A stretch of DNA of 64,000 nt from Ruania albidiflava DSM 18029 (GTDB lineage Bacteria; Actinomycetota; Actinomycetes; Actinomycetales; Beutenbergiaceae), in assembly GCF_000421225.1 (NCBI RefSeq), contig NZ_ATWL01000010.1, positions 62,001 through 126,000 of the forward strand, written 5' to 3'. Positions 1 to 64,000 of the stretch are shown here, one piece after another; within the stretch, counting starts at the first letter, position 1; each line of letters opens with the position of its first letter. Under the pieces are notes generated by a model, which saw nothing but the letters and a program-made list of their open reading frames with translations, ran no database searches and was not told the origin of the DNA. The position numbers and the translations under genes are program-made.

Positions 1-983
1 TCGCCGCCGCCGAGTGCCGCGGTCGGGTCACCGGCAGCCCCGTCGATGGCCGGGAAGTTGAACCAGCCGAGGAACTCCGGCGGGGTCGCGTCCTCGTCGC
101 CGGTCTCCTCCTGGAGGATGCCGCCCATCACGCCCGGGTTCCAGTGGCCCATCAGCTCCATCGCTGCCTCACCGGTGGCCAGCATTCCGGCGGAGCTACC
201 GGCTCCCTGTTGGGCGCTGGTAGCCAGGAACCCTTCCTGGAAGGGGTCGGAGTCGATGAACTCCGCGAGCAGCTCACCCGCTTCGACGAAGCACGGGTCG
301 TCCCAGGTGAGCTCGGCCTGCGCGGCCTGCAACACCTCCGGGGAACAGGACTTCAGGGCGAAGTTGTACCAGTAGTGCGCTGCCGGCCAGCCGTCTCCTG
401 CGCCCACGGCGATCGGCGTGATGTCCGCGGCCTTGAGCTTGTCGATGGCCTCGTACAGCTCGTCCAGGGTGCTCGGCGGCTCGTCGATCCCTGCCTCGGC
501 AAACAGCTCCGTGTTGTACCAGAAGCCTTCGATGCCGAAGTTGTACGGCAACCCATAGGTGCTCTCCTCGTACTGCCAGGGCGCCACCACACCACCGAGC
601 GCCTCGACCTCCTCGGCCAGCTGGTCGGAGACGTCCATGACGTAACCCGCCTGCACCTGCGCGGCCAGCTCACCAGCACCCCACTGCTGGTAGAGGTCCA
701 GACCGCTGCCGGTGCGCAGCTGGTTCGGGATCAGGGTGCGCTGCAGCTCTTCGTTCTGATACCCGGTCACCTCTATGGTGACGCCTGGATGGTCCTCCTC
801 GAACTCGGCTGCCACGTCCTCCCAGAAGCCGCTCAACGGCTCACCGGTGGCGTTGTGCCACCACACGATAGTGACGTCACCGTCCTCGCCGCCCTCACCG
901 GAGCCGCCGCTGCAGCCAGCGACCGCACCCAGCGCGAGTGCCGAGGTGGCTGCGACTGCAGCCCACCTCATCTTGCTGTTCAT
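1..983 (-). CDS. ABC transporter extracellular solute-binding lipoprotein (sugar type), C-terminus outside window
   Basis: The reading frame is open from an ATG at 983 to the left edge, so about 327 N-terminal residues are present. A basic start and hydrophobic stretch end in a lipobox-like AVAGC at about residues 20-24, so the protein is a lipid-anchored extracellular binding protein. The mature part begins DVTIVWWHNATGEPL and contains GLPYNFGIEGFWYN, both typical of family 1 carbohydrate-binding proteins (COG1653). It would capture a sugar or similar solute and deliver it to an ABC permease, presumably encoded beyond the window. A GAGGAG ribosome site lies just upstream, followed by a compact palindromic region. 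The ligand cannot be read from the sequence. Confidence 0.88.
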   Translation of the reverse strand, partial: MNSKMRWAAVAATSALALGAVAGCSGGSGEGGEDGDVTIVWWHNATGEPLSGFWEDVAAEFEEDHPGVTIEVTGYQNEELQRTLIPNQLRTGSGLDLYQQWGAGELAAQVQAGYVMDVSDQLAEEVEALGGVVAPWQYEESTYGLPYNFGIEGFWYNTELFAEAGIDEPPSTLDELYEAIDKLKAADITPIAVGAGDGWPAAHYWYNFALKSCSPEVLQAAQAELTWDDPCFVEAGELLAEFIDSDPFQEGFLATSAQQGAGSSAGMLATGEAAMELMGHWNPGVMGGILQEETGDEDATPPEFLGWFNFPAIDGAAGDPTAALGGG

Positions 984-996
984 CGAACTCTCCTCC

Positions 997-1024
997 TCGA
1001 AAGTTTCGACTTCGACGTCGAAAG
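997..1024 (-). promoter_or_regulatory. Putative repressor operator in the 5' leader of the binding-protein gene
   Basis: Two abutting dyads, TCGAAAGTTTCGA (997-1009) and TTCGACGTCGAA (1011-1022), sit directly upstream of the ribosome site of the solute-binding protein. The first is a 13-bp odd palindrome, the second a perfect 12-bp palindrome. CGAAA-N-TTTCG dyads resemble LacI- or ROK-family operators of actinobacterial sugar operons. Binding here would block transcription or the ribosome site. No cognate regulator is in the window, so the assignment is inference. Confidence 0.5.
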
Positions 1025-1243
1025 TCTTACGGACGGCCTCAGCGTAGGCAACGACTGTTCGGGTGTCAACAGCAGAATATTCGCGGACAGACTGTTCGCG
1101 GGGCTGACGACACTTAGCGGTGGGCTGGATATTGTCCGGCCGAGCAGCGCGGAGAAATGCATCGGAGGGTATGTCGAGAGTTTCGCGGTCGCGCCCGGGG
1201 CGTGCGCGGGCACCCCTGAGCCGTGGGGGACGGCGGGCACTGT

Positions 1244-1283
1244 GGGCGCTCCCGCGGCCACCGCTCGAGCCTCGGGAGCGCCC
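1244..1283 (-). terminator. Hairpin downstream of the cupin gene
   Basis: GGGCGCTCCCG (1244-1254) pairs with CGGGAGCGCCC (1273-1283) across an 18-nt loop, a few bases past the stop of the cupin gene on the minus strand. This is the kind of GC-rich, U-poor terminator common in high-GC bacteria. The stretch 1025-1243 upstream of the binding-protein gene shows no further gene. Confidence 0.5.
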
Positions 1284-1287
1284 GCGC

Positions 1288-1659
1288 TCACTGCGCCCAG
1301 GGCGGATCGATCCGCTCCCCCGCCTCGGTGATGGCGTGCAGTCCGACGGAGGTGGTCACCCAGGCGGTCGCACCGCGCTCTCCGCCGTCGATGCGCACCT
1401 GCGCACCGGCCGGGACATGCAGCACCTCCCCGGGCCGGAGCGCGAACGCGGCGCCGTCCAGCTCGCCGCACAGCACGCCCTCGAGGACCAGGAGCACCTC
1501 CTCGTTGCTGGGACGGTGCGGCAGCCCGGGGAGCGCCGGGCGGACCTCGAGCCGCCAGGCGCACAGCTGCTCCGCCCCGGTGGACGGGGCCACGTACGTG
1601 TCGAACGTGCTGCCACCGAGCTGGTGACGGGCCGCCTCGGTGGGGTGGATCGTGGGCAT
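1288..1659 (-). CDS. Small cupin-domain protein
   Basis: A 123-residue single-cupin protein. The central part has the alternating glycines and prolines of a beta-barrel cupin (LVLEGVLCGELDG, then LRPGEVLHVPAGAQVRIDGG, about residues 55-92). The histidines that normally bind metal in motif 1 are largely absent, so it may be a binding or sensor protein rather than an enzyme. The start is ATG at 1659, behind a good GGAGGACC ribosome site. It is transcribed divergently from a MarR regulator with an inverted repeat between them, so it is probably that regulator's target. Substrate unknown. Confidence 0.8.
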   Translation of the reverse strand: MPTIHPTEAARHQLGGSTFDTYVAPSTGAEQLCAWRLEVRPALPGLPHRPSNEEVLLVLEGVLCGELDGAAFALRPGEVLHVPAGAQVRIDGGERGATAWVTTSVGLHAITEAGERIDPPWAQ

Positions 1660-1673
1660 GATGGTCCTCCATG

Positions 1674-1692
1674 TAGTCAGGTTGGTTGACTA
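1674..1692. promoter_or_regulatory. Inverted repeat between cupin and marR, likely MarR operator
   Basis: TAGTCA (1674-1679) and TGACTA (1687-1692) form a dyad with a 7-bp spacer in the 73-bp divergent promoter region. MarR proteins typically bind such 16-20 bp dyads and repress both genes until a ligand binds. Confidence 0.55.
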
Positions 1693-1732
1693 TATGGTCA
1701 GGCTACTTGTCCACCTCTGTCAAACTAGGCTC

Positions 1733-2173
1733 ATGGACCAGGACTGGACGACCGCGGTGGCGACTCTCCGGGTGGCGGGCCAGCTGGTGCAGGGCATCCA
1801 GCGCGGGATGCGCGCGCGGGGGTTCGCCGACCTGCGACCGGCGCACGGGTTCGCGTTCGTGCGGCTGAGCCACGGACCAGCGACCACGGTGCAGCTGGCC
1901 GAGCACCTCGGCGTGACCAAGCAGGCGGCCAGCGAGATGGTCCGTCACCTGACCGAGGGCGGCTACCTGCGCCGCCGACCCGACCCCTCCGACCGGCGGC
2001 AGGTGCTGCTCGAGCTCACCGCCGCGGGCCGCACCGCGACCGATGCGGCCGCTGCGGCGGCCGCCGAGACCGTGGCCGCCTGGCGCACCAAGCTGCCGGC
2101 GGACCAGCTCGACCAGCTGTCCGCAGCGCTGCACGCACTCGCCGAACCGGGCCCGCTCCGCCCGGTCTGGTAG
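1733..2173 (+). CDS. MarR-family transcriptional regulator
   Basis: A 146-residue regulator beginning MDQDWTTAVATLR. It has the winged-helix core of MarR proteins: LAEHLGVTKQAASEMVRHL (recognition helix region, about residues 52-70) and the wing RRRPDPSDRRQVLLELTAAGR just after it. Length and order match the family (140-160 aa). The ATG at 1733 is chosen because upstream in-frame codons run through the divergent promoter and its operator. It probably represses itself and the divergent cupin gene, responding to a small phenolic or oxidant ligand; the ligand is unknown. Confidence 0.88.
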   Translation: MDQDWTTAVATLRVAGQLVQGIQRGMRARGFADLRPAHGFAFVRLSHGPATTVQLAEHLGVTKQAASEMVRHLTEGGYLRRRPDPSDRRQVLLELTAAGRTATDAAAAAAAETVAAWRTKLPADQLDQLSAALHALAEPGPLRPVW

Positions 2174-2208
2174 CCAAGCCAGTATCCGCCAGCCAGCCCC
2201 ACCAGTCC

Positions 2209-2253
2209 GTCAACCTATGTTGACACACGCACAATGCGTCAACTATGGTTGAC
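2209..2253 (+). promoter_or_regulatory. Promoter with paired operators upstream of the HTH/Clp_N operon
   Basis: Two near-identical 16-bp palindromes, GTCAACCTATGTTGAC (2209-2224) and GTCAACTATGGTTGAC (2238-2253), lie with centres 29 bp apart. A perfect -35 (TTGACA, 2220-2225) overlaps the first and a -10 (TATGGT, 2244-2249; spacing 18) overlaps the second. Transcription would start near 2256-2257, on the ATG of the downstream gene, giving a leaderless mRNA. A repressor bound here would cover both promoter hexamers. Confidence 0.65.
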
Positions 2254-2256
2254 CGC

Positions 2257-2463
2257 ATGATCGACGACCCCGCCACTGCGGCGACCAGCGAGGACCCCGT
2301 CACCGGGCTGCGGGCCGTGCGCTCCCTTCGCGAGCTCGCCGACCGGCTGGAGACCCTCCAGGTCGCCCGGGCCCGGCAGCTGGGCCTGTCCTGGCAGGAG
2401 ATCGCGGACGCACTGGGCGTCACCCGGCAGGCAGTACACAAGAAGCACCGGAAGGAGCTGTGA
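2257..2463 (+). CDS. Short helix-turn-helix protein, probable autoregulator
   Basis: A 68-residue protein whose C-terminal half is a clear helix-turn-helix: LGLSWQEIADALGVTRQAVHKKH (about residues 44-66). The rest is a short helical arm. ATG 2257 is preferred over the in-frame ATG at 2245 because 2245 lies inside the -10/operator, and 2257 sits where transcription should begin, with no Shine-Dalgarno. Its stop overlaps the start of the Clp_N gene, so the two are co-transcribed. The paired palindromes at its own promoter suggest that it represses itself. Confidence 0.75.
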   Translation: MIDDPATAATSEDPVTGLRAVRSLRELADRLETLQVARARQLGLSWQEIADALGVTRQAVHKKHRKEL

Positions 2464-2978
2464 TGTTCGAGAGGTTCACCCGCGAGGCGCGGGCCGCTGT
2501 GGTCGGCGCCCAGGAGGAGGCCCGCACCCGCGGCGCCCGGCAGATCGAGACCACCCACCTGCTCGCCGCGCTGCTGCGCAGCAGCGCGACCGCGGGCGCG
2601 GTCACCGCAGCGGGCGGGGACGTCCAGGCGCTCGTCCGTACCCCCGACCACGGCGACCTGGACGCGGAGGCGCTCTCCGCCGTCGGCGTGGATCTGGACG
2701 CGGTGACCGCCCAGGCGGAGAAGACCCTCGGGCCCGGCGCACTGGCCCGCTCGGCCCGCTCCCCCAAGCACCTGCCGTTCGCCCGGGAGGCGAAGAAGGC
2801 CCTGGAGCTGGCCCTGCGGGAGGCGATCCGGTTGCAGGACCGGAGCATCGAGAGCCGCCACCTGTTGCTGGCCGTGCTCCGCGCGGAGTGCTCGGCGCGG
2901 GAGCTGCTGGTTCGCCACGGCACGGACCTGACCGCGCTGCGCTCCACCCTGGAGACCCCACAGCCCCGGTCCGCCTGA
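2463..2978 (+). CDS. Clp N-terminal (Clp_N) repeat protein
   Basis: A 171-residue protein made of two Clp_N-type repeats. It starts MFERFTREARAAVVGAQEEA and continues IETTHLLAALLRSS (repeat 1), then LPFAREAKKALELALREA and ESRHLLLAVLRAE (repeat 2, about residues 100-145). There is no AAA+ ATPase module, so it resembles ClpC adaptor-binding domains standing alone. Such stand-alone proteins are thought to act as adaptors or decoys in ClpCP proteolysis, but this is not established for this family. It overlaps the HTH gene by one base (TGATG) and forms an operon with it. Confidence 0.8.
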   Translation: MFERFTREARAAVVGAQEEARTRGARQIETTHLLAALLRSSATAGAVTAAGGDVQALVRTPDHGDLDAEALSAVGVDLDAVTAQAEKTLGPGALARSARSPKHLPFAREAKKALELALREAIRLQDRSIESRHLLLAVLRAECSARELLVRHGTDLTALRSTLETPQPRSA

Positions 2979-2992
2979 CCACCACCCCTGAG

Positions 2993-3038
2993 GTCGTCAT
3001 GCTCAGGGTGCGCTATCGCGCACTCCTGGCATGACGAC
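2993..3038. terminator. Bidirectional hairpin between Clp_N gene and CNT transporter
   Basis: GTCGTCATGC (2993-3002) pairs with GCATGACGAC (3029-3038), with further pairing inside (GTGCG with CGCAC). It lies between two convergent genes, so it probably terminates both. Confidence 0.65.
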
Positions 3039-3056
3039 CCGGGGGCGATCTGACAG

Positions 3057-4469
3057 TCAGCCGATCAGCATGCCGACGATCGCGGCGCTCATCAGGTTCG
3101 CCAGCGTGCCGGCGAGAACGGCCCGGACACCGAGCTGGGCGATGTCACCGCGCCGGCTCGGGGCGATCCCGCCGAGACCACCGAGCAGGATGGCGATCGA
3201 GCCCAGGTTCGCGAAACCAGTGAGGGCGAAGGTGATCACCGCCTGTGCCTTGGCGGAGAACTCCCCCGCCTGCGGCGCGAAGTCGCTGAACGCCACGAAC
3301 TCGTTCAGGACCACCTTCTGGCCCAGGAAGCTGCCCGCCTCCAGCGCTTCCGGCCACGGGGTGCCGACCAGGAACATCACCGGGGCGAACACGTAGCCGA
3401 AGACCTGCTCGATGGTCAGCTCGGCGCCGAACCAGCCGCTGACCACACCCAGCAGGAGGTTGCCGAGAGCGATCAGGGAGATGAACGCCAGCAGCATGGC
3501 GCCCACGTTCAGCGCCAGCTTCAGCCCATCCCCGGCGCCGCGAGCGGCCGCGTCGATGACGTTGCGCGCCTCGCCCGGCTCGTCCTCGTCCGCCGGCGTG
3601 TCCGCTGCAGCGGGGCGCCCGGTCGCCGCGTCGGTCTCCGCCCTGGAGGCGGGTGCACGCGCAGCGTCGGTGGAGTCAGCCTCGGCGGCGTCGGTGCCGG
3701 TGGCAGTGGTGGTGGCCGTCCGTCGCCGGTAGCGCTGCCCGCCGAGCGCGGAGGCCTCCGCCACCTCTTCGGGCACGGCGCGGTGGCCCGAGGGTGTCTC
3801 GGCCGCCTCCTGCAGCGCTCCGGCCGGCACCAGCAGCTTGGCCATCGCCAGCGCACCGGGGGCCGCCATGAAGCTCGCGGCGATCAGGTAGTCCAACCGC
3901 GCACCCAGGAGCGAGTACCCGACCAGCACCGAACCGGCGACCGTGGACAGCCCGCCGACCATCACCGCGAACAGCTCCGAGCGGGTCATCGCCTTGACGT
4001 AGGGGCGGATCACCAACGGGGCCTCGGTCTGCCCGACGAAGATGTTCGCGGCGGCGTTCATCGACTCCGGGCGCGTCGTGCCGAGGATCTTGGCCAGCCC
4101 CCCGCCGATGATGCGCACCACCCACTGCAGCACGTTCAGGTGGTAGAGCACTGCGGTGAGCGAAGCGAAGAACACGATCACCGGCAGCACCTGGAACGCG
4201 AACACCGACCCGTCCTCGGGCAGCACCGGCCCGAAGAGGAAGTCGATCCCGTCGGCGGAAGTGTCGATCACCGCCTGGACGGCGGTGGAGACACCGTTCA
4301 GGACGGTCGCTCCCCACGGGACGTACAGCACCAGGACACCGACCAGGACCTGGGCTGCCAGGGCGAGGCCGACCGTGCGCACCCGGATCTTGCGACGGTC
4401 GACGGAGAGCAGGACGGCGAGGCTGAGCAGCACCAGCATGCCGCCCAGCCCCCAGAGCAGATCGATCAC
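3057..4469 (-). CDS. NupC/CNT-family nucleoside transporter
   Basis: A polytopic membrane protein of 470 residues from GTG 4469, which has GGGGG upstream; longer in-frame starts lack a signal. CNT hallmarks are present: the [14 protein letters not shown] segment (about residue 145), the NEFVAFSDF-like stretch and the C-terminal [13 protein letters not shown]. It would import nucleosides with a cation. Unusually, a hydrophilic Ala/Thr/Asp-rich insert of about 85 residues (roughly 225-310) splits the transmembrane core in a loop region. That insert is low-complexity and probably cytoplasmic. The neighbours do not reveal an operon. Confidence 0.88.
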
Positions 4470-4573
4470 GGAACACCCCCATGTTGTGCGCGATGTGCTC
4501 CGGACAGCCTGACACGCGCTGTCAAGACCAGGATCCCCGTGCACCCCACCGGTGGTCCGTATCATCGGTGTCG

Positions 4574-5275
4574 ATGACCGACGACGCTCCCCGCCCGCAG
4601 CGTCTGGTGGACCTCAGCCACACGATCCGAGCAGGCATGATCACCTATCCGGGGCTGCCCGGGCCGCAGATCAGCACGCACCTGAGCCGCGAGGCCTCCG
4701 CCGACCACTACGCGCCAGGCACCACGTTCGCCATCGATGCCATCACGATGGTCGGGAACACCGGAACCTACCTGGACAGCCCGTTCCACCGGTACGCCGA
4801 CGCCGCCGACCTGGCAGCCCTCGAGCTGGAGACCCTGGTGGACCTGCCCGCCGAGGTCTTCCACCTGCAGGATGTCCACACCCGGGGCATCACCGCTGCT
4901 GCTCTGACCGGCCGGGACCTGCGCGGCAGGGCGGTGCTGCTGCACACCGGCTGGGACACCCGTTTCGGCACGCCCGGCTACGGCGAGCCTGCGCCGTTCC
5001 TTGCCGCCGACGGCGTTGCTCACCTTCTCGCTGCTGGGGCCAGCCTGGTAGGGATCGACTCGGTCAACCTGGACGACACCGCACCCGCGGCTTGCGGTGA
5101 ACGGCCCGCGCACAGCGGGCTCCTGGGCGCCGGTGTGCCTGTGGTGGAGCACCTGACCAACCTCGGCCAGCTCCCGGCGTCCGGTGCCCGGGTGACGGTG
5201 GTGCCACCGAAGATCGAGAGCTTCGGCACGTTCCCGGTGCGGGCGTTCGCCACTGTGCCGGTCGGTACCGACTGA
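4574..5275 (+). CDS. Cyclase/kynurenine formamidase-like hydrolase
   Basis: A 233-residue protein of the cyclase family (PF04199). It opens [17 protein letters not shown] and carries the metal-site motif [12 protein letters not shown] (about residues 68-79), related to the family HxGTHxDxPxH pattern. In the usual motif the first two histidines are expected, but here the preceding stretch reads [14 protein letters not shown], so one histidine position is replaced. Conserved LLHTGWD and VGIDSVNLD follow. The family hydrolyses amides such as N-formylkynurenine, or acts on cyclic imides. The start is ATG 4574; it is divergent from the nucleoside transporter. Substrate not assignable. Confidence 0.82.
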
Positions 5276-5414
5276 CCGGTCGACGCTCCCCCGGGCACAC
5301 CGCCAGGCCGGGGCACCGGCGGTCACCGGTCGGCCCGGCGGACCATCGAAGGAGACCTGTCGGTCAGAGTTTTGGCCGATGAAGGCCCGGCGTGGTGCTT
5401 CCTAGTGTGCCCGG

Positions 5415-6084
5415 ATGACCTCATCGACCGACTCCCGCCAGCAGCTCCCGCAGGCCGCCACAGCAGCGGGCGCCCGACCGCCCCGGTTGCACGGCCTGGA
5501 CGCCCTCCGCGGCGGCGCACTGCTGCTGGGCATCGTGCTCCACGCCCTGATGCCGTTCCTGCCCGGCGGTGGCTGGCTGGTGGCCGACTCCCAGACCTCC
5601 GGGCTGGCCGATCCGGTGGTGTTCGTGGGCTGATCGCGGGGTGCTGCTCGCTGCGGCGCCCCACGCCGTCGGGCTCATGCTTCAGGCAGGGCCGGCCGGA
5701 GGCATCCGCGAACCGCACACGCTCATCCCGGAGCCGTCCTCGCTGACGTGCTACCTAGGGGCGTTCACCCTCGGGTGGCTGCTGTTCGCCCGACCGGACA
5801 CCCTCAGCCGGTTGGCCGGTCAGTGGCGGGTCCACCTGGGCGCAGCCGTGGTCGGCTCCGGTCTCGGCCACCTCGCGGTGAACCAGTGGCCATCGGGGCT
5901 GGCCACCGCCACGGTGGTGGCGGTGGCCGACTGGTGCTCGGTGGCCGACCTCGGCTGGCCGGTGCCGGTCAAGCTGGGACTGACTCTGATCGTCACGATG
6001 GCGTTGCTGCTGTCCAGCTATCACCTGCTGGTGCGACCACGGGCGCTGGGGGCCTGGCTGAACGGCCGGCGCTACCCCACCTGA
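5415..6084 (+). pseudogene. Broken membrane acyltransferase (OpgC/acyltransferase-3-like)
   Basis: The first frame begins at ATG 5415 and encodes RLHGLDALRGGALLLGIVLH, the classic N-terminus of acyltransferase-3/OpgC-type membrane enzymes, but stops at 5633 after 72 residues. A second frame (from about 5650 to the stop at 6084) carries membrane segments such as CYLGAFTLGWLLFARP and LGLTLIVTMALLLSSYHLLVR, matching the family C-terminus. Several central membrane helices are missing. The locus is therefore a degraded gene with an internal deletion and frame change. No product is expected. Confidence 0.72.
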
Positions 6085-6130
6085 GCAGGAGACGACGAGC
6101 GCGGCGGTACCCGACTGGTCGCACGAGCGC

Positions 6131-6616
6131 TCAGGGGAAGCGGGCCAGCCGCCGGCGCAGCCCGGCCTGCCCGGCGGCCATGGTCCGCCCGTGCGCCCAG
6201 CGGGCTACCGGTCGCAGCACCCGCAGCAGTCTCCGCTCGGTGACGACGCACCACACGATGGTCATCCGGGTGCCGTTGCGCTGGTCCTGGGCCGTCCAGG
6301 TCCCCGTCCCGCGCAGGTCTCCGCGCACGGTCAGCGAGGTTCGGTACGGCGCCGCAGCGCCGGTGAGCTCGACCTGCAGGGCGAGACGGTAGCCGAGCAC
6401 GCTGCGCACCACCAGCGCAGCGCACCGCCCGAGCCCGTCCGCGGAACCTGGCCGGACCACCCGGGCCGACGCGATACCGGGCCACCAGCTCGGCCACCGG
6501 ACCACGTCGACCAGCACGGGCCAGGTGAGCTCCGCCGTCGTGGGCACGGTCCAGACCGAGACCAGGTGGAACGGTGCGGACTCGCCCGGGCCGGGGACGG
6601 TGTGCGCGTGCGGCAT
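6131..6616 (-). CDS. SRPBCC (START-like) family protein
   Basis: A 161-residue protein from ATG 6616. It has a polyketide-cyclase/SRPBCC profile: VWTVPTTAELTWPVLVDVVRWPSWWPG near the N-terminus, then alternating strands and a C-terminal amphipathic helix with LRRLARFP. The family binds hydrophobic ligands in a helix-grip pocket; no catalytic residues define a reaction. It is the last of three minus-strand genes (DoxX, small membrane protein, this one) separated by 12-20 bp, so it is probably co-transcribed with them. Confidence 0.7.
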   Translation of the reverse strand: MPHAHTVPGPGESAPFHLVSVWTVPTTAELTWPVLVDVVRWPSWWPGIASARVVRPGSADGLGRCAALVVRSVLGYRLALQVELTGAAAPYRTSLTVRGDLRGTGTWTAQDQRNGTRMTIVWCVVTERRLLRVLRPVARWAHGRTMAAGQAGLRRRLARFP

Positions 6617-6636
6617 CGGCCTGCCAGGACGGCTGC

Positions 6637-6945
6637 TCAGGCGCCCTGGTCCCAGTTCACCCGCATGGTCGACTCGCTGATCGCCATCCAGGCGGCGAAG
6701 GTGGCCGCGCCCGCGTCGAAGGCCACCAGGCGCACGTCCCAGCGCCCCTGACCGCGCGCCGTCGCCCGGAGCAGCGCCAGGCCTGCGGCCAGGTTCATCG
6801 CTGCCCAGAGCGCATTCACCCCGGGCGCGGAGTCTCGTCCGCGCAGCGGGGTGAGGTGCCCGTGGCCGGTGACGGCCGTGGCCAGGTGCGGCAGGCTGTT
6901 CGCGCACAGCACGCCCGCGGCGAAGGCGCCGACGCTCTTCCTCAC
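6637..6945 (-). CDS. Small four-helix membrane protein
   Basis: A 102-residue protein with several hydrophobic helices: VGAFAAGVLCANSLPHLATA near the start, LWAAMNLAAGLALL centrally, and AATFAAWMAISES at the end. A conserved-looking HLATAVTGH motif lies near the first helix. I do not recognise a named function. It starts 12 bp after the DoxX gene and ends 20 bp before the SRPBCC gene. Confidence 0.7.
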   Translation of the reverse strand: MRKSVGAFAAGVLCANSLPHLATAVTGHGHLTPLRGRDSAPGVNALWAAMNLAAGLALLRATARGQGRWDVRLVAFDAGAATFAAWMAISESTMRVNWDQGA

Positions 6946-6957
6946 CGGCTCACCGGC

Positions 6958-7326
6958 TCACCGGCCGTCGCGGCTGGCGTAGGCGAGCAGGGCACCGGCC
7001 AGACCGACATTCTTCATGAACTGGATCTTCTGCGCGTTGCGCTGCGCCGGGTCGTCCGTCTCCCAGAACGGGTGCCCGGCCAGTGTGGTCGGGACCAGGG
7101 AGGCGACCAGACCCACGGCAGCCGCACGGGGCAGGACGCCGACGGCAAGAGCGGCGCCGCCGGCGACCATCGCGGCACCGTTCGCGCGAACCACCAGGTC
7201 GGGGCGGGGCAGGCCGAGCTTCTCTGCGGCCTTGACCCGACCGCCCGGCTCCTTGGCGGAGCCGTAGCCGAGCACGATGAACGGGAGCCCGAGTGCTGCG
7301 CGGCCGAGTACGTGCAGGACCTTCAT
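6958..7326 (-). CDS. DoxX-family membrane protein
   Basis: A 122-residue DoxX-like protein with four hydrophobic segments. Features are the N-terminal LGRAALGLPFIVLGYGSAKEP, a central VVRANGAAMVAGGAALAVGV, and TLAGHPFWETDD before the last helix (IQFMKNVGLAGALLAYA). ATG 7326 is preferred over the ATG two codons upstream because GAGAGG lies at the right distance from it. DoxX proteins sit in the membrane and have been linked to thiol or sulfur redox and detoxification. It is the first gene of a three-gene minus-strand operon. Confidence 0.85.
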   Translation of the reverse strand: MKVLHVLGRAALGLPFIVLGYGSAKEPGGRVKAAEKLGLPRPDLVVRANGAAMVAGGAALAVGVLPRAAAVGLVASLVPTTLAGHPFWETDDPAQRNAQKIQFMKNVGLAGALLAYASRDGR

Positions 7327-7430
7327 GGGCATCCTCTCGCTGGGCGGGCGCGGTGCACCCTGGGGCCGCGCTTCGTTCTCGCTCTCACTCTATAGCCACG
7401 CGGTGAGCACGGCGGAGCCGGACATGACAC

Positions 7431-7466
7431 AGGCACGGGTGCTGCGCACTGGCAGCACCCGTGCCT
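7431..7466 (-). terminator. Strong hairpin terminator
   Basis: A perfect 15-bp stem, AGGCACGGGTGCTGC (7431-7445) with its complement (7452-7466), and a 6-nt loop. It lies downstream of the small zinc-ribbon-like gene on the minus strand and upstream of the DoxX operon. Confidence 0.7.
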
Positions 7467-7517
7467 GGCCGCGAGCCGTCCGACCGCCCGACGGGCTCGG
7501 CGCTCACCCGGCCATGG

Positions 7518-7787
7518 TCAGCTGGCCGTCGGCAGCTGGTCCGCGTCCCGGCGGGCTGCGCGGCGACGGCGCAGGCTGAACTTGCGCTCGCCACGTGCCG
7601 GGTTGATGGTCCGGGCGAAGCCCGGCCACGGCGGGACCGGTGCGGCCGGCAGACCAGCACCCGTGCAGGGAACCCCGGTGGAACGAACGGTGTGCGGGGA
7701 CACCGTGCCGTAGGCGGTCACGTCGACCTGGTTACGGCAGTGTGGGCAGACGTTCGGCGCACCGAACGAAGAACCGAAGACGCTCAT
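7518..7787 (-). CDS. Small putative zinc-ribbon protein
   Basis: An 89-residue protein starting MSVFGSSFGAPNVCPHCRNQ, with a CPHC knuckle at about residues 14-17. A lone cysteine (TGVPCTG) lies further on, which is one fewer than a full four-cysteine ribbon. The C-terminus is arginine-rich (FSLRRRRAARRDAD), suggesting nucleic-acid or membrane-surface contact. The ATG at 7787 has GAGGC upstream and a terminator follows the stop. No family recognised. Confidence 0.55.
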   Translation of the reverse strand: MSVFGSSFGAPNVCPHCRNQVDVTAYGTVSPHTVRSTGVPCTGAGLPAAPVPPWPGFARTINPARGERKFSLRRRRAARRDADQLPTAS

Positions 7788-8171
7788 GTGTGCCTCAGCT
7801 TTCAGACGGAACGCTGCGCCCAGGGAGGAACGAGGCTAAGCAACGTGCCATGCACGTGGGTCACCACGCCACCTTGTCGGCAGCGATGCGGGGGATAGAA
7901 ACAGGCGATGCCGTGCGGACCCCGTCGGTTCATCGACCACTTCCGATACTACCTGTTCAGGCGGCTGAAAGCGAGTCACCAGATCGCCCACAAACCGCAG
8001 TATCGCGGTGATTTGAGCCACCCGGACCACCTGTCGATGTACGGGTGGTCAACGGTGGGCAAACGGGGGTGCGACACCCGATGACGGCGACCGCCACAAC
8101 CGGTGCGACGTGTCCGCAGAGACTCGGTGCGCACCGCTCTGGTCGAACCGCCCGGGGCTATCGTGGTGGGT
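7788..8171. other. Intergenic region without a convincing gene
   Basis: About 380 bp between the zinc-ribbon-like gene and mug. Small open frames exist on both strands but lack ribosome sites and recognisable domains. GC content appears lower around 7930-8040. It probably holds the two divergent promoters; nothing else is evident. Confidence 0.5.
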
Positions 8172-8837
8172 GTGGTACCGATCCTGCGCGAGGACTGGCG
8201 ACCGTGGCGCACACCGTCACCGCTCGACGGGCGCAGGCCCGGGAGAGAGGACCTCGCCGCGGCGGCCCGCTCGCAGCTCGGTCGGCAGGACGTGCTCCCC
8301 TACCCCACCGACGAGGCGTGCACGGGCCGGCTCCGGCTGCTGGTGGTCGGGATCAACCCGGGCCTGTGGACGGCGGCAGTCAATGCCCCGTTCGCACGAC
8401 CGGGCAACCGGTTCTGGCCCTCGCTGCACCGCGCTGGGGTCACTCCGAGGCTGGTGGACGCCTCCCGCGGGTTGGCGCGGTGCGATGAGCGGATGCTCGC
8501 CGAACGCGGCGTCGGCGTCGTGAACCTGGTCCAACGCGCCACAGCACGAGCGGACGAGCTGACCGGAGACGAGCTGCGCACCGGGGCACAGCGTCTCATC
8601 GCACGGGTGCGCGTGCTGCGACCGCGGCTCGTGGCGGTCGCGGGAGTGACGGCGTTCCGGACGGCGTTCGACCGGCCGCGGGCAGCCCTGGGTGCCCAGC
8701 AGGCCGGTGACATCGACGGCTGGCAGGCGCAGGTGGCACTGTGGGTGCTGCCGAACCCGAGCGGGCTGAACGCCCATGAGACAGTCGAGTCGCTGGGACA
8801 GTGGTGGCGGCGGGTGTGGGCCGCAAGCCCCACCTGA
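8172..8837 (+). CDS. mug: G/U mismatch-specific uracil-DNA glycosylase (Mug/TDG family)
   Basis: Removes uracil or thymine mispaired with guanine to start base-excision repair. The uracil-glycosylase fold is visible from LLVVGINPGLWTA (motif GINPG, about residues 57-70), FARPGNRFWP, and the second active-site loop LPNPSGLNAH near residue 200. GINPG with Asn and the NPSG loop place it in the Mug rather than the Ung family. The start is uncertain: GTG 8172 is chosen because a TATCGT -10-like element lies about 8 nt upstream (leaderless start), but the frame stays open to 8103. Length (221 aa) is greater than E. coli Mug, with an N-terminal extension. Confidence 0.87.
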   Translation: MVPILREDWRPWRTPSPLDGRRPGREDLAAAARSQLGRQDVLPYPTDEACTGRLRLLVVGINPGLWTAAVNAPFARPGNRFWPSLHRAGVTPRLVDASRGLARCDERMLAERGVGVVNLVQRATARADELTGDELRTGAQRLIARVRVLRPRLVAVAGVTAFRTAFDRPRAALGAQQAGDIDGWQAQVALWVLPNPSGLNAHETVESLGQWWRRVWAASPT

Positions 8838-8931
8838 GGGAACGTGCTCGCCCTCGGGCCCGATCGAGACGGGTCCGGACGCGCCGCCGGCAGCCACCCG
8901 CCTACACCGGCAACGGGCGGCTGGTGGCCGA

Positions 8932-9723
8932 CTACGCCGCCTCCACTCGAGACGCCCAGTCCCGCACCAGCTGCCCGGCGATCGCCGGCTGCTCCAGGTG
9001 CACGTTGTGCCCTGCACCATCGAGGGCCACGTACGTCGCAGCAGTGAAGTGGTCCAGCAGGACGAGCTGGTCGGCATGACCGACGATGTGGTCCTGCTTG
9101 CCGGTGATGATCAGGGTCGGCCGGTCGAACGACGCTGCAGACCCCGGTGCGGGATCGAGGAAGTAGCGTTGGGAGAGACGTGCCATCGCCTCCGGGTGCG
9201 CCGTGCGGATTCCCGGTAGGGCATGGTCGCGGAAGGCGTGCCAAGAGTCGGCGGTCTGCCGTGCGGCGATGGTGGTGAACTGCTCCCGTTCGCCGCTGTC
9301 CAGGTGGGCCAGGAGAGCCTCGTCCCGCTCGATGACGGTCCGATCGGGCAGGGCGCGTTCGGCTGGATCGGGGAAGACGACGGGAGCGACCAGTGCAAGG
9401 CCGGCCACCTGGGTACCGAACTCTGCGAGAAGATGTCGGGCCAGCAGACCACCGAGGGAGCTCGCCAGCACTGCGAACCGCCGTTCGCCGACGAGCTGCG
9501 CCACCTGGTCCACGAGCCAGTCGGCGAGCTCGGGCAGACCGCCGGGGTCGGGAAGCGGGGGTGTCCTCCCGAACCCAGGCAGGTCCAGATAGAGCCGTTC
9601 CCACTCCGCTACGACGAAGCAACCGTCGAGCGGCAGGAGGAGCCGATGGTCGACGCCGTTGCCGTGCAGGCCGATCAAGGGCATGCCGCGGCCACGGCGC
9701 ACGATGTGGGGGGCGGGTTCCAT
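8932..9723 (-). CDS. Alpha/beta-hydrolase
   Basis: A 263-residue hydrolase starting at ATG 9723 behind AGAGGTG. The oxyanion segment is LIGLHGNGVDH. The nucleophile elbow reads LASSLGG, with Ala-Ser in place of the usual Gly-x-Ser. The acid is in IITGKQDHIVGH, and the base histidine in DGAGHNVHLEQP at the C-terminus. These are the hallmarks of the fold-1 hydrolases (esterases, haloperoxidase-like). Substrate unknown. It stands 73 bp from a carboxymuconolactone-decarboxylase-like gene on the same strand. Confidence 0.85.
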   Translation of the reverse strand: MEPAPHIVRRGRGMPLIGLHGNGVDHRLLLPLDGCFVVAEWERLYLDLPGFGRTPPLPDPGGLPELADWLVDQVAQLVGERRFAVLASSLGGLLARHLLAEFGTQVAGLALVAPVVFPDPAERALPDRTVIERDEALLAHLDSGEREQFTTIAARQTADSWHAFRDHALPGIRTAHPEAMARLSQRYFLDPAPGSAASFDRPTLIITGKQDHIVGHADQLVLLDHFTAATYVALDGAGHNVHLEQPAIAGQLVRDWASRVEAA

Positions 9724-9796
9724 GACACCTCTCGATATCGCGCAGGTACGTGCTGGTGGGCGCACCGTTGCTGCGCACTCGCCGAGCTGGATGGGG

Positions 9797-10168
9797 TCAG
9801 TCCTCGAGCGCGGCCTTCATGCAGCGCATCGCGGCGAGGGTCTTGGGCACGCCGATGTAGGGCATCAGGTGCACGAAGCATTCTGCGACGTCTGCTGCGC
9901 TCATTCCGGCGACGTCGACGGCGGTCCTGATGTGACCGGCGAGCTGCGGCTCGGTACCGCCCATGGCCGCCAACGCCGCCATGTTGAGCATCTGACGGTC
10001 GCGCAGCTCGAGACCCTCGCGCTGGTACGTGCCACCGAACACGGCGCCGACCACCCAGTCGGACGCGCCCGGAGCGTACTCGTCCAGCTGCTGCTTCCAC
10101 GCCGCGGCACTCTCCGGGGACTGAGTCGCTGCGACGAACTCATTGCCCTTGGACATGCTCAGTTCCAC
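9797..10168 (-). CDS. Carboxymuconolactone decarboxylase-family (AhpD-like) protein
   Basis: A 123-residue CMD-family protein. Core features are VGAVFGGTYQREGLELRDRQMLNMAALAAMG and the C-terminal GMSAADVAECFVHLMPYIGVPK. The CxxC redox pair of AhpD peroxidase partners is missing (no cysteine pair; one Cys in AECF), so it is closer to the gamma-carboxymuconolactone decarboxylase type, which handles lactones. The start GTG 10168 is chosen for the GAGGAAGAC upstream; ATG 10156 is possible. It may be co-transcribed with the following hydrolase gene. Confidence 0.8.
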   Translation of the reverse strand: MELSMSKGNEFVAATQSPESAAAWKQQLDEYAPGASDWVVGAVFGGTYQREGLELRDRQMLNMAALAAMGGTEPQLAGHIRTAVDVAGMSAADVAECFVHLMPYIGVPKTLAAMRCMKAALED

Positions 10169-10241
10169 GTCTTCCTCCTCGCGACACAACACAGCACCAG
10201 GCTCAGGCTAGCCTCGGTGCCGCCTGGGACGACAACCGTCG

Positions 10242-10775
10242 CTAAGCATCGACCATCGGGATGGCCTCGACGACCGGCCACGGGTCGGACCGCAACCTCC
10301 CGTAGGTATCCACGTCGATCCGGCGCCCGTCGACGAGGAACTTCTCGCGCTCGGTCCCCTCCTTGATGAATCCGGCGCGCCTGGCCACCACACCCGAGGC
10401 CGGATTGTTCACCCGGTGCCCGAGCTCGAGCCGCTCCAGCCCGCGCCCGGTCAGCGCCCAGTCCGCGACCGTGGCCGCTGCTCGGCTGGTCCAGCCGCGA
10501 CCACGCGCAGCTGCTGTCATCCAGTACCAGAACCAACCGTTCTGGTTCTCCTCATCGACGGTGACGCACACGAGGCCCACCAGTGTGTCGTGCTCGGCCA
10601 CGGCCCATGCCTCGTGCGGTGCGTCTGTCGCGATGAGCCGCGAGACATACTGCTGAGCATCGGCCCGCGTGGTGACGTCACCCTGACGGGCCATATCGGC
10701 TTCGGACTGAAAGGCTTCCAGGACGGCGGTCACATCCGCCATGCGCGGGCGACGCAGTCTCACGCGAGTGCTCAC
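10242..10775 (-). CDS. GNAT N-acetyltransferase, RimJ/RimL type
   Basis: A 177-residue acetyltransferase. N-terminal VRLRRPRMADVTAVLEAF, the acetyl-CoA loop AAARGRGWTSRAAATVADWAL (about residues 88-108), and LERLELGHRVNNPASGVVARRAGF with the conserved Asn-Pro-Ala-Ser of the RimJ/RimL group. It transfers acetyl groups to an amine, typically a protein N-terminus or small amine; the acceptor is unknown. It is divergent from a truncated TetR gene. Confidence 0.85.
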   Translation of the reverse strand: MSTRVRLRRPRMADVTAVLEAFQSEADMARQGDVTTRADAQQYVSRLIATDAPHEAWAVAEHDTLVGLVCVTVDEENQNGWFWYWMTAAARGRGWTSRAAATVADWALTGRGLERLELGHRVNNPASGVVARRAGFIKEGTEREKFLVDGRRIDVDTYGRLRSDPWPVVEAIPMVDA

Positions 10776-10930
10776 CGGCTCTCCAGCGCCGCAGGGACGG
10801 CAAAGCTCTCGTGCCGCAGCCGGCGCTGCCGGGGCGGGTCGTGGTCTGTCTGCGGGGCCATCCCGGCCTCGGACGTCGTGGTGCTACCGAACGCTCTGGT
10901 CACAGGACCACTCTGCACCAGGAGGCGTGC

Positions 10931-11302
10931 GTGCGACCAGACGTCACGTCCGCTGCGGAACACACCACCGCGGCAGCCCTCTGCCCGGGCGGTGCTGCCG
11001 GCGGCCGTGCCGCCACGGAGGCGTTCAGCGACCATGGCTACCGCGGGGCGTCGTTGGCGGCGATCGGCCGGTCGATCGACATGACCCAGCAAGGAGTCCT
11101 CTACCACTTCCCCACCAAGGTCAGCCTGCTGCTGGCAGTCCTCGAAGAACGCGACCGGCGCGGGATGCAGACGTGGCCGCTGGATCGCCCGCTGGTCGGT
11201 ACCGAGGTGCTGGACGAGTGGGATGCCACCGTCGCACAGAACGTCCAGCGCTACGGGCTGGTGCGTCTCGCCACACCCTGCCGGATCACGCCGTCGACCT
11301 GA
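10931..11302 (+). pseudogene. Truncated TetR-family regulator
   Basis: Starts at GTG 10931 after an excellent AGGAGG site. The HTH is intact: AATEAFSDHGYRGASLAAIGRSIDMTQQGVLYHFPTKVSLLLAVLEERD (about residues 22-70). The product ends after 123 residues, whereas TetR proteins are about 190-220, so most of the ligand-binding domain is missing. Its last codons (after YGLVRL) run into the 3' end of the opposing acetyltransferase gene. This looks like a deletion or frameshift at the junction. A DNA-binding fragment could still be made, but normal dimerisation is unlikely. Confidence 0.7.
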
Positions 11303-11879
11303 TCACGGACGCGGCTGCACGGCCAGGGCTGAGCCGGAGCCGGTACACGTAGTGCAACGGCGGGTCGGCGGGGTTGTCCGGGTCGAGATCACCTTCGGCG
11401 ACGCGAGTGAACCCGGCCGACTCCAGCAGCCGCCAGGACACCTCGTTGCCGGCCGGGACCGGGACGACGAGCTCCGTGGCCTCCGGGTGGTCGTGCCGAA
11501 GGTCGTCGACGGCGGTGCGAAGCATCCCGCTACCCAGTCCCTGGCCACGGTGAGCGGCCCCGAGCAGGTAGTCCACGGTCCAGGCGTGCGGGTCCAACGG
11601 CAGCACCGCTGCTAGCGCGGTGGCGTACTCCGGGTAGTCAGCGAGCCGGCAGCGCTGCACCACACCTGCGGGAACGTCCTGGTGCAGTGCGAGGAGGTCC
11701 TCACCCGGTTCGAGGCCGTCGATCCCTGGTCCGAAGTCACGCTCCAGGCCTTGATCGCTGGTGTCGTGGTTCCACCAGCGCGCCACCACCGGATCCGAGA
11801 GCCACGCACGCAGCTGATCGAAGTCCTCGCGGCGCAGTGGGCGGAACGTCCAGGTCAGCCTCGGCTGCTGCTTCTCCAC
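11286..11879 (-). CDS. GNAT acetyltransferase similar to AAC(6')
   Basis: A protein of about 197 residues resembling aminoglycoside 6'-N-acetyltransferase-type GNATs. It has TFRPLRREDFDQLRAWLSDPVVARWWNHD near the N-terminus, then TVDYLLGAAHRGQGLGSGMLRTAV (acetyl-CoA binding), and a C-terminal ESAGFTRVAEGD. The WW-N-H pattern and the overall order fit that branch, but siderophore-type acetyltransferases (IucB-like) share it. Drug resistance is only a possibility. The start is uncertain: GTG 11879 is chosen, but the frame is open to 11945. Its 3' end overlaps the truncated TetR gene by 17 bp. Confidence 0.78.
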   Translation of the reverse strand: MEKQQPRLTWTFRPLRREDFDQLRAWLSDPVVARWWNHDTSDQGLERDFGPGIDGLEPGEDLLALHQDVPAGVVQRCRLADYPEYATALAAVLPLDPHAWTVDYLLGAAHRGQGLGSGMLRTAVDDLRHDHPEATELVVPVPAGNEVSWRLLESAGFTRVAEGDLDPDNPADPPLHYVYRLRLSPGRAAASVIRSTA

Positions 11880-11997
11880 GGTGAGAACGCTACCGGTGGG
11901 ACGGGGTGGTTCGAGCAGCGGCCCGCGGACTACGGCACGCAGCACACCGGACCGGTCGTGAGCCCGGGTGCCGGTCCGTGCTCGTCGGCGCTGTCGG

Positions 11998-12981
11998 TCA
12001 CCAGCGCGCGGTCAGGAGCTCGGCCCATCGCTGGGGCATCGGCGCTGTGATGGACAGGGGCGAACCGTCGGGTCTAGGGATCACCAACCTGGCGGCATGC
12101 AGGTAGAGCCCGGTGCCGCCCATGCTCGCCACCTGCTGGTTGAAGATCGGGTCACCGTAGCGGTCGTCGCCGGCGATGGGGTGACCAGCATGCCGCAGGT
12201 GGACACGGATCTGGTGCTTACGTCCGGTCACCAGCTGGACGTTCAGGACGGTCGCCCGCGCTCCGACCCGCTGCTGCACCCAGACGCGGGTCACAGCGTG
12301 CTGACCGTCGGCGTCGACGACCACGCGATCCTCACGGCGTCGCAGTGGCGCGGCCACGACGTTGGTCTCGGCACGCCAGCTGCCAGCGACGAGGGCCAGG
12401 TAGTGGCGTTCCATCTCCGCTTCCCGCTCGCGCAGCAGCTGGTGGATGTACCGCAGCATCGAGGCAGACTTCACCAGTGCGAGGACCCCCGAGGTGTCGC
12501 GGTCAAGACGGTGACCGAGCTCCAGCTCCGGAAGATCGGGGCGCAGCTGGCGGAATGCTTCGATCACACCGGCGGGGACGTCTGTGCCCTGATGGACCGC
12601 CACACCGGCCGGTTTGTCCACGACCAGGAAGTCTTCGTCCTCGTAGAGCACGGCATCTCTCAGCTGCTCGATCACAGTCGACGGTACTGTCCGTGCCGGC
12701 AGACGGGCGGGTGCGGTCTGCAGCCTGGGAACGTCGATGACATCGCCTTCCTGAAGGCGATAGTTCGGTGTCGTCTTGCGCCCGTTGATGCGCAGCTTTC
12801 CCTGCCGCAAGAGCCGGAACAACAACCCGGTCGGCACACCTTTGAGCCGGGAGCGCAAGAACTTGTCCACTCGCCGCCCGGCATGCTCGCTGTCGACCGT
12901 GATCGTGCCGGCCGGTCGGACGGTCACCGATCCGCATCCGCGCGCCTGCTCCCGGCTACGACCACCGCGTACCTCAGCCAC
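11998..12981 (-). CDS. RluA-family 23S rRNA pseudouridine synthase (RluC-like)
   Basis: A 327-residue enzyme with an N-terminal S4 RNA-binding domain (RRVDKFLRSRLKGVPTGL, about residues 36-53) and the RluA catalytic motif HRLDRDTSG with the essential aspartate (about residue 160). KHQIRVHLRHAGHPIAGDDRYGD, the third family motif, follows. It would convert uridines in 23S rRNA to pseudouridine. The S4 region with LKGVPTGLLFRLLRQGKLRING closely recalls proteobacterial RluC rather than the RluD-like enzymes usual in actinobacteria, hinting at acquisition from outside the phylum. The start is ATG 12981. Confidence 0.88.
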   Translation of the reverse strand: MAEVRGGRSREQARGCGSVTVRPAGTITVDSEHAGRRVDKFLRSRLKGVPTGLLFRLLRQGKLRINGRKTTPNYRLQEGDVIDVPRLQTAPARLPARTVPSTVIEQLRDAVLYEDEDFLVVDKPAGVAVHQGTDVPAGVIEAFRQLRPDLPELELGHRLDRDTSGVLALVKSASMLRYIHQLLREREAEMERHYLALVAGSWRAETNVVAAPLRRREDRVVVDADGQHAVTRVWVQQRVGARATVLNVQLVTGRKHQIRVHLRHAGHPIAGDDRYGDPIFNQQVASMGGTGLYLHAARLVIPRPDGSPLSITAPMPQRWAELLTARW

Positions 12982-13127
12982 TCACGTCACTCCACCACGC
13001 AGACGACAGCATGACCATGTCGACGACCTGCCCGCAGACCTCGGCGGACGATGCCCAGCGCAGTCCCTCTGGCGCTCCGCCCTGTCCGGCCGGGGCTGCG
13101 GCGCGACGACGGATGGGCCGGGACGCC

Positions 13128-13922
13128 TCATGGCACCAACCATCGCCGGAGCGCACCGGTCCACTCCTCGAGGGCATCAAGATGGGCATCATGGCTCCCG
13201 CCGGTCAGGTCGATCCGCTCGGTCTCGGGGCGGCGGCGGATCAGCTCGTCCTTCTCGGCGTCGCTGAACATCCCGCGCTTGGCAAAGATCACCAGGGTCG
13301 GCGTCGGGAGCGATTCCCACTCTGCCCAGCGGGGTACATGCACGGCCTCGATCGTGCGTTGCATGACGTCGGCGTCGAAGCGTGGACACAGCCCGTCGGA
13401 CGTCGCCTCGAGGTCGGCGACCCACGCGTCGGCGATGGGCGCCGTCCCGAGGTAGGCACGTGCCTGCGCCCGGTCGGCGAACGGTACGGGCCACGAGGCG
13501 AAGAACTCTCCCAGCCGCGCGGCTTCGCCCGGGTCGTCGCTGCCGGCTACGTGCCCTTCGAGCATCACCAGCCGATCGACGAGATCGGGGCGCATCGCAG
13601 CGGTGAGGAACCCGGTGTGCGCTCCCATCGATTGACCGACGAGGATGCCGCGCTCCCCCGACGCGTGTGTCTCGAGCACACGCACGACATCGGCGACGAA
13701 CGCCTCGCGCGAGACGTCAGCCGGTCGCCTCGTGCTCGCACCATGTCCGCGCTGGTCGACGACCAGCACGCGGAACGCGTCCCGCAACGCGTGTGCCGTC
13801 GGCAGCATCTCCCGGGAGCTCCCGGCCAGGCCGTGCAGCAGGATCACAGGCGGGCCATCACCGCCGAGATCGGTCACCGCGATAGCAGCTTCGCCCCCAC
13901 TGCACCCCAGCGCAGCCAGCAT
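13128..13922 (-). CDS. Alpha/beta-hydrolase
   Basis: A protein of about 264 residues from ATG 13922 (the frame opens at 13970). The sequence shows PPVILLHGLAGSSREM (oxyanion loop), VLVVDQRGHGAST, the nucleophile elbow LVGQSMGAHTG (GxSxG, about residue 100), and a C-terminal GGSHDAHLD supplying the histidine. It is a standard fold-1 hydrolase such as an esterase or lactonase; substrate unknown. It lies at the left border of the decayed accessory region, immediately before a VapBC relic. Confidence 0.83.
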   Translation of the reverse strand: MLAALGCSGGEAAIAVTDLGGDGPPVILLHGLAGSSREMLPTAHALRDAFRVLVVDQRGHGASTRRPADVSREAFVADVVRVLETHASGERGILVGQSMGAHTGFLTAAMRPDLVDRLVMLEGHVAGSDDPGEAARLGEFFASWPVPFADRAQARAYLGTAPIADAWVADLEATSDGLCPRFDADVMQRTIEAVHVPRWAEWESLPTPTLVIFAKRGMFSDAEKDELIRRRPETERIDLTGGSHDAHLDALEEWTGALRRWLVP

Positions 13923-14017
13923 TCCACTCACCCCAACGCCGATAGTGGGTCTGACAGACGATCCGATCATGGCGCACCGAAGCGATCACGTCACGCCGGT
14001 CCGTGTCGCCCACCACG

Positions 14018-14072
14018 TGCGGACCTGTCGATCAGCCAGCCCGTCACTCGCCATGCGTCAGCCATGGTGTCG
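14018..14072 (-). pseudogene. VapB/VapC junction relic
   Basis: About 55 bp match the vapB-vapC junction at 22566-22620 with a few substitutions and one indel. Read on the minus strand it encodes MADAWR, the last residues of that VapB, followed by an LIDRSA segment of the VapC N-terminus. Nothing else of either gene is left. The region 14073-14500 next to it contains no convincing gene, but has two direct copies of an AAAGTCTT(A/G)CG 11-mer at 14368 and 14388, exactly 20 bp apart. Confidence 0.65.
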
Positions 14073-14500
14073 TCTTCCTCGTCGCCTCGTCACGGGATCG
14101 ACGGACGGTGTCGGGCGGAACACTGCCGCTGCGCCACGACGGGCACGACGTCGTCGTCCATGCTCCCACCAGGAGCCTGCCCGTCATCAGCAAGTCCGCA
14201 GGCCATAGCTCGCCAGCCTTCACGCTCCTTCGGTACAGCTCGAGCCTGCCGACCGAAGAGTTCGGGCTCGAGTGATTCGTCCGGGCCCTGAAAACCAGTC
14301 GACGGAGACCACCGGTAGGTCTCACGCCCTCAGCTGCTACCGCAAGGGTTTCCTCGAACAGCGAGAGAAAGTCTTACGCAAGCAGCCAAAGTCTTGCGGG
14401 CACGCACGCCGCCCGTCCACTGAGATTGGGTTACGTAGCGCAGTCTGCCCCCACGGGCTCAAAGACAACGTGGCGGACGGATAACCATCCCGGTTGACCG

Positions 14501-14563
14501 CGGGAACCGCTGGGAACCGCTGGGAATCGCTGGGAACCGCCGGAACCGGTTCCCAGCGGTTCC
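14501..14563. repeat. Iteron-like 10-bp tandem repeats plus inverted copy
   Basis: Four 10-bp units of the form (T/C)GGGAA(C/T)CGC run head to tail from 14501 to 14540, one per DNA helical turn. An inverted copy follows: arm 14503-14519 is complementary to 14547-14563 (17 bp). The arrangement suits cooperative binding by a protein, as in plasmid iterons, partition sites or phage operators. It lies 220 bp upstream of the lipoprotein remnant. The remaining 14564-14782 shows no gene. Confidence 0.6.
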
Positions 14564-14782
14564 GATCACTTTCCGGGGGGCGAACTGGCCCTGTCGCGGA
14601 GTCAGTTGGCGAGGGACACCCACCGACTCCTCCCTGCATCGTTCCTGGTCAGAGCGATTTCAAAAGTCTTTCGCCAAAACCCTTGTGTGCCGAACGGCAG
14701 CCGACACGGTACCCGGTGAGCCACAGACGTGGCTCGGGTCGCCAGACCTGGTGGCCCACCACTCACACAAGGAGACCCCAAG

Positions 14783-15159
14783 GTGCACAACACCACCATC
14801 ATCATCAAGAACATCGTCAAGAAGACCGCCGCTATCGGAGTAGCCGGGATCGTAGGCCTGGGCGCTCTTACTGCTTGCAGTGACACAACACCTACGCCAG
14901 GAGGGCAGGGCTCCGAGAACCCTGAGTTCATGGAGCCAGCCCGTGACCGTCCAGGGCCTCGAGGGGATCGTCGACGACGACCGCTACTGGGTGGCCCAGG
15001 ACTCTCGCGTGCCGCTGGCTGGTCATCACCTGCCTTGGCTTCCTCGCCAACCCGTGGTTGGTCGCGGCCCTGGGCGCGCTGGTTGCCTCCGCTGTGGCCT
15101 CACCAGTCCTCTGGCGTGCGATGAGCGGATCGATGACCCAGAAGGTCACCGCCAACTGA
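14783..15159 (+). pseudogene. Frameshifted lipoprotein/membrane protein
   Basis: Begins at GTG 14783 behind AAGGAG. It encodes a basic N-region and hydrophobic stretch ending in the lipobox LTACS (about residues 29-33), then a Thr/Pro/Gly linker. The frame then degenerates. Sensible sequence continues in a second frame (QPVTVQGLEGIVDDDRYWVA, about 14940-15005) and then a third frame with a hydrophobic segment WLVITCLGFLANPWLVAALG, ending at the stop at 15159. Two indels therefore seem to break one lipoprotein. A strong terminator follows at once. Family not recognised. Confidence 0.5.
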
Positions 15160-15170
15160 GAAGTCTCGCC

Positions 15171-15203
15171 AAGAGCCCGCCAGCAACGTCCTGGCGGGCT
15201 CTT
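15171..15203 (+). terminator. Strong hairpin terminator
   Basis: A perfect 13-bp stem, AAGAGCCCGCCAG (15171-15183) with CTGGCGGGCTCTT (15191-15203), and a 7-nt loop, 11 bp after the stop of the lipoprotein remnant. Confidence 0.8.
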
Positions 15204-15262
15204 CGGCTGTCTGGACCAGAGCTGTCGCGCTAGCCTGACAGCGGACACGAAAGGACTCGGAA

Positions 15263-15718
15263 ATGCAGCCGTTGGACTCGACCTGGCCGGAATTCATCAT
15301 GCCTGTCGACTCAGATGCTGAGCTGTACCGCGCAGTGGTGGCTGCTGCAGGTTCGTCGAGATCAGACCCGGAGCAGAGCGAGACTGCCCCATTGAGGCTC
15401 TCAACAAACGACGGGAGCGACGAGGTCGAACTTCCCGCTGACCTCGTCGAGGTTCTCTTTCTTGCTGCCTCGGCGTTCGCAGAGGGTCGAGCCGTCTCGA
15501 TCATCTCCGTGCCGGAGATCATCACGACCTTTCAGGCGGCCGAACTGTTGGGACTACGCCATGCGGAAGTCGTCGAGCTACTCGATGCCGGTGAACTCAC
15601 TCCCGTGGCCTCAGGAGCTACACGTCCCCGCCTACGCCTGGCTGATGTGCTGGCACTCCGGGATGAGCTTCACGAACGCCAATCGCAGTCCATCGCCGAG
15701 ACCTCGGAACTTGAGTAG
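15263..15718 (+). CDS. Excisionase-type HTH protein, possible orphan antitoxin
   Basis: A 151-residue acidic protein. The C-terminal half is an excisionase-like winged HTH: ITTFQAAELLGLRHAEVVELLDAGEL, then RPRLRLADVLALRDEL (about residues 87-140). The N-terminal half (ADLVEVLFLAASAFAEGRAVSIISVPE) resembles the oligomerisation part of HTH antitoxins usually paired with PIN-domain toxins. No PIN gene follows; instead an unrelated gene converges 40 bp downstream. It could be an orphan antitoxin left after loss of its toxin. The ATG at 15263 has AAGGA upstream. Confidence 0.65.
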   Translation: MQPLDSTWPEFIMPVDSDAELYRAVVAAAGSSRSDPEQSETAPLRLSTNDGSDEVELPADLVEVLFLAASAFAEGRAVSIISVPEIITTFQAAELLGLRHAEVVELLDAGELTPVASGATRPRLRLADVLALRDELHERQSQSIAETSELE

Positions 15719-15758
15719 CCTACGGGGTGCCTTCCCTGACGGGTGATGGACCGCAGGA

Positions 15759-16151
15759 TCACTGGTGGCGACGCTCCAGCTGGTGCTTGAGGTACAGGAT
15801 GTGGAACACGTCCACGGCGTCATCCAGGTTGTCATCCACCGGTGTCGTCTCGACCAGGCGAGGACCGTCCGGGAACACCTCCGCCAGCTGCTGGGCGTCC
15901 CCGACCTCGCCTTCGGCCACCTCACCGGTGATGCGCTCGATCAGCTGCGCAGCCGTGGGCGGCTGTACGCGTGCCGGCGGGCCCACCGTGAGCCCGGCCC
16001 TGCGACCGCGCCAGCGAAAGTAGAAGCGGTCCCCGGATGGAACGCTCCCCCAGGCCTGCACCGGCACCGCCCCTGCGAAACCGGCCTCGAACCGCAATCC
16101 CGGGTAGGACGCCTCCAGGTCGCGCGTGCGCGCAGTCAGCCCATCACTCAC
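15759..16151 (-). CDS. Hypothetical protein, 130 aa
   Basis: Starts at GTG 16151. The sequence is mixed alpha/beta with RFYFRWRGRRAGLTVGPP in the middle and an acidic C-terminal part, DNLDDAVDVFHILYLKHQLE. I do not recognise the family. About 68 bp of its coding sequence (15850-15917) recur as a diverged copy at 18169-18236, so a paralogue once lay nearby. It is convergent with the excisionase-type gene. Confidence 0.55.
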   Translation of the reverse strand: MSDGLTARTRDLEASYPGLRFEAGFAGAVPVQAWGSVPSGDRFYFRWRGRRAGLTVGPPARVQPPTAAQLIERITGEVAEGEVGDAQQLAEVFPDGPRLVETTPVDDNLDDAVDVFHILYLKHQLERRHQ

Positions 16152-16288
16152 TGCCCTAGTATCGCATGGCGCAGGACTTCGGTCACGGACGCCAGAACCA
16201 ATCGGGCAGGCCTCCGCTTGTCCCAAAGTCAGTCATGTCACTGAGGCTGCAGCACCGTCGCGAGATGGAGAGCGAGAGCCCTCCGGCC

Positions 16289-17073
16289 TCACGCGCGTCC
16301 TGACTGCCTGTCGTGGGTGGCCAGGAGCATCTCGGCCACCATCGTTGCTTGCCGAATCATGAAACGTGCGGCCTCAACACTGACCCCGTGGGCAGCGTCC
16401 GGCCATGGCCCGTTCCGTGAGCGTTCCGAAGGTCGTTAACCGCATCAATCACGGTCCGGACGGCTTGGTAGACCTTGCGGACTTGCTTCCCGCCCGCCGT
16501 AGAGGCGTCAACCTGCGCTGGCAGCACACCAAACTGCTCCATGGAGAGGGTCATGATCTCGGGGAAGTCCGACCTGCGGTTCGGCAGGCGATGGCCTTCC
16601 TCCAGTACGAACTTGCCCACAGACTCGAGCAGTTCCTTGGCAGCCCCAGGAGAAGAGCCGCATCTTCAGTGTTTCGACGAAGCCGATTGAGTTGGTCGTT
16701 CAGCGCATGCCGGTCGCCTACTTTCGAGGTGGATCTCTCGCAGTGGTTCGAGACGTCCCTCGTCGTCGAGTGCCCAACCACGCTCACGCAAGGCGTTCCT
16801 CAGCGCGGTCTTCTCCATACCCAACTCTGAGTCAGCAAACACCCCATCGGCTCGATACACACTCAGCAGTTCTTCCACGAATCGCCGCCCACGAGATGAC
16901 TCGCGCCACACCGACCGTCCAGCCTCTGCGATCCTCTCGACCTTGTTTCGGTTCTGCATCGAGCCTGGGACGTATGGGGTCAGCCCGGCAGCCTTCACGG
17001 GGAGGTCGGGAAGGCCGCTAGTGGAGGATCTGCGTAAACGTGGCCGCAATGAGGTTGCCGCTGCGTGCGTCAC
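16289..17073 (-). pseudogene. Abortive-infection (Abi_C) family gene with three frameshifts
   Basis: Read on the minus strand, the pieces join into one Abi_C-type protein. Frame 1 gives RRFVEELLSVYRADGVFADS and LRERGWALDDEGRLEPLREI. Near 16725 the sense moves to a second frame with GDRHALNDQLNRLRRNTEDA. Near 16650 it returns to AAKELLESVGKFVLEEG and the signature LRNAHGTGHGR (about 16400). Near 16385 it shifts again to VSVEAARFMIRQATMVAEML, ending at 16289. The order, and the LRN-xxGTGHG motif, match abortive-infection C-terminal proteins, which kill or arrest phage-infected cells. Three indels in one gene argue that it is dead. The 5' end is uncertain. Confidence 0.75.
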
Positions 17074-17199
17074 AGCAGAACGCTACGCAGGAACGCCCTC
17101 GCGCAGGTCTAGATATGGGCCTGCACTTCTGCAATTCGCGATCGGTTCCGCAACGCACTCCCTAACTGTGCCGCGCGAGTGGCACCGAGTTCGGCAGAT

Positions 17200-17832
17200 C
17201 TAAGCCAGCGGACCTTGGTGGCGTAGCGCACTGATCGCGCCGTGCCGCCGTGCTCCAGGATCGGTACGTACTTCGGTGTGGGTGACGGTGAAGCCGACGG
17301 CTTCGATTGCGTCGGCCAGCCGCTCCATCGGCCAGTACCAGGCGGTGATGATGGCATGTTCGAAGGGCTCGAGCTCGGGTCCTTCGAAGAACCCGAGCGC
17401 GAGGCCACCACCGGGGCGGATGATCCGGTGGAATTCGCAGAGAGCTTTCCCAATTTCAGACGGTTCTGTGTGGATCAAGGAATACCAGGCGAGAACACCG
17501 CCAAGAGATCCGTTGGCCTGGCGTGTGTTCTCGGCGCGACCCACTTCGTAGGTGACATCGGGATATGCGGTTCGGGCGAGTTCGACGAATTCGGAAACTG
17601 GGTCGATGCCGGTAGCAGGAACGCCTAAGCCGTTGAGGTACTGGGTCCACTGACCGGGCCCGGATCCCACGTCGAGCACCGGTCCTTCGATGTTCTTTGC
17701 CCATCCCGCGACGAACTCCAAGTCGGCGTCGGCGAGGCTTTCAACTGTGCCCAGAACACCAGCGTATTCGGCGGCCCGTGCTCCGTAGGCCGCTTGGACC
17801 CCGTCGATGCGCGCCATGCTCTGATCCGTCAT
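17200..17832 (-). CDS. Class I SAM-dependent methyltransferase
   Basis: A 210-residue methyltransferase with motif I VLDVGSGPGQWTQYL (about residues 52-66), motif II around ATGIDPVSEFVELAR, and IIRPGGGLALGFFEG (motif III region, about residue 140). It matches the methyltransferase type-11/25 fold, acting on small molecules; substrate unknown. It appears intact between the Abi_C pseudogene and further debris. The ATG at 17832 is the first plausible start. Segment 17074-17199 holds only a short minus-strand frame that continues past the gene, without recognisable content. Confidence 0.85.
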   Translation of the reverse strand: MTDQSMARIDGVQAAYGARAAEYAGVLGTVESLADADLEFVAGWAKNIEGPVLDVGSGPGQWTQYLNGLGVPATGIDPVSEFVELARTAYPDVTYEVGRAENTRQANGSLGGVLAWYSLIHTEPSEIGKALCEFHRIIRPGGGLALGFFEGPELEPFEHAIITAWYWPMERLADAIEAVGFTVTHTEVRTDPGARRHGAISALRHQGPLA

Positions 17833-18168
17833 GCCTCAACCGTACTGAACCGAGGGATGGCATTGCCCTCGCTGCACCGCGCTCCTCGATCATGTTTCGA
17901 CCACGCCAGGTGAAGCAGCTACCGAGCGGACAAGGGCGACGTGGTCGTGCAGGATGGCGGGGCGTTGAGGCAGGCCTCCTGGGTTTCCTGCTCGGTGTCG
18001 ACGAGTACGGCCAGGCGGGCGACTTCGGCCTGTTGGTTGGTGCGTGCGGCGGCGACGTAGGCGACCTCAGTGGGGGGTGAGGGTTGGCATGTGGGGGGTC
18101 TCCGGTGTGAACGGCAGCGGGCCCGCCCACCAGGTTGTGGTCGATGCGCCGGGTTTCATGCTCGGGCT

Positions 18169-18236
18169 TCGACCAGGCGAGGACCGTCCGGGAAGACCTC
18201 CGCCAACTGCTGGGCGTCCTCGAACTCGCCTTCTAT
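18169..18236 (-). pseudogene. Relic of the 15759-16151 hypothetical gene
   Basis: About 68 bp share roughly nine in ten bases with 15850-15917, including a run of over 20 identical bases, in the same orientation. Stop codons interrupt any longer frame. The surrounding 17833-18359 has no intact gene. A minus-strand stretch near 17950-18070 reads VAYVAAARTNQQAEVARLAV, which looks protein-like but is not recognised. Confidence 0.55.
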
Positions 18237-18359
18237 GGCGTGGAGCCCAACAAGGCGGGCATCGCCACGCCACCCCTCAGTTCGTCGCCCGAGACGGATT
18301 CTCCTGCCAAACCGGCTAGGACTCCCAGATGGGCGATCGGGTCGATCGTCAGCCCAGTG

Positions 18360-19130
18360 TCAGCTGATGCCGACGGTCTGGCCGCCGTCGACGACGAGGG
18401 CGTGGCCGATGGTGAACCCGCCGTTGTCCGAGGCGAGCCAGAGCGCGGCGGAGGCGATCTCCTCGGGCCTGCCCATGCGGCCGATGGGCTCTTGGGCGAT
18501 GACGCGGGCCCGGCCCTCGGGCGTGCCGCCGGAGAAGCGGCCCATCATCGGGGTATCGATGATGCCGGGGCAGATCGCGTTGATCTGGATGCCGTCTGCT
18601 GCGTACTCCAGGGCTGCGGACTTGGTCATGCCGATGATGCCGTGCTTGGTCGCCGCGTAGGCGGCCTGGCCCGAGATGCCGACGACGCCGGCACCGGAGA
18701 AGAGATTGACGATCGATCCGCCGCCACCAGAGCTCATGGCCCGGATCTCGTACTTCATCGACAGGAACACCCCTGTCAGATTCACCCCGATCAGGCGGTT
18801 CCAGTCCTCCTCGGTCGTCTCGGCCAGCGGGGTCGGGGGCTGCTCGATGCCGGCGTTGTTGATCGCGACGTCGAGCCGTCCCAACTTCTCGATGGTCGAG
18901 GACACGGCTGCGGCGATGTCGCTGCTGCGGGCGACGTCGCAGACAACGGCGTGGGCAGGACGTCCTCGCTCCTCGACCAAGCGGGCGGTCTCCAGCAGGT
19001 CCGTCTCCCCGATGGACGCCAGTGCCAGGTCGGCTCCGGCATCGGCGAAGGCCAGCGCGGTGGCCCGTCCGATGCCGACGCCGGCCCCGGTGATGAAGGC
19101 CACCTTCCCTGAGAAATCTGCCGTACTCAT
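18360..19130 (-). CDS. Short-chain dehydrogenase/reductase (SDR)
   Basis: A 256-residue classical SDR starting MSTADFSGKVAFITG. The Rossmann motif is TGAGVGIG (about residues 14-21), followed by NNAG (about 90), the catalytic Ser in NLFSGAGVVG, and YAATK (Tyr-x-x-x-Lys, about 155-159), ending LVVDGGQTVGIS. It interconverts an alcohol and a ketone with NAD(P)H. ATG 19130 has GGGAGG upstream and overlaps the stop of the DHFR-like gene by 4 bp. It is the last gene of a three-gene operon whose first two genes are damaged. Confidence 0.88.
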   Translation of the reverse strand: MSTADFSGKVAFITGAGVGIGRATALAFADAGADLALASIGETDLLETARLVEERGRPAHAVVCDVARSSDIAAAVSSTIEKLGRLDVAINNAGIEQPPTPLAETTEEDWNRLIGVNLTGVFLSMKYEIRAMSSGGGGSIVNLFSGAGVVGISGQAAYAATKHGIIGMTKSAALEYAADGIQINAICPGIIDTPMMGRFSGGTPEGRARVIAQEPIGRMGRPEEIASAALWLASDNGGFTIGHALVVDGGQTVGIS

Positions 19131-19903
19131 GAGCCTCCCATTCCGTCCTTGGTGTCCGGGATGTAGCGCAGCCACACCACACCCTGCCCCAAGTTCTCCA
19201 CGTGGGTGAGTTCGAACTGGGTGTCCCGGATCGAGCTGTAGGGTTCCTTGGCGGTGAAGAAGCGAGGTGCCTCCGGGTCGCCGTTGGCGACCGGGGCGAG
19301 GATCATGCTGACCTCGTCCACGAGTTCCTGCTGGACGAACGACCAGTTGATGGTGCCCCCGCCACCGACCATGAGCCGTTCGATGCCGAACCCGACCAAC
19401 TTGTGCAGCATCACCCCGTAGTCGATCTGCTCGCTGCCGGCGATGATGTAGGACATCCCCTGGCGACGCAAGAAGTCCTTGTACGCGTTGCCCGCAGCCT
19501 CGGTGAGGACCTCGATCACGTGGGCGGGCACGCCACCGTAGCCGAAGCTGTTGGATTCCCAGGCGAGCTCTCCTCGCGGGTCGATCGAGACGTAGTACAT
19601 CTCCGCATCCTGGGCAGCGTTGAAGTCGCCGTCCGGAACCGGGGCGGCGTTCTCGTCGACGTCGGGGCCCCGGTAGTGGGTGATGTTGTCCTCGGTCGAG
19701 ATCTTGCCGTTGAGGTAGGCGTCGATGTCCAACTTCTGCTTACCCGGAGTCAGGGCGATGTCCTGGTAGTGCTGGCTGCCCGCGTGAAACCCAGGCTGGT
19801 CGATGGTGTTGATGTTGCCGTCGATGGCAGTGTGCGTGTGTGGATGATGACGTAGGGGCGAGTCACTGCTATTTCCTCTCGTTGTCTGCGTGTCGTGGCT
19901 CAT
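19127..19903 (-). CDS. Dihydrofolate reductase-like (RibD C-terminal) protein, probably frameshifted near its start
   Basis: A reductase of the DHFR/RibD fold. The sequence contains HTAIDGNINTIDQPGFHAGS, IERLMVGGGGTINWSFVQQ and LVDEVSMILAPVANGD, with the diagnostic GGGGTIN loop at about residue 178. The frame can be read from an ATG at 19903, but its first 20 residues look unlike the family. A GTG at 19866, with GAGAGG upstream, reads VTRPYVIIHT, the expected family N-terminus, in the neighbouring frame. A 1-nt indel near 19840 therefore probably broke the gene. It is located between an SDR and a nonsense-mutated alcohol dehydrogenase. Confidence 0.7.
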   Translation of the reverse strand: MSHDTQTTRGNSSDSPLRHHPHTHTAIDGNINTIDQPGFHAGSQHYQDIALTPGKQKLDIDAYLNGKISTEDNITHYRGPDVDENAAPVPDGDFNAAQDAEMYYVSIDPRGELAWESNSFGYGGVPAHVIEVLTEAAGNAYKDFLRRQGMSYIIAGSEQIDYGVMLHKLVGFGIERLMVGGGGTINWSFVQQELVDEVSMILAPVANGDPEAPRFFTAKEPYSSIRDTQFELTHVENLGQGVVWLRYIPDTKDGMGGS

Positions 19904-20925
19904 GGGGTGAGCATGACCTTGATTGCGGTGCGCTCGGCCATCGCGGCGTAGCCCTCGGCGGCCCGATCCAGCGGCAGAGTCAGGTCGAAGACCTTGCCGG
20001 GATCGATCGTGCGGTCCCAGATGAGCCGGATCAGCTCCGGCAGGTAGCGGCGCACCGGGGCGGGGCCGCCGTGGAGGTGGACCTCGGCGAAGAACACCTC
20101 GTCCATCGGCAGATGCACGCCTTCGTGGGCGACGCCGACGAAACCGACATGACCGCCTCCCCTGGCCGAATGGATGGCCTGCATGAAGGACTCCTGGGTG
20201 CCGACGGCCTCGATGACCGAGTCTGCACCGAGTCCGTTCGTTAGGTCCTTGACCTTGGCGACGGCGGCCTCGCCGCGCTCCTCGACGATGTCGGTGGCAC
20301 CGAACTCGCGCACCAGCGCCTAACGGTCGGCGTGACGCGACATGGCGATGATCCGCTCCGCGCCCATCTGCCGGGCGGCAAGCACGCCCATCAGGCCGAC
20401 CGCTCCGTCACCTACAACGGCGACGGTGTTCCCAGGACCCGCCTGGGCGGCGTCGGCGGCGAACCAGCCGGTACCGAGCACGTCGGAGGCCGCCAGCAGC
20501 GAAGGGATGAGGTCGTCGTCCGGCTGACCGGGGGTGGCTACCAGCGTGCCGTCGGCGTAGGGGATGCGGGCACGCTCGGCCTGGGTACCGATGGTGCCGT
20601 GGACGAACTCAGCGTTCACGCACTTCGACTGATACCCCGAGCGACACAGCTCGCAGGTGCCGTCGGAGATGACGAAGGACCCGACGACGAAGTCACCGGG
20701 CTGGACAGTTAGTACCTCGGAACCGACCTCTTCGACGACGCCGATGTACTCATGTCCCATCAGTAGGTGGTCGGCCAGCTCGACGCCACGGTAGGGCCAC
20801 AGGTCCGACCCGCAGATGCAGCTCGCGGTCAGGCGGACGACCGCGTCGGTCGGTTCGATGACCCTCGGGTCCTCACGCTCGGTGACGCTGACCTGTCCGG
20901 GGGCGTCCATGCTGACTGCGCGCAT
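19900..20925 (-). pseudogene. Zinc-dependent alcohol dehydrogenase interrupted by an amber codon
   Basis: Starts at ATG 20925 behind AAAGGAG. Zinc-ADH features: ASCICGSDLWPYRG (catalytic Cys), MGHEYIGVVEEVG (catalytic His-Glu), CELCRSGYQSKC (structural-zinc cysteines), and the Rossmann VAVVGDGAVGLMGVLAA. At 20320-20322 a TAG follows SRHADR; the same frame then resumes at once with ALVREFGATDIV and runs to 19900. A single CAG-to-TAG change explains it. Without readthrough, the truncated protein lacks about 40% of its length. It heads an operon (4-bp overlaps) with the DHFR-like and SDR genes. Confidence 0.85.
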
Positions 20926-20993
20926 GGTGGTGGCTCCTTTCACCGTCATCCTTCGATGCAGTTCCTCCAGTGCACCACTGATCCACCGGTCGT

Positions 20994-21031
20994 GGGAGTC
21001 CCAGCAGATAGGGGTACCGCGAGAGACTCCC
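20994..21031. promoter_or_regulatory. Inverted repeat between ADH operon and XRE regulator
   Basis: GGGAGTC (20994-21000) and GACTCCC (21025-21031) form a dyad with a 24-bp spacer in the divergent promoter region, 33 bp before the regulator start. This is a plausible operator of the XRE-MmyB regulator. Confidence 0.4.
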
Positions 21032-21063
21032 TGCCCCCGGCTGGCTCATCTACCGTTGCGCGC

Positions 21064-21990
21064 ATGGACAACCGAGCCGAGGTCCGCGAGTTCCTGACCT
21101 CGCGGCGCGAAAGGATCCGCCCCGCCGACGTCGGATTGCCTCCCGGGGGTGGAAACAGGCGTGTGAAGGGCCTGCGCCGCACCGAGGTCGCCGTGCTGGC
21201 CGGCATCAGCGTCGAGTACTACACCAAGCTCGAACGCGGCCAGATCGGCGGCGCGTCCCCGGAGGTGCTCGAAGCCCTGGCCACGGCTTTGCGGCTCGAC
21301 GAGGCCGAGCGCGCCCACCTGCTCGACCTCGCCCACGCCGCCAGTCCCGTTGCCCGCCCACACCGGCGTCGCAGCCCGAAGCACTGGACGCCGCACGAGA
21401 GCCTGCGGTGGATCCTGGACGCCGTCACCGGTGGACCCGCATTCGTGCGCAACGGCCGCATGGACATCCTCGCGGCCAACACACTGGCGCGGGCGTTCTA
21501 CCGCGACGTCTTCGACAGCCCCGGGCGTGCCCACGGACAGCCGCCGAACATTGCCCGGCACGCCTTCCTCGACGAGCGTGCCCTCATCTTCTACCCCGAC
21601 TGGGAGGGGTTCGCCGACATCACCGTCGCAATCCTGCGCACCGAGGCCGGCCGCGACCCGCACAACAAGGACCTCCACGACCTCATCGGCGAACTCTCCA
21701 CCCGCAGCGACGAGTTCCGAACACGTTGGGGCCAGCACAACGTCCGCCACCACGGCTCCGGTTTCAAGACCTTCCACCACCCGGTGATCGGCGACATGAC
21801 GCTGGCCTACGAGGGTATGAACCTGGAGGCCGAGCGGGGTCTGACGCTGACCATCTACACTGCTGAGCCCGACACTTCGTCCGCCGACCGCATGCAGCTG
21901 CTGGCCTCCTGGGCCGCCAGCGAGTACGGCACCACCGATGGCGGTCTTCGCAATTCAGCATCGGTCGAGGCACAAGACAGCAACAAGTAG
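21064..21990 (+). CDS. XRE regulator with MmyB-like ligand-binding domain
   Basis: A 308-residue transcription factor starting MDNRAEVREFLTSRRERI. The N-terminal XRE HTH includes LRRTEVAVLAGISVEYYTKLERG (about residues 38-60). The rest is the MmyB-like (MLTR) ligand domain: VRNGRMDILAANTLARAFYRDVF, RDPHNKDLHDLIGEL and FHHPVIGDMTLAYEGMNL. Members sense small or lipophilic ligands and usually control a divergent dehydrogenase/SDR operon, exactly the arrangement here. The gene is intact although its target operon is broken. Confidence 0.88.
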   Translation: MDNRAEVREFLTSRRERIRPADVGLPPGGGNRRVKGLRRTEVAVLAGISVEYYTKLERGQIGGASPEVLEALATALRLDEAERAHLLDLAHAASPVARPHRRRSPKHWTPHESLRWILDAVTGGPAFVRNGRMDILAANTLARAFYRDVFDSPGRAHGQPPNIARHAFLDERALIFYPDWEGFADITVAILRTEAGRDPHNKDLHDLIGELSTRSDEFRTRWGQHNVRHHGSGFKTFHHPVIGDMTLAYEGMNLEAERGLTLTIYTAEPDTSSADRMQLLASWAASEYGTTDGGLRNSASVEAQDSNK

Positions 21991-22104
21991 CGGCGTCGGC
22001 ACCGACACTTGTGCTTTCGCGGACGATGTGGTGCCGGAAGGGCCGAGATCGTGGTCCCGGACGTGCGCTCTGTCCGTTGGAATCCTCGTGCTCAGCCCGA
22101 GATG

Positions 22105-22133
22105 TCAGGTTGAAAATCTGAACTCCACCACGT
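22105..22133 (-). repeat. Diverged copy of the ychF 3' end
   Basis: On the minus strand this encodes VVEFRFST followed by TGA, against VVEFRFNV-stop at the end of ychF. Fourteen bases (22120-22133) are identical to 24976-24989. No ychF sequence precedes it. It looks like an old attachment-site half at the outer edge of the VapBC module. The rest of 21991-22181 contains no gene. Confidence 0.55.
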
Positions 22134-22181
22134 TCCGGCACGTACGGCCGTCTCATGACCTGGCAGCACGACCTCGAGGAG

Positions 22182-22601
22182 TCAGACCAGCGAGAGCGTC
22201 TCCACGGGCTGACCGGTGATCTCGGCGATGAGGCCGAAGTCCTTGTCAACGGCCAGTACCGTCAGTCCGGCCTTCTCAGCGGTCGCTGCGATGAGCAGAT
22301 CCGGGATGGACGGAGCGCGATGCTGGCCACGGTCGGCAAGGAGCATCTGCACCTCGAAGGCTCGGTCCTCCATAGCGGGCGTGAGGTGCTCGATTGGCAT
22401 CAGCACTAGCGGAGGCATGTCGAAGATCATGCGGCCGGACTGACCAGTGCGCACAGAGAAGCCGATCTCAAGCCTCGTAATCGTCGACACCCGCACGAGA
22501 CCTCGCTCGATTCGCGAGTTCCATTGTTCGGCGTCCGCTGCCTGCCCCAACTGCATCCGCACGTACGCGGACCTGTCGATGAGCCAGTTCGTCAGCGCCA
22601 T
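22182..22601 (-). CDS. vapC: VapC-type PIN-domain toxin
   Basis: A 139-residue PIN-domain ribonuclease starting [15 protein letters not shown]. The acidic residues of the active site are visible: Asp in LIDRSA (about residue 9), Glu in TRLEIGF (about 45), Asp in [11 protein letters not shown] (about 100) and Asp in VDKDFGLI (about 119). VapC toxins cleave tRNA or rRNA when freed from the antitoxin. The start overlaps the end of vapB by 10 bp. The module appears intact. Confidence 0.9.
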
Positions 22602-22813
22602 GCGTCAGCCATGATGTCCGGATCGGCGAGGTCGGCGAGAACCTCCGCCGATCGCTTCCAGCTCTCTTCTGTGACCTTCGCCGCCGGACGGGGTCCGTCC
22701 CCCTCGAGACGGCGGCGCAAGTACTCGTTCCGGGATAGGCCCAACTCCTCGGCACTCCGATCAATCCGAGCGACCGTCTCGTCGCTGAGTCCACGAATCA
22801 GCACGTTCGTCAT
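22592..22813 (-). CDS. vapB: VapB-type ribbon-helix-helix antitoxin
   Basis: A 73-residue antitoxin. [38 protein letters not shown] is a typical ribbon-helix-helix DNA-binding domain, and the acidic C-terminus ([16 protein letters not shown]) would wrap around VapC. ATG 22813 is chosen; the frame is open far upstream. It lies directly upstream of vapC and would autorepress the operon. A relic of the same junction lies at 14018-14072. Confidence 0.88.
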
Positions 22814-22874
22814 GGTGACCACCCTCCACAGCCGGATGACATCATGATATCGCTCCATGCCTGCCGGGGTAACG

Positions 22875-22900
22875 ATCACACGTTGAAGCGGAACTCCACC
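22875..22900 (-). repeat. Exact 26-bp copy of the ychF 3' end (attachment-site-like)
   Basis: These 26 bp are identical to 24960-24985, which form the last eight codons and stop of ychF. On the minus strand they again read VEFRFNV-stop, in frame with unrelated upstream sequence. Two direct copies 2,085 bp apart bracket the YoeB relic, the hxlR/oxidoreductase pair and the HEPN/MNT relic. This is the pattern expected of attL/attR flanking an integrated element. Confidence 0.7.
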
Positions 22901-22964
22901 GACTTCCGTGACAGACCAACCTCTGAGAGCCAGACCGATATCGGGACCCCGACGGGCGATCCGG

Positions 22965-23078
22965 TCAATAGTGGTATCGGGCCTGCAGGATGACGAGGTC
23001 GTCGTCCACAACGTGGTGGACCAGCCGACGCTCGTTGGCGGTGCCCCGCGACCACGCACCCTGCAGCCAACGCTGCGC
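22965..23078 (-). pseudogene. YoeB/Txe-type toxin remnant (C-terminus)
   Basis: The minus strand encodes about 37 residues including WLQGAWSRGTANERRLVHHV and DDDLVILQARYHY-stop. The latter is the highly conserved YoeB/Txe C-terminus, where the RYHY end carries the catalytic histidine and tyrosine. The N-terminal half of the roughly 85-residue toxin is absent and no YefM antitoxin precedes it. It is a dead fragment within the ychF-flanked segment. Confidence 0.7.
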
Positions 23079-23131
23079 ATCCGAGCGCCGAGTGACACCA
23101 CAGGCCATGCGGGCGGGACCGACGGAGACAG

Positions 23132-23473
23132 TCAGGCGGCGTTGCTCTCCACCCAGTCGCGAAGGTGCTTCAACGGCACCGCAGCGCCAGCACCCAGCTC
23201 CGTCAGCTCGTACTCGACGCGCAGGGGCACTTCGGCATAGGCCGTGCGGGTGATCAGCTCGCGATCCTCCAGGCGTTTCAACGTCTGGGACAGGACCTTC
23301 GGGCTGACACCCTCCAGTCTCAGCCGGAGCTGTCCGAACCTTCGCGGCCCATCCTCGAGCGCACCGATCACGAGTGCACTCCACTTGCTCGCCAGCAGGT
23401 CGAGCATGTCCCGGCACGGGCACATCGCGGCGTACACGTCGTTACGATCGCAGGAGTCAGTCGTCGTCGCCAT
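23132..23473 (-). CDS. HxlR-family transcriptional regulator
   Basis: A 113-residue winged-helix regulator. It has the typical N-terminal cysteines CPCRDMLDLLASKWSALVIGAL, then RFGQLRLRLEGVSPKVLSQTLKRLEDRELI (recognition region, about residues 45-75). ATG 23473 is selected because upstream codons enter the divergent promoter. The Cys residues suggest redox or electrophile sensing, as in QorR/YodB-type members. It faces a quinone-oxidoreductase-like gene, its probable target. Confidence 0.87.
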   Translation of the reverse strand: MATTTDSCDRNDVYAAMCPCRDMLDLLASKWSALVIGALEDGPRRFGQLRLRLEGVSPKVLSQTLKRLEDRELITRTAYAEVPLRVEYELTELGAGAAVPLKHLRDWVESNAA

Positions 23474-23481
23474 GCTCCGAC

Positions 23482-23518
23482 AGTACCCGATAGGAACCAG
23501 CGTGCCTTGCGGGTAACT
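23482..23518. promoter_or_regulatory. Dyad in the hxlR/oxidoreductase divergent promoter
   Basis: AGTACCC (near 23482) and GGGTAACT (ending 23518) form an inverted repeat in the 70-bp region between the two starts. HxlR proteins bind such A/T-flanked dyads as dimers and typically repress both directions. Confidence 0.5.
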
Positions 23519-23543
23519 AGGGTCGATGGGGAACCATCGCGGT

Positions 23544-24554
23544 ATGGACACCAACATCGCTCTGGGATACGAGCAGAACCTTCCCGCTTCCGATCCCGCC
23601 AGCATCCTCTCTCGTCACGTCGACATGCCGGATCCGGCTCCTCATGATCTGATCGTCGAGGTGCGCGCAGTCTCGGTGAACCCGGTCGACGTCAAGCTCC
23701 GGGCCAGCGCACCCTCCGAAGGGTTCCGCGTTCTCGGCTTCGACGCCGCGGGCGTCGTCTTACGTGTCGGCAGCGAGGTGACGCTCTTCTCTCCCGGCGA
23801 CGAGGTCTTCTACGCCGGGTCGATCGACCGCCCCGGTACCAACCAACGCTTCCACGCCGTCGATGAGCGCATCGTCGGACGCAAGCCGGCGTCACTGTCG
23901 TTCGCCGAAGCTGCTGCACTTCCGCTCACCTCGATCACCGCGTGGGAGACGCTGTTCGACAGGTTCCGCCTGACCCAGGAGAGCAATGGCACCCTGCTCG
24001 TCGTCGGAGCCACCGGCGGAGTCGGCTCCGCCGTGGTCCAGCTCGCTGAGGCGCTGCTGCCCGGTGTCTCGGTGATCGCGAGCGCGTCGGATGCAGAGCG
24101 CGCAGCATGGGTCACCGAGCTCGGCGCGGAGCACACGATCGACCACCGCCTCGATCTCGCCTCGCAGGTGCAGGAGATCGCGCCACAGGGAGTCGACTGG
24201 CTCTTCACCGCGCACTCGGACGAGCAGATCCCGACGTACGCGGACATCGTGCGGCCGTTCGGCCAGATCACCGCCATCGATGACGGACCCCGAGACGTGT
24301 CGCCGCTGAAGGCTAAGAGCATCACGTGGCACTGGGAGCTCATGTTCACCCGCCCCGTCCAGCGCACCGCCGACATGATCGAGCAGCACCGCCTGCTCAA
24401 CGCGATCGCCGACCTCGTCGACACAGGGCGCCTACGGAGCACGGTCACCCGCTCACTCTCACCGATCACGCCTGAAACGCTCCGAGAGGCGCATGCGCTC
24501 ATCGAGGGCGGCAGAACTCTCGGCAAGATCGTGCTCCATGACTGGGCGTCCTGA
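23544..24554 (+). CDS. Zinc-binding-type/quinone oxidoreductase (MDR family)
   Basis: A 336-residue MDR oxidoreductase starting MDTNIALGYEQN. VSVNPVDVKLRAS and VLGFDAAGVVLRVGSEV form the GroES-like domain. The nucleotide motif is LLVVGATGGVGSAVVQLAEAL (about residues 150-170). It lacks zinc-ligand cysteines and fits the ZADH/quinone-oxidoreductase group (zinc-binding alcohol dehydrogenase family, YhdH-like), reducing quinones or enones with NADPH. It is divergent from hxlR. It appears intact within the otherwise decayed segment. Confidence 0.87.
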   Translation: MDTNIALGYEQNLPASDPASILSRHVDMPDPAPHDLIVEVRAVSVNPVDVKLRASAPSEGFRVLGFDAAGVVLRVGSEVTLFSPGDEVFYAGSIDRPGTNQRFHAVDERIVGRKPASLSFAEAAALPLTSITAWETLFDRFRLTQESNGTLLVVGATGGVGSAVVQLAEALLPGVSVIASASDAERAAWVTELGAEHTIDHRLDLASQVQEIAPQGVDWLFTAHSDEQIPTYADIVRPFGQITAIDDGPRDVSPLKAKSITWHWELMFTRPVQRTADMIEQHRLLNAIADLVDTGRLRSTVTRSLSPITPETLREAHALIEGGRTLGKIVLHDWAS

Positions 24555-24594
24555 GAGCAGAACGCCGAGTTCCGGTACGTACAGCCATCTGGAG

Positions 24595-24708
24595 TGCCGG
24601 ACACTCCGGCGACCCAGTCGGAGCCCCGCCGAGAGCAGCGACATACCGCTCGCAGCGCTCGATCGCTGCCAGAACGTCAGTGATCCGCTGAGCAGGGTCG
24701 CGCCTCAC
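24595..24708 (-). pseudogene. HEPN-type toxin fragment (DUF86)
   Basis: The minus strand from GTG 24708 encodes RRDPAQRITDVLAAIERCER and YVAAL, the start of a DUF86/HEPN toxin. After about 38 residues similarity ends and the frame runs into the 3' end of the oxidoreductase gene. The Rx4-6H catalytic motif is lost. Its start overlaps the MNT gene stop by 4 bp, as in intact HEPN/MNT modules. Confidence 0.55.
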
Positions 24709-24953
24709 AGGGCGACCGCATCCGCGAGAGCCGAGTCCGAGACCGGGCGCTTGAGAAGCTGGACAGGGAACACGTCGATATCGTCGCGACCGAACAGTGC
24801 TCGCGTCTCCTCCATCAGACCGGAGGCCCGCATCAGCAGGTTCCCGTCCGCAGGATCCATCTCGACGAGAATGTCGATGTCCGACCCCGAGTACGCGGTG
24901 CCGCGCGACGGAGCCGAACAGCTTGGGGCTGGTCGCGCCTGCGTCGATGGCAC
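24705..24953 (-). pseudogene. MNT-type nucleotidyltransferase antitoxin remnant
   Basis: The frame encodes SGSDIDILVEMDPADGNLLM and an ALFGRDDIDVFPVQLL segment, the core of a minimal nucleotidyltransferase with the SDxD metal site. The preceding LFGSVAR motif is found in the neighbouring frame (about 24905-24925), so a 1-nt indel separates the two halves of the GS-SDxD active site. The N-terminus is cut off at the ychF 3'-end repeat. In intact modules this protein modifies and silences the HEPN toxin encoded next to it. Confidence 0.65.
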
Positions 24954-24959
24954 CGGAGC

Positions 24960-24985
24960 ATCACACGTTGAAGCGGAACTCCACC
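24960..24985 (-). repeat. ychF 3'-end 26-bp repeat (inner attachment-like copy)
   Basis: Identical to 22875-22900. It lies within the functional ychF 3' end, so insertion here restores an intact stop and C-terminus, as phage and island integrases do with tRNA and some protein genes. Confidence 0.7.
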
Positions 24986-26046
24986 ACGTCGCCGTCAGCC
25001 ATCACGTAGTCCTTGCCCTCGATGCGCACCTGGCCGCGTGACTTGGCCTCCGCCATCGACCCGGCGTCCATCAGCTCCTCGAAGGAGACCACTTCGGCCT
25101 TGATGAAGCCGCGTTCGAAGTCGGTGTGGATCACTCCCGCCGCCTGCGGCGCCTTCCAGCCCTTCCCGATGGTCCAGGCACGGGACTCCTTCGGTCCGGC
25201 GGTCAGGTAGGTCTGCAACCCGAGGGTGTCGAACCCGACGCGGGCGAGCTGGTCCAGACCGGACTCGCTCTGCCCGGTCTCGGCGAGCATCTCGGCGGCC
25301 TCCTCCGGCTCCAGCTCCACGAGCTCGGCCTCGAACTTCGCGTCCAGGAAGATCGCCGGTGCCGGGGCGACCAGCTCGCGCAGCCGGACCTGCATCGCCT
25401 CGTCGGCCAGCCCCTCGTCGTCGGTGTTGAACACGTAGATGAACGGCTTGGCGGTGAGCAGCTGGAACTGGGCGAGGATCTCCGGGTCCAGCCCGGCCGT
25501 AGCCGCACCGGCCGACACGGTCTGCCCGGACTCCAGCAGCGCCATCGCACCCTTGGCGGTGTCCAGCACCTGCGGCTCGATCTTCTTCCCGCGCAGCTCC
25601 TTCTCCAGCCGCGGCAGCGCCTTCTCCAACGTCTGCAGGTCGGCAAGGATGAGCTCGGTGTTGATCGTCTCGATGTCGTCGGCCGGGGAGACCTTGCCGT
25701 CCACGTGCACCACGTCCGGGTCGGCGAAGGCACGGGTCACCTGGCAGATCGCGTCCGCCTCGCGGATGTTGGCGAGGAACTTGTTGCCCAGCCCCTCCCC
25801 CTCGCTGGCGCCCTTGACGATGCCGGCGATGTCCACGAAGGACACGGTCGCCGGGATCTCCTTCTCGCTGCCGAACACCTGCGCGAGCCGGCCGAGGCGC
25901 TCATCGGGAAGCGGCACCACCCCGATGTTCGGCTCGATGGTGGCGAACGGGTAGTTCGCCGCGAGCACGGTCGCGCGGGTGAGGGCGTTGAAGAGCGTCG
26001 ACTTGCCCACGTTGGGCAGGCCAGCGATACCGATAGTCAGGGCCAC
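24961..26046 (-). CDS. ychF: YchF/Obg-family redox-regulated ATPase
   Basis: A 361-residue P-loop protein. G1 is GLPNVGKSTLFNAL (about residues 8-21), G3 is VDIAGIVKGASEGEGLGN (about 71-88), and the altered G4 FNTDDEG replaces NKxD, explaining the ATP rather than GTP preference of the family. The C-terminal TGS domain ends DYVMADGDVVEFRFNV. It binds ribosomes and influences stress and antioxidant responses. It is complete, with its last codons duplicated twice downstream (22875 exact, 22105 diverged). Confidence 0.95.
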   Translation of the reverse strand: MALTIGIAGLPNVGKSTLFNALTRATVLAANYPFATIEPNIGVVPLPDERLGRLAQVFGSEKEIPATVSFVDIAGIVKGASEGEGLGNKFLANIREADAICQVTRAFADPDVVHVDGKVSPADDIETINTELILADLQTLEKALPRLEKELRGKKIEPQVLDTAKGAMALLESGQTVSAGAATAGLDPEILAQFQLLTAKPFIYVFNTDDEGLADEAMQVRLRELVAPAPAIFLDAKFEAELVELEPEEAAEMLAETGQSESGLDQLARVGFDTLGLQTYLTAGPKESRAWTIGKGWKAPQAAGVIHTDFERGFIKAEVVSFEELMDAGSMAEAKSRGQVRIEGKDYVMADGDVVEFRFNV

Positions 26047-26112
26047 GGGAGTCCAGTCTACGGGCGGAACGGACCGGTCCGGACGCGCCGGCCCTCCCCC
26101 GGCGGGTCCCGC

Positions 26113-26400
26113 TCAGCGCTGCAGCAGCGCCAGCCAGACCCCCACCACGTCACCCGCACCGATTCCCTCCGCACGCTGCACCATCGCCTTCACCGGAAGC
26201 AGATACCGTCCGTCCTTCGGGAACAGCGCGGTGGCGAACCGGGTCCGCCCGATCCGCGCCTCCACTGCGACCTGGCCCCAGTACTCCAGACCCCGGGCCG
26301 CATCCTTGATCTCGGCGGAGGTGTCCGGATCGATGTCGACGAAGTAGAACGGCGCCGGGCCGCGCCACTCGATGATCTCGCCGTCGAGCTCCCACTCCAT
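26113..26400 (-). CDS. DUF1905 domain protein
   Basis: A 95-residue protein beginning MEWELDGEIIEWRGPAPFYF. WGQVAVEARIGRTRFATALFPKDGRYLLPVKAMVQRAEGI matches the small beta-barrel DUF1905 domain. No catalytic residues are apparent and the function is unknown. It lies between ychF and an ABC transporter on the same strand with short gaps. Confidence 0.85.
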   Translation of the reverse strand: MEWELDGEIIEWRGPAPFYFVDIDPDTSAEIKDAARGLEYWGQVAVEARIGRTRFATALFPKDGRYLLPVKAMVQRAEGIGAGDVVGVWLALLQR

Positions 26401-26436
26401 CCGGATGAGTCTACGGCGCCACCCGACGCACGCCGC

Positions 26437-28038
26437 TCAGTCCTGGGCCACCACCTGCTGCAACAGCTCGGGCGTGCGCCGGTCATACCACCGGCCCCCG
26501 TACCGGATCCCCAGCAGGCACACCGCCACGCCCCAGGCCAGACCGAGCAGCAACGTCACCCAGCCGAACACAGGTGAGACGGCGATCGTCAGGATCGCGG
26601 TCACGATCACCGGCAGCGCCAGCACCACGACGGCCGCGAAACCGATGCCCTGCGCGATCATCGTCGGCAGCACCGCACCCTGGGGCTGGCGCAGCGGGCT
26701 GTCGCCAGGCTTGACCGCCGGGTAGATGAGCCGTGCTGAGGTCACCGAGGACACCCCGGCAGTGATCCCGAACAGCCCGGCGGTCAGGCCCACGAGCATC
26801 GGCGCCAGGTCCCATCGCCCACTCACTGCGAGAGACCCGACCAGGAAGATCGCCAGCACCGGTACCGACAGCACGCTCAGTGCCACCACCCTGCCGGTCC
26901 GGTCCGCCCGCCCGGACACCCCGGTGGCCACGTGCAGTGCGAACGCAGTGTGGTCGTAGGCGATGTCGGCGGAGATGACGAAGCCCAGGATCCACCCGGT
27001 CAACGGCGCCAGGACGAGCAGCAACCTGGACCCTCCTTCGCCACCACCGATCCCGCCACCGGCCACGGCCAGCACGATCGGCAGCAGCGGGATGATCGCG
27101 ATCGAGGCAGAGTAGCGCGGGTCGCGGAACCAGTACGTCAGGCAGCGGGCGGTGACAGCCCCGGTCGAGGTGGAGGGGACGCGGTCGAACCAGCCGAGAC
27201 CCTTGGCCTTGCCGCCCCGCGCGGTGGAAGTCGGCGGGGTGACCAGCGACCGGGCGAGGGTCACGTCCCACACCCGCCACGCCACGCCCAGGGCGACCAC
27301 AGCGACAGCGAGACGGGCCAGAGCCAGCAGCCAGGCGCCGTCGTGCACTGCGGCCGGGATGGCCCAGGGAGCCCCGAACGGGGTCCAGGCGAGCACACCG
27401 CCGATCGACGCCAGCGCAGCCCGCACCTCCTCGGCATCGATCGTGCCGCCGTCGAACCGCTGCGCGACGGTGGAGATCATCGGCCCGATCATCACGATCG
27501 GCACCAGCGCCGCCACGGTGAGCACCTCGCGGGAGCGGCGCGAGTCCAGCAGCGGCACCAGGGCCGTGGTCAGCGCGCGGGAACCGACCACGCACAGCGC
27601 CACCGCCAGCGCCGAGCCGAGCAGCGCGAACGGCAGCACCAGCGGCGTGCGCCACCAGGCCAGCGCCACCCCGGCGCCGGCCAGCAGCGTGGCCGCCCCG
27701 GGGATGGAGGTCAGCCCTGCGGCGGCCAGGCCGGCCAGCAGCGAGCGGCGAGGGATACCGAAGGTGACGAACCGTTGCGGGTCCAGGGTGGCGTCCACGC
27801 CGAAGGCGAACACCGGCACCAGCCACCAGGCGAGCACCACCAGCGCACCGACCACGATGATCACCTGCCCGGCGACCACCGCATCCACGCCACCCCCGGC
27901 GACCGCACCGATGACCGCCATCGAGACCACGAACAGCGCATACAGGGCGCCGAGGATGAACCCGATCGCCTGCCACACGCTCTTGCGGAACGTGTTGGCC
28001 AGCAGCGTCAGGCGGAGTCGGACGAGGTGCGCAACCAT
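26437..28038 (-). CDS. ABC transporter permease, large integral membrane protein
   Basis: A 533-residue membrane protein starting MVAHLVRLRLTLLANTFRKS behind GGAGGG. About twelve hydrophobic segments are visible (for example ALFVVSMAVIGAVAGG, VIIVVGALVVLAWWLVPVF, LLLVLAPLTGWILGFVIS). It has no recognisable enzyme motif and resembles ABC-2-type permeases of actinobacteria. Its start overlaps the 3' end of the ATPase gene by 31 bp, so the pair is translationally coupled. Likely an exporter; cargo unknown. Confidence 0.8.
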   Translation of the reverse strand: MVAHLVRLRLTLLANTFRKSVWQAIGFILGALYALFVVSMAVIGAVAGGGVDAVVAGQVIIVVGALVVLAWWLVPVFAFGVDATLDPQRFVTFGIPRRSLLAGLAAAGLTSIPGAATLLAGAGVALAWWRTPLVLPFALLGSALAVALCVVGSRALTTALVPLLDSRRSREVLTVAALVPIVMIGPMISTVAQRFDGGTIDAEEVRAALASIGGVLAWTPFGAPWAIPAAVHDGAWLLALARLAVAVVALGVAWRVWDVTLARSLVTPPTSTARGGKAKGLGWFDRVPSTSTGAVTARCLTYWFRDPRYSASIAIIPLLPIVLAVAGGGIGGGEGGSRLLLVLAPLTGWILGFVISADIAYDHTAFALHVATGVSGRADRTGRVVALSVLSVPVLAIFLVGSLAVSGRWDLAPMLVGLTAGLFGITAGVSSVTSARLIYPAVKPGDSPLRQPQGAVLPTMIAQGIGFAAVVVLALPVIVTAILTIAVSPVFGWVTLLLGLAWGVAVCLLGIRYGGRWYDRRTPELLQQVVAQD

Positions 28039-28859
28039 TCCAGTCCCTCCGTGTGCTGACGGCCGCCGACGAGCTCGACGAACCGGTCCTCCAGGCTGGC
28101 CCCGGCGCGGACCTCGTCCACTGTGCCGGCGGCGCGGATCTGTCCGGCGGCGATGATGGCCACGTGGTCGCACATCCGCTGCACCAGGTCCATCACGTGC
28201 GAGGAGACGATCACGGTGCCCCCGGAGCGGACGTACCCGGCGAGGATGTCGCGGATGTTCGCTGCGGAGACCGGGTCGACCGCCTCGAACGGCTCGTCCA
28301 GCACCAGCACCCGCGGGGCGTGGATCATCGCACAGCCCAGGGCGACCTTCTTCGTCATCCCGGCGGAGTAGTCGACCACGAACGTCTTCGCGTCCGCGGT
28401 CAGGTCCAGCGCACGGAGCAGGTCCTGGGTGCGGGTGGTGACCGTCTCCCGGTCCATCCCGCGCAGCAGTCCGGCGTAGGTGAGCAGCTGGGCGCCGGTG
28501 AGCCGGTCGAACAGGCGCACCCCGTCCGGGAGGATGCCGAGCTGGGCCTTGCCGGCGGCCGGGTCGGCCCAGAAGTCCTTGCCGTTCACGGCGACGGTGC
28601 CGTAGTCGGGTCGGAGCAGCCCGGTGGCCATCGACAGCGTGGTCGTCTTGCCGGCGCCGTTCGGGCCGACGAAGCCGAAGAAGCTGCCCCGCGGCACGTC
28701 CAGGTCGATACCGGCCACCGCGGTCTTCTGCCCGAACCGCTTCCACAGGCTGCGGATGGAGATCGCCGCATCCAGGTCGGGCGGCTGCGGACTCACCGGA
28801 GCCGGCGCGGGCTGCTGGGGCATGCCGGCCGGCGACGGCGGGCCTTGCAGTTCACTCAT
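28008..28859 (-). CDS. ABC transporter ATP-binding protein
   Basis: A 283-residue ATPase. A Pro/Ala-rich N-terminal extension of about 30 residues precedes the domain. Walker A is GPNGAGKTTTLSM (about residues 66-78), the signature is YSAGMTKKVALG (a variant of LSGGQ), and Walker B is VLVLDEPFEAVD, followed by a switch histidine in VIVSSHVMDLV. ATG 28859 has AGGG upstream. It pairs with the downstream permease. Confidence 0.9.
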   Translation of the reverse strand: MSELQGPPSPAGMPQQPAPAPVSPQPPDLDAAISIRSLWKRFGQKTAVAGIDLDVPRGSFFGFVGPNGAGKTTTLSMATGLLRPDYGTVAVNGKDFWADPAAGKAQLGILPDGVRLFDRLTGAQLLTYAGLLRGMDRETVTTRTQDLLRALDLTADAKTFVVDYSAGMTKKVALGCAMIHAPRVLVLDEPFEAVDPVSAANIRDILAGYVRSGGTVIVSSHVMDLVQRMCDHVAIIAAGQIRAAGTVDEVRAGASLEDRFVELVGGRQHTEGLEWLRTSSDSA

Positions 28860-29080
28860 GTGCGTCACCCTATGCGGGGGCTGGGTCAGGCCGGATCGGC
28901 CTCGGGAGGGAGATCGTGGTGCTGTCCGTCTCCCCCGGTCGGAGGAGATGGACGGCCCGCTGGTCAGTCATGACCGAGCGCGTCGACGTCCTCGGAGAAC
29001 CTCAGCAGGGCGCTGAGCACACGAGCGAAACCCACGAAGGCCCGCGGCTCACTGTCAGTGCTGGCTGGCACGCTGTGGCC

Positions 29081-30589
29081 ATGGACATCATCTGGCTGAT
29101 CTGCGGACTGCTGCTGGGCCTTGCTCTGGGCGGGGTCGGCGGGGTCGTGCTCACCCGGCGCGGTAGTCACGCCACCGGTGGTCCGAGCGCGCAGCAGGTG
29201 GCGGCGGCCCGGGCGGAGGCCGCGCGGTTGTCCGAACGGCTTGCCGCCGAGGCAGAGGCGCACCAGCGCGAGCTGGTCGCTGCGGAGCGGGCTGCGGACG
29301 AGCGCGCCGACCTGCAGCAGGCCGCGCACGAACGGGAGCTGGCGGCCGAGCAGCGCCGAGCGGCCGAGCGGGTCGCCGAGCTGAAGTCGGACACCCAGCG
29401 GCTCAGCGACGAGTTCGAGGCGCTCTCGGCGAAGCTGCTGGAGCGCACCAGCACGTCGTTCCTGGAACAAGCAGAGCAGCGCTGGGCGCTGGCACGCCAG
29501 CAGTCGGAGGCCGAGCTGGCCAAGCGGGAGGAGGCGGTGCGGCACCTGGTGGAACCGTTGACCCGAACGCTCGGGGAGGTCAAGCAGGAGATGACCACAG
29601 CGGAGAAGGAGCGCCTCTCCGCGCATGCGGCGCTGTCCGAGCAGGTGCAGGCGATGCGGTCCACCTCCGAGCACCTGCGCACCGAGACCAGCCAGCTGGT
29701 CAGCGCACTGCGTGCACCGCAGGTGCGGGGCCGGTGGGGCGAGCTGCAGCTGCGCAACGTGGTGGAGTCGGCGGGGATGGTCGAGCACGTGGACTTCGTG
29801 GAGCAGGCCACCTACCAGAGCGACGACGGCCCGCTCCGCCCGGACCTGGTCGTCACCCTGCCCGGTCAGAAGCACGTGGTGGTGGACGCGAAGGTGGCGT
29901 TCAACGGCTACCTGGAGGCGATGGAGGCCACCGACGAGCAGGTCCGTGCGAAGCGGCTGGCAGCACACGCCCGGCACGTGCGCGAGCACATCGACTCCCT
30001 GGGCTCGAAGTCGTACTGGGAGCACGTGCCGCACACGCCGGAGTTCGTGGTGATGTTCCTGCCGGCCGAGGTGTTCCTGAACGCGGCGCTGGAGGAGGAC
30101 CCGAGCCTGCTGGAGCGTGCCTTCGCCCAGGACGTGGTGCTGGCCACGCCGGCGACCCTGGTGGCGCTGCTGCGTACTGTGGCCTACACCTGGCGTCAGG
30201 AGCGGCTCGCCGAGGACGCCCAGCAGGTGTTCACCGTCGGTCGAGAGCTGCACAAGCGGCTCGGCACGCTCGGCAAGCACCTGACCACGCTGGGCAAGCG
30301 GCTGAACTCCACCGTCGAGGCATACAACGCGTTCAACGCCTCGTTGGACTCCCAGCTGGTCACCCAGGCGCGGCGGTTCTCCGCGCTGCAGGGTCTGGAG
30401 CCGAACCTGGCTGCTCCCCCGCCGCTGGAGGTGCTGGCCGTGTCGGCGCAGAAGGAGGACGTGCACGGTGTGGAGCTGGCGACCCTGGTGGACCGGGCGG
30501 CGCAGGACGCGGACCGGGCAGCGCGGGACGCGCACTGGGCAGGTGGCGGCGACAGCGACGTCGGGCCGGAGCGCGGTACCGGAAGCTGA
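29081..30589 (+). CDS. rmuC: DNA recombination protein RmuC
   Basis: A 502-residue protein. An N-terminal membrane helix (IIWLICGLLLGLALGGVGGVVL) is followed by a long Ala/Glu/Arg-rich coiled coil (about residues 40-200) and the RmuC nuclease-like domain. The latter starts RGRWGELQLRNVVESAGMVEHVDF and continues with RPDLVVTLPGQKHVVVDAKVAF and EFVVMFLPAEVFLNAALEEDP. The D-x(n)-VDAK pattern is the PD-(D/E)XK-like core. The family limits inversions at repeats. The ATG at 29081 precedes the membrane helix. Confidence 0.92.
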   Translation: MDIIWLICGLLLGLALGGVGGVVLTRRGSHATGGPSAQQVAAARAEAARLSERLAAEAEAHQRELVAAERAADERADLQQAAHERELAAEQRRAAERVAELKSDTQRLSDEFEALSAKLLERTSTSFLEQAEQRWALARQQSEAELAKREEAVRHLVEPLTRTLGEVKQEMTTAEKERLSAHAALSEQVQAMRSTSEHLRTETSQLVSALRAPQVRGRWGELQLRNVVESAGMVEHVDFVEQATYQSDDGPLRPDLVVTLPGQKHVVVDAKVAFNGYLEAMEATDEQVRAKRLAAHARHVREHIDSLGSKSYWEHVPHTPEFVVMFLPAEVFLNAALEEDPSLLERAFAQDVVLATPATLVALLRTVAYTWRQERLAEDAQQVFTVGRELHKRLGTLGKHLTTLGKRLNSTVEAYNAFNASLDSQLVTQARRFSALQGLEPNLAAPPPLEVLAVSAQKEDVHGVELATLVDRAAQDADRAARDAHWAGGGDSDVGPERGTGS

Positions 30590-30664
30590 ACCTGCGCGGG
30601 AGCGATCCGGCGCCTGTGTCCAGCCGGTCCCGGGCTGCACAACTGCTCCCTTCTTGACCAAAGC

Positions 30665-30680
30665 GCGCTCTTAAGAGCAC
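30665..30680. promoter_or_regulatory. Palindrome in the promoter region of the ABC/GDPD operon
   Basis: GCTCTTAAGAGC (30667-30678) is a perfect 12-bp palindrome about 100 bp before the first permease gene, just after a TTGACC -35-like hexamer at 30655. It is a plausible operator for the sugar-type regulator of this locus (SorC-like, 35761) or another repressor. Confidence 0.4.
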
Positions 30681-30776
30681 CTTCACCTGCCCCCTCCTCG
30701 CCATGGTTAGCGTGCTTGACGTCTGCCGCTGCTGGCTCGCTCTAGGGCAACGGTGCTGTGTGGAAGGAGGGTCCGC

Positions 30777-31709
30777 GTGCCAGATCTCGTCGTTTCCCAG
30801 GGACGTTCGCACCAGCGTGTGTCGACGGCTTACCGCCGGCGGTACCGGCGCGGTGTAGCCCTGTTCGCGCTGTTTGCCTTCCCAAACCTGGCGCTCATTG
30901 CGGTCTTCGCCTACTGGCCGGTGCTGGAGAACGTCTACCTCAGCCTGACCAGCTGGGACTTCATCAGTCCGGCACCTCTGTTCATCGGGCTGGAGAACTA
31001 CATCCAGATGTTCACCTCCGGCACCTTCCTCGGTGTCCTGAGAATCACCCTCATCTGGGTTGTCGTAGTCGTTGGCGTCTGCCTCGTGCTCGGCATCGCC
31101 CTGGCTTCACTGTTCTCGATGAAGCTTCCGGGCACCACAGTGGTCACCGGCATCGTGTTCACGCCGCACGTCATCGCCGGTGCGGCCATCGCAGCCGTCT
31201 GGCTGTTCATCTTCGATCAGAACTACGGCCTTGCGCGGGTAGTCTTCAACGCTGTCGGCCTTTCGTCGCCGGCCTGGACGACCGATGCCAGCTGGGCGCT
31301 GCCTGCCCTGATCATCGTCTCGATCTGGAAAGGCGTCGGGTTTGTCTCGATCGTCTACCTGGCTGGGATGCAGGGAATGCCCTCAGACGTGCTTGAGGCT
31401 GCCCGCCTGGACGGCGCAAATCGCTGGCAGCTCTTTCGCCGAATCATTCTGCCGCTGCTGTCCCCGACCACATTCTTCCTGGTGATCACGCAGACGATCA
31501 GCGCATTCCAAGCATTCGACATCATCGCGGTGATGACCGGGGGCGGCCCCGCTTCCGCTACCACCACACTGAGCTGGTTCATCTACGACCAAGCCTTCAA
31601 CCGCTCCAACGTGGGCTACTCAGCAGCGGCCGGCACGGTGATGTTCGTGATCCTCATGTGCATCACCGTCCTGCAGTTTCGATTCGTGGAGAGGAGGGTG
31701 CACTACTGA
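30777..31709 (+). CDS. ABC importer permease, UgpA/MalF type
   Basis: A 310-residue permease with six hydrophobic segments, starting at GTG 30777 behind GGAAGGAGG. The N-terminal helix is LFALFAFPNLALIAVFAYWP. The EAA loop reads DVLEAARLDGANRWQLFRRIILPLL (about residues 205-229), which docks the ATPase. The latter is not encoded here and may be a shared MsiK/UgpC-type ATPase, usual in actinobacteria. Its stop overlaps the next permease start (TGATG). Confidence 0.92.
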   Translation: MPDLVVSQGRSHQRVSTAYRRRYRRGVALFALFAFPNLALIAVFAYWPVLENVYLSLTSWDFISPAPLFIGLENYIQMFTSGTFLGVLRITLIWVVVVVGVCLVLGIALASLFSMKLPGTTVVTGIVFTPHVIAGAAIAAVWLFIFDQNYGLARVVFNAVGLSSPAWTTDASWALPALIIVSIWKGVGFVSIVYLAGMQGMPSDVLEAARLDGANRWQLFRRIILPLLSPTTFFLVITQTISAFQAFDIIAVMTGGGPASATTTLSWFIYDQAFNRSNVGYSAAAGTVMFVILMCITVLQFRFVERRVHY

Positions 31710-32623
31710 TGTCCACCACCACGGTCCGCCCGCGACCCACAGACAGCCCAGCCGCGTCGCCTCCGAGCACCGGTGCGCGTGCCGGCCGGCCGAAGATCAG
31801 GCTGCGCCGCACCTGGTGGGCCTTCCTGCTGCTGGTCGCCACCGCGCTGGTCTTCATCGTTCCCCTCTACATGCTGGTCACCACCGCCTTCAAGACCAAC
31901 GGCGAGATCTACGCCTGGCCGATGAAGTTCCTTCCTTCAGAGCTGACCTGGGCCAACTTGTCCACGGCCTGGGAGCTTGCACCGTTCGGCGCCTTCATCA
32001 AGAACTCGCTCCTCGTCACGGCCGTCGGTGCGGCCGCCAAGGTCGTGCTCGCCGTGTTCACCGCCTACGCGTTCGCGTTCTTGCCCTTCCCGGGGAAGAA
32101 GGGCCTATTTCTCGTGATGCTCGGCGCACTGATGGTGCCCGGCCACGTCACCCTCCTGGTCAACTACATCACGATCGGCAATATGGGCCTGATCAACACC
32201 TACGCCGGCCTCATCCTCCCCGGCGTCGCATCCGCATTCGGCACTTTCCTGCTCAGACAGCACTTCCTGACGTTGCCCGGGGAGGTGTTCGAGGCAGCTG
32301 AGCTCGACGGCGCCGGTCACTTCCGCAAGCTTGCTTCCTTCGTGGCGCCGATGTCCGTTCCCGCCATCGCCACCGTCGGCCTGGTCGCCGTCATCGACGA
32401 GTGGAACAACTTTGTGTGGCCCTTGATCATCACCAACTCGGTGAACATGCGCACGCTGCCGATCGGACTGATGTACCTCAAGGCAAACGACGGCCTCACC
32501 TCCTGGGGCGTGCTCATGTCCGGGACGCTGATCGTCGTCCTGCCGATGCTGCTCGTCTTCCTCTTCGCCCAGCGCTACATCGTCACCGGACTCACCGGGG
32601 CCGCAGCCGGCGGCGGCCGGTGA
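31709..32623 (+). CDS. ABC importer permease, UgpE/MalG type
   Basis: A 304-residue partner permease. A variable N-terminus precedes the first helix WWAFLLLVATALVFIVPLYM. The EAA loop is EVFEAAELDGAGHFRKLASFVAPM (about residues 192-215). The conserved VAVIDEWNNFVWPLIIT segment follows. Translationally coupled to the preceding permease by a 1-bp overlap. Confidence 0.92.
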   Translation: MSTTTVRPRPTDSPAASPPSTGARAGRPKIRLRRTWWAFLLLVATALVFIVPLYMLVTTAFKTNGEIYAWPMKFLPSELTWANLSTAWELAPFGAFIKNSLLVTAVGAAAKVVLAVFTAYAFAFLPFPGKKGLFLVMLGALMVPGHVTLLVNYITIGNMGLINTYAGLILPGVASAFGTFLLRQHFLTLPGEVFEAAELDGAGHFRKLASFVAPMSVPAIATVGLVAVIDEWNNFVWPLIITNSVNMRTLPIGLMYLKANDGLTSWGVLMSGTLIVVLPMLLVFLFAQRYIVTGLTGAAAGGGR

Positions 32624-32679
32624 CAGGAAGCGACGCAGATCTCCTAGCCACCATCCACAGCAGACACTCAAGGAGAGAC

Positions 32680-34059
32680 ATGACACGCGAACGACCGCTC
32701 CGTCACGACCGGAGGCGACTCACTCGCCGACAGGCCCTGGGTGCGGGCCTGCTTGCCGCGTCCTCACCAGCCCTCGCAGCGTGCTTCAACGGCGGCACCG
32801 GTGCCGACGAGGACGCCGTGTACGACCAACCCAGCGGTGACATCCCGGACGAGTTCAAGGACCGTCAGCGAGTCGTCTTCTGGAGCAACTGGACCTCGCA
32901 CAATGCGGAGGTCCTGCAGCGCAACGTGGACGCCTTTCACGAGGCACAAGACGACATCTTCTGCGAGATCCAGATCTTCGAGGGCTACGACAACGTCGAG
33001 TCCAAGCTCGCCGCGAGCCTGCAGGCCCAGCAGGTTCCCGACATCGCTGTACTCAGCGACGTGGTCTGGAACCGGTTCTACCTCAACGAGGCCCTGGAAC
33101 CGCTCACCGGCTACTTCGACGACTCCTTCAGCACCGAGGCCTTCCATGAACAGTTCATCACCGAGGGCACGGTGAAGGGCGACGTCTGGTGGGTTCCGTT
33201 CGGCCGGTCCACGCCGTTGTTCTACTTCAACCGAGACATCTTCGCCGACGTTGGCCTGCCAGACCGGGCACCGGAGACCTACGAGGAGCTCCGCGAGTGG
33301 GGCTTGGAGCTCAAGGGCTACCGGGCGAACGGTACCGACGTCGCGATGCGTGCCTATGCGGGTACCGACGACTGGTACTTCCAGGGCTCCACCTGGGCAT
33401 TCGGCGGCGGATACTCTGACGGCCTGGACCTGCTCCTGACCGCGGAGGAGACCATTGCCGCCCTGGAGTACGACCGAAAGTTCATCCATGAAGACGGGCT
33501 CGGCTACCTCGCCTCCGACACCTCCGGCGACTTCATCTCCGGCGTGGCCGCGACGCTCACCCAGTCGACCGGATCACTGACCGGCATCGACGAGGCCGCC
33601 GAGTTCGAGTACGGTTGCGGCTTCTTGCCGCAGCAGGTCACCACCGGCGTGCCCACCGGTGGCGGCGGGCTCTCCATCCTCCGCTATGCCTCCGAGCAGC
33701 GGAAGCAAGCCGCCTGGGAGGTGCTGAAGTTCCTCTGCACCGGCGACGCAACAGTCGACTGGACGCTCGGTACCGGCTATCTGCCCACGACGACCGACGC
33801 CCTGGAGTCGGACGAGGTCCGACATCGCGCCGAGGAGAACCCCAACTACCAGGTGGCTCTCGACCAGCTGGAGATCGCCCAGGGCCCGGACATCGTGCGC
33901 CGATACGTGCCGGAGTGCGTACCCGAGGCGATCACCGCGATCGAGGCGGTCTACTCGGGCGGCAGCGACGCGGAGTCCACACTGACAGCCATGCAGGAGA
34001 CACTCGAGCCAGCCATCGACCGGATCCGGCCACTTTACGAAGAGCGGGTGGAAGGCTGA
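32680..34059 (+). CDS. ABC solute-binding lipoprotein with Tat-like signal
   Basis: A 459-residue binding protein from ATG 32680 behind AAGGAGAG. The N-terminus has twin arginines (HDRRRLTRRQALGAG) and then a lipobox SPALAACF (about residues 25-32), suggesting Tat export and lipid anchoring. The mature part contains RVVFWSNWTSHNAEVLQRNV and KGDVWWVPFGRSTPLFYFNRD, typical of UgpB-like/COG1653 proteins. The ligand is inferred from the next gene to be a glycerophosphodiester or related compound, but sugars are possible. The stop at 34059 is 1 bp from the GDPD start. Confidence 0.88.
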   Translation: MTRERPLRHDRRRLTRRQALGAGLLAASSPALAACFNGGTGADEDAVYDQPSGDIPDEFKDRQRVVFWSNWTSHNAEVLQRNVDAFHEAQDDIFCEIQIFEGYDNVESKLAASLQAQQVPDIAVLSDVVWNRFYLNEALEPLTGYFDDSFSTEAFHEQFITEGTVKGDVWWVPFGRSTPLFYFNRDIFADVGLPDRAPETYEELREWGLELKGYRANGTDVAMRAYAGTDDWYFQGSTWAFGGGYSDGLDLLLTAEETIAALEYDRKFIHEDGLGYLASDTSGDFISGVAATLTQSTGSLTGIDEAAEFEYGCGFLPQQVTTGVPTGGGGLSILRYASEQRKQAAWEVLKFLCTGDATVDWTLGTGYLPTTTDALESDEVRHRAEENPNYQVALDQLEIAQGPDIVRRYVPECVPEAITAIEAVYSGGSDAESTLTAMQETLEPAIDRIRPLYEERVEG

Positions 34060-34060
34060 C

Positions 34061-34801
34061 ATGTCCCTGCTGATCGTCGGCCACCGCGGAGCGATGGCCC
34101 ACAAGCCCGAGAACAGCCTCGCCTCGTATGCGCTCGCCGAAGAGATCGGGGTCGACGAGATCGAGCTCGACGTGCGGCTGAGCAAGGATCGCCAGCTCTT
34201 CCTGCTGCACGATTCGACTCTAGATCGCACCGCCGGGGACGACTCCGCCCGCAACCGGGGACCGGCGGCCGGGCTCACGCTGGCAGAGCTGCAGGCCGTG
34301 GTGCTGGACTCCGGGCGAGGGGTGGTCAGCCTGGCGGAGATGTACGACGCGACCACCACCGCCATCCAGCTCGAGGTGAAGGACCCGGCAACCGTACCGT
34401 TCTTGGCGGACTTCTTCGCCCAGCGCACGAAAGATGCTGCCCGCACGATCCTCACCGGCTTCGACGCGAACGCTCTCCGGCAGGCCGCAGAGCTGATGCC
34501 CGGTATCCCACGGTGCATCATCGTGAAGACGATCGCCGACGCACAGAGATTCGACGGAGGCTGGCAGGGCTTGGTGGACTACACCCGCTCGACCCGGTTC
34601 GCTTGCGGCTTCCCGGGGCTGGATGCCGAGTTGGTGCAAGCCATCCATGCTCGTGGCCTTGAGCTGCACGTGTGGCCGATGCGCACCCTGGACGACATGC
34701 GTACCGCGATCAGCCTTGCTGTCGACGGCACCACCTCCGACGACCCCGCACAGGCACAGCAGTGGCTCCGGCAGGTGCTCAACGAGCACGCGGGAGCATG
34801 A
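34061..34801 (+). CDS. Glycerophosphodiester phosphodiesterase
   Basis: A 246-residue GDPD. The diagnostic motif is VGHRGAMAHKPENSLASY (His-Arg and Glu-Asn, about residues 6-23), then DEIELDVRLSKDRQLFLLHDSTLDRT with the metal-binding Glu and Asp and the second catalytic His. It splits glycerophosphodiesters into glycerol-3-phosphate and an alcohol. No signal peptide is present, so it works in the cytoplasm on imported substrate. It is the last gene of the ABC operon (1 bp after the binding protein), the strongest clue to what is imported. Confidence 0.93.
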   Translation: MSLLIVGHRGAMAHKPENSLASYALAEEIGVDEIELDVRLSKDRQLFLLHDSTLDRTAGDDSARNRGPAAGLTLAELQAVVLDSGRGVVSLAEMYDATTTAIQLEVKDPATVPFLADFFAQRTKDAARTILTGFDANALRQAAELMPGIPRCIIVKTIADAQRFDGGWQGLVDYTRSTRFACGFPGLDAELVQAIHARGLELHVWPMRTLDDMRTAISLAVDGTTSDDPAQAQQWLRQVLNEHAGA

Positions 34802-34902
34802 ACTCCGCACCGCCTGCCCCCGCTGGGACGCGAGATCATGAATGAACCCCACGTCACGACCTCCGGCTGCGTCAGGCCCACCCCGTGCCGCCGGGCACCC
34901 GG

Positions 34903-35622
34903 TCAGGATGGCGCCAGTGCCAGGCCGACACCCGGGCTCGTGGTCATGGTGCAGAGCTGGTCGAAGGACCGGATCACCAGGTGGGCCTCGGGTGCCAGCT
35001 CCGCCATCGTGCAGGTGCCGGTCACACCGACCGTGAGACAGCCGGCAGCGCGCGCAGAGCGCACTCCGGCCACTGTGTCTTCCACAGCCACGACCACACC
35101 GGAGACACCACGCCGGCCCAGCTCGGCCATCCCCTTGCTGAACGGCTCCGGGTCCGGTTTGCTGGCAGTGACGTCATCTCCGGTCACGAAGAATGCTGGC
35201 GGTGTCAGCCCAGTCGCCCCGTACCGCGCTCGTGCAACCGGCCGCGGCGCCGAGGTGACCACACCCCAGCAGCCGGCGGGCAGCGACTCGACGAAGACCT
35301 GCACCCCAGGGAGCGCCTTCAGCCGCTGGCCAGGTCGGGACTCGATCTCGACCAGCCGTGCGATCGCGTGCGCGTGCTGGTCCCCGCGGACCCCGGCAGC
35401 GGCAACCACCGCCTCAGCGGTCTGCCCGTGCAGAGTAGCCGGCAGGGCCGGCACACCGAACTCCTCAGCCATCAACCTCCAGGACTCTTCCACCGCGGGA
35501 ACCGAGTCCACGAGCGTGCCATCCATGTCGAAGAGCACACCGGCAACCCGAACCTCACCCCCGTCACCCAGCATGGCAGCATGCTCAGCGAGCTGCCCGC
35601 CCGTGGTCGATGACACGTTCAC
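34903..35622 (-). CDS. HAD-superfamily phosphatase (sugar/glycerol phosphate type)
   Basis: A 239-residue HAD hydrolase. Motif I is VLFDMDGTLVDSVPAVEE (about residues 29-46), motif II is VVTSAPRPVARARYG, and motif III/IV is ASKPDPEPFSKGMAELGR with VAVEDTVAGVRSARAAG. The order matches the beta-phosphoglucomutase-like phosphatases, which include glycerol-3-phosphatases and hexitol phosphatases. It converges on the GDPD gene and is divergent from the SorC-type regulator. It may dephosphorylate a product of the locus; that is inference. Confidence 0.88.
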   Translation of the reverse strand: MNVSSTTGGQLAEHAAMLGDGGEVRVAGVLFDMDGTLVDSVPAVEESWRLMAEEFGVPALPATLHGQTAEAVVAAAGVRGDQHAHAIARLVEIESRPGQRLKALPGVQVFVESLPAGCWGVVTSAPRPVARARYGATGLTPPAFFVTGDDVTASKPDPEPFSKGMAELGRRGVSGVVVAVEDTVAGVRSARAAGCLTVGVTGTCTMAELAPEAHLVIRSFDQLCTMTTSPGVGLALAPS

Positions 35623-35719
35623 ACCATCACCTCAGGGCTGTGGGCTGCGAGTCGATCGCCGAGGCGGCGAGTGCCGAGGTGCATGGGTTCCTCCAGGTTG
35701 GTTGGTCAGGTACCGGGAC

Positions 35720-35738
35720 GAGCGTAGTTATCTCGCTC
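35720..35738. promoter_or_regulatory. Inverted repeat between HAD phosphatase and SorC-type regulator
   Basis: GAGCG (35720-35724) and CGCTC (35734-35738), spacer 9 bp, with additional partial symmetry outside. Located 23 bp before the regulator start and 98 bp before the phosphatase start; a likely binding site for the regulator. Confidence 0.4.
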
Positions 35739-35760
35739 ATTAGTGGAACGGCGCGCACTT

Positions 35761-36696
35761 ATGAGCAAACCGATGACGATCGATCAACAGGTCCTGCACG
35801 TGTATGTCGCACTGCAGAACCTCGCGCACGGCAGACCGGTGAACGAGATCGCAGAAGACATCGGCAAGTCACGATTCGCCACCGCGCGGATGGTCAAGCG
35901 CGCTCGCGCTCTCGGTCTCATCGAGGTCCGGGCCACGGTGTCCGCACCGGTCGATGTCGGCTTGTCAACCGAGTTAGCTCAGCGGTACGGACTGCGTACA
36001 GCGTTGGTGGTGGCCACGCACAGCCCCGATGCAGCCGCGGCCCGGGAGGCGATCGCCAGGATCGCAGCGCGGTTCATCGTCGACATCGTCGAAGAGGACG
36101 ACATCCTGGGGTTCGCCCCAGGGCGAACGCTGGTGCTGGCCTCCCGCATTATCGAGGCGCTGCCCCGCGCCGATGTGGTGCAGCTCAGTGGTGTGGGGGC
36201 GCCGCGGCTTGAGGACGGGGTCGAGGTCATCTCGAACATCGGCCGACTGAGCGGTGGTGCAACTCACCCGCTGTACCTACCAGCGGTGCTGATGAAGGAC
36301 CCAGAAGCCCGTGTCATCCTCCGGCACCCATCGATCCAGCGAACTCTGCGCAAGTTCGATCACATCGACAAAGCTTTCCTGACCATCGGTGGGTGGCCGG
36401 AGGCTTCGATGATGGCCAGCCAGCTGTCCGATCTGGGCGAACGGTCGGAGTATGAGGCCAAGGGTGTGATAGCGGAGATGGGCACCATGCTGCTGGACGC
36501 CGAGGGCGGCATGGTCTCGGGGCTGGAAGACCGGTTCGTGGGCATCTCAGAAGAACAGCTGCGACGCGTCGCGCTGCGAGTGGCCATCGGTGGGGGCCCG
36601 GGCAAGGAACGTGCGGTGCTGGCGGCCCTGCGCTCGGGCATACCAGACCACCTGATCACCGACATCCGCTGTGCGAAGGCAGCTCTTGCCGCGTGA
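35761..36696 (+). CDS. SorC/DeoR-type sugar-binding transcriptional regulator
   Basis: A 311-residue SorC-family regulator. The N-terminal HTH is AHGRPVNEIAEDIGKSRFATARMVKRARALGLIEV (about residues 22-56). A sugar-phosphate-binding domain follows: GRTLVLASRIIEALPRADVVQLSGVG and HIDKAFLTIGGW. Proteins of this class are inducible by phosphorylated ligands; glycerol-phosphate would fit the neighbours. ATG 35761 is chosen. It probably controls the divergent phosphatase and possibly the ABC/GDPD operon and the TagC-like gene. Confidence 0.9.
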   Translation: MSKPMTIDQQVLHVYVALQNLAHGRPVNEIAEDIGKSRFATARMVKRARALGLIEVRATVSAPVDVGLSTELAQRYGLRTALVVATHSPDAAAAREAIARIAARFIVDIVEEDDILGFAPGRTLVLASRIIEALPRADVVQLSGVGAPRLEDGVEVISNIGRLSGGATHPLYLPAVLMKDPEARVILRHPSIQRTLRKFDHIDKAFLTIGGWPEASMMASQLSDLGERSEYEAKGVIAEMGTMLLDAEGGMVSGLEDRFVGISEEQLRRVALRVAIGGGPGKERAVLAALRSGIPDHLITDIRCAKAALAA

Positions 36697-36828
36697 GGCC
36701 GAACGGACGGACCCTGGCACCATCCTCCTCACCGCTCGTCCGAGCGCACCTCCCCGCCACCTCGTCCGTGACCGTAGCGTGACGCACTGGTGGCTGCCGA
36801 AGGGCAGACGCACGATCGGGAGAGTGAG

Positions 36829-37776
36829 ATGAACACGAAGTTGTGGGACCGTCGAAATGCCCTGCGCCTGGGTGCGCTGGGCGGCCTGGCGGCAGGTGTC
36901 CTCGGCGCCGGCGCACTGCCGGCATCAGCACGGCCGCGGTTCTTCGATCTCCGCACCGACGCGCGCACCCTGTACACGGGCGCGCCGTTGTCGTCGGAGA
37001 CCATCCAACAGTCGTTCGCCTTCGACCCAGACCGCGGCCGGCTCTTCGTAGCCCAGCTGCTGGCTGGCTCCCCTGGGAAGGCCGGAGACCTGCGAGTCAC
37101 AGAGATGGACCGGCGTGGTCGCATCCTCGGATGGATGACCCTGCTGGGGTACGGCCACGCGGTCTCCTTCGGCGTGCATCGCGGTCCCCGGGGCCTCGAC
37201 CTGTGGATCGAAGGTCGCGTCAACGACAACGGCTATGGCACTGTGCTGAAGCAGGTGCCCTGGCGACACGGGACGACCCTGGACCAGGAGGACCCGCGGG
37301 CCTGCGACCACCTGCCCGTTCCGGGCGCCAGGGAGTACACCTGCGCGATCGACCATCAGCACGGTCGGATGGCGATCGCCTACTGGAGCGGTGTGGACAA
37401 GCGGGTGGCCGTGCTGCCGCTGGAGGAAGTTCTCCGCGGTCGCGCACCGGACCCGATTGCCGACTTCTCCCGACCAGAGGGCCTGGGTACCTTCCAGGGG
37501 TACGCCCTCGATGGTGACGCGCTCTACACCCTGGACGGAAACAGCTACAGCGACACCAATCCCACCCCCGGCAACACCTATCTGGGACGCATCGACTGGC
37601 GGAGTGGCGAGCTGGTGGAGCGGGTGCACAACCGGACCGCCCTCGATCTGGACTTCCGCGAGCCCGAGGGCCTGGCGATCGAGTATTCACGTCACCGTCC
37701 GCCTCGGCTCTACCTGGGCTTCGCCTCCGGCGTGGTCGGCGACCGACGTTCGAACATCTACTACCTGGAACGCTGA
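36829..37776 (+). CDS. Tat-exported TagC-like beta-propeller protein (P68 RBP/TagC family)
   Basis: A 315-residue secreted protein. A Tat signal is clear: WDRRNALRLGALGGLAAGVL, with cleavage near PASARP. The C-terminal half matches the TagC-like beta domain common in Streptomyces and relatives, with GLGTFQGYALDGDALYTLDG, NPTPGNTYLGRIDW, DLDFREPEGLAIEY and RLYLGFASGVVGDRRSNIYY. In bacilli TagC is tied to teichoic-acid loci, and phage homologues bind wall teichoic acid. Catalysis is not proven for the family. Next to a GDPD and importer, a role in binding or cutting polyglycerol-phosphate outside the cell is plausible. Confidence 0.8.
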   Translation: MNTKLWDRRNALRLGALGGLAAGVLGAGALPASARPRFFDLRTDARTLYTGAPLSSETIQQSFAFDPDRGRLFVAQLLAGSPGKAGDLRVTEMDRRGRILGWMTLLGYGHAVSFGVHRGPRGLDLWIEGRVNDNGYGTVLKQVPWRHGTTLDQEDPRACDHLPVPGAREYTCAIDHQHGRMAIAYWSGVDKRVAVLPLEEVLRGRAPDPIADFSRPEGLGTFQGYALDGDALYTLDGNSYSDTNPTPGNTYLGRIDWRSGELVERVHNRTALDLDFREPEGLAIEYSRHRPPRLYLGFASGVVGDRRSNIYYLER

Positions 37777-37834
37777 ACGGTCAGCCCCAGGCACGCTGCG
37801 GCGACCACCGCACGCCTGTTGGTAGGTTGCCGCC

Positions 37835-40432
37835 GTGCCTGCCGAACCACCTGAGCCCCCGTCGCCTGCACCTCCACCACCAGCAGCTGAGCGTTCTCGG
37901 CGCAGGCGTCGCACCCTCCTGGTCGCGGGCGCGTGCGTGGGCGCGCTGGTCGCCGGTCTGATCGCCTGGGGCATCGTCGCGCGCCAGGACGGCGGTGGCG
38001 CGGCACAACCCCTGGGGTCGCCCGAGGCCGTGGCAGCGGGCGAGGACCGTGCAGCAGATCTCGCCGGGGACCGGCCCGAGATCGCTGCACAGCAGCACGT
38101 CGAAGGCCCGCAGCTGTTCAGCTACCAGTTCACCGCGGAGGACGTGCTCACCACCGACGGCCAGGCACCGATCATCGCCAACCAGCTGCTGGTGACACCG
38201 ACCGAGGAAGGCGGCCTCACCGCGGTCCAGGCTCTGGCCGAGGACCTCGATGCAATGATCGTGGGCGTCAACGAGCTCCTCTCCGACTACCAGCTGCTGC
38301 TGCCGGAGGCTCTCGATGCCGACCAGCTGGAAGCGCTCGGCGAGGAGACGGCATCCCGCGCGGGTATCCGTGCCGCCGGGCAGAACGCACTCATCCCGCT
38401 GGAACCGGCCGCCACCCGGCCACCGCGGGTGACCGGCGCCCAGGACGCCTTCGACGAGGCTGCTGGGAGTGCCACGTTGCAGGAGGGCAGCTGGGGCATG
38501 CAGGCCGCCGGAGTACCCGTGCTCTGGGACTACGCCGACACTGTCGGGCTGGGGGCCACGACCGTGGGCGTGTTCGACACCTTCCGGTACTTCGACCTCC
38601 CGGGCGACCTTGCGCACGCCGAGCGACACATCCCTGCTGGTACCGCCACTGCGACACCGTCCGCTCATGGTCTGCACGTCGCCGGCACCGTGGGCGCCAG
38701 AGGGACCATCCGCGGCGTCGCATCCGAGGCCGACCTGGTGCTGGCGGGCTGGCCGGCGACCTTGCTGCCGGCCGAATGGTGGCCGGTCATCCGTCCCGGG
38801 TACAACACCGACCCCGAGGAGATGATCGAGGTCACCGACGACAACGCGCTGCGCGGCGGAATCACTGTGCTTGCCGAGAGCGGGGCCAGCGTGATCAACG
38901 TCTCCCAAGGTGCGCCGTCGGCAGCTGCTCAGCTGGACGTCGACGGCGCGCAGGAGTCGGCTCGACGCCTCGGCGAGACGGTCGGCCATGCGCTGACCAG
39001 ACTCGTCGAGGTCTACCCGGACACGCTGATCGTCGCAGCCGCGGGGAACTCTGCCTGCACCCCGAGTGCCTGTTTCGATGCGACGAAGGAGCTGCTGGAG
39101 GAGAACGATGCGAGCAGCCAGCTCCTGCGCACCGAGGCACAGTGGGGGATGTTCGCGCAGGCGAGGGAGCAGTTCCCCGAGCTGGCCGACCACGTCCTCA
39201 CCGTCGGCAACCTCGACGCACTCTTCGACACCGACGACACAAGAACCGGCTTCGAGATCCACGGCACCTCGCAGTGGGGTGCGGACGTGCTGGCACCAGG
39301 CACGCAGATCCTGTCCACGGCAAGCTGCGCGGACGAGGACATCGACTGCCAGGAGGGCTACGGGTACATGACCGGCACCTCGATGGCGGCCCCGTACGTG
39401 GCCGGGGTGGCTGCTGTGCTGCGCGGGGTCAACCCGGACCTGACCGCCGGTGAGCTGAAGAGCGTCATCATCGGCACGGCCAACAGCACCCAGGAGCTCG
39501 TCGTCGACCTGGGCGCAGACCGCTCGGAGTCCCCCGGGACCCCGGTGCTCGATGCGGCCGCAGCACTGCTGGTCTCCGTGCGTTCGCTGGACGCGGAGGT
39601 CGTCGATCTCCTCGACTGGCCGTTCCCGGCGCAGCTGCGTGGCGCCTGGTGCCCGGCCTCGCAGGCCGATGCCACCGCAGAGGCCTGCCTGGACCTCGAG
39701 CAGTTCCTCGAGGCGCACCCGGATGCCGAGCTGGAGTCGGACGCTCTCACGCCGGTCGATGCGACCGGCCGGTCCTCCACCGTGGCGACCACGACGCTGT
39801 GCGTGGATGGTCCGTGCGAGTCCGCCGCACAGACCATCGAGCTGCGCTACTACCCGCCGGGCGCTGCCTGGGAGTGCACCGACGGGGTGGCTGCTGCCGA
39901 CTTCTGCACCGAGGAGACGATCCAGGAGTGGGCAGGCTCGGACGCGCCCGTCGCGCACGATGTCGCCTGGCCGCGCCTGGTGCAGGTGTACCGCGACGGC
40001 GGCATCGTGCAGAGCGAGCCGTTGCGGCTCGACGTCGTGGCCGAGGGCGAGCTCACCGGGCTCCCGGCGTCGATGTCCGCAGACCGCCAGCCCACCGAGC
40101 TGACCGCGGAGAGCACCAACGGCACCTACTGTGCCGCTCCTGATGGCGTCGACGCCGAGTGCTACACCATCGACTTCCCCACCCTCACCTATGCCGGCGG
40201 GGATGTCTACGACCTTCGCGCCGAGGACCCCACAGCCGAGGGCTGCCTCCCGCTCTCGGTGGAGTACGAACCGACCGGCGACGACCCGGGTGCCGGGTTC
40301 CCGCTCGGCAGCTTCTGCCCCGCTGGTACGTCGATCACGCTGCCTGACTATGTCGACGGCGAGGATCACCCGGACCGTGCCCGCATCTTCAACAGCCAGG
40401 ACGGGTCGATGATGCTGCGCGAGCGAGAGTGA
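37835..40432 (+). CDS. S8 (subtilisin-like) serine peptidase, membrane-anchored/secreted
   Basis: An 865-residue protease. A Pro-rich cytosolic start, RSRRRRRT and one membrane helix (LLVAGACVGALVAGLIAWGI, about residues 28-47) anchor or export it. A roughly 160-residue prodomain-like region precedes the catalytic domain. Triad: Asp in TTVGVFDTF (about 248), His in SAHGLHVAGTVGARG (about 274), Ser in TGTSMAAPYVAG (about 515); oxyanion Asn in VAAAGNSAC. A cysteine-rich C-terminal region of about 290 residues (for example RGAWCPASQADATAEACLDL) is not recognised. GTG 37835 has a weak site. Substrate unknown. Confidence 0.9.
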   Translation: MPAEPPEPPSPAPPPPAAERSRRRRRTLLVAGACVGALVAGLIAWGIVARQDGGGAAQPLGSPEAVAAGEDRAADLAGDRPEIAAQQHVEGPQLFSYQFTAEDVLTTDGQAPIIANQLLVTPTEEGGLTAVQALAEDLDAMIVGVNELLSDYQLLLPEALDADQLEALGEETASRAGIRAAGQNALIPLEPAATRPPRVTGAQDAFDEAAGSATLQEGSWGMQAAGVPVLWDYADTVGLGATTVGVFDTFRYFDLPGDLAHAERHIPAGTATATPSAHGLHVAGTVGARGTIRGVASEADLVLAGWPATLLPAEWWPVIRPGYNTDPEEMIEVTDDNALRGGITVLAESGASVINVSQGAPSAAAQLDVDGAQESARRLGETVGHALTRLVEVYPDTLIVAAAGNSACTPSACFDATKELLEENDASSQLLRTEAQWGMFAQAREQFPELADHVLTVGNLDALFDTDDTRTGFEIHGTSQWGADVLAPGTQILSTASCADEDIDCQEGYGYMTGTSMAAPYVAGVAAVLRGVNPDLTAGELKSVIIGTANSTQELVVDLGADRSESPGTPVLDAAAALLVSVRSLDAEVVDLLDWPFPAQLRGAWCPASQADATAEACLDLEQFLEAHPDAELESDALTPVDATGRSSTVATTTLCVDGPCESAAQTIELRYYPPGAAWECTDGVAAADFCTEETIQEWAGSDAPVAHDVAWPRLVQVYRDGGIVQSEPLRLDVVAEGELTGLPASMSADRQPTELTAESTNGTYCAAPDGVDAECYTIDFPTLTYAGGDVYDLRAEDPTAEGCLPLSVEYEPTGDDPGAGFPLGSFCPAGTSITLPDYVDGEDHPDRARIFNSQDGSMMLRERE

Positions 40433-40433
40433 C

Positions 40434-41441
40434 TCAGACCGGGGTGACGTCCAAGGTGCGTCGGCCGCCGGGCCGGGCGCTCTGGCCCGCCTTCTTCAGC
40501 TCCCCACGCAGCTCCTTGGGCAGGGAGAACATCAGGTCCTCAGTGGCGGTGCGCACCTCCACCACCTCACCGAAACCCCACCCACCGAGGCGCTCGACCA
40601 CCTCGCGCACCAGGATCTCCGGGACCGACGCGCCCGAGCTCAGGCCCACCCGGGTGGCGCCGTCGAACCATGCGCGGTCCAGCTCACCGGCGGCGTCCAC
40701 CCGGTGGGCGGAGCCAGCGCCCGCCTCCAGGGCCACCTCCACCAGCCGCACGGAGTTGGAGGAGTTCGCCGAGCCGACCACGATCATCACGTCGACCTCC
40801 GGGGCGATCTTCTTCACCGCGACCTGTCGGTTCTGGGTGGCGTAGCAGATGTCGTCGCTGGGCGGGTCCTGCAGCTGCGGGAACTTCTCCCGCAACCGGT
40901 GCACCGTGGTCATCGTCTCGTCCACCGACAGCGTGGTCTGAGACAGCCACACCACCTTTGCCGGGTCGCGCACGGTGACCTGGTCCACGGCGTCGGGGCC
41001 GTCCACGAGCTGCACGTGCTCAGGCGCCTCCCCGGCGGTGCCCTCCACCTCTTCGTGCCCGTCGTGGCCGATGAGCAGGATGTCGTAGTCGTCCCGGGCG
41101 AACCGGACGGCCTCCTTGTGCACCTTGGTGACCAGCGGGCAGGTGGCGTCGATCGTGTCCAGGCCGCGCGAGGCCGCCTCGGCGCGCACTGCCGGGGAGA
41201 CCCCGTGCGCGGAGAAGATCACCCGGGCACCCTCGGGGACCTGCTCGGTCTCGGAGACGAACACCGCACCCCGCTCGGCCAGCGTGGCCACCACATGCTT
41301 GTTGTGCACGATCTCGTTGCGCACGTACACCGGCGGGCCGTAGTGCTCCAGGGCACGCTCGACCGCCTCGATCGCCCGGTCGACCCCGGCGCAGTAGCCG
41401 CGCGGGGCGGCGAGCAGGATCTGCTTGGTCGAGGTGGCCAC
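40434..41441 (-). CDS. ispH: 4-hydroxy-3-methylbut-2-enyl diphosphate reductase
   Basis: A 335-residue IspH (LytB) enzyme, the last step of the MEP isoprenoid pathway, producing IPP and DMAPP. The three [4Fe-4S] cysteines are visible: [12 protein letters not shown] (about residue 18), [14 protein letters not shown] (about 103) and [14 protein letters not shown] (about 200). Conserved [14 protein letters not shown] and [10 protein letters not shown] follow. The GTG start at 41441 has GGAG upstream. Its stop is 2 bp from that of the S8 protease, convergent. Confidence 0.96.
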
Positions 41442-41489
41442 GCGCTCCAGTGTAGGTGTCCGGCACCATCGGGGCGCGGGTCCGCCGGA

Positions 41490-42068
41490 TCAGTCCGGGA
41501 CCGGCACCTCCCGGGCGGCCAGCCAGGCCAGGAGCTGACCGGCATCGAGCACCGGCTTGCCGTACTCGCGGGCCTTGCGGGCCTTCCCGGACTGGGTGCC
41601 GGCCTCCGCGGTGACCAGCACATCGGTACGGGTCTTGGTCATCGACGGCACCGGGTGCAGCCCGCCCGCCCGGGCGAGGTCCTCCATCTGCGGGCGGCCC
41701 AGGGATCGTCCCGACGGCGTGAGCACCTCTCCCGTGAAGCACACCCGGGCGCCGGGGTACAGCACCTCGTCCGCCCCGACCGGCTCGGGCGCACGCATCG
41801 CGGCCTCCTCGGCCAGGCCGGCACCCACCAGCTCCTCCAGCCCGCGCAACCGGTCCAGCACCGCTGCGGTCGCCGGCACGCGCCCAGCAGCGGTGAGCAC
41901 CTGGGACCGAGCGAGCGCTGCCGTCGGTCCGTCCGGCTGCGGCGCCCCGCCAGCATCCCGGCCGTCACCGCCGAGCAGTGCCGCCGAGATCTGGCCGCTG
42001 ATCGCCAGCAGGTCCGCGAGCGCCGGCAGGTGCTCCGGCCTGGGCGCGCGCCGCAGGGTCCCGGGTGA
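41490..42068 (-). CDS. BRCT-domain C-terminal part of the helicase gene, in shifted frame
   Basis: In the frame next to the helicase frame, sequence resumes around 42065 with LRRAPRPEHLPALADLLAIS and ends in a BRCT domain: GARVCFTGEVLTPSGRSLGRPQMEDLARAGG, TDVLVTAEAGTQSGKARKA and LLAWL. BRCT domains bind phosphoproteins or DNA ends. No ribosome site or convincing start exists for an independent gene; a 1-nt indel in the GGGACCC stretch near 42065 would fuse it to the helicase. Either a real frameshift or a sequence error. Confidence 0.65.
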   Translation of the reverse strand, partial: SPGTLRRAPRPEHLPALADLLAISGQISAALLGGDGRDAGGAPQPDGPTAALARSQVLTAAGRVPATAAVLDRLRGLEELVGAGLAEEAAMRAPEPVGADEVLYPGARVCFTGEVLTPSGRSLGRPQMEDLARAGGLHPVPSMTKTRTDVLVTAEAGTQSGKARKAREYGKPVLDAGQLLAWLAAREVPVPD

Positions 42069-43896
42069 GCAGGTAGCCCGGACCGCCGGTGGCCAGGTCG
42101 GTCTCGCCCGGGTCCAAGAAAGCGTCCACCGCCGGGGCGCTGCCGCCATGGGTCTGGAACGCGGTCAGCGCCGCCTGCGCGCGCGCCAGGGCGGAAGCAC
42201 CACCGCGCGGCGCGCCAGCACCAGCCGCACCAGCACCACCGTCCCCGGTCCGCACCGGGACACCGAGCGGCAGCGGGGCGACCACACCGAGGCGTTTCAG
42301 CTCGAAGTCGACCAGCGCCAGGACCTCCTCCACGTCCGGACCGACCGGTGTGCACCCCTGGAGCACCGGGGCGAGCACCGTCCACGCCTCGGCGAGAGTC
42401 GGGGCCAGGGCGACGTCCGCCGTCGTGAGACCGAACCGGCTGCGCGCGTCGGCGAGGTCACGCTGCGGGTTGACCAGGGTGCTCAGCGCGGTCCCGTCAT
42501 CGAAGGCGACGGCGATCTCCACCGGACGTGGGCGGCTCCTGCGCCCTTCCTGGCCCACGACCAGGGCGGCGATCCCGCAGAACCGGGTCTGCGCCGTCGA
42601 CCCGCGTGCGGAGGCGAGGAACCGCAGGATGCGCCGGTCGGACTTCAGGTCCCTGGGCAGCACCGGGCGGCGCAGCACCAGCCCGGCCATCGACGTGCAC
42701 CGGCTGAGCGCCACGTACACCTGCCCGGCGGAGAAGGTGCCACCGGTCAGGTCCACCACCACGTTCTCCAGGGTCTGCCCCTGGCTCTTGTGGATGGTGA
42801 TCGCCCAGGCGAGGCGCAGCGGGAGCTGGGTGAAGGTGCCGACCACCTCGTGCCGCAGCCGGCCGCCGTCGACCATCGGGCGGGTCGCCTCCCAGGTGTG
42901 CGGGGCCACCTCGGCCGCGGAACCGTCGGTGAAGGTGACGGTCACCACCAGCTCACCCTCGTCCTCGGCGATGTGCTCGATCCGGCCGAGAGTGCCGTTC
43001 ACCCACCGGTCCGCCGGGTCGTTGGTGAGCATCATCACCTGCGCACCGACCTTCAGGTGCAGCACGGCGTCGGCGGGCTCCTCCAGCGCCGACAGGTCAC
43101 CGGTGCGGACGGCGGTGCTCAGGTGTTCCGGGGTGTCCAGCTGGGCCAGGCGCTGCTTGTTCCGGGAGGTGGCGAGCCGGTTGGTAGGGGTCAGGGTGAG
43201 CCAGAGCTGGTCGGGTGGGGGCTGGAAGTCGGGGTCGGTGCGGGCGTTCAGCTCCGCCATCGCGTGGCCGAGCAGCGCACCCTCGCGCAGCGAGTTGAGG
43301 ATCGCGGTGAGCCGGTCGTCACCGGCCTGGCGGAACACCGTGGTCAGCTCGACAGTCGGGAACGCCTCAGCCCGGTAGCTGTCCGCGGAGAAGAAGTACG
43401 GGGTCTCATACCGGGTGGCGAAGTAGGTGGCGTCGCGGGGGGTGACCACCGGCGGCAGCTGGTGCAGGTCCCCGACCAGCACCAGCTGCACACCGCCGAA
43501 CGGGCTGCCGGGGTGGGGGCCGAAGCGTTCCAGGGCGGCGGTGAGCATGTCGAACAGGTCGGCGCGGACCATCGAGGCCTCGTCCACCACCAGCGTGTCC
43601 AGGGAGGCGATCGCCTTGGCGAACCGGCCGGGGCGGTAGCGCCCGTGCCGCACGTCCTCCAGGGTGGTGGTCGGACTCAGGCTGAGCAGCCGGTGCAGGG
43701 TGTAGCCGCCGACGTTCAGTGCGGCGATCCCGGTGGGGGCGGCGACCACCACGGACCGCCGGGTGCTGGCCAGGAACTGCCGCACCAGCGTGGACTTGCC
43801 GGTGCCGGCCCGGCCGGTGAGGAACAGGTTCTCCCCCGACTCCAGCAGTGCCAGGGCGCGGGTGAGCTCCTCGGTGCGCACGAGGGCGGTGGTCAT
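41965..43896 (-). CDS. Pif1/RecD-like DNA helicase with degenerate exonuclease-like domain (frameshifted before BRCT)
   Basis: From ATG 43896. Superfamily-1B helicase motifs: [15 protein letters not shown] (Walker A, about residues 24-38), VVVAAPTGIAALNVGG, LVVDEASMVRADLFDML (Walker B), VGDLHQLPPV and AITIHKSQGQTLENVVVDL, ending in YVALSRCTS. After about residue 440 a DnaQ-like fold appears (RPRPVEIAVAFDDGTALSTLVNP and LAPTLAEAWTVLAPVLQGC), but the DxE and HN-D catalytic residues are missing. A BRCT domain should follow but is in another frame. Likely a DNA-repair helicase of a broad actinobacterial family. Confidence 0.82.
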   Translation of the reverse strand: MTTALVRTEELTRALALLESGENLFLTGRAGTGKSTLVRQFLASTRRSVVVAAPTGIAALNVGGYTLHRLLSLSPTTTLEDVRHGRYRPGRFAKAIASLDTLVVDEASMVRADLFDMLTAALERFGPHPGSPFGGVQLVLVGDLHQLPPVVTPRDATYFATRYETPYFFSADSYRAEAFPTVELTTVFRQAGDDRLTAILNSLREGALLGHAMAELNARTDPDFQPPPDQLWLTLTPTNRLATSRNKQRLAQLDTPEHLSTAVRTGDLSALEEPADAVLHLKVGAQVMMLTNDPADRWVNGTLGRIEHIAEDEGELVVTVTFTDGSAAEVAPHTWEATRPMVDGGRLRHEVVGTFTQLPLRLAWAITIHKSQGQTLENVVVDLTGGTFSAGQVYVALSRCTSMAGLVLRRPVLPRDLKSDRRILRFLASARGSTAQTRFCGIAALVVGQEGRRSRPRPVEIAVAFDDGTALSTLVNPQRDLADARSRFGLTTADVALAPTLAEAWTVLAPVLQGCTPVGPDVEEVLALVDFELKRLGVVAPLPLGVPVRTGDGGAGAAGAGAPRGGASALARAQAALTAFQTHGGSAPAVDAFLDPGETDLATGGPGYLLTRDPAARAQAGAPAGARGPAGDQRPDLGGTARR

Positions 43897-44005
43897 GGCC
43901 ACCACCGTAGGCGTACCGAGCCGGCTGACAGGCCAGAGCCGGTCGAAGGCAGCGGACGTGGACAGCGGTGCCGCGATGTCCCCGGTGTGCGGCACAGTAG
44001 AGGTC

Positions 44006-45277
44006 ATGACCGCCGAGCCCACCAGCGCCGACCTGCCGGCCAAGGCCATCGAGACCACTGCCGAGCGGCCGTGGCCGGTGCGGTTGCTGAGCACGAAGAT
44101 CGCCGAGTACGTGAACCGGATGGCCCCGGTGTGGGTGGAGGGGCAGCTGGTGCAGCTGAACACCCACAACGCGTCGGCCACCGCGTTCCTCACCCTGCGG
44201 GACACCGATGTGGACATGTCGCTGAACGTGACCATGCTGAAGCGACTGCTGCAGGCTGCACCGGCCCTGACCGAGGGCGCGCACGTGGTGGTGCACGCCA
44301 AGCCCTCGTTCTGGACCAAGCGCGGCACGCTCAGCCTGCGCGCCACCGACCTGCGTGCGATCGGCATCGGGGAGCTGCTCGCCCGGATCGAGGAGCTGAA
44401 GAAGGTGCTCGCCGCGGAGGGGCTCTTCGACGTCGACCGGAAACGGCCGTTGCCGTTCCTGCCCGGGCGGGTCGGGCTCATCTGCGGCCGGGACGCCAAG
44501 GCCAAGCACGACGTGCTGGTCAACGCCCGCGCCCGCTGGCCGCACGTGCACTTCGAGATCCGCGAGGTGGCGGTGCAGGGACCCAGCTGTGTGCCGCAGG
44601 TCAGCCGCGCGATCGCCGAGCTGGACGCCGATGAGGACGTGGAGGTGATCGTGGTGGCCCGCGGCGGCGGGTCGGTGGAGGACCTGCTGCCGTTCTCCAA
44701 CGAGACGATGGTCCGGGCGGCCGCCGCGTGCAGCACCCCGCTGGTGGCGGCGATCGGGCACGAGACCGACTGCCCGCTGCTGGACCTGGTCGCTGACTAC
44801 CGGGCCTCCACCCCCACCGATGCGGCGAAGCGGATCGTGCCGGACGTGGCCGGTGAGCTGACCAACATCGCTGCGGCCCGCACCCGCATGGCTGAGGCGC
44901 TGACTCGGCGGCTGCACGTGGAGCAGGACCGGCTCACCGCACTGCGCACCCGCCCGGTGCTGGCCGACCCGATGACGATGGTCACTACCCGCACCGAGCA
45001 GGTCGACCGGCTGCGCGAGGCGGCCCGGACCGCGTTCGGCACCCGGCTAGAGCGTGCCCACGGTGAGGTGAATGCGTTGCGCACCGCCCTGCGCACACTC
45101 TCCCCGGAGGCCACCCTCCGGCGCGGGTACGCCGTGCTGCGCACCGAGGATGGCGCCGTCGTGCGGGATCCTGGCGAGGTCACCGACGGACAGCACCTGG
45201 AGGCCCTGGTGGCCCAGGGCAGGTTCGACGTAGAGGTCCGCCCCGGGCGGAACGAGCAGAAGGACGTGGTTGGATGA
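44006..45277 (+). CDS. xseA: Exodeoxyribonuclease VII large subunit
   Basis: A 423-residue XseA. An N-terminal OB fold (VWVEGQLVQLNTHNASATAFLTLRD) is followed by the catalytic region with PGRVGLICGRDAKAKHDVLVNARARWP, VIVVARGGGSVEDLLPFSNE and AAIGHETDCPLLDLVADYRASTPTDAA (His-Glu and Asp of the active site). The C-terminus is a long coiled coil ending RRGYAVL. With XseB it degrades single-stranded DNA. The start is ATG 44006, and a 4-bp overlap joins it to xseB. Confidence 0.94.
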   Translation: MTAEPTSADLPAKAIETTAERPWPVRLLSTKIAEYVNRMAPVWVEGQLVQLNTHNASATAFLTLRDTDVDMSLNVTMLKRLLQAAPALTEGAHVVVHAKPSFWTKRGTLSLRATDLRAIGIGELLARIEELKKVLAAEGLFDVDRKRPLPFLPGRVGLICGRDAKAKHDVLVNARARWPHVHFEIREVAVQGPSCVPQVSRAIAELDADEDVEVIVVARGGGSVEDLLPFSNETMVRAAAACSTPLVAAIGHETDCPLLDLVADYRASTPTDAAKRIVPDVAGELTNIAAARTRMAEALTRRLHVEQDRLTALRTRPVLADPMTMVTTRTEQVDRLREAARTAFGTRLERAHGEVNALRTALRTLSPEATLRRGYAVLRTEDGAVVRDPGEVTDGQHLEALVAQGRFDVEVRPGRNEQKDVVG

Positions 45278-45558
45278 GCACCGTGAACGAACAGGCACCC
45301 GACGTGGCCACGCTCAGCTATGAGCAGGCCCGCGACGAGCTGGTGGACGTGGTCGGCAGGCTGGAGAGCGGCGCCGCCTCGCTGGAGGACTCCCTCGCCC
45401 TGTGGGAGCGGGGTGAGGCGCTGGCGGACCGGTGCCAGGGCTGGCTGGATGCCGCCCGGGACCGGCTGGCCGCCGCGAAAGGCGACTCGGTGGTCACCGC
45501 TGAGGAGACCGAGGCGGGCGGCACGGCGGAGCCCAGCGAGCGCGAGCCGGCCTCGTGA
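45274..45558 (+). CDS. xseB: Exodeoxyribonuclease VII small subunit
   Basis: A 94-residue XseB: LSYEQARDELVDVVGRLESGAASLEDSLALWERGEALADRC is the signature helical hairpin. An acidic tail of about 25 residues follows. It overlaps xseA and the downstream kinase by 4 bp each, so the three are translationally coupled. Confidence 0.93.
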   Translation: MSTVNEQAPDVATLSYEQARDELVDVVGRLESGAASLEDSLALWERGEALADRCQGWLDAARDRLAAAKGDSVVTAEETEAGGTAEPSEREPAS

Positions 45559-46478
45559 ACCAGCGCGCGCTGGTGATCGGTGAGGCGCTGGTGGACGTGG
45601 TGCACGCCGCGGACGGCACCGTGGTCGAGCACCCGGGCGGGTCGCCGGCGAACGTGGCCCTCGGTCTGGCGCGGCTGGCGCGCACCGCCGAGCTGGCTAC
45701 CTGGTTCGCCGACGACGCCCATGGCGAGCTGCTCCGGGAGCACCTGACCTCCAGCAGGGTGCACCTGGTGCCCGGCTCGGACGGTGCCGAGCGCACCTCC
45801 TCGGCAGTGGCCACCCTTGCCGCGGACGGCGGAGCCTCCTATGTCTTCGACCTCACCTCGCACGTACCGGAGGTGGTGCTGGACGACTCCATCGCCGTGC
45901 TGCACACCGGCTCGATCGCCGCAACCTTGCAGCCGAGTGCGGACGAGATCACCAACCTGTGCGCCGCCGCCCGCCCCCATGCCACGATCAGCTACGACCC
46001 GAACGTCCGACCCACGATCATGGGCGAGCCCGATGCGGTGCGCCGCAGGATCGAGCGGCTGGTAGCCGGGGCAGATGTGGTGAAGGTCTCCGACGAGGAC
46101 ATCGCCTGGCTCTACCCCGGTCAGGACGTGACCGATGCGGTGCGCCGGTGGGCCGCCGCGGGCCCTGCGCTGGTGGTGCTCACCCGGGGCGCATCCGGGT
46201 CCCTGGGGTTCACCTCCGGCGGGGTCGAGGTGATCGTGCCGGCACCGCTGGTGCGGGTGGTGGATACCGTCGGTGCTGGGGACGCCTACATGGCCGGGCT
46301 CATCGACGGGCTCTGGTCCGCCGACCTGCTCGGCGCCGACCGCCGGGAGCAGCTGCACGCCATGCAGGCCGAGACGGTGCAGACGGCGATGAGCCATGCT
46401 GCCCGGATCGCGGCGATCGTCGTCTCCCGCGCGGGAGCCAACCCACCCACCCGCAACGAGCTGGAGGAGCCCGAGTGA
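45555..46478 (+). CDS. PfkB-family carbohydrate kinase (fructokinase-like)
   Basis: A 307-residue ribokinase-fold enzyme. N-terminal GEALVDVVHAADGTVVEHPGGSPANVALGLARL (PfkB signature 1, about residues 9-41) and C-terminal VVDTVGAGDAYMAGLIDGL (signature 2, catalytic Asp, about 237-255). It phosphorylates a sugar such as fructose with ATP; exact specificity is not readable. The GTG start at 45555 overlaps xseB by 4 bp and the next gene (carbonic anhydrase) also overlaps, forming a tight four-gene operon. Confidence 0.9.
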   Translation: MNQRALVIGEALVDVVHAADGTVVEHPGGSPANVALGLARLARTAELATWFADDAHGELLREHLTSSRVHLVPGSDGAERTSSAVATLAADGGASYVFDLTSHVPEVVLDDSIAVLHTGSIAATLQPSADEITNLCAAARPHATISYDPNVRPTIMGEPDAVRRRIERLVAGADVVKVSDEDIAWLYPGQDVTDAVRRWAAAGPALVVLTRGASGSLGFTSGGVEVIVPAPLVRVVDTVGAGDAYMAGLIDGLWSADLLGADRREQLHAMQAETVQTAMSHAARIAAIVVSRAGANPPTRNELEEPE

Positions 46479-47146
46479 CCAGCACCCTCACCCCTGCCGA
46501 GGCCTATGCCGCGCTGATGGAAGGTAACACCCGGTTCGTCGCCGGGGCTTCCGACCACCCGAACCAGAACGTGGAACGGCGCGCCGAGCTGTCCTCCGCC
46601 CAGGCTCCGTTCGCGGTGCTGTTCGGCTGCTCGGACTCCCGTGTGGCTGCCGAGATCATCTTCGACCGCGGGCTGGGGGACCTGTTCGTGGTCCGCACTG
46701 CCGGGCACGTGGTGGACACCACGGTCACCGGGTCGATCGAGTTCGGCGTGGACCTGCTGCACACCCCGCTGGTGGTGGTCCTCGGGCACCAGGGCTGTGG
46801 TGCGGTGGGGGCGGCTGCTGAGGCGCTCGCCACCGGCACGCTGCCGAACAACTTCGTGCGCGCCATCGTCGACCGGGTGATCCCCAGCCTGGTCACCGGG
46901 ACGGCGGAGCGCGACGGCGCCGACGGCACGGTGAACAAGGACTCGCTCACCCTGCACCTGGTGGACCAGCGTCATCTGCTCACCGAGCACGTGCGCTCCA
47001 CGGTGCGGATGCTGCACGACTACTCCGCAGTGCTGGAAGAGGCCGTGGCGGCCGGCCGGTGCGCGATCGTGGGCATGGAGTACGACCTGGCCGACGGCAC
47101 CGCGCGCACGGTCGAGGTGATCGGCAACATCGAGCCGCAAGGCTGA
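46475..47146 (+). CDS. Beta-carbonic anhydrase
   Basis: A 223-residue enzyme interconverting CO2 and bicarbonate. Zinc ligands: Cys in VLFGCSDSRVAAEIIFD (about residue 50) and His/Cys in VVVLGHQGCGAVGAA (about 105-108); the Asp-Arg dyad is in CSDSR. FVVRTAGHVVDTTVTGSIEFGV is typical. The GTG at 46475 overlaps the kinase stop (GTGA). Earlier in-frame codons belong to the kinase in another frame. Confidence 0.92.
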   Translation: MTSTLTPAEAYAALMEGNTRFVAGASDHPNQNVERRAELSSAQAPFAVLFGCSDSRVAAEIIFDRGLGDLFVVRTAGHVVDTTVTGSIEFGVDLLHTPLVVVLGHQGCGAVGAAAEALATGTLPNNFVRAIVDRVIPSLVTGTAERDGADGTVNKDSLTLHLVDQRHLLTEHVRSTVRMLHDYSAVLEEAVAAGRCAIVGMEYDLADGTARTVEVIGNIEPQG

Positions 47147-47169
47147 GGACGGGCAGCACCGGCCCGTCC
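47147..47169 (+). terminator. Short hairpin after the carbonic anhydrase gene
   Basis: GGACGGG (47147-47153) pairs with CCCGTCC (47163-47169) across a 9-nt loop, directly after the stop codon and before the convergent XRE-MurA gene. Confidence 0.4.
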
Positions 47170-47295
47170 GGAGCGGGCAGCAGCCCCACGGGCGGGCACC
47201 GGACCAACCACCGCCGCCACCGGTCGCGGTGTTCCTCGACCGCGAGCCGGTCACGATGGCGGACGACCACGAGACCCGCCTGCGCCGGTAGCCGG

Positions 47296-48840
47296 TCAGT
47301 CCCGGAACGTCTCGATCTGCGCGCCAAGCTCGATCAGCCGCTCCTGCAGCTGCTCGTAGCCGCGGGAGATGATGTCCACACCGCGCAGCACAGAGGTGCC
47401 CTTGGCGGCGAGCATCGCCAGCAGGATCACCACCGCAGGGCGCAGCGCCGGCGGGCAGCTCACCTCGGCGCCGGACCAGCGGGTCGGTCCGGTGACGTCC
47501 AGGCGGTGCTGGTCCAGCAGGCGCACGTCCGCACCGAGCCGGGTCAGGTCGGTCAAGTGGATCGCCCGGTTGTCGTACACCCAGTCGTGGATCGTAGAGG
47601 TGCCGGCAGCACAGGCGGCGATCACCGCGAAGAACGGCAGGTTGTCGATGTTCAAGCCTGGGAACGGCATCGGGTGGATCTTGTCGATCGGCGCCCGCAG
47701 CTCGCTGGGATGCACAGTGACGTCCACCAGCCGGGTGCGGCCGTTGGCGGCCGGGTACTCCGGGGAGGTCGTGTACCGCAGCCCCATCTCGGCCAGGGTC
47801 GCCAGCTCGATCTCCATGAACTCGATCGGCACCCGGGTGACGGTGATCTCCGAGCCGGTCACGATACCGGCGGTGAGCAGGCTCATCGCCTCCACCGGAT
47901 CCTCACCCAAGGAGTAGGTGACGTCGGCGTCGATCTCCGCCAGGCCGTGCACGCGCAGCGTGGTGGTGCCGATGCCCTCGACGCGCACACCGAGCAGCTC
48001 CAGGTAGAAGCACAGGTCCTGGACCATGTAGTTCGGGCTGGCGTTGCGGATCACGGTCACGCCGGGGTGCCGGGCGGCGGCCATCAGGGCGTTCTCGGTG
48101 ACCGTGTCGCCCCGCTCGGTGAGCACCACGGACAGCTCCTGCGGCTGGCCGGTGGTGACTGCGGCCTGGTACCAGCCGCCGGTGGCGAGCACCTCCAGTC
48201 CGAACGGCCGGAGCGCGATCATGTGCGGCTCGACCGTGCGGGTGCCCAGGTCGCAGCCGCCAGCGTAGGGCAGCTGGAACGAGGTCTCCCGGCCGAGCAG
48301 CGGTCCCAGGAACATGATGATGCTGCGGGTGCGGCGCGCGGCGTCCTCGTCGATACCGGCCAAGTTCAGCTCCGCCGGCGGCACGATCTCCAGGTCCTTG
48401 CCATCCTCGGACCAGGTGGCGCGTACCCCGATGGAGCGCAGCACGTCCACGATCCGGTCCACCTCCACGATCCGGGCCACCTGTCGCAGCGTGGTGCGGC
48501 CCCGGTTCAGCAGCGAGGCGCACAGCAGCGCCACCGCCCCGTTCTTGGAGGTGTTCACCCGGATGGTGCCGGACAGCTGCTGCCCGCCGGTGACGCGCAG
48601 GTGGGTAGGCCGTGGGGCACCGATGGACAGCAGGTCGGCGTCCAGGGCCTCGTTGATACGGGAGAGCATCTCCACGGACAGGTTCTGGCTGCCCTGCTCG
48701 ATCCGTGCGATCGCGCTCTGGCTGGTGCCGAGCACCTCGGCGAGCTGGGTCTGGGTGAAGCCCCGGTTCTGGCGGGCCCCCCGGATCAGGCTGCCGATCT
48801 GCGCGATCGTGGTCTTCGGATCCTCAATCACCGTCGTCAT
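47296..48840 (-). CDS. XRE-MurA fusion: UDP-GlcNAc 1-carboxyvinyltransferase with N-terminal HTH
   Basis: A 514-residue fusion. Residues about 10-70 form an XRE helix-turn-helix (LIRGARQNRGFTQTQLAEVLGTSQSAIARIEQG). The rest is a full MurA/EPSP-fold enzyme: LRVTGGQQLSGTIRVNTSKNG (Lys-Asn of the active site), and LPYAGGCDLGTRTVEPHM carries the PEP-reactive cysteine attacked by fosfomycin. It would transfer enolpyruvate to UDP-GlcNAc in peptidoglycan synthesis. A perfect palindrome 8 bp upstream of its ATG suggests that the HTH domain regulates its own gene. Such fusions occur in other actinobacteria alongside a normal MurA. Confidence 0.9.
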   Translation of the reverse strand: MTTVIEDPKTTIAQIGSLIRGARQNRGFTQTQLAEVLGTSQSAIARIEQGSQNLSVEMLSRINEALDADLLSIGAPRPTHLRVTGGQQLSGTIRVNTSKNGAVALLCASLLNRGRTTLRQVARIVEVDRIVDVLRSIGVRATWSEDGKDLEIVPPAELNLAGIDEDAARRTRSIIMFLGPLLGRETSFQLPYAGGCDLGTRTVEPHMIALRPFGLEVLATGGWYQAAVTTGQPQELSVVLTERGDTVTENALMAAARHPGVTVIRNASPNYMVQDLCFYLELLGVRVEGIGTTTLRVHGLAEIDADVTYSLGEDPVEAMSLLTAGIVTGSEITVTRVPIEFMEIELATLAEMGLRYTTSPEYPAANGRTRLVDVTVHPSELRAPIDKIHPMPFPGLNIDNLPFFAVIAACAAGTSTIHDWVYDNRAIHLTDLTRLGADVRLLDQHRLDVTGPTRWSGAEVSCPPALRPAVVILLAMLAAKGTSVLRGVDIISRGYEQLQERLIELGAQIETFRD

Positions 48841-48847
48841 ATCAGCA

Positions 48848-48871
48848 CCGTATCTCACATCTGAGATACGG
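48848..48871. promoter_or_regulatory. Perfect palindromic operator at the XRE-MurA promoter
   Basis: CCGTATCTCA (48848-48857) and TGAGATACGG (48862-48871) are perfect complements with a 4-bp spacer, ending 8 bp before the ATG of the XRE-MurA gene. This size and symmetry suit an XRE dimer. It is the only such site in the region. Confidence 0.7.
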
Positions 48872-48952
48872 CGAAGCTGGCGAGGCGACCATGATCGTAA
48901 TCTTGGCCACTCATTCGTGCCGAACATGCGGATGGTGACTTTTCGGTCTACT

Positions 48953-50353
48953 CTACGCACCCTCGAGGAGCTCGGTGACCAACGCAGCGACCGGGGACCG
49001 CTCCGAACGGGTGAGGGTCAGGTGCGCGAACAGCGGGTGCCCCTTGAGCGACTCGATCACTGCGGCGATCCCGTCGTGCCGCCCGACGCGCAGGTTGTCC
49101 CGTTGGGCGACGTCGTGGGTGAGCACCACCTTGGACTTCTGCCCGATCCGGGACAGCACGGTGAGCAGCACGTTCCGCTCCAGGGACTGCGCCTCGTCCA
49201 CGATCACGAACGCATCGTGCAGCGACCGGCCGCGGATGTGCGTCAACGGGAGCACCTCGAGCATGCCGCGGTCCATCACCTCGTCCACCACGTGCGAGGA
49301 GACCACCGCGCCGAGGGTGTCGAACACCGCCTGGGCCCAGGGGTTCATCTTCTCCGACTCGTTGCCGGGCAGGTAGCCCAGCTCCTGGCCGCCGACGGCG
49401 TACAGCGGCCGGAACACCACCACCTTGCGGTGCTCTCGGCGTTCCAGCACCGCCTCCAGACCGGCGGACAGCGCCAGAGCGGACTTGCCGGTGCCGGCCC
49501 GGCCGCCCAGGGAGACGATGCCGATATCGGTATCGGTGAGCAGATCGATGGCGATCCGCTGCTCGGCGCTGCGCCCGTGCATGCCGAACACCTCCCGGTC
49601 GCCGCGCACCAGCTGGACCTGCTTGTCCGGGGTGGTCCGCCCGAGCGCCGATCCTCGTGGGGAGGAGAGCACCAGCCCGGTGTGGCAGGGCAGGTCGCGC
49701 AGCATCTCCCCGCTGGTCAGGTCCGCCACCGCAAGGTGCTCCGTAGCGAACAGCCGACCCATCTCCGCCTCGGTCAGCTGACCCTCGGCCATGCCTGACC
49801 AGCCGGACTCTACCGCGAGCTGGGCGCGGTACTCCTGAGCGCTGATGCCCACGGCGGAGGCCTTCACCCGCATCGGCAGGTCCTTGGAGACCACCACCAC
49901 CGCTTCGCCCTCGGCGCGCAGGTTCGCGGCCACGGACAGGATGCGGGTGTCGTTGTCCGCCAGCCGCATCCCCGAGGGCAGCACTGCCGGGTCGGAGTGG
50001 TTCAGCTCCACCCGGAGGGTGCCGCCGGCCTCCAGCGGTACCGGCTGGTCCAGGAAGCCATGCTGGCACCGCAGGTCGTCCAAGAGCCGCAGCGAGCTGC
50101 GGGCGAAGTAACCGAGCTCGGGGTGGTGACGCTTGGCCTCCAGCTCGGTGATCACCACGATCGGCAGCACCACGTCGTGCTCGGCGAACCGGAACATCGC
50201 CCGCGGGTCGGACAGCAGCACCGAGGTGTCCAGCACATAGGTGCGGCGACCGTCGGGGGCACCAGGAGCGGGGCCGGTGAGCTCCTCACCTCCCGGACCG
50301 GTCCCCGTCCCGACGTCGGACGGCGTGGAGGTGGTGAGGGACTCACGACGCAC
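48953..50353 (-). CDS. PIN-PhoH (PhoH2) family protein
   Basis: A 466-residue two-domain protein from GTG 50353 (AGGAG upstream). The N-terminal PIN domain contains [19 protein letters not shown] and [14 protein letters not shown], and the C-terminal PhoH ATPase has [18 protein letters not shown] (Walker A) and [21 protein letters not shown] (Walker B). PhoH2 proteins unwind and cleave RNA. The PIN acidic residues and the P-loop are all present. It lies divergent of no gene, between uppS and XRE-MurA on the same strand. Confidence 0.92.
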
Positions 50354-50636
50354 GGCTAGCTCCTGCTGGTCGGCCGCACTCGCCGGCGGCGGGGCCGCGG
50401 TGAGTGCGGGGTGCGGACCGTCGGCCCGAGGGGCCGGCGGCCCCTCACCCACAAGTCGAGTTCCATGGGCTGGCCTTCCGGTGGGTGGCAGGGCTGCCAC
50501 CCGATGGCCTCAACGTACGACGCGCAGAGCGCGTTGGCGCGCACGCGCTCGGGCGTGGCGCAGATCACACGAGATGTTCATCGCCCGTTCACCCCCAAGA
50601 CCCCGGTGCGCGGGCCGACCACGGTGAGCTTCGCCG

Positions 50637-51398
50637 TCAGCGGCCCATGCGGCGTTCTCGGCCGGCGTAGTCGCGCAGGGCGCGCAGGAAGTCCACGCGG
50701 CGGAAGTCCGGCCAGAACGCTTCGCAGAAGTAGAACTCGCTGTGCGCGCTCTGCCAGAGCAGGAACCCGCCCAAGCGCTGCTCCCCCGAGGTGCGGATCA
50801 CCAGGTCCGGGTCGGGCTGCCCCTTGGTGTACAGGTGCTCGGCGATGTGCTCCACCGTGATCGACTCGCCGATCTCCTCGAGCGTCCTGCCCGCAGCGAC
50901 GTACTCGGCGATCAGGGAGCGCACTGCCCCAGCGATCTCGTGCCGACCGCCGTAGCCTACGGCGATGTTCACGTGCAGTCCGGCCACGTCGCTGGTGAGC
51001 TCCTCTGCGGCGCGCAGCCGGTCGGCGATCTCGGCCGGCAGCAGGTGCAGCTCGCCGACCAGCTGCAGCCGCCACCGCCGGGTGGTGGCCAGCTTGGCGA
51101 CCGTGGCTGCGATGATCTCCAGCAGGTCGGCGACCTCGCGCTCGTCCCGGCGCAGGTTGTCGGTGGAGAGCATCCACAACGTCACCCGTTCGATGCCCAC
51201 GTCCTCGCACCAGCCGAGCAGGTCGGCGATCCGGTCTGCTCCGGCCTGGTGACCCTGGGCCGTGGCCAGACCGGCCGAGCGTGCCCAGCGCCGGTTGCCG
51301 TCCAGCATCAGACCCACGTGGTGCGGGAGCTGTGCACCCTGCAGTGCCCGGGTGAGCCGTCGCTCGTACAACCCGTACAGGAACGCGGGTGGGCGCAT
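50637..51398 (-). CDS. uppS: Isoprenyl transferase (cis-prenyltransferase, UppS family)
   Basis: A 253-residue cis-prenyltransferase. HVGLMLDGNRRWARSAGL (catalytic Asp, about residues 25-42), LTLWMLSTDNLRRDEREV, IAVGYGGRHEIAGAVR and PDPDLVIRTSGEQRLGGFLLWQ with SEFYFCEAFWPDF are all signatures. It makes Z-polyprenyl diphosphates for lipid-linked cell-wall synthesis; short-chain (farnesyl) members also exist in actinobacteria. ATG 51398 has GGAGG upstream. Confidence 0.93.
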   Translation of the reverse strand: MRPPAFLYGLYERRLTRALQGAQLPHHVGLMLDGNRRWARSAGLATAQGHQAGADRIADLLGWCEDVGIERVTLWMLSTDNLRRDEREVADLLEIIAATVAKLATTRRWRLQLVGELHLLPAEIADRLRAAEELTSDVAGLHVNIAVGYGGRHEIAGAVRSLIAEYVAAGRTLEEIGESITVEHIAEHLYTKGQPDPDLVIRTSGEQRLGGFLLWQSAHSEFYFCEAFWPDFRRVDFLRALRDYAGRERRMGR

Positions 51399-51630
51399 CG
51401 AGCCTCCTGGGGTGGTGCGAGCAGCAACAGCGGCCCGCGGGTGCGCGCGGGTCGGTTGCCACCGTAGTCCCCAGAGCCACGGCCACGGCAGCGTTCGGGC
51501 CGGTTGCACCGAGCCCACACATCTTCTCTACACGAACGGTGGCACACCTACGAGTGCGTAACTTACGATGGCGTAGGAATCCCGTCGCCGGGCCAGCATC
51601 CCGTAGCCGGGTCTCAGCACAGGAGGCGTC

Positions 51631-52332
51631 ATGCCCAACCCCCGCCCGCACACTGCCGTAGCCAGCGCCGATGCGGTGGACGAGGCGGTGGCCCAGACGC
51701 CGCCGAAACCCCGACTGCGCGGCTGGATCCACGCCGTGATGGCGCCGCTGTCGCTGATGGTCGCCCTGGTGCTGGTGATCGGTGCACCGACGCTGACCGG
51801 GAAGGTCACCACGGCGATCTTCGGAGCCGCGACGATCATCCTGTTCGGCACCAGCGCCGTGTACCACCGGGGTACTTGGTCCCCGCAGGCGACCGCCGTG
51901 CTCCGGCGCCTGGACCACTCGAACATCTTCCTGGTGATCGCCGGCACCTACACACCGCTGGCAGCACTGCTGCTGCCCGAGGGCACGGCGCGGCTGCTGC
52001 TCTGGCTGGTCTGGGGCGGGGCGGTGCTCGGGCTGCTGGCCAGGGTCTTCTGGTTGTCCGCACCGCGGTGGCTGTACGTGCCGATCTACATCGCCCTCGG
52101 GTGGGTGGCGGTCGGCTTCCTGCCGGCGTTCTGGTCCTCCGGCGGACCAGCGATCGCGCTGCTGGTGATCATCGGCGGCCTCGGATACACCCTCGGGGCG
52201 GTGGCCTACGGGGTCAAGCGGCCCAACCCGGTGCCGGGCTGGTTCGGGTTCCACGAGATCTTCCACACCGGCACGGTGATCGGCTACGGCTGCCATGCAG
52301 CGGCGATCTACCTGGCCGCGTTCAGCACCTAG
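51631..52332 (+). CDS. Hemolysin III/YqfA (PAQR-like) membrane protein
   Basis: A 233-residue seven-helix protein. Zinc-site motifs of the family are present: FGTSAVYHRGTW (His, about residue 75), RRLDHSNIFLVIAGTYTP (Asp-His, about 92) and FGFHEIFHTGTVIGY with two histidines near the C-terminus. It is similar to adiponectin-receptor-type hydrolases; bacterial function is uncertain. An extended upstream region has TACGAT-like -10 elements. Confidence 0.9.
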   Translation: MPNPRPHTAVASADAVDEAVAQTPPKPRLRGWIHAVMAPLSLMVALVLVIGAPTLTGKVTTAIFGAATIILFGTSAVYHRGTWSPQATAVLRRLDHSNIFLVIAGTYTPLAALLLPEGTARLLLWLVWGGAVLGLLARVFWLSAPRWLYVPIYIALGWVAVGFLPAFWSSGGPAIALLVIIGGLGYTLGAVAYGVKRPNPVPGWFGFHEIFHTGTVIGYGCHAAAIYLAAFST

Positions 52333-52357
52333 CCCCGCCTAGCCTGCCGCACGCCGC

Positions 52358-53188
52358 TCAGCGCTCGAGCGGCTCGAGCGACCCCGGCGCCCCGGGCACC
52401 ACGTGGAACTGACGGTGGATGAGGCTGGGCAGGGTGGTGCGTGCCTGGGCCACAGCATCCGCATCCAGCTCCGAGTGCAGGATCACCGCATCGTTGGCGG
52501 CACCCTGGTCGATCACTGTTCCCCACGGGCTGATCACTGCAGACCGGCCGACCCGCCCCTCGCCGGGCTGGCTAGCCAGCAGCAGGTAGCTGGTGTTCTC
52601 CAGCGCACGGGAGCGGGCGAGCACCTCGAGCTGCTCGACCTTGCCCGGCCCGTCCGCCCAGGCGGCGATCACCACCAGCACCTGCACGCCGGAGTCGGCG
52701 AGGAGCCGGAAGATCTCGGGGAAGCGCAGGTCGTAACACGTAGCCACCCCGATGCGCAGCCCGCCGACCTCGGCGGTGAGCAGGTTGCCCGCCCCGGGAG
52801 GACCGCCGTCGAGCAGGTCTGACTCACGGACCCCGAAGGCATCGAACAGGTGCACCTTGCGATACTCCCCCACCACCTGCCCGTCCGGGCCGACCAGCAC
52901 GGCGAGGTTCTCGCACCGTCCCTGGGCACCGGTGGGCACCATCGTGCCGGCGACCACCCAGACGCCGACCTCGGCCGCTGCGGCGCGCACAGCGGTCAGG
53001 AACAGCCCGTCCCGCGGTTGTGCGAGCTCGCGGGTGAGGCGCGGCGCCCAGCCGGAGGCATACTCGGGCAGCACCACCAGGTGGGCACCTCCACGGGCAG
53101 CGTCCCGCACGGCGGCCGCGCTGCGCTCGGCGGCCGCGGCGGCGTCAGCTCCGGCGGCTAGCTGCACGACAGCGACCGGGAGCCTCAT
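52358..53188 (-). CDS. Carbon-nitrogen hydrolase (nitrilase superfamily)
   Basis: A 276-residue amidase of the nitrilase superfamily. The catalytic triad is seen as Glu in VVLPEYASGW (about residue 41), Lys in GEYRKVHLFDAFG (about 112) and Cys in GVATCYDLRFPEIF (about 150). It hydrolyses an omega-amide such as a deaminated glutathione- or ketoacid-amide-type compound; the substrate is not fixed. Its start overlaps the upstream membrane gene by 4 bp, and that gene overlaps mca, so it may act on mycothiol-related amides, but this is only context. Confidence 0.88.
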   Translation of the reverse strand: MRLPVAVVQLAAGADAAAAAERSAAAVRDAARGGAHLVVLPEYASGWAPRLTRELAQPRDGLFLTAVRAAAAEVGVWVVAGTMVPTGAQGRCENLAVLVGPDGQVVGEYRKVHLFDAFGVRESDLLDGGPPGAGNLLTAEVGGLRIGVATCYDLRFPEIFRLLADSGVQVLVVIAAWADGPGKVEQLEVLARSRALENTSYLLLASQPGEGRVGRSAVISPWGTVIDQGAANDAVILHSELDADAVAQARTTLPSLIHRQFHVVPGAPGSLEPLER

Positions 53189-53526
53189 CGCGTTCTCCCG
53201 CCGCCCTCGTCGGTCGTGGAGCGATCCGGCACCTCCGGGGACCCTGCCGGGGGCGGGTCGCCCGGCTCCGTACCGGTGGCGGTCGACCCGGCACCGCTGG
53301 CGTCGGACGCCCCGTGCTCGGTCTCGGCCTCCTGCCGCTGCTGCTCACGGGCCGCGGCGTTCGCCTGGATCCTGCGCTGGTGCCGGGTGAAGGACCAGGC
53401 GAGCAGCACGATCATCACCGCCAGGACGAGGAAGGCGATGAACGCACCGATGCCGGGGCTGGCGTCCTCCGGGTCGATACCGCCGGCCAGGACCAGCGGC
53501 CGGGTGAGCAGCACCGCCGCGCTCAT
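53185..53526 (-). CDS. Small single-pass membrane protein
   Basis: A 113-residue protein from ATG 53526: a hydrophobic region ([21 protein letters not shown], about residues 22-42) followed by an [21 protein letters not shown] coiled-coil-like stretch and a low-complexity Gly/Thr/Pro tail. It lies between mca and a nitrilase with 4-bp overlaps on both sides. A similar small protein commonly follows mca in actinobacteria; its function is unknown. Confidence 0.75.
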
Positions 53527-54395
53527 CGCCGGACCCCGTGGAACAGGTCGTCCTCCGGAGTCTGCACGTCCACCCGGGACTGGGCCAGCTCGAACTCCTC
53601 CACCGGCCAGGCGACCTTCTCGATGTCCCGAGGCACGGCGAAGAAGAAGCCGTCCGGGTCGATCTGGGTGGCATGCGCCAGCAACGCCCGGTCCCGCTGG
53701 TCGAAGTAGTCGGCGCACTCGATCCGGGTGGTCACCTTCTCCGCCCGGTCGTCGCGGTCCCAGCGGTCCATCCAGTCAGCGTACGGCGACTGCCTGCCCG
53801 CCTCGACCAACGCCTCGTGCAGCGCCCGGATGCGGCTGCGGGAGAAGCCGTGGTCGTAGTACAGCTTGGACACCTCCCAGGCCGGGCCGGCCGTGGGGAA
53901 GGCGTCGGGATCGGCAGCAGCGTCGAACGCTGCCACCGACACCTTGTGCGTCATCACGTGGTCCGGGTGTGGGTAGCCACCGTTCTCGTTGTAGGTGGTC
54001 ATCACCTGCGGGCGGAACTCGCGCACCACCCGCACCAGCGCCTCGGTGGCCACCTCCAACGGTTCCAGAGCGAAGCAGCCGGGGGGCAGCGGCGGCAGCG
54101 GGTCACCTTCGGGCAGCCCGGAGTCCACGAACCCGAGCCACTGCTGGGAGATGCCGAGCGCATCGGCAGCAGCAGCCATCTCTCGGCGCCGGAACCCGGG
54201 CATGTCCCGCAGCACCTCCGGGTCGCCCTGCAACCGGGGGTTGAGGATGTCGCCGCGCTCACCGCCGGTGCAGGTGACCACCAGTACCTGGACGCCTTCG
54301 GCGGCGTACCGGGCCATCGTTGCCGCTCCCTTGCTCGACTCGTCGTCGGGGTGGGCGTGCACGGCCATCAGCCGCAGTTCCTGTGCGCCGGCCAC
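53523..54395 (-). CDS. mca: Mycothiol S-conjugate amidase
   Basis: A 290-residue Mca. [24 protein letters not shown] carries the HPDD zinc motif (about residues 14-17), [16 protein letters not shown] follows, and the third zinc histidine is in [14 protein letters not shown]. It cleaves mycothiol conjugates, releasing glucosaminyl-inositol and an N-acetylcysteine conjugate for export (detoxification). The longer length and the context (DUF4307 and greA nearby) favour Mca over the biosynthetic paralogue MshB. Confidence 0.92.
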
Positions 54396-54488
54396 TGAGG
54401 ATCTCCTGGGGATCGTGGGAGTGTGACAATAGGGACGGACGCTCGCCGACGAGGCAGATCGCGTCCGTCAGACAGGTCCAGTCTAAGG

Positions 54489-54923
54489 ATGTCACGCGTG
54501 GTGGACTCGACGACCCCCTCCGACCGCACGGCCCAGGTGCTCGCCGAGCGGTACGGCGCCCCTGTCCCCGCGCGGCGGCGCCGCCGCGCCCTCTGGTTCA
54601 CTGCCGGCGGGCTCGCAGCGGTCGGGGTGGCCGCGCTGGTGATGATCGGCATCGGGTTCTTCGAACCGGACGCGACCGCCAGCCAGGTGGGCTTCGACGT
54701 GGTAGACGACTCCCGGGTGCACGTGATCTTCGACGTCACCAAGCCGGAGGAGGCCACCGCCACCTGCACGCTGGAAGCGCTGACCGAGGGCTACGGGCAG
54801 GCCGGCATCGTCGACGTGACCATCGGCCCGCAGGACCGCCACACCACCCGGATCTCCGCCGACATCGCTACCACTGAGCTGGCCACCACGGGAGTGATCC
54901 GCGAGTGCCGCCTGGTCGACTGA
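54489..54923 (+). CDS. DUF4307 membrane protein
   Basis: A 144-residue protein from ATG 54489: TAQVLAERYGAP at the N-terminus, one membrane helix (ALWFTAGGLAAVGVAALVMIGIGFF, about residues 36-60) and an extracellular beta-rich part with SQVGFDVVDDSRVHVIFDVTKPEEATATC. It matches the DUF4307 family, which is commonly found beside mca in actinobacteria. Function unknown. Confidence 0.85.
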   Translation: MSRVVDSTTPSDRTAQVLAERYGAPVPARRRRRALWFTAGGLAAVGVAALVMIGIGFFEPDATASQVGFDVVDDSRVHVIFDVTKPEEATATCTLEALTEGYGQAGIVDVTIGPQDRHTTRISADIATTELATTGVIRECRLVD

Positions 54924-54999
54924 ACCGGCAGGCCCGGGATGATCTGCGGGGGCGCGTAGCTCACGCCGTCTGCCTCGGTCAGGTGGGTGGTGACCAGAC

Positions 55000-56418
55000 T
55001 CACCCGTAGGTCGAACCCACCCAGTCCGCCCAGCCCTCCTGCGTCAGGGGCCGCCCGTCGAGCTGCCGGCTCACCTCACCCAGGGACGCTCCCGTGCTCC
55101 GGGCACGGCGGGCGAGCTCGAACGGGTCCAGCCCGATCGTCTCGGCGTAGCCGTATACGCTGGCGCTGAGTGCGTAGGCACAGAGGATCTCCTCACCGGG
55201 AGTGTCGAAGTCGGCGTCGGTGGGATAGTCCCAGCCGTCGGCCAGGCACTCGGTGATCCGTTCGGCCCGCCAGGAGCCAGGTGGGGCGAAGGAGCCGTCG
55301 GAGTCCCACAGCTCCTGGCTGTACTCGGCCCACCCCTCGCTGACCACCCGGGAGCGGTTCTCCGGGACGGGCAGCCAGGCGAAGGCTACGGCGTGGGTGA
55401 GCTCGTGGGCGGCCAGGGACCGTAACGCCTCGGTGGAGGTGAGCCCCTCCGGTCCGACCGTGACCACGCTGGAGCCCCAGGGGGTGGCCGCACCGGTGGC
55501 GGGCTCGGTGGCGATCTGCGGGTCCAGACCGGGGGCGGGCTCGAGGCGCAGCAGCGGGATGGTGAAGCCGGCGAGCTGCTCGTTGCTGCCGCCGGTGTCG
55601 AACCAGGTACCGGCGCGGTCCTCGTCCTCGGTGAGGAAGACGGTGAACCGGTCCACCGGTGCCCTGCCGGTGGCATCCGCGTACCGCTGCAGCACCCAGG
55701 ATGCTGGTTCCTCCAGCTCCCCGCCCAGCTCCTCCAGCAGGTGCGCCTCGGAGTCAGCCACCGCCACCAGCACGTGGTCGGTGTGGCTGGCCCGCAGCGG
55801 GCCGGCATCCCAGGGCTTGACCGGCTCTGTGGTCTGCCACCCGGTGATCTGGCCTTCGCCGCCCGGGGTCACCGAGACCGTGATCCGGTACTGGGCGGCG
55901 GCGAGCAGGTAGTCGCCGGCTTCGGCGTAGTCGGTGGTCGCTCCCGCCTGCGGGGTACCCGGCGTGATGGCACCGAGCCGGATGGTCAGGTCAGCCGATC
56001 CACCGGGTCCGAGGCTCTCCAGCGTCCCGGACTCCACGGAGAGACCGCCGCCGCTCATCCCCAGGGCCATCATGTTGTCCCACCACAGGTTCGCCCCGTC
56101 CGCGGCACCGGGGCCCACCTGGGCGAAGAAGGCCTGCCGGTCCACCTCGGCCAGTGCCTGGTTCAACGTGGCCAGGAACCTGTCGGCGGTGAAGGGTGCG
56201 TCCCCTCCGCTGACCTCTGGCGTGCTCGCGGTCGGTTGCGGAACCTGGGTGACCACGGGAGTGGGCACTGGGTGAGCCTCCGTGCTGCCGCTGATCAGCA
56301 CGGGCAGGTAGCGCAGCCCACCGAGCACGACCGCAGCCACGGCGAGCACCACGAGCGCGGTTGCAGCCACCCGGCGCCACCGCGGGCGGGGCAGCGCCGC
56401 CGGTTCCTCACCCGTCAT
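55000..56418 (-). CDS. Membrane-anchored zinc metallopeptidase-like protein (gluzincin type)
   Basis: A 472-residue protein with one N-terminal membrane helix (ATALVVLAVAAVVLGGLRYLPVL) and a large extracellular part. The zinc motif HELTH is in SLAAHELTHAVAFAW (about residue 345), followed by VSEGWAEYSQELW, whose Glu would be the third zinc ligand, a pattern of the gluzincins. An NTF2-like or lipid-binding region probably precedes it. Substrate unknown. ATG 56418 has GAGGACACG upstream. It is convergent with DUF4307. Confidence 0.78.
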   Translation of the reverse strand: MTGEEPAALPRPRWRRVAATALVVLAVAAVVLGGLRYLPVLISGSTEAHPVPTPVVTQVPQPTASTPEVSGGDAPFTADRFLATLNQALAEVDRQAFFAQVGPGAADGANLWWDNMMALGMSGGGLSVESGTLESLGPGGSADLTIRLGAITPGTPQAGATTDYAEAGDYLLAAAQYRITVSVTPGGEGQITGWQTTEPVKPWDAGPLRASHTDHVLVAVADSEAHLLEELGGELEEPASWVLQRYADATGRAPVDRFTVFLTEDEDRAGTWFDTGGSNEQLAGFTIPLLRLEPAPGLDPQIATEPATGAATPWGSSVVTVGPEGLTSTEALRSLAAHELTHAVAFAWLPVPENRSRVVSEGWAEYSQELWDSDGSFAPPGSWRAERITECLADGWDYPTDADFDTPGEEILCAYALSASVYGYAETIGLDPFELARRARSTGASLGEVSRQLDGRPLTQEGWADWVGSTYG

Positions 56419-56654
56419 CGTGTCCTCACCTGAGCATTCTCGCCCAGGTGAGCATAACCATCGTGCGGAGCGTAGAATTGCGCTCAGCGAGGAATGACGT
56501 TGACCATCAGCGTCGCTCGATCGGTATGATGGCTGTTTCCGCCGCCCCGGCGCGGCCGCATCGGTAGCCAGCCCGGGGACCGGAACTTTCCCGCACCCAC
56601 CCGAGCTTGCGCCGTCGCAGCCGGCGGGCGGCATGACGAAACGAAGGAGGACTC

Positions 56655-57134
56655 GTGTCCGAAACCACATGGCTCACTCAGGATTCCTATGACCGCCTGA
56701 AGGCCGAGTACGACCACCTCGTCGGTGTGGGCCGGACCGACATCGCCGACAAGATCGAGGCTGCCCGTGAGGAAGGCGACCTGAAGGAGAACGGCGGTTA
56801 CCACGCGGCCCGCGAGGAGCAGGCCAAGCAGGAGGCCCGGATCCGGCAGCTGGACGAGCTGCTGCGCAACGCGCAGGTGGGGGAACCGCCGGCCGACGAC
56901 GGTGTGGTCGAGCCTGGCATGGTGGTGACGGTCTCGCTGGCCGGCGAGGAGATCACCTTCCTGCTCGGTTCCCGCGAGGTCGCCGGGGACACCGACCTGG
57001 ACGTCTACTCCTCCGGTTCGCCGCTCGGTGCCGCCATCCTGGACCGCAAGGTCGGCGAGACCGCCGAGTACACCACCCCGAACGGGAAGTCGCTCCAGGC
57101 GAAGATCCTCAAGGCCACGCCCTACGACGGCTGA
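56655..57134 (+). CDS. greA: Transcription elongation factor GreA
   Basis: A 159-residue GreA. An N-terminal coiled coil with TWLTQDSYDRLKAEYDHL, KIEAAREEGDLKENGGYHAAREEQ (tip carrying the acidic DLKEN residues) and the C-terminal FKBP-like domain ending NGKSLQAKILKATPY. It rescues backtracked RNA polymerase. GTG 56655 is preceded by GAAGGAGG. A terminator hairpin follows. Confidence 0.95.
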   Translation: MSETTWLTQDSYDRLKAEYDHLVGVGRTDIADKIEAAREEGDLKENGGYHAAREEQAKQEARIRQLDELLRNAQVGEPPADDGVVEPGMVVTVSLAGEEITFLLGSREVAGDTDLDVYSSGSPLGAAILDRKVGETAEYTTPNGKSLQAKILKATPYDG

Positions 57135-57148
57135 CCCGCACGCTTCGC

Positions 57149-57181
57149 GGTGCCCGCCTGACCCTCGGTCCGGCGGGCACC
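57149..57181. terminator. Hairpin between greA and ilvA
   Basis: GGTGCCCGCC (57149-57158) pairs with GGCGGGCACC (57172-57181), a 10-bp stem with a 13-nt loop, between convergent genes. Confidence 0.65.
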
Positions 57182-57212
57182 GGCGTCTGGGCGCACCCGC
57201 AGACGGGCACGT

Positions 57213-58421
57213 TCAGGCGGGCAGCACGCAGTAGTCGGCCTGCTCCAGTGCGGCGAGCACCTCGGAGCAGTGCTCCGGTCCCTTCGTCTCGCACTGCACG
57301 GCGATGTCCACCTCGTCCACGGCCAGCTCGACGGCGGTGCGTGCGTGGGCGATCTCCAGCACGTTGGCATCCAGGTCGGCCAGGCGGGCCAGCAGTGCGG
57401 CAAGGTTGCCCGGGGTGTCCGGTACCCGCACCTTGAACTGCAGGTACCGGCCGGCGGCGGACATGCCATGGCGGAGCACCTTCATCAGCACCAGCGGGTC
57501 CACGTTCCCACCGGAGAGGATCACCACCACCGGCCCGTCCCAGCCGCCGGGGCGGCGCATCAGCTCGGCCACCCCGGCGGCGCCGGAGGGTTCGACCACG
57601 AGCTTGGCGCGTTCGGTGAGCACCAGCAGCGCCCGGGAGAGGTCCTCCTCGCTGACCGTGTCCACCCGGTGCACGTGCTCGCGCACGAGCTGCAGTGGCA
57701 CGACTCCGGGCCTGCCGATGGCGATCCCGTCGGCCATGGTGTGCATCGTCGTCAACGGCACCGGACGCCCGGCGGCCAGGGAGGCCGGGTAGGCGGCCGC
57801 GCCCTCCGCCTGCACGCCGACCACCTGCACGTGCGGGCCGAGCGTGGCGTGCGTCGCGGCGGCGACGCCGGCGAGCAGGCCACCGCCACCGGTGGGCACC
57901 ACCACAGTGCGCGCTGTGGGCACCTGCTCGGCCACCTCGAGCGCGAGCGTGGCCTGTCCGATCACGATGTCCTCGTGGTCGAACGGGTGGATCACCACCT
58001 GCCCGGTGCGCTCCGCCTCGGCGCGGGCCTCGGCGAGCGCTTCGTCGACAGTGCGCCCGTGCAGTCGCACCTGGGCGCCATATCCGCGGGTGGCGGCCAG
58101 CTTGGGCAACGCAGCACCCTCGGGCATGTAGATGGTGGCGGAGATGCCGAGCATCCGAGCGGCCAACGCCACACCCTGGGCGTGGTTTCCGGCGCTGGCG
58201 GCGAGCACCCCGGCGCGTTGCTGCTCCTGGCTGAGCCGGGACATCCGGGTGTAGGAGCCGCGGATCTTGAACGACCCGCCGGTCTGCAGGTTCTCGCACT
58301 TGAGCCACACCTCCGCCCCGGCGATCTCGCTGAGGGCGCGGCTGTACTGCACCGGCGTGCGCTGCACCACCCCGCGCAGCGCGTCGGCTGCCGCCTGCAC
58401 AGCCTCGAGGGTCAGGCTCAT
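57213..58421 (-). CDS. ilvA: Threonine ammonia-lyase (threonine dehydratase)
   Basis: A 402-residue PLP enzyme. LKCENLQTGGSFKIRGSYTR contains the PLP lysine (about residue 53). ASAGNHAQGVALAA, VVVPTGGGGLLAGVAAA and VILSGGNVDPL (serine/threonine dehydratase motifs) follow, with a C-terminal ACT domain (LQFKVRVPDTPGNLAALLARL). It converts threonine to 2-oxobutyrate for isoleucine synthesis, or degrades it (TdcB type). The single ACT domain suggests the catabolic or ACT-regulated form. ATG 58421 overlaps the upstream AI-2E gene by 4 bp. Confidence 0.9.
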   Translation of the reverse strand: MSLTLEAVQAAADALRGVVQRTPVQYSRALSEIAGAEVWLKCENLQTGGSFKIRGSYTRMSRLSQEQQRAGVLAASAGNHAQGVALAARMLGISATIYMPEGAALPKLAATRGYGAQVRLHGRTVDEALAEARAEAERTGQVVIHPFDHEDIVIGQATLALEVAEQVPTARTVVVPTGGGGLLAGVAAATHATLGPHVQVVGVQAEGAAAYPASLAAGRPVPLTTMHTMADGIAIGRPGVVPLQLVREHVHRVDTVSEEDLSRALLVLTERAKLVVEPSGAAGVAELMRRPGGWDGPVVVILSGGNVDPLVLMKVLRHGMSAAGRYLQFKVRVPDTPGNLAALLARLADLDANVLEIAHARTAVELAVDEVDIAVQCETKGPEHCSEVLAALEQADYCVLPA

Positions 58422-59764
58422 GTACGTCTGGCTCGCACGCGTTGGATCAGCCGGGGCACCTCGCGGTGCGGGTCTCGCCCGCCGTTGAGGTAGTGCAGCA
58501 CCGTATTCGCCACGGCGATCACCGGCACTGCGAACAGGGCACCTACGATCCCGCCGACGATCGTGCCGGTCGCCACGGCCAAGAGGACCGCCACCGGGTG
58601 CAGCTTCAGCGCACGGCTCATCAGCAGCGGCTGCAGCAGGTGGCTCTCCGCCTGCTGCACCAGCAGCACCACGCCGAGCATCGCCACCGCGATCCACACG
58701 CCCTGGTCGACCAGTGCCACGGCTACCGCCACCGACCCGGTGACCACGGCACCCACGATCGGGATGAACGAACCGACGAACACCAGCACCCCGAGCGGCA
58801 GCGCAAGCGGTACACCGAGCAGCCAGGCGCCGACGCCGATGCCCAGACCGTCGATGAAGGCCACCATCACCTGGGTGCGCGCGTAGCTGCCGAGGCTGGT
58901 CCAGGCCTTCTGTCCGGCCACGTCCACCCGGTTCCTGGCGGTCAGCGGGAACAAGCCCACCAGCCAGTGCCAGATCAGCGAGCCGTCCTTGAGGAAGAAG
59001 AACAAGCAGAACAAGGTGATCAGCGAGCCGGCGAACACATGGCCCACCGAGGTGCCCACGGACAATGCTCCGGCGGCGATCGTCTCCGCGTTGGACTCCA
59101 GCTGCTGCTGGATCTGCTGCACGTAGGTGTCGATGTCATCCTGGCTGAGCTGCAGCGGACCGGTGGACAGCCAGCTGAGCAGTTCCTGGAAGCCTTGCCA
59201 GGCGGTGTCGGCCAGGTCCTTGATCCCCGACCCGATCGAGGCACCAGCCAGGGTGAGCAGCCCGCTGAGCAGGATGATCGAACCGAGCATCGTGAGCCCC
59301 GCTCCGGCAGCTCGGGGGATGCGATGCCGCTGCAACCAGTTCACCACGGGCACCAGGAGCGCAGTGAGCAGCGCTGCGACCAGGATCGGCACCACCACGG
59401 TCTTGATCTGGATCAGCCCGACGATCGCCACTGCGGCCGCCAGCACGATCACCAGGAAGCGCCAGGACCACGCCGCCATCCCGCGCACTGCCGGGGTGAC
59501 CGGTGACCGCTGCTGGTCGGACTCGACCACGGCGATCAGCTCACCGTCCTCGTCGCCCTGCTGTTCGGCGGCGAGCGCCGCAGCGGCGCTGAGGGTGACG
59601 TCGTCGGCATCGGTGCCGGCGCCACCGGCCGGCCCGGTCCGCTCCTGCCCGGCGGCAGTCGCACCGTCGCTGCGAACGGCCTCGTCGGGGCCTGCCTCCG
59701 GCTGCTCCGGCCGGGCCCGGCCGGAGCCGTGGCCCTCGTCCGGTGCTGACTCGTCCCTGCGCAT
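58418..59764 (-). CDS. AI-2E family transporter (PerM/UPF0118)
   Basis: A 448-residue protein. A charged, low-complexity N-terminus of about 90 residues precedes eight hydrophobic segments, including VVVPILVAALLTALLVPVVNWL, LITLFCLFFFLKDGSLIWHWL and GVPLALPLGVLVFVGSFIPIVGAVVTG, which are the family signature. Members export small molecules or ions (AI-2, Na+/H+), but specificity is unknown. The start has GGGAGGG upstream; it overlaps ilvA. Confidence 0.9.
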   Translation of the reverse strand: MRRDESAPDEGHGSGRARPEQPEAGPDEAVRSDGATAAGQERTGPAGGAGTDADDVTLSAAAALAAEQQGDEDGELIAVVESDQQRSPVTPAVRGMAAWSWRFLVIVLAAAVAIVGLIQIKTVVVPILVAALLTALLVPVVNWLQRHRIPRAAGAGLTMLGSIILLSGLLTLAGASIGSGIKDLADTAWQGFQELLSWLSTGPLQLSQDDIDTYVQQIQQQLESNAETIAAGALSVGTSVGHVFAGSLITLFCLFFFLKDGSLIWHWLVGLFPLTARNRVDVAGQKAWTSLGSYARTQVMVAFIDGLGIGVGAWLLGVPLALPLGVLVFVGSFIPIVGAVVTGSVAVAVALVDQGVWIAVAMLGVVLLVQQAESHLLQPLLMSRALKLHPVAVLLAVATGTIVGGIVGALFAVPVIAVANTVLHYLNGGRDPHREVPRLIQRVRARRT

Positions 59765-59917
59765 CGCACCACCCTCCCTGGACTGGGTTCAGCGTACCTG
59801 GCGCAGGCGGTTTCACCAGGCGACGCCCGGGGCTCAGGTCGCGCTTGCCGGACGAGCGGGGCCAGCAGCTCGCCGCTGGATCTGGAATACGCCACCGGAG
59901 GAAGCGTTGAGGCAGAG

Positions 59918-60937
59918 GTGAAGAACATCGGTTTCCTGTCCTTCGGGCACTGGACGGACCACCCGCAGTCGATGGTGCGCTCCGCCCGGGACGCCCTGGT
60001 GCAGTCGATCGAGCTCGCGGTGGCGGCCGAGGAGCTGGGCGCGGACGGTGCCTACTTCCGGGTGCACCACTTCGCCCGTCAGCTCGGCTCCCCGTTCCCG
60101 CTGCTGGCCGCGATCGGTGCACGTACCGAGCGGATCGAGATCGGCACCGGTGTGATCGACATGCGGTACGAGAACCCGCTGTACATGGCCGAGGATGCCG
60201 GCGCAGCGGACGTGATCGCCGGCGGACGGCTGCAGCTGGGCATCAGCCGCGGCTCACCGGAGCAGGTGGTCCGGGGTTATGAGTACTTCGGCCATGTGCC
60301 GGCCGAGGGCGAGACAGACGCGGACCTGGCCCGCCGGCACGCTGCCCGGTTCCTCGAGGTGATCGAGGGCGAGAAGTTCGCCGAGCCGAACCCGCGGCCG
60401 ATGTTCCCCAACCCGCCGGGCAAGCTGCGCATCGAACCGCACTCCCCCGGCCTGCGGCGGCGCATCTGGTGGGGTGCCGGCTCACGTGCGACCGCCGAGT
60501 GGACCGCCCAGCAGGGGCTGAACCTGATGAGCTCCACACTGCTCACCGAGGACACCGGCAGACCGTTCCACCAGCTGCAGGCCGAGCAGATCCAGCGGTT
60601 CCGCGATGCGTGGGCGGCAGCCGGGCACGACTGGCAGCCGCGGGTCTCGGTGAGCCGGTCGATCTTCCCGCTGGTCACCGATCTCGACCGGCAGCTGTTC
60701 TGGCGCGACCAGCACAGCAGCGACCAGGTCGGCCAGCTGGAGGGCGGTCTGGCCCGGTTCGGCAAGTCCTACGCCGGTGAGCCGGACCAGCTGGTCGCCG
60801 AGCTGGCCAAGGACGAGGCGGTGGCAGCGGCGGACAGCCTGCTGCTCACCGTGCCGAACCAGCTGGGCGTGGACTACAACGCGCACGTGCTCGCGAGCGT
60901 GCTGCAGCACGTGGCACCTGAGCTCGGCTGGCGCTGA
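59918..60937 (+). CDS. LLM-class flavin-dependent oxidoreductase
   Basis: A 339-residue luciferase-like monooxygenase. The barrel start KNIGFLSFGHWTDHPQSMVR, ELGADGAYFRVHHFARQLGSPFPLLAAIGARTERIEIGTGVIDMRYENPLYMAEDAGAADVIAGGRLQLGISRGSP (beta-alpha repeats) and IWWGAGSRATAEWTAQQGLN are typical of the LLM family. It uses FMN or F420 with an unknown substrate. GTG 59918 has GAGG upstream. Confidence 0.87.
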   Translation: MKNIGFLSFGHWTDHPQSMVRSARDALVQSIELAVAAEELGADGAYFRVHHFARQLGSPFPLLAAIGARTERIEIGTGVIDMRYENPLYMAEDAGAADVIAGGRLQLGISRGSPEQVVRGYEYFGHVPAEGETDADLARRHAARFLEVIEGEKFAEPNPRPMFPNPPGKLRIEPHSPGLRRRIWWGAGSRATAEWTAQQGLNLMSSTLLTEDTGRPFHQLQAEQIQRFRDAWAAAGHDWQPRVSVSRSIFPLVTDLDRQLFWRDQHSSDQVGQLEGGLARFGKSYAGEPDQLVAELAKDEAVAAADSLLLTVPNQLGVDYNAHVLASVLQHVAPELGWR

Positions 60938-61020
60938 CGCTGCGGAATCCCCCGCGCCGAGGAGGTCCGGGGCATCGTGGGCGCCTACGCTCAAGGGCAC
61001 GCAACTATCAGGAGGCACTC

Positions 61021-61275
61021 GTGCAGAGCCGCTTCGCTGCGTTGCTGCTCGGCGATCGGGAGGACCCGCGGCTGAGGCTGGCGGCGCTGTTCGGTGGCGA
61101 GGTGCCACGCGGTGGCCAGCCACCAGAGCCGGCGCTGGCCTGGGCGCGCGAGGTGCTCGCCGGGCGTCCGGGCCCGGTCTCGGAGGTCGAGGCCGTCCGG
61201 CTGCTGCGCGTGGCCGAACCACGCCTGCTGCTGAAGCCTGCGCAGTTCCTGGCCAGGCACGCCGTCCACGGCTGA
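61021..61275 (+). CDS. Hypothetical 84-aa protein
   Basis: A short helical, Leu/Arg/Pro-rich protein from GTG 61021 behind CAGGAGG. QSRFAALLLGDREDPRLRLAALFGG and EVEAVRLLRVAEPRLLLKPAQFLARH are visible. The strong ribosome site and clean frame support expression. No family recognised. Confidence 0.6.
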   Translation: MQSRFAALLLGDREDPRLRLAALFGGEVPRGGQPPEPALAWAREVLAGRPGPVSEVEAVRLLRVAEPRLLLKPAQFLARHAVHG

Positions 61276-61385
61276 GCGCTCTGGCGCGGCCGGAACACCA
61301 CAACCAGGCGTAGCGTTGTCGATGACGGCGGAGCGCGTCTCGCGCAGGACCGTCACCGTTCTACCAGCGCCAGGGAGTCAGGCAG

Positions 61386-62075
61386 ATGTTCGGCATGAGG
61401 ATGAGTCACGCGATGGTCGCCGCCGAGGATGCGCTCCCCGGCCGGGAGGAGCCGATGCCCGTACCAGCCACGCACGCGGTGCTCGGCACCCCGATGCAGG
61501 GACCGTGGCCGGAGGGCAGCCGCACGGTGTACGTGGCGATGGGCTGCTTCTGGGGTGCGGAGCGGATCTTCTGGCGCGCCCCCGGGGTGATCAGCACAGC
61601 AGTGGGGTACATGGGGGGCTACACCCCGAACCCCGCCTACGAGGAGGTGTGCACGGGCCTGACCGGGCACACCGAGGCGGTGCAGGTGGTCTACGACCCG
61701 CAGGCGACCGACCTGGAGCACCTGCTCAAGGAGTTCTGGGAGAACCACGACCCGACCCAGGGGTTCCGGCAGGGCAACGACCGCGGCACCCAGTACCGCT
61801 CGGCGATCTACTGGAGCGACCCGGCGGACGAGGAGCTGGTGCGGGCCACCCGGGAGGCGATGAACGCCGTCGCTCACGACAGCGGCTTCGGTGAGATCAC
61901 CACCGAGCTGGCCCCGGCCGGAGAGTTCTACTACGCCGAGGACTACCACCAGCAGTACCTGCACAAGAACCCGGGCGGCTACTGCAACCACGGACCGAAC
62001 GGGATGACCTGCCCGGTCGGCGTGCTGCGCCAGGACGAGCTGCCCAGCCAGGAGTCGGTGCTCGGCCGGGAGTAG
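61386..62075 (+). CDS. msrA: Peptide-methionine (S)-S-oxide reductase
   Basis: A 229-residue Msr[59 protein letters not shown] contains the catalytic GCFWG (about residues 54-58), and the resolving cysteines lie near the C-terminus ([17 protein letters not shown]). It repairs oxidised methionine. About 45 N-terminal residues precede the domain. It stands upstream of the soxR locus, in a redox-related stretch. Confidence 0.95.
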
Positions 62076-62181
62076 GAGCACGCGCGAGGGCGCGCCACAG
62101 CTGGCGAGCAGCTCAGCCCGCATTGCGCACGTAGCTCATAACACGACTGATGCGGCTCGCATGGCAACACTGCCGAACTCG

Positions 62182-62631
62182 TCAGGGGAATCGGAGCGCT
62201 CCTTGGCCCTGGGTGCCAAGGATGTCGTCGGGGTTGGAGTAGGGGCAAGACTTCAGAGAGAGGCAACCGCAGCCGATGCAGTTCGAGAACCGGTCGCGCA
62301 GTGCGGTGAGATATTCGATCCGGTCGTTGAGATCCTCGCGCCACTGACGCGAGATCCGAGCCCAGTCCTTCTTGGTGGGCAGCCCTTCTTCGGGAAGCTG
62401 ATCGAGCGCATCCTTGATGCGGTCCAGGGAGATGCCCACCCGTTGTGACGCTCGGATGAAGGCAAGCACTCTGAGGGTGTCGCGACGGTACTCGCGGCGA
62501 TTTCCTGCCGTTCGTCGGCTACGGATGAGGCCCAGCGACTCGTAGTAGTGCAGCGTGGAGACAGCCAGACCCGCTCGCTCAGCGACCTGGCCGGGCTTCA
62601 ACCAGACGACGTCCTCGTGAATCTGAGCCAC
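62182..62631 (-). CDS. soxR: Redox-sensitive MerR-type regulator SoxR
   Basis: A 149-residue SoxR. N-terminal MerR HTH KPGQVAERAGLAVSTLHYYESLGLI, dimerisation helix and the [2Fe-2S] motif CIGCGCLSLKSCPYSNP (four cysteines, about residues 119-130), characteristic of SoxR. It activates redox or xenobiotic-defence genes when its cluster is oxidised, in actinobacteria mainly by redox-active small molecules. It is divergent from the DsbA-like/quinone-reductase operon, with a remarkable palindrome between. Confidence 0.95.
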   Translation of the reverse strand: MAQIHEDVVWLKPGQVAERAGLAVSTLHYYESLGLIRSRRTAGNRREYRRDTLRVLAFIRASQRVGISLDRIKDALDQLPEEGLPTKKDWARISRQWREDLNDRIEYLTALRDRFSNCIGCGCLSLKSCPYSNPDDILGTQGQGALRFP

Positions 62632-62658
62632 CAGTGCGCCCTCCCACGACCTCTTGAC

Positions 62659-62704
62659 ATGAAGTTCCCTTGATGTAGTCGACTCTACATCAAGGGAACT
62701 TCAT
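62659..62704. promoter_or_regulatory. Long perfect palindrome with SoxR boxes
   Basis: ATGAAGTTCCCTTGATGTAG (62659-62678) and its exact complement (62685-62704) form 20-bp arms with a 6-bp spacer. Each arm contains a shorter imperfect dyad of the SoxR-box kind (TCAAGgGAACTTcA). A TTGACA -35 at 62654-62659 starts the rightward promoter, with the symmetric counterpart on the other strand. So soxR and the DsbA operon probably share paired divergent SoxR-controlled promoters. Confidence 0.7.
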
Positions 62705-62721
62705 GAGATGGGAGAAGATGC

Positions 62722-63357
62722 ATGCTCACAGTTGATGTGTGGGCCGACGTACGCTGCCCGTGGTGCTGGATCGGACTGCGGCGTCTGCAGCGAGCCAGAA
62801 GCATGATCGACGAACCAGTGACAGTACGTCGGCGCAGCTTCCTCCTCGAACCACAGGGACCGGCGAGCCCAGGGCGTCCCACGGCACAGGTGGCGACCAC
62901 TGAGTGGGGGATGTCGAACGAGCAGTGGAACAGCAGGCGGCAGGCCATCGAGGCCGAAGCTCGCAGCGAAGGTCTGCGCATCCGGATGGACAGCGCCCTC
63001 ATGTTCGACTCCAGCCCGTTGCACCGGTTGCTCAAGCTCGCTGCCGAAACCATGGACGACGATCGCGCCGAGGACGCTTGGGAGTCTGCTTTCGCTGCGC
63101 ACTTCGAACGTAACGAGGATCTCGGCGATCCTGACGTCCTGCACCAGCTGGCATCACAGTGGGGCTTGGAAGAGGCAGATGTTCGGCGGGCCCTGCTCCG
63201 GGAGCGCTTTACCGACGAGATCGCTCACGATCTTGACGAAGCCCGACGACTGTCGGTCAGCTCCGTCCCCACGGTGGTCGCAGCCGACGGTCGGCGCATG
63301 CGGGGCCATGCACCCACCGCTGAGCTCGCTCAGTTCCTCAGGGCAGGAGCTCTGTGA
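62722..63357 (+). CDS. DsbA-family (FrnE-like) oxidoreductase
   Basis: A 211-residue thioredoxin-fold protein. VDVWADVRCPWCWIGLRRLQ carries a CPWC active site (about residues 12-15), and SVSSVPTVVAADGRRMRGH is the cis-Pro region near residue 180. No signal peptide, so it acts in the cytoplasm, as FrnE-like enzymes do, on disulfides or 2-hydroxychromene-type substrates. It overlaps the following quinone reductase (ATGA) and is divergent from soxR, so it is probably part of the SoxR regulon. Confidence 0.88.
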   Translation: MLTVDVWADVRCPWCWIGLRRLQRARSMIDEPVTVRRRSFLLEPQGPASPGRPTAQVATTEWGMSNEQWNSRRQAIEAEARSEGLRIRMDSALMFDSSPLHRLLKLAAETMDDDRAEDAWESAFAAHFERNEDLGDPDVLHQLASQWGLEEADVRRALLRERFTDEIAHDLDEARRLSVSSVPTVVAADGRRMRGHAPTAELAQFLRAGAL

Positions 63358-64000
63358 TGAGCAAGATGATGCGAGCCGCAGCGATCGACGAGTTCGGGCC
63401 GGCGGACGTCCTGCGGGTTCGAGAACTACCCCGGCCGACGATCAGCGCCGATGAGGTGCTGGTGCAGGTCATGAACGCGGGAGTTCAGGTCACGGACGCC
63501 GCCATCCGTGCCGGGTGGGCACCGCCAGGAGCCACCATCGAATTCCCGCAGATTCTTGGCAACGAGTTCTCCGGCATCATCGACCAGGTGGGAGACGAGG
63601 TCCGAGGGTTCAGCCCTGGCGACCCGGTGGCGGGCTTCAATCTGCTGGGCTGCTACGCGGAGTACGTGGCAGTGCCGCAAGCGCAGATCGTCGCCAAACC
63701 GCAGGCGGTCTCGTGGCAGGCCGCCGGCGCCCTCTCCGCGTCCGGACAGACCGCACACACGGCCTTCGAGGATCTTGCGGTGGGAGCGGGCGACGTGGTG
63801 CTGGTCCACGGTGCCGCCGGCGGGGTGGGCACCATCTTCACCCAGCTCGCCGTCCGCACCGGCGCGAGCGTCATCGGCACCGCCAGCGAAGCCAACCACG
63901 GCTACCTCGAGAGCTTGGGCGCTACCGCTGTCACGTACGGCCCCGGGCAGACCGACAGGATCCGGGATATCAGCCCCCGCGTGGACGTCGCCTTCGACGC
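63357..64000 (+). CDS. NADP-dependent quinone oxidoreductase-like MDR protein (partial, cut by window end)
   Basis: The first 214 residues of an MDR oxidoreductase from ATG 63357. The GroES-like part has MMRAAAIDEFGPADVLRVRE, ILGNEFSGIIDQVGDEVRGF and GDPVAGFNLLGCYAEYVAV, and the Rossmann motif is VVLVHGAAGGVGTIFTQLAV (about residues 140-159). It matches zinc-free quinone/enoyl reductases. Its overlap with the DsbA-like gene suggests co-regulation by SoxR. The C-terminus lies beyond the window. Confidence 0.85.
   Translation, partial: MSKMMRAAAIDEFGPADVLRVRELPRPTISADEVLVQVMNAGVQVTDAAIRAGWAPPGATIEFPQILGNEFSGIIDQVGDEVRGFSPGDPVAGFNLLGCYAEYVAVPQAQIVAKPQAVSWQAAGALSASGQTAHTAFEDLAVGAGDVVLVHGAAGGVGTIFTQLAVRTGASVIGTASEANHGYLESLGATAVTYGPGQTDRIRDISPRVDVAFD

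Follow-up and report, generated by a model that had tools for sequence, protein, structure and literature searches.

Cassette arrays at the 3' end of ychF in Ruania albidiflava and other actinobacteria, and a candidate clade of large serine recombinases for their sites

Integrons are the classic example of a fixed entry point that takes up small, exchangeable cassettes, and CALINs are orphan clusters of their attC sites. According to the sections of PMC6222049 cited here, SCC and ECC elements have large-type serine recombinases (CcrAB), an attB in the 3' end of the conserved gene rlmH and att sites of ~50 bp with dyad symmetry; the ECCs are 21–78 kb in size, and 16 of 32 have several attR sites. 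A pneumococcal prophage attB is listed between a DUF951 gene and ychF in the portion of PMC8637289 used here. No earlier description of cassette arrays behind ychF was found in the literature searched. The locus considered here lies in a 64,000-nt window (the whole stretch of DNA that was analysed), positions 62,001–126,000 of contig NZ_ATWL01000010.1 of Ruania albidiflava DSM 18029 (GCF_000421225.1). The ychF gene occupies 24961–26046 on the minus strand (Pfam YchF-GTPase_C and MMR_HSR1), and insertion takes place at its 3' end.

The exact 26-bp direct repeat of the ychF terminus (22875–22900 and 24960–24985) to which a first-pass annotation had drawn attention was confirmed in the window and in the whole 4.17-Mb assembly, where its 24-bp inner part occurs in just these two places with up to three mismatches allowed and the reversed pattern, searched as a control, gives no match. 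Going downstream from the 3' end of ychF, the distance is 2,085 bp to the exact copy and 2,856 bp to a diverged one, also reported in that annotation; the latter (22105–22128) is a genuine third copy, scoring 31.4 bits with a site model in whose training it had no part. Because the window has two other exact same-strand repeats of at least 24 bp, exactness by itself is weak evidence. Comparison among loci, not exactness, decides that the ychF repeat is real. The ychF 26-mer is matched at 23 or more of 26 positions within 9 kb downstream in 5 of 62 loci and at 20 or more positions in 10 of 62; random 26-mers drawn from these loci reach the two levels in 4 and 30 of 1240 cases, respectively. At 19 or more positions there was no match on the opposite strand or upstream in any of the 62 loci.

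Each distal copy is composite, comprising a foreign half-site of ~25 bp (P) fused to the tail of ychF (B'), and the array, first described as nested, is instead serial. Composite P-B' sites are present downstream of ychF in 16 of 78 actinobacterial loci, all oriented as ychF, with none reversed and none upstream. In a larger set, at least 129 distal sites were found in at least 47 of 112 loci, and none was reversed at 15 bits or more among the matches listed. Training of the site HMM used 33 sites from the first loci, so its scores there are circular; a model built from 27 of the 33 was used in the genome searches that yielded most of the later arrays (L146–L162). Among the matches listed, 38 genomes have a P-bearing match whose place relative to ychF was determined, and in 33 of them such a site is downstream of ychF on the same contig and strand. 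Genomes G030 and G031 have a P-B' site away from ychF, with no large serine recombinase (LSR) found in the 3 kb around it, and in G092, G103 and G142 ychF and the P-bearing sites listed are on different contigs. At the level of sequence comparison, this establishes composite sites that share an orientation and a usual place and have cores coinciding with unit borders.

The window array is described here outward from ychF, all features being on the minus strand unless stated otherwise. The putative LSR attB, B-B', is at 24961–24992 with its core B' at 24961–24984. It is followed by a relic of a HEPN/MNT-type unit (24625–24947), in which the nucleotidyltransferase (MNT) has a weak Pfam match (NTP_transf_2, E 0.0017, below cut-off), and the DNA matches units of the arrays L143 (82% over 327 bp), L009 (74% over 300 bp) and L157. 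A P half-site lacking the B' core, a broken site, is at 24565–24593 (columns 4–32 of the site model, 10.8 bits). Next are a zinc-type quinone oxidoreductase (23526–24554, plus strand) and an HxlR-type regulator (23132–23605 as listed, the true start probably being nearer 23474), both with clear Pfam matches, and a YoeB relic (22965–23075), in which the match is confined to the C-terminal 36 residues (positions 45–80 of 80 of YoeB_toxin). The first distal P-B' site (22876–22931; core 22876–22899, P half-site 22900–22931) scores 51.9 bits with the site model, of whose 33 training sites it is one. Beyond it is vapBC, with an RHH antitoxin (22592–22815) just under the Pfam cut-off (FitA-like_RHH, 24.8 versus 27 bits) and a VapC-type PIN toxin (22182–22601) above it, a unit that matches units of L143, L144 and L155. 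The outer distal P-B' site with the diverged core (22105–22160; core 22105–22128, P half-site 22129–22160) completes the array. Since a P half-site without its core survives at 24565–24593, the MNT gene, described in the annotation as cut exactly at the repeat, was probably not truncated by an insertion, and the unit looks like a deletion relic. The truncated genes of the window look like the products of decay rather than insertion borders, and the array looks like a partly decayed orphan of the ychF-site system.

The units between sites have a median length of 1.6 kb among those listed and contain toxin-antitoxin, acetyltransferase, reductase and regulator genes; large inserts of 5–17 kb also occur. 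These units look mobile when loci are compared. The units of L158 and L168, a pair made up of a Nocardia record and a Micrococcales genome, are 99.0% identical over 1038 bp from core to core, and their flanks do not match except for one 71% unit. In two Demequina species (L009 and L012), a unit is 96.4% identical over 1895 bp from core to core and the ychF end 86%. Single units recur at differing distances from ychF, in other array positions and in other genera, with their borders kept. Such comparisons make horizontal movement of the units evident and reveal, at one entry point, arrays whose small cassettes can change places. Genomes G002 and G005 match at 96% identity as far as the ychF end and do not return to collinearity until 9.0 and 7.2 kb, and the Pseudarthrobacter locus L062, which has no site, is collinear with L082 from 1.3 and 3.0 kb. 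In six congeners compared over ~15 kb, no similarity to the window downstream of ychF was found, so the uninterrupted synteny across 21–25 kb that would have spoken against insertion is not seen; a perfectly empty and filled pair of sites was not found among the congeners, G002/G005 and L062/L082. The proposal of serial site-specific insertion that restores the coding end of ychF is supported by these relatives, through the presence or absence of units, their shifting positions, the coincidence of their borders with the repeats and a recombinase that fits.

Nine LSRs were found either adjoining a P-B' site (L163, L165, L170, L171 and L172) or directly behind ychF (L016, L175, L178 and L183). 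All nine belong to one clade (12 of the 32 LSRs in the tree, support 0.975), and those of L163 and L165 have Resolvase and Recombinase domains above cut-off. Elements between ychF and a distal att site measure 8.3 kb (G246), 11.8 kb (G286) and ~40 kb (G028). Scored with a matrix built from 93 cassette sites, the P half-sites of eight elements exceed 99% of random sequence. The altered ychF end corresponds to inverted P in 10 of 11 cases, as compared with a score of 2 or more in 3 of 92 other ends. Full elements have P and inverted P and change the last codons of ychF, whereas cassettes leave these intact. In L151, L153 and L162 the outermost site has an N-terminal LSR relic adjoining its P, and further relics occur in L018, L148 and L174. 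By sequence, the LSR clade sits at the half-sites that also border the cassettes. At E ≤ 1e-40, neither the window genome nor any of the seven congeners searched gave an LSR of the clade, and at E ≤ 1e-4 there is no Resolvase-domain match in 6 of 26 array genomes, so most arrays appear to be orphans; at the latter threshold, no Resolvase-domain gene was found inside the array stretches of the 26 genomes. The route to the LSRs was through the relic of L018 and pattern matches in viral contigs; a search of viral sequences with the LSR protein gave the contig of L165 itself as the sole match. Genome G103 has a small resolvase gene ~4 kb before its array, a tyrosine-integrase-like gene is on the other side of the L165 site, and a match in Streptomyces phage Mulchroom (E 0.5) adjoins an annotated tyrosine integrase.

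The ychF 3' end is probably the attB of this actinobacterial LSR clade, behind which cassettes without a recombinase pile up. In the proposed mechanism, attB is B-B' at the ychF end, and the attP of an autonomous element is P-P', the ~25-bp half-site with its inverted copy. The LSR would cut near the GT at the centre, and insertion of an element would give ychF-P', with the last residues changed, and a distal P-B'. Small units flanked by B' to the left and P-B' to the right would accumulate in one orientation with the ychF end intact. The LSR may move these cassettes by two routes: (i) in trans on cassette circles, by recombination of B-B' with P-B' that regenerates both sites; or (ii) by recombining ychF-P' with a farther P-B', so that the element excises together with cassettes and later leaves them behind. 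The cassette sites are P-B' and not P-P', which counts against an LSR acting on them. A stronger version, a "serine integron" for cassette capture in actinobacteria in which clade LSRs supplied in trans by phages and islands insert circular P-B' cassettes at B-B', is put forward tentatively; because the sites share their right half, each insertion would restore ychF in full and provide a new entry site, and cassettes would stack up in the manner of an integron with no tyrosine integrase involved.

The most serious alternative, which we consider unlikely, is decay only: each unit would be the shrunken remnant of a separate LSR prophage or island, and no small cassette would be self-mobile. The LSR relics, the decayed genes of the window and the 5–17 kb inserts are as it predicts, but small units with fixed borders recur across genera and array positions, and, one 71% unit apart, the L158/L168 match stops at the cores. 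Moreover, full elements leave ychF-P', yet 74 of the 80 ychF ends read have FN-type residues, as would be expected after cassette insertion. It is more doubtful still that another enzyme, such as a phage-type tyrosine integrase or XerC/D at a dif-like site, makes the cassette junctions while LSR elements merely share the target. A tyrosine-integrase-like gene does adjoin the L165 site, and every one of the 26 array genomes has two or more Phage_integrase genes; however, G001, G008, G185, G211 and G271 have just two, nine LSRs of one clade are at the same half-site or at ychF, and P plus inverted P (~50 bp) fits a serine-integrase attP. The annotation had suggested looking for a tyrosine or serine recombinase in fuller elements; the likely enzyme is an LSR, which such elements do have, and no tyrosine recombinase gene was found within the array stretches of the 26 genomes.

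A true integron, or an orphan attC cluster with a diverged integrase, is very improbable. Cassette sizes, cargo and serial polarity resemble it, and the arms of some sites can pair, but IntI is above cut-off in none of 19 array genomes, Rfam gives no match in the window, L143 or L157, and the sites are double half-sites common to LSRs. An attC-like hairpin with compensating arms was considered and is not claimed, because arms pair barely better within their own site than between sites (permutation P 0.044) and inverted P is right behind the core in just 9 of 152 array sites. Chance or duplication unrelated to mobility, which the other exact repeats of the window might suggest, is refuted by the recurrence in many genera, the composite structure and the unit borders.

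The ychF arrays look like an independent, serine-recombinase-based solution to cassette capture that is common across Micrococcales, is also seen in a Nocardia record and has recently been transferred between orders. They provide a reading frame for the hypervariable DNA behind ychF and make the use of hybrid half-sites by serine integrases testable; they also show the C terminus of the universal ATPase/GTPase YchF to be rewritten time and again by mobile elements and spared by cassettes.

Among known systems, phage serine integrases such as TP901-1, SPbeta YokA, TnpX and the 500-aa integrase of PDB 9iu2 are relatives of the L165 LSR by phmmer (E 2.7e-18 to 6e-7), but they use one attP and one attB, whereas the ychF arrays repeat the hybrid P-B'. 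The pneumococcal prophage likewise uses the neighborhood of ychF, although the sequence is unrelated and the portion of PMC8637289 used here mentions no cassette array. The arrays resemble integrons and CALINs in having one- or two-gene cassettes serially before a fixed entry point, toxin-antitoxin cargo and a recombinase that is often not nearby. They differ in the lack of IntI, in an entry point that is a coding end, in sites made of two half-sites common to serine recombinases and in showing little sign of folded attC-like sites. With SCC/ECC, as far as described in the cited sections of PMC6222049, they share a large serine recombinase, an attB at a conserved gene's 3' end, dyad sites of ~50 bp and multiple distal sites. 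The target, however, is ychF and not rlmH, the phylum is different, and units with a median of 1.6 kb and no recombinase, with up to nine distal sites in one stretch, stand against ECCs of 21–78 kb; six LSRs also score below the cut-off of every Ccr model (ccrA, ccrB and ccrC), the best being CcrB with 68 versus 900 bits. The ychF arrays are best read as integron-like in their cassettes and SCC-like in the enzyme and the attB, the ychF end, that serve them.

The copies of the ychF tail that lie downstream of ychF form one half of a composite site. The sample comprised 80 ychF loci, 8 genomes of the window's genus and, later, whole-genome matches. The tail recurs downstream on the same strand with at least 23 of 26 bases in 5 of 62 loci, as compared with 4 of 1240 random 26-mers used as a control, and with at least 20 of 26 bases in 10 of 62 loci, as compared with 30 of 1240; it is found on the opposite strand in 0 of 62 loci and upstream in 0 of 62. 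Ahead of every distal copy lies a conserved stretch foreign to ychF (consensus AGA.GTT..TC.GT..CGGAACGTG); this half-site is designated P, and the 24-bp ychF tail is designated B'. A site model for which 33 of the distal sites served as the training set detects P-B' in 16 of the 78 ychF loci that have at least 2 kb downstream and, at ≥20 bits, distal sites of any type in 17; no reversed or upstream site reaches 20 bits in the 78 loci. A sequence-only Infernal model has matches in 23 of the 24 genomes of the family (at E ≤ 0.01) and in 116 of the 248 of the order (at E ≤ 1e-7), ychF-end-only matches being counted in both. In six loci (L009, L010, L012, L069, L082, and L143), some cores have an inverted P-like stretch or a second core-like repeat behind them; an inverted P at the 99% random level accompanies 9 of 152 array sites.

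The array in the window is an orphan and is partly decayed. The first-pass annotation described an exact 26-bp repeat, in one orientation, and a third, diverged copy of the ychF tail; the exactness is borne out, the third copy is present at 22105–22128, and all three run along ychF on the minus strand. The inner 24 bases of the repeat, with up to 3 mismatches allowed, occur at just two places in the 4.17-Mb assembly, within the 26-bp copies at 22875–22900 and, at the ychF 3' end, 24960–24985. First outward from ychF is a deleted HEPN/MNT-type unit, to which a P half-site without a core (24565–24593) belongs. It is followed by a stretch with a quinone oxidoreductase/HxlR pair and a YoeB relic, closed by the P-B' site at 22876–22931, and outermost by the vapBC unit, which is intact as annotated, with both frames complete, and extends to a diverged P-B' site at 22105–22160. 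No further forward site is among the matches listed in the 11 kb beyond. A zinc-type alcohol dehydrogenase frame at 19900–20949 has one in-frame stop (20320–20322), reflecting a pseudogene or a sequencing error, and the window holds two more exact same-strand repeats of 25–26 bp, TCGACCAGGCGAGGACCGTCCGGGAA and GGACTTGCCGGTGCCGGCCCGGCCG.

Among 40 genomes in which ychF was located, 38 have a P-bearing match among the matches listed; G034 has a weak match alone and G035 has none bearing P. In 33 of the 38, a P-bearing site lies on the ychF contig, downstream and on the same strand, at a distance of 0.7 to 41 kb, as it does in all 14 of these genomes that have four or fewer contigs. The array is terminated by a contig end in G142 and lies on a contig other than that of ychF in G092 and G103, and G194 and G265 each have one additional site on another contig. 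Two species of one genus carry a P-B' site far inside a contig other than that of ychF (G030:C64:7074–7131 and G031:C2:116748–116801), with neither ychF nor a large serine recombinase (LSR) within 3 kb around it. The ychF end is therefore the main place for these sites but not the sole one. In L031 (+2514 and +5833 from the ychF stop) and L039 (+526), intact FRFN-type tails lie downstream of a ychF that itself ends in FRHS, and the L031 copies extend over more of the gene's 3' part; these may represent another type of element at ychF.

A search for a recombinase in fuller versions of the element, as the first-pass annotation had proposed, was productive: in two viral contigs (L163 and L165), an LSR of 454 or 455 residues adjoins P-B', starting 8 and 16 bp from the site and pointing away from it. 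Resolvase and Recombinase domains score above cut-off in both proteins, and the L165 LSR has relatives of solved structure. In L165 (1386–2624), the site is flanked on one side by the end of a tyrosine-integrase-like gene and on the other by the LSR start, so that one att region is common to two types of recombinase. LSR homologues (E ≤ 1e-40) occur in 66 of 396 order genomes and in neither the window genome nor its congeners. In the three closest of 30 retrieved LSR loci (L170, L171, and L172), a site lies at the LSR start, and in three others of the 30 (L175, L178, and L183) the LSR is immediately behind ychF, as it also is in L016. A tree of 32 LSRs places these nine in a single 12-member clade (support 0.975); of the other three members, L177, L181, and L188, the first two have a weak P-like match where the LSR starts, and the 20 LSRs outside the clade have no site match among the matches listed. 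In L151, L153, and L162, the P of the outermost site has an LSR N-terminal relic ~10 bp away, and a less clear relic lies near a site in L018. None of 19 array genomes has an IntI match above cut-off. Across 26 array genomes, the Phage_integrase matches (E ≤ 1e-6) all fall outside the array stretches, five of the genomes (G001, G008, G185, G211, and G271) having just two such matches each genome-wide; in six of the 26, Resolvase-domain matches are absent at E ≤ 1e-4.

Full elements sitting at ychF alter the gene's end, which becomes an inverted P. Scored with the P matrix, 10 of 11 altered ends reach at least 5.8 (the exception, L168, scores -4.5), as compared with 92 other ychF ends, whose median is -5.8 and whose maximum is 6.3, three of them reaching 2 or more. 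From these scores, attP appears to consist of P plus inverted P and attB of B-B', with ychF-P' and P-B' as products. Under a matrix derived from 93 cassette sites, P of eight elements (L163, L165, L170–L172, G028, G141, and L016) ranks above 99% of random sequence, the proportion of random sequences equalling it being ≤0.01% for seven and 0.57% for L170. The G246 element (L205:281–8608), which spans 8.3 kb, carries genes for a D5-type primase and a phage capsid, has its LSR at the distal end, and as a compact LSR element is reminiscent of phage satellites. The G286 element is 11.8 kb, and a candidate in G028, with a relaxase and the LSR at the ychF end, extends ~40 kb from ychF to P-B'.

The units between sites are short and are shared between loci. 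In 112 loci, 20 of them stretches picked for their arrays, 47 contain 129 distal sites that delimit 114 units (length quartiles 0.9, 1.6, and 2.9 kb; 98 are ≤5 kb), and no distal site is reversed at ≥15 bits. Demequina mangrovi (L009) and D. gelatinilytica (L012) have a common unit, 96.4% identical over 1895 bp from core to core, as compared with 86% for their ychF ends, and L009 has an additional 633-bp unit between it and ychF. A Nocardia farcinica record (L168, NZ_LN868939.1) and a Micrococcales genome (L158, from G103) share a nucleotidyltransferase-like unit at 99.0% identity across 1038 bp, again measured between cores; their stretches have a single further match, at 71%. One recurrent unit, HigBA-like, starts at the first base past the core in at least 15 loci, and also in L010 and L022, immediately behind ychF in some loci and kilobases off in others. 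Within the window's genus, G002 and G005 are 96% identical through the last bases of ychF and regain collinearity only from 9.0 and 7.2 kb onward; in between lie two matches of ~0.1 kb. Among 117 cargo proteins, of which three come from L009 and L021 and the rest are 114 of the 213 listed array frames, the commonest Pfam families are PIN (9), GNAT Acetyltransf_1 (8), and TetR_N (7), followed by short-chain dehydrogenase (4), HTH_3 (4), HEPN (3), and glyoxalase (3); PADLOC PDC-M05 has three matches in array cargo. Simple decay of whole elements would account for the relics but fails to account for exact units common to different loci.

Movement of the units themselves could proceed in two ways, with B' and P-B' as the cassette borders. 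If the LSR recombines B-B' with P-B', insertion would give back both sites, and such regeneration would explain the serial growth and the polarity as well as the unaltered end of ychF. If it does not, an element at ychF may excise through ychF-P' and a P-B' site farther out, taking units along; the element would later depart and the units stay behind. Either route, trans insertion or hitchhiking, would need no enzyme besides the LSR.

At the level of titles and abstracts, searches of open-licence PMC papers yielded no description of such a ychF array system. In pneumococcus, a prophage attB of unrelated sequence is listed beside ychF (PMC8637289). The system resembles the staphylococcal-type cassette chromosome (PMC6222049) in its enzyme and site logic and the integron in the form of its arrays.
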